A stretch of DNA of 10,589 bases from a bacterium (GCA_024278345.1 JAJRTK010000153.1:1-10589); one strand, 5' to 3'. Shown: positions 1-10,589, counted from the stretch's first letter. The notes: generated from the letters alone by a model not told the origin. Program-made: numbers and translations.

Positions 1-3000
1 AAGCTCGCCGAGATGGGCCGAGATCTCCTTGCCCGCGGCTTTGATCTCGTCCGGGAAGTAGAGTTCATAGACCAGGGCGTCGATGAGTTGTTCGAAGAAG
101 GCGGATTGGAGGGATTTGTCTTTCTGGACGGCGAGTTGGATATAGTCAACAAAGATGGAAAAGTACGGGGCTATCCGAGCATCATAGGGAACAATCGGTA
201 AGCACTCCACATACTGCTTGATATATCGCCTTGTTTTGCCCCTGACATCCGTTGCGATGAGCGGAAAATAGCAGTTCAGTATGGACGAATTCAATACAGC
301 CAGAATCCACCTGAGCCTTTTTCCGGTAAGGATGTATGAAGTATTGAGCACAAAGAACTCGTCCACCAGAAAAGCAAAATTGGCCTGTGGCGACATCTCA
401 AGCCAAACAATCTTCTCCTTCTCGAATTCCTCCATATAAGCACAGTTGCGGAGGTTGTAAGGGGTAACGCCCTTGTCCTGGCGTTTTGCCAGCCGGTCGT
501 AGTATTGATCGAGATGCGCTTTGATGGCAGGATAGTCGTTGATATTGATGGGCGGTACACCGCCGTAGCCGTTGTGGGTCGCAATCAGCCACAAATCGGC
601 GAAATCCACCCGGTAGCGCTTGATGTCCCGGCCCCTCAGGATGGGCTTGATGATCTCCGCGCTTTTCGGGTCGGCGGCGATGAGTTCGTCCTTCTTCTTG
701 GAGTCGATGATAAAGGCCTCGTTGAAGCCGGTCTTGATGCCGTAGTTGATGGACACGTCCCATTCCCTGAGCGGGGTGCCCACGGCTTCGATCCGTTTCT
801 TGATCTCGGCCATGGCCGGCTCCAGGATAATAAATCCGTCAGTGCTGAAAACAGGAGAGCCGGACTCTGCCCGCTCCAGCATTTTCTCGAGCGAGGTCGC
901 CGTCACAAAGGATGCGTTCAGGTCCCAGACTTCGGCGATTTTACCCGGGGATGATTTCCGGAAGATGAGAATATTGGTGTAGGTGGTCGCCTCCGAAAAA
1001 ATCGGGGCGTCACCAAAATCGATCACCTGCCGGATGTCTGCATTGGTAAGAAAAAACTCCCGGAGCTTTTTCCCGTAGGCGGCCCGCATCCACTTGTTGG
1101 AGGTGATGAAGGCCAGCATGCCGTTGTCACGCAGGATATTGTGACTTTTTTCGTAGAACAGACAGTAGATGTCGCCTCTTTTGGCAAAGGTTTTGTAGTT
1201 TTGTTTTTCCCAGTCCTTTTGAATCTGCTCTCCGGAGAATTTCTGGATCTGTACATACGGCGGGTTGCCTATCACTACGTCAAACCCGCCTTTTTCATGC
1301 CAGACTTCGGAAAAATGGACCTTGAAATCAAACTGTTTCCTGCCGTTGGTGATTTTCGAGATGAGCGATTCTATTTCACCGCTTAACTGCTCCTTTTCCT
1401 CATGATTCGTGGCGTCGAAAAAGGCTTCTTTCTTGGCCTCCAGCTCATTGAATAGTTGATGGTTGAAAAGATCCACTTCGATACCCAAAAGCGAGTCCCC
1501 CTGCACGATCTTGTAATCCAGGTTGGGCAGCGGCTCGATCGTGTCGTAGCGTTCTTCATCCACGATCATGGAGAGCCAGAGGCGCAGCCGGGCGATGTCG
1601 ATGGCCGAGGCGTCGATATCGACGCCGTAGATGGACTCGCGGATGGCGTGCCGCTTCAGGTCATAGGCGGTCATGGTGTTGCCGCTGTGCGGGGCCAGGG
1701 CAAGACGTGTATTGACGATCTCGTGCAGCAGCCCCACGGGGAAGGCGCCGGAGCCGATGGCCGGGTCGCAGATTTTGATGTCCGCCAGGGCATTGTCGAT
1801 ATCCTTGGCGTGGTTGCGCACCGACTCGGGGAGCTGGAATTTGTAGGTATCGGTCTCCCGGCCCTTGCTGAGCACCCGCTGGTCGTTTTCCAGGGCCAGG
1901 TGGCCCTTGCGGATCAGAGTTTCGATGTCTTCCTTGGGGACACGGACACTGCGGTGTTCCACCATGAGTTCCAACTGCCCCCTGCGTCCTTGGTTGCCCA
2001 ACAGGGAAAACTGATCGCTGCCGAGTTCCCGGCGGGCAGTGCCCACTCCGTTGAGCGTATCGTCCAGGTAGTAGATCAGGCTTTCCCGGCACATGTAGTG
2101 AACGATCTCCCGGGGGGTGTAGAAAGCGCCCTTCTGCTTGCGCTCGGTGACTTCGAGCATGTTCTCAAAGACCTTGCCCAGCATTTCCGGGTCGATGGCC
2201 ACTTCCTTTTCAAGGGGCTCGTCTTCCTTGACGGTGAAGTTGTAGCGGTCGAAGACATCGAGGATGCCGGTACCGTGGTCGCCCACCTTGTTTCTTTCAT
2301 TGTTGTGGAAGAGTTCGTCGGGCAGGTCGAGAGTTTCGCTTTGCCAGTCGTATTCCGCCTCGAAGAGCCCACCGTTGAGGAAGGGTATCTTGCAGTCAAA
2401 GCGGGGATAGAAATCTGGTTTTTTCTGGTCTTTCCGCTCTCCAGCGAGCGCGTCGTAAAAGAGGTAGCGGAGGAAATCGTTGAAATAGTTGCCGCCGTCT
2501 TGCGCAACCTGATCAAACCGCTCGCGCATGAACCGTTTGGACCCTTCGCCCCACTTGCCGCCCTTCGGAACGCCGAGCCAGCCCTTCTTCTGGAGGAAAT
2601 AGAGAAAGACGACCTGCCCGAGGAGTTTCTTGGCGAAACGGCTGACGGCCCGGTCGGTGTCTTCCTCGCTGTGGCGCTGGAAGAATGGCTGTTTTTTGAG
2701 ATGCCCGGCCAGCTTGAGAAACAACAGCCGGTATTGCTCGAAAAACTCGCTGGAAACCTTCTCGACGGAAAAGGCCGCTTCGATCTCTTCGATGCGCGGG
2801 TTGGCGTAATCCATGGCCAGGACGGGCAAAAGTTGTCTTGCCGCGGTATGGCTGTTTTCATGCGCGCCCACCAGGAAGGAATAACGCCGGGCCGGGGTCA
2901 GCTCCTGCCTGAGCTTGACTTTGCCCTTGTCGTCCCTGTATGCCTCGTGCTCGATCTTGACAAAGGAAAAGCGCCAGTCCGCGCCCTCATCGTCCTGGGC

Positions 3001-3336
3001 GTAGAAGGCGATCAATGATGCGTCCTTCTCAAATTGTTTGAGGCGGCTGACCGCGAAGTTGCGCAGGGCGCTGCGGGCCCGCTCCAGCTTGGCAGAGGTC
3101 TTTACCTCGACCACCAGCAAGTCCATTTCCACGCCTTCCGGGTCCACATATTTGCCGATACGCCTGTATTGATTGACATGCTCCTTGAAGGCGTCCGGGA
3201 TGTAGTTGCCGGCATAATGGGCGCTGCGCGGTTCAAAGTCATTGAGCAGGTTGCGCAGGAAATGTTCATAGCGCGTCTGGACGAAGGCCTGCGAAAAAAG
3301 CTCGCTGATCAGTTGTCTCGCCTGATTTCTGTCCAT
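1..3336 (-). CDS. Eco57I-class type IIG-like restriction nuclease/N6-adenine DNA methyltransferase (C-terminus beyond window)
   Basis: The frame is open from an ATG at 3336 through 1112 codons to the left edge with no stop, so the C-terminus is missing. Near the N-terminus, D72 followed by E77-V-K79 fits a PD-(D/E)XK nuclease core. The methyltransferase part shows AFYTP (F405, Y406: motif X), DPAIGSGAF from D524 (motif I, AdoMet binding), GVDID ending at D575 (motif II) and NPPY at 691-694 (catalytic motif IV of N6-adenine methyltransferases). After about residue 850 the sequence resembles a TaqI-like specificity domain. The family is known to combine cutting and methylation in one chain, usually 1000-1300 residues, so little is probably lost. 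The start follows the RBS AAGGGAG and lies 3 nt after a relic stop codon. The protein would methylate host sites and cut unmodified DNA. The family call is firm; the cutting activity and target site are inferred. Confidence 0.93.
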   Translation of the reverse strand, partial: MDRNQARQLISELFSQAFVQTRYEHFLRNLLNDFEPRSAHYAGNYIPDAFKEHVNQYRRIGKYVDPEGVEMDLLVVEVKTSAKLERARSALRNFAVSRLKQFEKDASLIAFYAQDDEGADWRFSFVKIEHEAYRDDKGKVKLRQELTPARRYSFLVGAHENSHTAARQLLPVLAMDYANPRIEEIEAAFSVEKVSSEFFEQYRLLFLKLAGHLKKQPFFQRHSEEDTDRAVSRFAKKLLGQVVFLYFLQKKGWLGVPKGGKWGEGSKRFMRERFDQVAQDGGNYFNDFLRYLFYDALAGERKDQKKPDFYPRFDCKIPFLNGGLFEAEYDWQSETLDLPDELFHNNERNKVGDHGTGILDVFDRYNFTVKEDEPLEKEVAIDPEMLGKVFENMLEVTERKQKGAFYTPREIVHYMCRESLIYYLDDTLNGVGTARRELGSDQFSLLGNQGRRGQLELMVEHRSVRVPKEDIETLIRKGHLALENDQRVLSKGRETDTYKFQLPESVRNHAKDIDNALADIKICDPAIGSGAFPVGLLHEIVNTRLALAPHSGNTMTAYDLKRHAIRESIYGVDIDASAIDIARLRLWLSMIVDEERYDTIEPLPNLDYKIVQGDSLLGIEVDLFNHQLFNELEAKKEAFFDATNHEEKEQLSGEIESLISKITNGRKQFDFKVHFSEVWHEKGGFDVVIGNPPYVQIQKFSGEQIQKDWEKQNYKTFAKRGDIYCLFYEKSHNILRDNGMLAFITSNKWMRAAYGKKLREFFLTNADIRQVIDFGDAPIFSEATTYTNILIFRKSSPGKIAEVWDLNASFVTATSLEKMLERAESGSPVFSTDGFIILEPAMAEIKKRIEAVGTPLREWDVSINYGIKTGFNEAFIIDSKKKDELIAADPKSAEIIKPILRGRDIKRYRVDFADLWLIATHNGYGGVPPININDYPAIKAHLDQYYDRLAKRQDKGVTPYNLRNCAYMEEFEKEKIVWLEMSPQANFAFLVDEFFVLNTSYILTGKRLRWILAVLNSSILNCYFPLIATDVRGKTRRYIKQYVECLPIVPYDARIAPYFSIFVDYIQLAVQKDKSLQSAFFEQLIDALVYELYFPDEIKAAGKEISAHLGEL

Positions 3337-3375
3337 GTGTTACGTATCTCCCTTGGCGTTCAGATACCCGGACAG
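3333..3375 (-). repeat. Copy A of a 43-bp duplicated gene junction (before methyltransferase)
   Basis: It matches 4615-4657 at 37 of 43 positions. On the minus strand it contains codons for LSGYLNAKGDT, a TAA stop, the RBS AAGGGAG, the spacer AACAC and the ATGG start. Two of the substitutions relative to copy B are synonymous (GGT/GGG, TAC/TAT), so the segment diverged while still coding. The copy supplies the translation start of the methyltransferase. Confidence 0.9.
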
Positions 3376-3423
3376 TTCTTGGTTGTGGCTCATGAAATAG
3401 CCACAAGGGTCGTTGTGGCTCAT
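3340..3423 (-). other. 27-codon open frame ending in a relic of the helicase C-terminus
   Basis: This short frame ends TAA 3 nt before the methyltransferase ATG. Its last residues read LSGYLNAKGDT, nearly the same as the helicase end LSGYLVAKGDV. It starts with MSHND and repeats MSHNQ ten codons later. No ribosome-binding site precedes its ATG, and that ATG overlaps a possible -10 box. It is most likely a scar of an older helicase gene end rather than a gene, though it could act as a coupling leader peptide. Confidence 0.4.
3383..3420 (-). repeat. Three-element alternating repeat able to form two exclusive hairpins
   Basis: On the + strand TTGTGGCT (3383-3390), AGCCACAA (3399-3406) and TTGTGGCT (3413-3420) follow one another. 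The middle element can pair with either neighbour in a perfect 8-bp stem with an 8-nt or a 6-nt loop. The outer copies also lie within a 12-bp direct repeat (GTTGTGGCTCAT at 3382 and 3412). The repeat sits in the leader of the methyltransferase gene. It could be a binding site for a dimeric regulator or an RNA switch; neither is shown. Confidence 0.6.
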
Positions 3424-3446
3424 ATTTTTTGACTTGTGAGCCTCAA
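3419..3446 (-). promoter_or_regulatory. Possible internal sigma70-type promoter for the methyltransferase gene
   Basis: The boxes are TTGAGG (3441-3446), a 16-nt spacer with a run of A, and TATGAG (3419-3424), each 4 of 6 to consensus. It lies in the gap after fic, upstream of the methyltransferase start at 3336. A separate promoter would let protective methylation run independently of the helicase and Fic. The call rests on box similarity alone. Confidence 0.35.
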
Positions 3447-3472
3447 GTGTTGTTGTCTGTAATACACGAGAC

Positions 3473-4618
3473 TCAAAACGCATCATAGCCCTCGGCGATG
3501 TTCAGCAATTCAGGATAAGCGAGGGTTGCGGCGCGTCGGCCCCTGCCGGGCTGGATTTCCCCCAGAACGCCTTCGGTCTTGAGGAGATTGAGTATCCGCT
3601 GGGCCGTGGGTTTTGGAATACCGGCCTGGCGAACAAAAGCGGAACTCTTGAAAATCGGCCGCTCGAATATCCAGTCCAGGGCATGAATCGCGTACTGGGA
3701 ATGGGTCAGTTCGGCAAAACGTGTTTTCATCCGGTCGTAGAGATCGAGAATGGCCTGGGCCTTGGCGAGGTTTTCCTCGGCCTGTATCCGGACGACTTTC
3801 AGGAAAAAGGCGCACCAGCCGGACCAGTCGTCATCGTGGGATACGGCCAGAAGCCGTTCGTAGTATTCGTCGCGGTGGCTTTCCAGGTAGGCGCTGATGT
3901 AGAACATGGGCTGGCGGATCATCCCGACCTGATGCAGAAGAAGCGGAATCAGCATCCGTCCCAGGCGGCCGTTGCCGTCCAGAAAGGGATGCAGGGCCTC
4001 GAATTCCGCATGGAGCAGGGCCAACTGGATCAGCCGGTCCGGGGCTTCTTCGTGGATATATCTTTCCCAGCGGGACATGGCCTCGGGCAGCTTATCTGCG
4101 GCAATCGGCACAAACCTGGCTTCTTCAATGGAACAGCCCTTTGGGCCGATCCAGTTCGGCATTCTTCGATACTCACCAGGGGCCTTGCCGTGGCCGCGCA
4201 CGCTGTTGAGCAGTATCCGGTGGCATTCCAGCACGACGCGCTGACAGAGAGGTAATTCCTTCAACATTTCCGTGGCAGCGCGCATGGCCCTGCGGTAGTT
4301 GAGGATTTCCCAGATATCCGCTTCCTTGGGCGTTGAGGGTTCCTCCGCCTCTCCGATGGCTTCGTATTCAAGCACCTCGCCCATGGTGGCCTGAGTGCCT
4401 TCTATACGGGACGAGAGCACCGCCTCCTGGGTGGTGAGCGGGCTAAGCAAAACATGGGCGTTGGGGATAGCGGCCAGCATGCCGTCATAGCGGGCCACCG
4501 CCGCACTGGCCGGACCGATCAGCGGCACCAGTCGCGCCCAGTCCAGTTCCCCGGGCGGAAATCTGCCTTCGTGATAATGAACGGGGCCGATCCGTTCTCT
4601 TGGCTGCTCATTGCCCAT
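3473..4618 (-). CDS. Fic-family protein AMPylase with N-terminal inhibitory motif and C-terminal winged helix
   Basis: The 381-residue product carries the complete FIC signature HPFLDGNGRLGR at 210-221, with catalytic His210 and the GNGR phosphate-binding loop. FIC proteins with this signature usually transfer AMP from ATP to a hydroxyl side chain of a target protein. SSRIEG at 69-74 fits the (S/T)xxxE(G/N) inhibitory motif; in class II Fic proteins its glutamate (here E73) blocks productive ATP binding. Residues about 1-90 look like a Fic_N domain, and 320-360 read as a winged helix-turn-helix. No membrane segment or signal peptide is visible. The start is 3 nt after the helicase stop, with AAGGGAG in the helicase end as RBS, so it is cotranscribed. 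All key residues are intact. The target protein cannot be told; a role as toxin or regulator of the neighbouring system is inferred from the operon. Confidence 0.93.
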   Translation of the reverse strand: MGNEQPRERIGPVHYHEGRFPPGELDWARLVPLIGPASAAVARYDGMLAAIPNAHVLLSPLTTQEAVLSSRIEGTQATMGEVLEYEAIGEAEEPSTPKEADIWEILNYRRAMRAATEMLKELPLCQRVVLECHRILLNSVRGHGKAPGEYRRMPNWIGPKGCSIEEARFVPIAADKLPEAMSRWERYIHEEAPDRLIQLALLHAEFEALHPFLDGNGRLGRMLIPLLLHQVGMIRQPMFYISAYLESHRDEYYERLLAVSHDDDWSGWCAFFLKVVRIQAEENLAKAQAILDLYDRMKTRFAELTHSQYAIHALDWIFERPIFKSSAFVRQAGIPKPTAQRILNLLKTEGVLGEIQPGRGRRAATLAYPELLNIAEGYDAF

Positions 4619-4657
4619 GTGTTACACATCTCCCTTGGCGACCAGGTAACCGGACAG
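4615..4657 (-). repeat. Copy B of the 43-bp duplicated gene junction (helicase end/fic start)
   Basis: This copy is the true 3' end of the helicase gene (LSGYLVAKGDV, TAA) plus the ribosome-binding site and ATGG start of fic. See copy A at 3333-3375. Beyond CTGTCC on the 5' side the similarity stops abruptly. Confidence 0.9.
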
Positions 4658-7600
4658 GATGACTTCGCGCCGCGCCCGCACCCGGTTGCCCTGCCTGGCC
4701 CCGGAATCATCCAGCAGCCGGATATTCTTGCGGAGAATGGTAAGCATCTCCAGGGGATCGATGGTCTTTTCAAACTCTTTCTTGATGGTCTGCGCCGTCT
4801 TCTTGGCCATCGTACCCTGGCTCAACATGCGGCGGACCCCTTCGATGAACTCTTCATCCGCCTCCGTGAACTTGGGACAACTGCGGAATGCCTTGTCCTT
4901 GAGGCGCTTTTCTACATAACCCACGTTCGATTGGCCGCCCATTCGCGCTTTCGCAGGCTCTTTCGCCTGAATGCTGTCCTGCTCAAACCGCTGCTTATTG
5001 ATTTCCAGACGGTCGTGATAGTCATCGGGCACAGGATGGCGCGGGGTACCAGGAGCGCATTCCAGAAGCCTGACCGCGTCGAAAAATGTGATTTCCTCAC
5101 TTCGGCCGTCCTGGTTGCGATAGAATTTCTTGAGTTTGCCGATGCGGAAGAACGTAACCAGTTGGTCCGCGGCAATGGTGTCAACCACACGGCCGGAGCG
5201 GGCCTTCTTTGGCAGGCGCTTGATTTTTTCGAACAGTCTTGGGTCCTCGTCCCTGAGCCTACGCATCATTTCGAGGTACATCAGTTCCGGGTCCCCCTCC
5301 TCATCTTCACCGGTATAGGCCTTTTTACTGTTCAAGGTATCGAACAACTCCTGGCTCCCGATTTCCTCGCCATCCGAAAGGTATCTTGCGTCTTCACCCA
5401 GAATGGCGTGAAACATCTGGATCTTGTTGGTGATGTTCGCCTCCAGCCCCAGATGCGCGTCCGATTGCGTGGTGGGAAAGAAATTGTAAATGTAGAGTTT
5501 CTTGTGTTCTGTCCCCAGGCGATTGATACGGCCCATTCGTTGCAGAACCCGTGTCGGATTCCACGGGAGATCGTAATTGATGATGATATTGGCCCGGTGG
5601 AGATTGATACCCTCGGACAGTACATCCGTGGCTATGAGGAGCCGCGGCTTTTCGTTCGACTCCTTATGGCTGGGATCAAACGCGGCCTTTATCAATTCCC
5701 GGGCCGGCGCATGAGCAAGGATGTCGTCGCCAAATTGCCCGCCGTGACTGCTGTAGAACAGGACTTCGCCGGGATAGTGACGGTTGAGCTGGTCAAACAA
5801 ATACTCCCCAGTTTCCCGCGACTCGGTGAAAACGACGATTTTTCGCCTTTTCATGGTTCCGTCGGTTGTCAGCTTATTGGTAAATGTTGCGAGCTTCGGG
5901 TCATCCTCCACTTCTTTCCAAAGCGCCTCAACCTTGCGGAGAGTGTTCAGATCGTAGCCCAAATCGTCAAGAAACTCGCAGCGAAAATCTTCTGAGCTGT
6001 ACTGATGCACCTTTTCTTCCTCCACGAGTCTTTCCATGGTTTCAACGTCATCGCTGTCAAGCAATTCGTACACATCGACCTTTTTGCTGATATAGACGCA
6101 ACCGGCCTCGAACATGGTGATGAACCGCTCGTATGACTGAATGAACCGCTTGATACTCTGACGGAATGCATGGAAGCTGCTCTCCAACCGCTTGATCAAC
6201 ACGCCTTTCATAAAGCCGCCGACATTGCGCTGCTGCTGTTGTTCAAACGCTGTCAGTTGCTTGGCGCCGCTGTAATAGAGAAGGGGGATGTACCTGGAAT
6301 AGCGGAACTTTTGAAGCAAGGCAATGGTTTTACTGAAAATATCCTCCAGTTCGCCCTCGAAGGTATAAACAATCTTCTGCGGGTCATCGACTTCGGGAAA
6401 GAAGAGTCCCTGTTCTTCCATGTCTTTCTTGAAGTAGGTCGATACGTCGGTGCGGGTCCGGCGAACCATGGTATGCTTGAGAATCCGTTCACGGATATCG
6501 GCGGAAACCGCTTTGATGGTTTCCCGGTAGGCAGGATCCTTGCGGTCCAGGCCCTTGAATTTCCGGCGCAGTTTCTGAAAATATCTTTCCAGGTTCGGTA
6601 TCCCGGGAATGGTGGAGTTCTTGGGAGCCTGAAAGAGTTTTAATTGAGCAAAGATATCATCGATTGTGTTGTTCAACGGTGTCGCGGTCACCAAAATGAC
6701 CTTTTTGCCCCGGCAGATGTCCAGGAGATCGGCATAGGACTGCGTGGTCTCGTTCCGAAAACGGTGGGCCTCATCGACGACCACGTAGTCAAAACGATCA
6801 AGACCAAAACGGATGACATGATCGAGCTTGCCGAGCGACTCCACCCGGGCCGGCACCCGGAAATCATGCAGGCTTTCCTCCCAATAGCCTTTGAGCCCCG
6901 GAGGGCAGACGACCAGGATCCTCCCCTTGACCTGCTGAAGAAGCTGGGCCGTGATAAAGGTCTTTCCGAGACCAACCACATCAGACAGAAAGGCACCGCC
7001 ATGTTCTTCCAGCTTCTTGAGGGCCTGAATCACGGCCTGTTTCTGGTATTCAAGAGACATGAATCCTGCCGGAAGAAATACCTCCACATCATCCTGCAGG
7101 TTTATGTCTTCCTGCATGTATTCGTAAATCAGCTTGAGATACAGTTCACAGGGGGTAATCGTGTCATTGAGCCAGGTATTGTGTCGCACGACTTCAACGA
7201 AATCCCGGGATATGTCCACTGACTGACGCCAAAGCTCTTCGAACTTCTCCAGAGCGAACTCCACATCTCGACGCTGGCGCAGTTCGACATTGAACTCGCG
7301 GTTTGCAACCAAACCGGAATAGGAAAAGTTGCTGGATCCGGTGATAACGAAACCATAGTCCCGGTCATCGGGACTGAATCGTCCAATATAGACTTTGGCG
7401 TGGATGTTCCGTGATGGAAACGCGCGGATTTCTAACTTCTTCCCGTTGCCTCCCTTCTTTCTGTCCGCTTCGGCAAGGGGACATTCCACTTGCAGAAACT
7501 TGATGAATTTCTTGAGGCCTATTTCCAGTTGCTTGTCAGGTTCCGGCGAATCTTCAACTTCGTGCGTGAGCTTTTCCTGAAAAAGTCTCCTGGTATTCGC

Positions 7601-7864
7601 ATGTGATTCGAAATCGATTGTCGTTTGCCGGTGATCAGGGTGCAGGGCATGGTAAACTTCGTCGTCTATTCCCAGACCGACAAGTATTCGAACCTTTTCG
7701 AGCGGTTCTATTGCCTCATAGAGCTGAAAAAATCCACTAGCATAAAAATATCCGACGAGGATATCAAACAGGCGTGTATCAGCCAAGGTCGCCCTGAAGC
7801 GATCCAGCAGGGTCTGACTTGCATCATTAGTAAAGAATGTCAGATCAGTCTTGTTTCTTATCAT
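4622..7864 (-). CDS. HKD (phospholipase D-like) nuclease fused to SNF2-type superfamily 2 helicase
   Basis: The 1080-residue product has two parts. The N-terminal 1-230 is PLD-like, with H155-A-K157 and GSSN at 176-179 (HxK plus downstream GSxN, the HKD catalytic motif). Only one HKD copy is seen, so an active site would need a dimer, as in Nuc-type nucleases. The helicase follows: Walker A GLGKT (298-302), DEAH (364-367), TAT (393-395), motif IV KIVVFTES near 675, motif V IATDVLSEGINL near 744 and motif VI QRMGR (775-779). About 270 C-terminal residues, rich in charge, are not recognised. The ATG overlaps the XRE stop as ATGA, implying translational coupling. By family the protein should be an ATP-driven dsDNA translocase; DNA cutting by the HKD part is inferred. 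Relatives in function are the separate PLD and SNF2 proteins of DISARM, but here they are one chain. The 3' end is partly duplicated before the methyltransferase gene. Confidence 0.94.
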   Translation of the reverse strand: MIRNKTDLTFFTNDASQTLLDRFRATLADTRLFDILVGYFYASGFFQLYEAIEPLEKVRILVGLGIDDEVYHALHPDHRQTTIDFESHANTRRLFQEKLTHEVEDSPEPDKQLEIGLKKFIKFLQVECPLAEADRKKGGNGKKLEIRAFPSRNIHAKVYIGRFSPDDRDYGFVITGSSNFSYSGLVANREFNVELRQRRDVEFALEKFEELWRQSVDISRDFVEVVRHNTWLNDTITPCELYLKLIYEYMQEDINLQDDVEVFLPAGFMSLEYQKQAVIQALKKLEEHGGAFLSDVVGLGKTFITAQLLQQVKGRILVVCPPGLKGYWEESLHDFRVPARVESLGKLDHVIRFGLDRFDYVVVDEAHRFRNETTQSYADLLDICRGKKVILVTATPLNNTIDDIFAQLKLFQAPKNSTIPGIPNLERYFQKLRRKFKGLDRKDPAYRETIKAVSADIRERILKHTMVRRTRTDVSTYFKKDMEEQGLFFPEVDDPQKIVYTFEGELEDIFSKTIALLQKFRYSRYIPLLYYSGAKQLTAFEQQQQRNVGGFMKGVLIKRLESSFHAFRQSIKRFIQSYERFITMFEAGCVYISKKVDVYELLDSDDVETMERLVEEEKVHQYSSEDFRCEFLDDLGYDLNTLRKVEALWKEVEDDPKLATFTNKLTTDGTMKRRKIVVFTESRETGEYLFDQLNRHYPGEVLFYSSHGGQFGDDILAHAPARELIKAAFDPSHKESNEKPRLLIATDVLSEGINLHRANIIINYDLPWNPTRVLQRMGRINRLGTEHKKLYIYNFFPTTQSDAHLGLEANITNKIQMFHAILGEDARYLSDGEEIGSQELFDTLNSKKAYTGEDEEGDPELMYLEMMRRLRDEDPRLFEKIKRLPKKARSGRVVDTIAADQLVTFFRIGKLKKFYRNQDGRSEEITFFDAVRLLECAPGTPRHPVPDDYHDRLEINKQRFEQDSIQAKEPAKARMGGQSNVGYVEKRLKDKAFRSCPKFTEADEEFIEGVRRMLSQGTMAKKTAQTIKKEFEKTIDPLEMLTILRKNIRLLDDSGARQGNRVRARREVILSGYLVAKGDV

Positions 7865-8088
7865 TTGTCGTCTCCGGCAAACTCCAGTTTCCCCTGTTTG
7901 ACCATCTTGTCACAGAAACTATTGAATTGCGCTCTTGCCAACTTGAATGGCGTGGTCTTGCCGTTCTCCCAGCGGTTGATGGTGGCAAAGCTCACCCCCA
8001 GCTCGTGGGCCAGCTCCTCCTGGCTGATGCCTAGTTGTCTGCGGACTTCCTTCACCAATTCCGGGAATGTCCTAGAGGTTTCGGTCAT
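7861..8088 (-). CDS. XRE-family helix-turn-helix regulator
   Basis: This 75-residue protein is almost entirely one HTH_3 domain: VKEVRRQLGISQEELAHELG covers the first helices, and VSFATINRWENGK is the recognition helix with the typical RWENG turn. Such small proteins bind palindromic operators as dimers and often control restriction-modification genes, like C proteins. An in-frame ATG at 8205 would give 114 residues, but it overlaps the best -10 box. The ATG at 8088 has AAAGGAC 6 nt upstream, and the protein from there begins MTETSRTFPELV at the domain border. The stop overlaps the helicase ATG by 4 bp. Regulation of its own promoter is inferred from the palindromes upstream. Confidence 0.88.
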   Translation of the reverse strand: MTETSRTFPELVKEVRRQLGISQEELAHELGVSFATINRWENGKTTPFKLARAQFNSFCDKMVKQGKLEFAGDDK

Positions 8089-8094
8089 CGCAAT

Positions 8095-8101
8095 GTCCTT
8101 T
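8095..8101 (-). promoter_or_regulatory. Ribosome-binding site deciding the XRE start
   Basis: AAAGGAC on the minus strand lies 6 nt before the ATG at 8088. No comparable sequence precedes the upstream in-frame ATGs at 8133 or 8205. Confidence 0.7.
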
Positions 8102-8136
8102 GCCGCGCCTTCTCGGTGGCGTTTCCCGGCCATAAG

Positions 8137-8154
8137 TGGGCAAGTACTTACCCA
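8137..8154. promoter_or_regulatory. 18-bp near-palindrome in the XRE leader (candidate operator)
   Basis: TGGGCAAGTACTTACCCA is self-complementary in 16 of 18 positions. It is followed at once by two TGGCCA palindromes (8155-8160 and 8163-8168), 8 bp apart. It lies about 50 bp before the XRE start, inside the expected transcript. A dimeric HTH protein could bind here; its sequence differs from the palindrome at 8209-8228. Confidence 0.5.
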
Positions 8155-8200
8155 TGGCCAACTGGCCACAGGCGGTGCGTTCGGCCTGAAATGTGAAAAC

Positions 8201-8230
8201 ATCATATAGCACGTGTCATGTCACGTGCAA
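8201..8230 (-). promoter_or_regulatory. sigma70-type promoter of the XRE-helicase-fic operon
   Basis: TTGCAC (8225-8230), an 18-nt spacer and TATGAT (8201-8206, 5 of 6 to consensus) point leftward. The predicted start of transcription near 8194 leaves a leader of about 105 nt to the ATG at 8088. The spacer is filled by a palindrome, as expected for a repressible promoter. Confidence 0.6.
8209..8228. promoter_or_regulatory. 20-bp near-palindrome within the operon promoter (candidate operator)
   Basis: GCACGTGTCATGTCACGTGC is self-complementary in 18 of 20 positions, with perfect 7-bp outer arms. It covers the space between the -35 and -10 boxes and overlaps the -35 box, so a bound protein would exclude RNA polymerase. 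The XRE protein encoded just downstream is the natural candidate ligand; this is inference. Confidence 0.55.
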
Positions 8231-8382
8231 GAGAAAGTCTCTTTGGGCTCCGACGGAGCACCAACTCCCCGGGCATGTAACTCTCAGAAAATACCAGACT
8301 GGGGAAAACGAGACGAACAGTAGTCGCCAGGGCTGTGTAGCGGTTTGCCGAGTAACTTGCAGGGCACAAAGGTTGCAGGGAT

Positions 8383-8407
8383 CCGACATGCCGCTTGCGG
8401 CAATCGG
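8383..8407 (-). terminator. Hairpin just past the ssrA 3' end, possible terminator
   Basis: On the minus strand CCGA, TGCCG, CAAG loop, CGGCA, TCGG form a stem with a small internal bulge, starting 22 nt after the tmRNA 3' end. No T-run follows, so intrinsic termination is doubtful. The rest of 8231-8428 holds no convincing gene; a pair of TTGCAGGG direct repeats (8357-8364 and 8373-8380) is the only other structure seen there. Confidence 0.3.
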
Positions 8408-8428
8408 ACCGGTTCGTCTTGAAATCAA

Positions 8429-8781
8429 TGGTGGAGGCGCCGGGAGTCGAACCCGGGTCCGAAAAACCTCGGCTCGAGGTGTCTACGTGCGTAGCCGTCT
8501 GTTTTGCGTTAGCTCACGGAACTCCCAGCGGCAGGATTTCCGCTCGCGAGTGGGATCGCTTCTCGCCGGCCGAGGTCACCCACGGGACCCCGGCGGCACG
8601 AGACTGCTGACATTATGCCCTCCCGGCCCCGCAGCCTGAACCGGGAAAACAGCCTAGGCTACTGCCTGGGCGAGGTAGTCGTTGTTGTTGGCGACTGTAG
8701 TTTTGAGCCTGTTTTACGAGGCGGCCCACCTCAGCACGCTGCCCCGGCCTACCGGTTCCCCGTCGAAGCCACATCGCCCCC
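8429..8781 (-). ncRNA. ssrA: Transfer-messenger RNA (tmRNA), one-piece
   Basis: The 353-nt RNA rescues stalled ribosomes by acting as alanine tRNA and then as a short message, together with SmpB. The 5' end GGGGGCGATGTGGCTTCGAC pairs in a 7-bp acceptor stem with CGCCTCC at the 3' end, followed by an encoded ACCA. The T arm is CCGGG-TTCGACT-CCCGG. The message begins at the resume codon GCC (8690-8692) and ends TAG (8654-8656), encoding ANNNDYLAQAVA. The length and the single piece are normal for bacteria. Its 3' end is the border between G+C-rich host sequence and the island to the left, and ssrA 3' ends are known integration sites for tyrosine-recombinase elements. Confidence 0.97.
8654..8692 (-). 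other. tmRNA tag-peptide reading frame
   Basis: Translated from the resume codon GCC it reads ANNNDYLAQAVA, then TAG. The first residues (AN..D-Y) are typical. The C-terminal AVA replaces the widespread LAA that ClpX recognises. Confidence 0.9.
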
Positions 8782-8815
8782 ATTCGGAAATCGGGTTGCC
8801 AACCTGTCTGTCTGC

Positions 8816-8844
8816 ATCATACGCACCTCCAGGGGAACCGTCAA
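8816..8844 (-). promoter_or_regulatory. sigma70-type promoter of ssrA
   Basis: TTGACG (8839-8844), an exact 17-nt spacer and TATGAT (8816-8821) are 5 of 6 to consensus in both boxes. Transcription would start near 8809. That leaves a 5' leader of roughly 28 nt, to be removed at 8781, the usual RNase P cut of pre-tmRNA. Strong expression fits an abundant RNA. Confidence 0.75.
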
Positions 8845-8949
8845 GCAGAACCGCGTATTCCGCGGCGTCAGCTTTGCCGTTGCGTTCACCCGGCCTGGCC
8901 GGCTACCCTGTCCTCGATGTCGTATCGTGCACCAGCAAAACGTAAGCCT

Positions 8950-8956
8950 GGAGGAG
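8950..8956 (+). promoter_or_regulatory. Ribosome-binding site deciding the lipoprotein start
   Basis: GGAGGAG ends 3 nt before the ATG at 8960. The frame is open further upstream to 8615, but that part overlaps ssrA and lacks a signal peptide; this site fixes the start in front of the lipoprotein signal. Confidence 0.75.
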
Positions 8957-8959
8957 ACG

Positions 8960-10144
8960 ATGAATCGCCTACACCCCCGATGGCTCCTCACCATGGCCCT
9001 GCTCGCCTTGCCAGCCGGGTGCGGGAGCGGGAGCGGCGACGACACCGGGGACGATGACGCCGTCTCCCCGGTTGTCACGCCAACCGTTCGAGCAGAGACC
9101 GCGACGCCGGCACCGGCGCCCCCAACGCCCACGGCAGCTCCGGAACCGACGCCCGTGCCGGTCCTCCGGCTCATCTCGAGTTCCCCCGGGGACGGGGCGA
9201 TGGCTGTGCCTCGAGATACCTCGTTCACGCTTCTCTTCAGTGCACCAATCACGGCTGACCTCGAGGTGTTCGACGTGACACTCGCCGAGGAGGGCGAGGA
9301 GCCTGTGACCCTGACGGCCCCCTTCCTGGACGACGATGGGAGGGCCGTGGTCTATCCCCCCATCGGCCTCAAGCAGGACACCGACTACACCCTCTCGGCC
9401 ACCATGCTCGAGTCGCCCGACCAGGTGGCCCAGCCCGACTCCTGGCCTCTGAGCATCGAAGCCCGCTTCACGACCCGCGTGCCCTGCGGTATCAGCTTCA
9501 ACATCGCATACGGCGTCACGCTGGAGCAACTCGGGGGCAATGCCGACCTGTTGGGGTTGCTCAACGACGCCCTCTCGGCCGCCTACCTCAACCCGGTCGC
9601 CCTGATGTTCGTCGACACCTACGCGGACCTCACACTACCCCTGGATGCGGTCGGCGTGGCCTCCGGACTCGCATACTACTCGGACACTCCCGGCGAGGAG
9701 GGCCTCTTCGTGGTGGACGATGCCTTCGGATTTCCAGTCTCCATGACCGGGTGCACGGTCGCGGCCGATGGCGCACTCCACTGCGGCCCCCAGACCTTCG
9801 TGTTTCCCATTCCTATCACCGACGCTACCATCCTCAACCTGTACATCTCCGGGGCCGAGATCACCGGGATCCTCACCCCGATTCCCGGGGAAGACGAGGG
9901 AGACCCATCCTACGTCTCGCTCACCGACTTCCGGCTCGCCGGCGTTATCACCGAGGAAGACATCGCGCGCATCGGGGAGGAGACCGGACTGACCATGATC
10001 ATCGACACCCTGCTGGTCCTCGACCAGGATCTCGACGGTGACGGCGTCCCCGACGCGGCGTCAGCGGCGGCGACCTCCTCGCCCTACTGGATCCAGTTCA
10101 CCCACTGCGACCCCTTCCACGCCCCCACGCCGGAGCCGCCCTAG
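8960..10144 (+). CDS. Secreted lipoprotein with Pro/Thr linker, Big_5 Ig-like domain and DxDxDG motif
   Basis: The 394-residue protein starts MNRLHPRWLLTMALLALPAG-C21: a basic N-region, a hydrophobic core and a lipobox with Cys21, so it should be exported, lipid-anchored and exposed outside the inner membrane. Proline at -3 of the lipobox is unusual. Residues 22-35 are Gly/Asp rich, and 38-68 form a Pro/Thr/Ala spacer. About 74-173 (SSPGDGAMAVPRDTSFTLLF onward) resembles the Big_5/SbsA Ig-like fold common in surface proteins. The rest (174-394) is not recognised; it has paired cysteines C176, C265, C275 and C383, and DQDLDGDGVPD at 355-365, a calcium-binding loop of the type-3-repeat/EF-hand kind. 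Codons are much richer in G+C than in the island genes, so it is probably host chromosomal. It diverges from ssrA; no convincing promoter was seen. Function unknown, probably binding or structural at the surface. Confidence 0.9.
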   Translation: MNRLHPRWLLTMALLALPAGCGSGSGDDTGDDDAVSPVVTPTVRAETATPAPAPPTPTAAPEPTPVPVLRLISSSPGDGAMAVPRDTSFTLLFSAPITADLEVFDVTLAEEGEEPVTLTAPFLDDDGRAVVYPPIGLKQDTDYTLSATMLESPDQVAQPDSWPLSIEARFTTRVPCGISFNIAYGVTLEQLGGNADLLGLLNDALSAAYLNPVALMFVDTYADLTLPLDAVGVASGLAYYSDTPGEEGLFVVDDAFGFPVSMTGCTVAADGALHCGPQTFVFPIPITDATILNLYISGAEITGILTPIPGEDEGDPSYVSLTDFRLAGVITEEDIARIGEETGLTMIIDTLLVLDQDLDGDGVPDAASAAATSSPYWIQFTHCDPFHAPTPEPP

Positions 10145-10508
10145 CTCCACTTCGACAAATACGGCAAATCCCCCCCATTCGCTTGTCCGGAGGCGCGCAT
10201 AGCGCGTCCCCGAATTCGGCCGACCACGCCCGCAGCATTGAAATGTCTATCTTATGGAGAATGTGCACAATCGGGATCGCAGTCATGGATCGAGCCAAGG
10301 GAGAATTTGGGCGGGTGCTGGGTGGTTACGCAGATTTCTTGCGGAGACGCCAGCTTGCACCGCCCAGGCACCATCCGTACTTGATGCGACGGGGGGAATA
10401 CTTGATCTTTGCACCCGTGATCGGATAGGCATATAGGAATACAGGGATCGGCTTCTTACCCATGGACAACTCGACACTATCCGATTTCGGTGGTCGGAAC
10501 CAGTCCTC
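10145..10508. other. Intergenic stretch with no intact gene
   Basis: Apart from the recombinase remnant at 10285-10428 no coding region is convincing. A weak, bulged GC hairpin near 10191-10210 follows the lipoprotein stop without a T-run, so it is not called a terminator. The sequence is less G+C biased than the lipoprotein gene, which fits decayed DNA. Confidence 0.5.
10285..10428 (+). pseudogene. Remnant of a tyrosine recombinase (integron-integrase-like) N-terminus
   Basis: The 47 codons from the ATG include FLRRRQLAPPRHHPYL, followed by a short segment ending LIFA. This looks like the first helices of the SAM-like N-terminal domain of integron-type integrases, in which a Y..FL-R/L-RR..PP...YL block is followed by a VRWVREFL-like helix. 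Here that second helix appears shortened and scrambled (MRRGEYLIFA), and a stop comes soon after. The catalytic domain with R-H-R-Y residues is absent. The frame is open back to 10183, but that part shows no family likeness. The family call is by eye only. Confidence 0.4.
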
Positions 10509-10589
10509 CCCCGCTCCCCGCTCCCCGCTCCCCGCTCCCCGCTCCCCGCTCCCCGCTCCCCGCTCCCCGCTCCCCGCTCCCCGCTCCCC
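10509..10589. repeat. Heptamer tandem repeat (CCCCGCT)n running off the window
   Basis: About eleven and a half exact head-to-tail copies of CCCCGCT are present, with period 7 and no visible variation, and they continue past the right edge. The opposite strand is GGGG separated by 3-nt AGC loops, a pattern able to form G-quadruplexes. Perfect identity indicates recent expansion by slippage, or a maintained array; it could also be hard to assemble correctly. Confidence 0.97.

What the first reader, a model, noticed from the sequence alone, without database searches (positions are those of the whole stretch)
1..8230. Candidate defence operon: XRE regulator, HKD-SNF2 helicase, Fic AMPylase, Eco57I nuclease-methyltransferase
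Four intact leftward genes combine a DNA methyltransferase/nuclease, a nuclease-helicase and an AMPylase under one HTH regulator. Type ISP enzymes join nuclease, SF2 helicase and methyltransferase in one chain. DISARM uses separate SNF2, PLD and methyltransferase genes plus DUF1998 proteins. This set has neither layout and adds Fic, so it may be a distinct restriction-type system with a protein-modifying arm. The sequence shows the domains and gene order; the joint function is inference.
Basis: partly seen in the sequence, partly recalled or inferred. Interest (0 to 1): 0.8.

Follow-up and report, generated by a model that had tools for sequence, protein, structure and literature searches.

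The report
Helicase-methylase restriction operon with inserted Fic
This is a bacterial anti-virus operon of a recurrent restriction-modification-like type (a DNA-cutting helicase next to a DNA methylase), into which a separate protein-modifying defence gene (Fic) was inserted, leaving a duplicated piece of DNA that shows how the insertion happened.

Summary
The four genes are there, in the stated order on the minus strand, but the methylase gene runs off the contig end, so three are complete. The real unit is a conserved core, XRE – HKD-SNF2 helicase – Eco57I/TaqI_C (type IIG-like) methylase. In 45 of 45 related loci with enough sequence, from several phyla, the methylase is the next core gene downstream on the same strand, usually within -4 to +170 bp. 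Helicase and methylase core co-diverge (Mantel r 0.88), while the specificity domain is hypervariable. The same domain pair was described in 2018 in Lactococcus as a putative RM system, so the core is not new. Fic is not core: it is at this junction in 0 of the 45 relatives. It is an embedded SoFic-type abortive-infection gene. The junction is a cargo slot: 13 of the 45 relatives hold other defence-type genes there, and in Thermus thermophilus pVV8 a SoFic is embedded at the helicase/methylase junction of an Hma system. A 72-nt direct repeat (helicase 3' end + methylase 5' end) flanks Fic, so Fic was inserted into a once-direct junction, and its first 11 codons copy the methylase start. Best reading: two-subunit RM plus an embedded suicide backup; any joint function is inferred.

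The parts
8203..8230 (-). Promoter-like boxes TTGCAC (8230-8225) and TATATG (8208-8203), 16-bp spacer, with an 18/20 palindrome GCACGTGACATGACACGTGC (8228-8209) in between: candidate operator of the XRE regulator
   Evidence: palindrome not expected in shuffles; the standard consensus scan did not list this site; relatives L006, L008, L019 show similar AT-rich boxes at the same place
7861..8088 (-). XRE/HTH_3 regulator, 75 aa
   Evidence: Pfam HTH_3 4.6e-13; 66-71% identical orthologues overlap the SNF2 start by 4 bp in L006, L008 and L019
4622..7864 (-). HKD (PLD) nuclease - SNF2 helicase fusion, 1080 aa
   Evidence: Pfam PLDc_2, SNF2-rel_dom, Helicase_C; PADLOC C3a139 'HKD+Snf2' 1.5e-51; H155, T175-S178, GxGKT, DEAH, R776/R779 conserved in 43 homologues
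3473..4618 (-). Class II Fic AMPylase of the SoFic family, 381 aa, embedded between helicase and methylase
   Evidence: PADLOC SoFic 1.9e-111; Fic_N and Fic; HPFLDGNGRLGR and inhibitory SSRIEG motifs in the sequence; SoFic crystal structure 3eqx E=8.6e-36
4586..4657 (-). 72-nt direct repeat copy A: SNF2 3' end, stop, spacer and first 11 codons of Fic
   Evidence: 56/72 identical to copy B; best 43 nt 37/43 against a maximum of 28 in 100 shuffles
3304..3375 (-). 72-nt direct repeat copy B: relic SNF2 tail (non-coding here), stop and first 11 codons of the methylase
   Evidence: matches the single SNF2|methylase junction of L006 at 59/72
1..3336 (-). Eco57I/N6 methyltransferase with TaqI_C specificity domain (type IIG-like), 1112 codons, 3' end off the contig
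   Evidence: Pfam Eco57I 5.8e-48, TaqI_C 2.5e-14; PADLOC REase_MTase_IIG 2.5e-286; DPAxGSG and NPPY invariant or nearly so; no other contig of the assembly carries the missing end
8429..8781 (-). tmRNA (ssrA) gene directly upstream of the operon: likely integration hot spot (context only)
   Evidence: Rfam RF00023 E=9.8e-68; ARAGORN

Best explanation
The operon is a two-subunit, ATP-dependent restriction-modification-like defence system carrying an embedded suicide gene. The Eco57I/TaqI_C protein recognises a short DNA sequence and methylates adenine on self DNA. The HKD-SNF2 protein, recruited or licensed at unmodified DNA, translocates and cuts with its HKD (PLD) nuclease. The small XRE protein represses the operon through a palindrome in the promoter. 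The Fic is a SoFic-type AMPylase inserted later into the helicase|methylase junction; it uses a copy of the methylase's start region for its own translation and acts as an abortive-infection backup if the restriction arm fails. Shown here: domains and motifs, conservation and co-divergence of the core, the hypervariable specificity domain, and the insertion scar. Inferred: biochemistry, target sequence, Fic trigger and target, cooperation between Fic and the RM core.
For: Domains and motifs. The methylase follows the helicase on the same strand in 45/45 relatives with enough sequence; homologues above the threshold in 20/395 genomes of the phylum of L015 and 18/395 of the phylum of L014 (the counts include the reference genomes used as centres). 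Co-divergence of SNF2 with the methylase core r=0.88, Mantel 0/999; with the specificity domain r=0.38, down to 11% identity between pairs whose SNF2 is over 60% identical. Fic absent from all 45 junctions, other cargo in 13. 72-nt junction repeat and direct junction in L006. The nearest Fic relatives found stand outside such systems: L050, 76%, next to a phage integrase; H29, 60%, on a conjugative plasmid. SoFic embedded in a genuine Hma system. SoFic acts by abortive infection through AMPylation (PMC12249575). The lactococcal pair was interpreted in the same way (PMC6098607).
Against: No functional test. The methylase N-terminal domain may itself be an active nuclease (PD-(D/E)XK-like matches at Z 3-5.5), which would make the HKD-SNF2 accessory. 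The part of the operon beyond base 1 is unseen. No SoFic antitoxin (AS1-like) gene was found: the only small ORF after Fic is the relic SNF2 tail. Fic being co-transcribed does not prove it cooperates with the RM core.
Confidence: 0.7

Rival explanations
1. The methylase is a self-sufficient type IIG restriction enzyme (it cuts with its own N-terminal nuclease) and the HKD-SNF2 protein is an accessory that strips proteins or degrades cut DNA.
For: PADLOC type IIG model over residues 1-1096; N-terminal fold weakly PD-(D/E)XK-like, e.g. Cas4-type SSO0001 Z 5.3; D65, D72 and E/Q-x-K present in the near clade.
Against: E77 is E in 16/39 and K79 is K in 24/39 homologues; the arginines R88, R92 and R122 are far better conserved than the would-be active site. 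The lactococcal study found no restriction domain in the homologous methylase (PMC6098607).
Confidence: 0.2
2. The four genes form one dedicated system in which Fic AMPylates the helicase or methylase, or a host target, as an obligatory arm.
For: Tight coupling (3 bp after SNF2) and one strand; Fic carries its inhibitory motif, so it needs a trigger.
Against: No Fic at 45/45 related junctions; many other gene types fill the slot; the insertion scar; no Fic in 6 of 10 relatives' genomes at E 1e-20, and only 29-36% identical ones in the rest.
Confidence: 0.07
3. Fic is a selfish addiction gene that hitch-hikes in the operon and stabilises it; it is not a defence effector.
For: Fic is a known toxin fold; relatives lie on mobile elements.
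Against: No antitoxin gene next to it; SoFic is reported to be protective against phage (PMC12249575).
Confidence: 0.2

Closest known systems
PLD-SNF2 + type IIG-like pair of Lactococcus lactis pLd8 orf33/orf34 (PMC6098607); same domain pair seen here on pJM1F (L111)
   Same: HKD/PLD-SNF2-helicase gene followed by an Eco57I/TaqI_C methylase; same domains and the same RM interpretation
   Different: Only 23-26% (SNF2) and about 33% (methylase) identical; no XRE and no Fic at the junction
Hma / DUF499-centred BREX-related (BR) systems (PMC8565338, PMC12839542)
   Same: SNF2-type helicase plus N6-MTase; HKD-helicase fusion in Type-2 BR; cargo genes including SoFic embedded at the helicase/methylase junction (T. 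thermophilus pVV8, L053)
   Different: No DUF499 ATPase, DUF1156 methylase or DUF3780 seen; HmaA model only 89 bits here against 1324 for the true HmaA
DISARM class 1 (DrmD + DrmMI)
   Same: Separate SNF2-like helicase and Eco57I-type methylase; DrmD and DrmMI are secondary matches
   Different: Far below the family cut-off (158.9 against 610 bits); no DrmA/B/C; the nuclease is fused to the helicase
SoFic (class II Fic, Shewanella oneidensis and E. coli)
   Same: HPFxxGNGRxxR, inhibitory S-x3-E-G motif, full-length PADLOC match, solved homologues
   Different: Below the NCBIfam equivalog cut-off (169 against 550 bits); no AS1 antitoxin gene; embedded in an RM-like operon

Membership tests
HKD-SNF2 / type IIG-like pair (as in L. 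lactis pLd8) | HKD/PLD nuclease fused N-terminal to an SNF2 helicase | tested here: met
HKD-SNF2 / type IIG-like pair (as in L. lactis pLd8) | Adjacent Eco57I methylase with TaqI_C specificity domain on the same strand | tested here: met
   45/45 relatives
Type IIG restriction enzyme | Methyltransferase motifs and specificity domain in one chain | tested here: met
Type IIG restriction enzyme | Active N-terminal nuclease in the same chain | tested here: inconclusive
   weak PD-(D/E)XK-like fold matches; catalytic E-x-K not conserved in the family
SoFic | Class II Fic with HPFxxGNGRxxR and N-terminal inhibitory motif | tested here: met
   sequence
SoFic | Downstream AS1-like antitoxin gene (reported for one E. 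coli SoFic; not required of the family) | tested here: not met
   the 136-bp gap holds only a 27-codon relic of the SNF2 tail
Hma / Type-2 BR | DUF499 ATPase in the locus | tested here: not met
   no DUF499 in G000; in the other ten genomes the only hits are ORFs of about 1100 aa that do not appear in the loci's maps; the unseen side of the window's contig cannot be tested
DISARM | DrmB / DUF1998 (MZB) protein in the locus | tested here: not met
   nearest MZB in the same genome is on another contig, C390; helicase far below the DrmD cut-off
Type ISP | Nuclease, helicase, methylase and specificity domain in one chain | tested here: not met
   separate chains
Anti-phage defence system | Demonstrated protection against phage | not testable with these tools
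   needs plaque assays

The most novel reading that the evidence does not exclude
The helicase|methylase junction is a dedicated cargo slot, and a cargo gene enters with a duplication of the junction itself (helicase 3' end + methylase 5' end), so that the new gene is born with the methylase's ribosome site and start codons and keeps the polycistron intact. The 72-nt scar around Fic, and a second duplicated methylase start in L100, would be traces of a general embedding mechanism shared with Hma and other systems.
Probability: 0.35. Interest if true: 0.6.

Novelty: new variant of a known kind. Interest (0 to 1): 0.42.

Why it matters
It separates a conserved RM-like core (helicase-nuclease plus methylase with swappable specificity) from exchangeable suicide or backup cargo. 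It also gives a rare sequence-level scar of how such cargo becomes embedded, a question usually addressed only by co-occurrence counts. The slot can be used to find further defence genes.

Tried and rejected
Viral-contig scan with the helicase: nothing. Phage collection: helicase hits only at 25-27%, and no Fic hit at E<=1e-40. AlphaFold model of the full helicase: too poor (pLDDT 50), not used. N-terminal methylase model: Foldseek nothing below 1e-3, VIA-align matches at Z<=5.5, treated as inconclusive. Search for the missing 3' end on another contig: none. att duplication of the ssrA 3' end: none in the assembly. tRNA/tmRNA next to related loci: none adjacent to the operon in those scanned; L007 has tRNAs 4 to 9 kb away. 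Flanking junction repeats in the other loci with cargo: only L100 positive, 12 negative. L072, L057, L059: damaged copies, not counted as clean anatomy.

Full report
WHAT IS THERE. The window is the start of contig C73 of a 6.06-Mb, 550-contig assembly. On the minus strand lie an XRE/HTH_3 regulator (8088-7861), a 1080-aa HKD/PLD-SNF2 helicase (7864-4622, overlapping the XRE by 4 bp), a 381-aa Fic protein (4618-3473, 3 bp later) and, after 136 bp, an Eco57I methylase that runs off the contig at base 1. A tmRNA gene (8781-8429) lies directly upstream, an insertion hot spot in many bacteria (general knowledge); no duplicated ssrA end was found in the assembly.

PROTEINS. The helicase matches PLDc_2, SNF2-rel_dom and Helicase_C; its best PADLOC model is C3a139 'HKD+Snf2' (1.5e-51), ahead of DrmD, PLD_Helicase and HmaA. 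In 43 homologues H155, T175, G176, S177, S178, the Walker lysine, DEAH and the motif VI arginines are invariant or nearly so. The methylase matches the PADLOC type IIG model over 1-1096 (2.5e-286), Eco57I and the TaqI_C specificity domain; DPAxGSG and NPPY are invariant or nearly so. Its N-terminal domain models with fair confidence (pLDDT about 80-90 over most of residues 1-130) and has weak PD-(D/E)XK-like matches, but E77 is E in only 16 of 39 and K79 is K in 24 of 39 homologues, so an active nuclease there is doubtful. The Fic matches SoFic (1.9e-111) and solved SoFic structures (8.6e-36), with HPFLDGNGRLGR and the class II inhibitory SSRIEG.

DOES IT RECUR? A scan of one genome per species with the helicase gave 14 loci at 63-86% identity in Proteobacteria, Desulfobacterota-like bacteria, Chlorobia, Bacteroidota and Fraserbacteria. 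Samples of about 395 genomes each gave homologues (E<=1e-150) in 20 of the phylum of L015's genome, 18 of the phylum of L014's genome, and 1 of 398 of the phylum of L008's genome; these counts include the reference genomes themselves. In all 45 loci with enough downstream sequence the methylase, or in L072 its remnant, is the next core gene on the same strand, usually -4 to +170 bp away. Helicase and methylase core identities correlate at r = 0.88 (Mantel 0 of 999 permutations), the specificity domain only at 0.38, with values down to 0.11 among pairs whose helicases are over 60% identical: the pattern of an RM system that keeps its machine and changes its target. The XRE recurs at 66-71% identity with the same 4-bp overlap in L006, L008 and L019.

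FIC IS CARGO. No relative has Fic at the junction (0 of 45). Thirteen carry something else there: HEC-01 ATPase plus DUF4276 (L010), PDDEXK_3 (L014), Schlafen AlbA_2 (L020, L059), Bro-N/PDC-S13 (L057, L060), MNT-HepT (L064), AAA_16 (L100), YhcG nucleases (L101, L105, L110), DUF3800/PDC-M04 (L102), NYN (L104). Several of these are PADLOC HEC/PDC families, which the literature says were defined by 'guilt by embedding' in Hma and other systems (PMC12988326). In Thermus thermophilus HB8 pVV8 a SoFic (2.6e-120) lies between HmaA (1324 bits) and HmaB, with HmaC nearby: the same cargo in the corresponding slot of a different system, although HmaA there is on the opposite strand. The nearest relatives of this Fic found stand elsewhere: L050 (76%) next to a phage integrase on a viral contig, H29 (60%) on a conjugative plasmid.

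THE SCAR. In L006, the closest relative (helicase 86%, methylase 79%), the two genes are 3 bp apart with the junction GTAACACATGGAC. In the window that junction occurs twice, on either side of Fic: a 72-nt direct repeat, 56/72 identical (4657-4586 and 3375-3304 on the minus strand); its first 43 nt match at 37/43 against a maximum of 28 in 100 shuffles. Each copy is 59/72 identical to the L006 junction. Copy A is the real helicase end, its stop and the first 11 codons of Fic; copy B is a relic helicase tail, its stop and the first 11 codons of the methylase. Fic therefore begins MGNEQPRERIG against MDRNQARQLIS in the methylase, and homology with other Fic proteins starts only at residue 12-13. 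The insertion duplicated the junction, and Fic took over a copy of the methylase's start region. L100 shows a second, decayed case: a methylase 5' fragment (57/70) after the helicase, before its AAA gene. Twelve other cargo loci show no detectable scar, so generality is unproven.

MECHANISM. Most likely a two-subunit RM-like system: the methylase with its specificity domain marks self, and the HKD-SNF2 protein translocates and cuts unmarked DNA. [quoted passage not shown] the corresponding pair on pJM1F was checked here. SoFic is reported to cause abortive infection by AMPylation (PMC12249575), so the embedded Fic is best read as a backup. Domains, conservation, co-divergence and the scar are shown; activities, target site, trigger and cooperation are inferred.

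REGULATION. An 18/20 palindrome (8228-8209) sits between TTGCAC and TATATG boxes; relatives have similar AT-rich boxes at the same place. The standard promoter scan did not list this site. XRE autorepression is a reasonable inference only.

KNOWN OR NEW. Not DISARM (no DUF1998/MZB nearby; DrmD 158.9 against a cut-off of 610 bits), not Hma/BR (no DUF499 seen), not type ISP (separate chains). The core is a known but little-studied kind. The SoFic-bearing form and the insertion scar are a new variant.

Noticed in passing
window 3382-3423: GTTGTGGCTCAT is repeated exactly 30 bp apart with an opposing AGCCACAA in between (three half-sites) in the Fic-methylase gap: possible regulator site or hairpin.
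   Followed up: partly
window 10509-10589: Perfect 7-bp tandem repeat (CCCCGCT, 11.6 copies) running to the window's end, next to a Big_5 lipoprotein-like gene.
   Followed up: no
window 8615-10144: ORF on the other strand listed from 8615 overlaps tmRNA; its real start is probably near the MNRLHPRWLL lipoprotein signal. Big_5 domain.
   Followed up: no
L014 8217-12205 and L016 9390-13354: PDC-M23A/B (HamB-like helicase pair) follows the methylase directly in L014 and, by size and position, in L016; a Schlafen AlbA_2 gene follows it in L007 and, by length and position, probably in L009, L011 and L018.
   Followed up: partly
L058 1201-2298: A distinct Fic protein (about 25% identical) about 4 kb downstream of the methylase, in the same orientation.
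   Followed up: partly
L111 5161-9290: Lactococcus pJM1F carries a spare TaqI_C specificity fragment inverted beside the methylase plus a serine recombinase: possible phase-variable target switching.
   Followed up: no
L072 5992-9044: Core helicase-methylase pair apparently broken into fragments in G162, with a transposase-like ORF inside.
   Followed up: no
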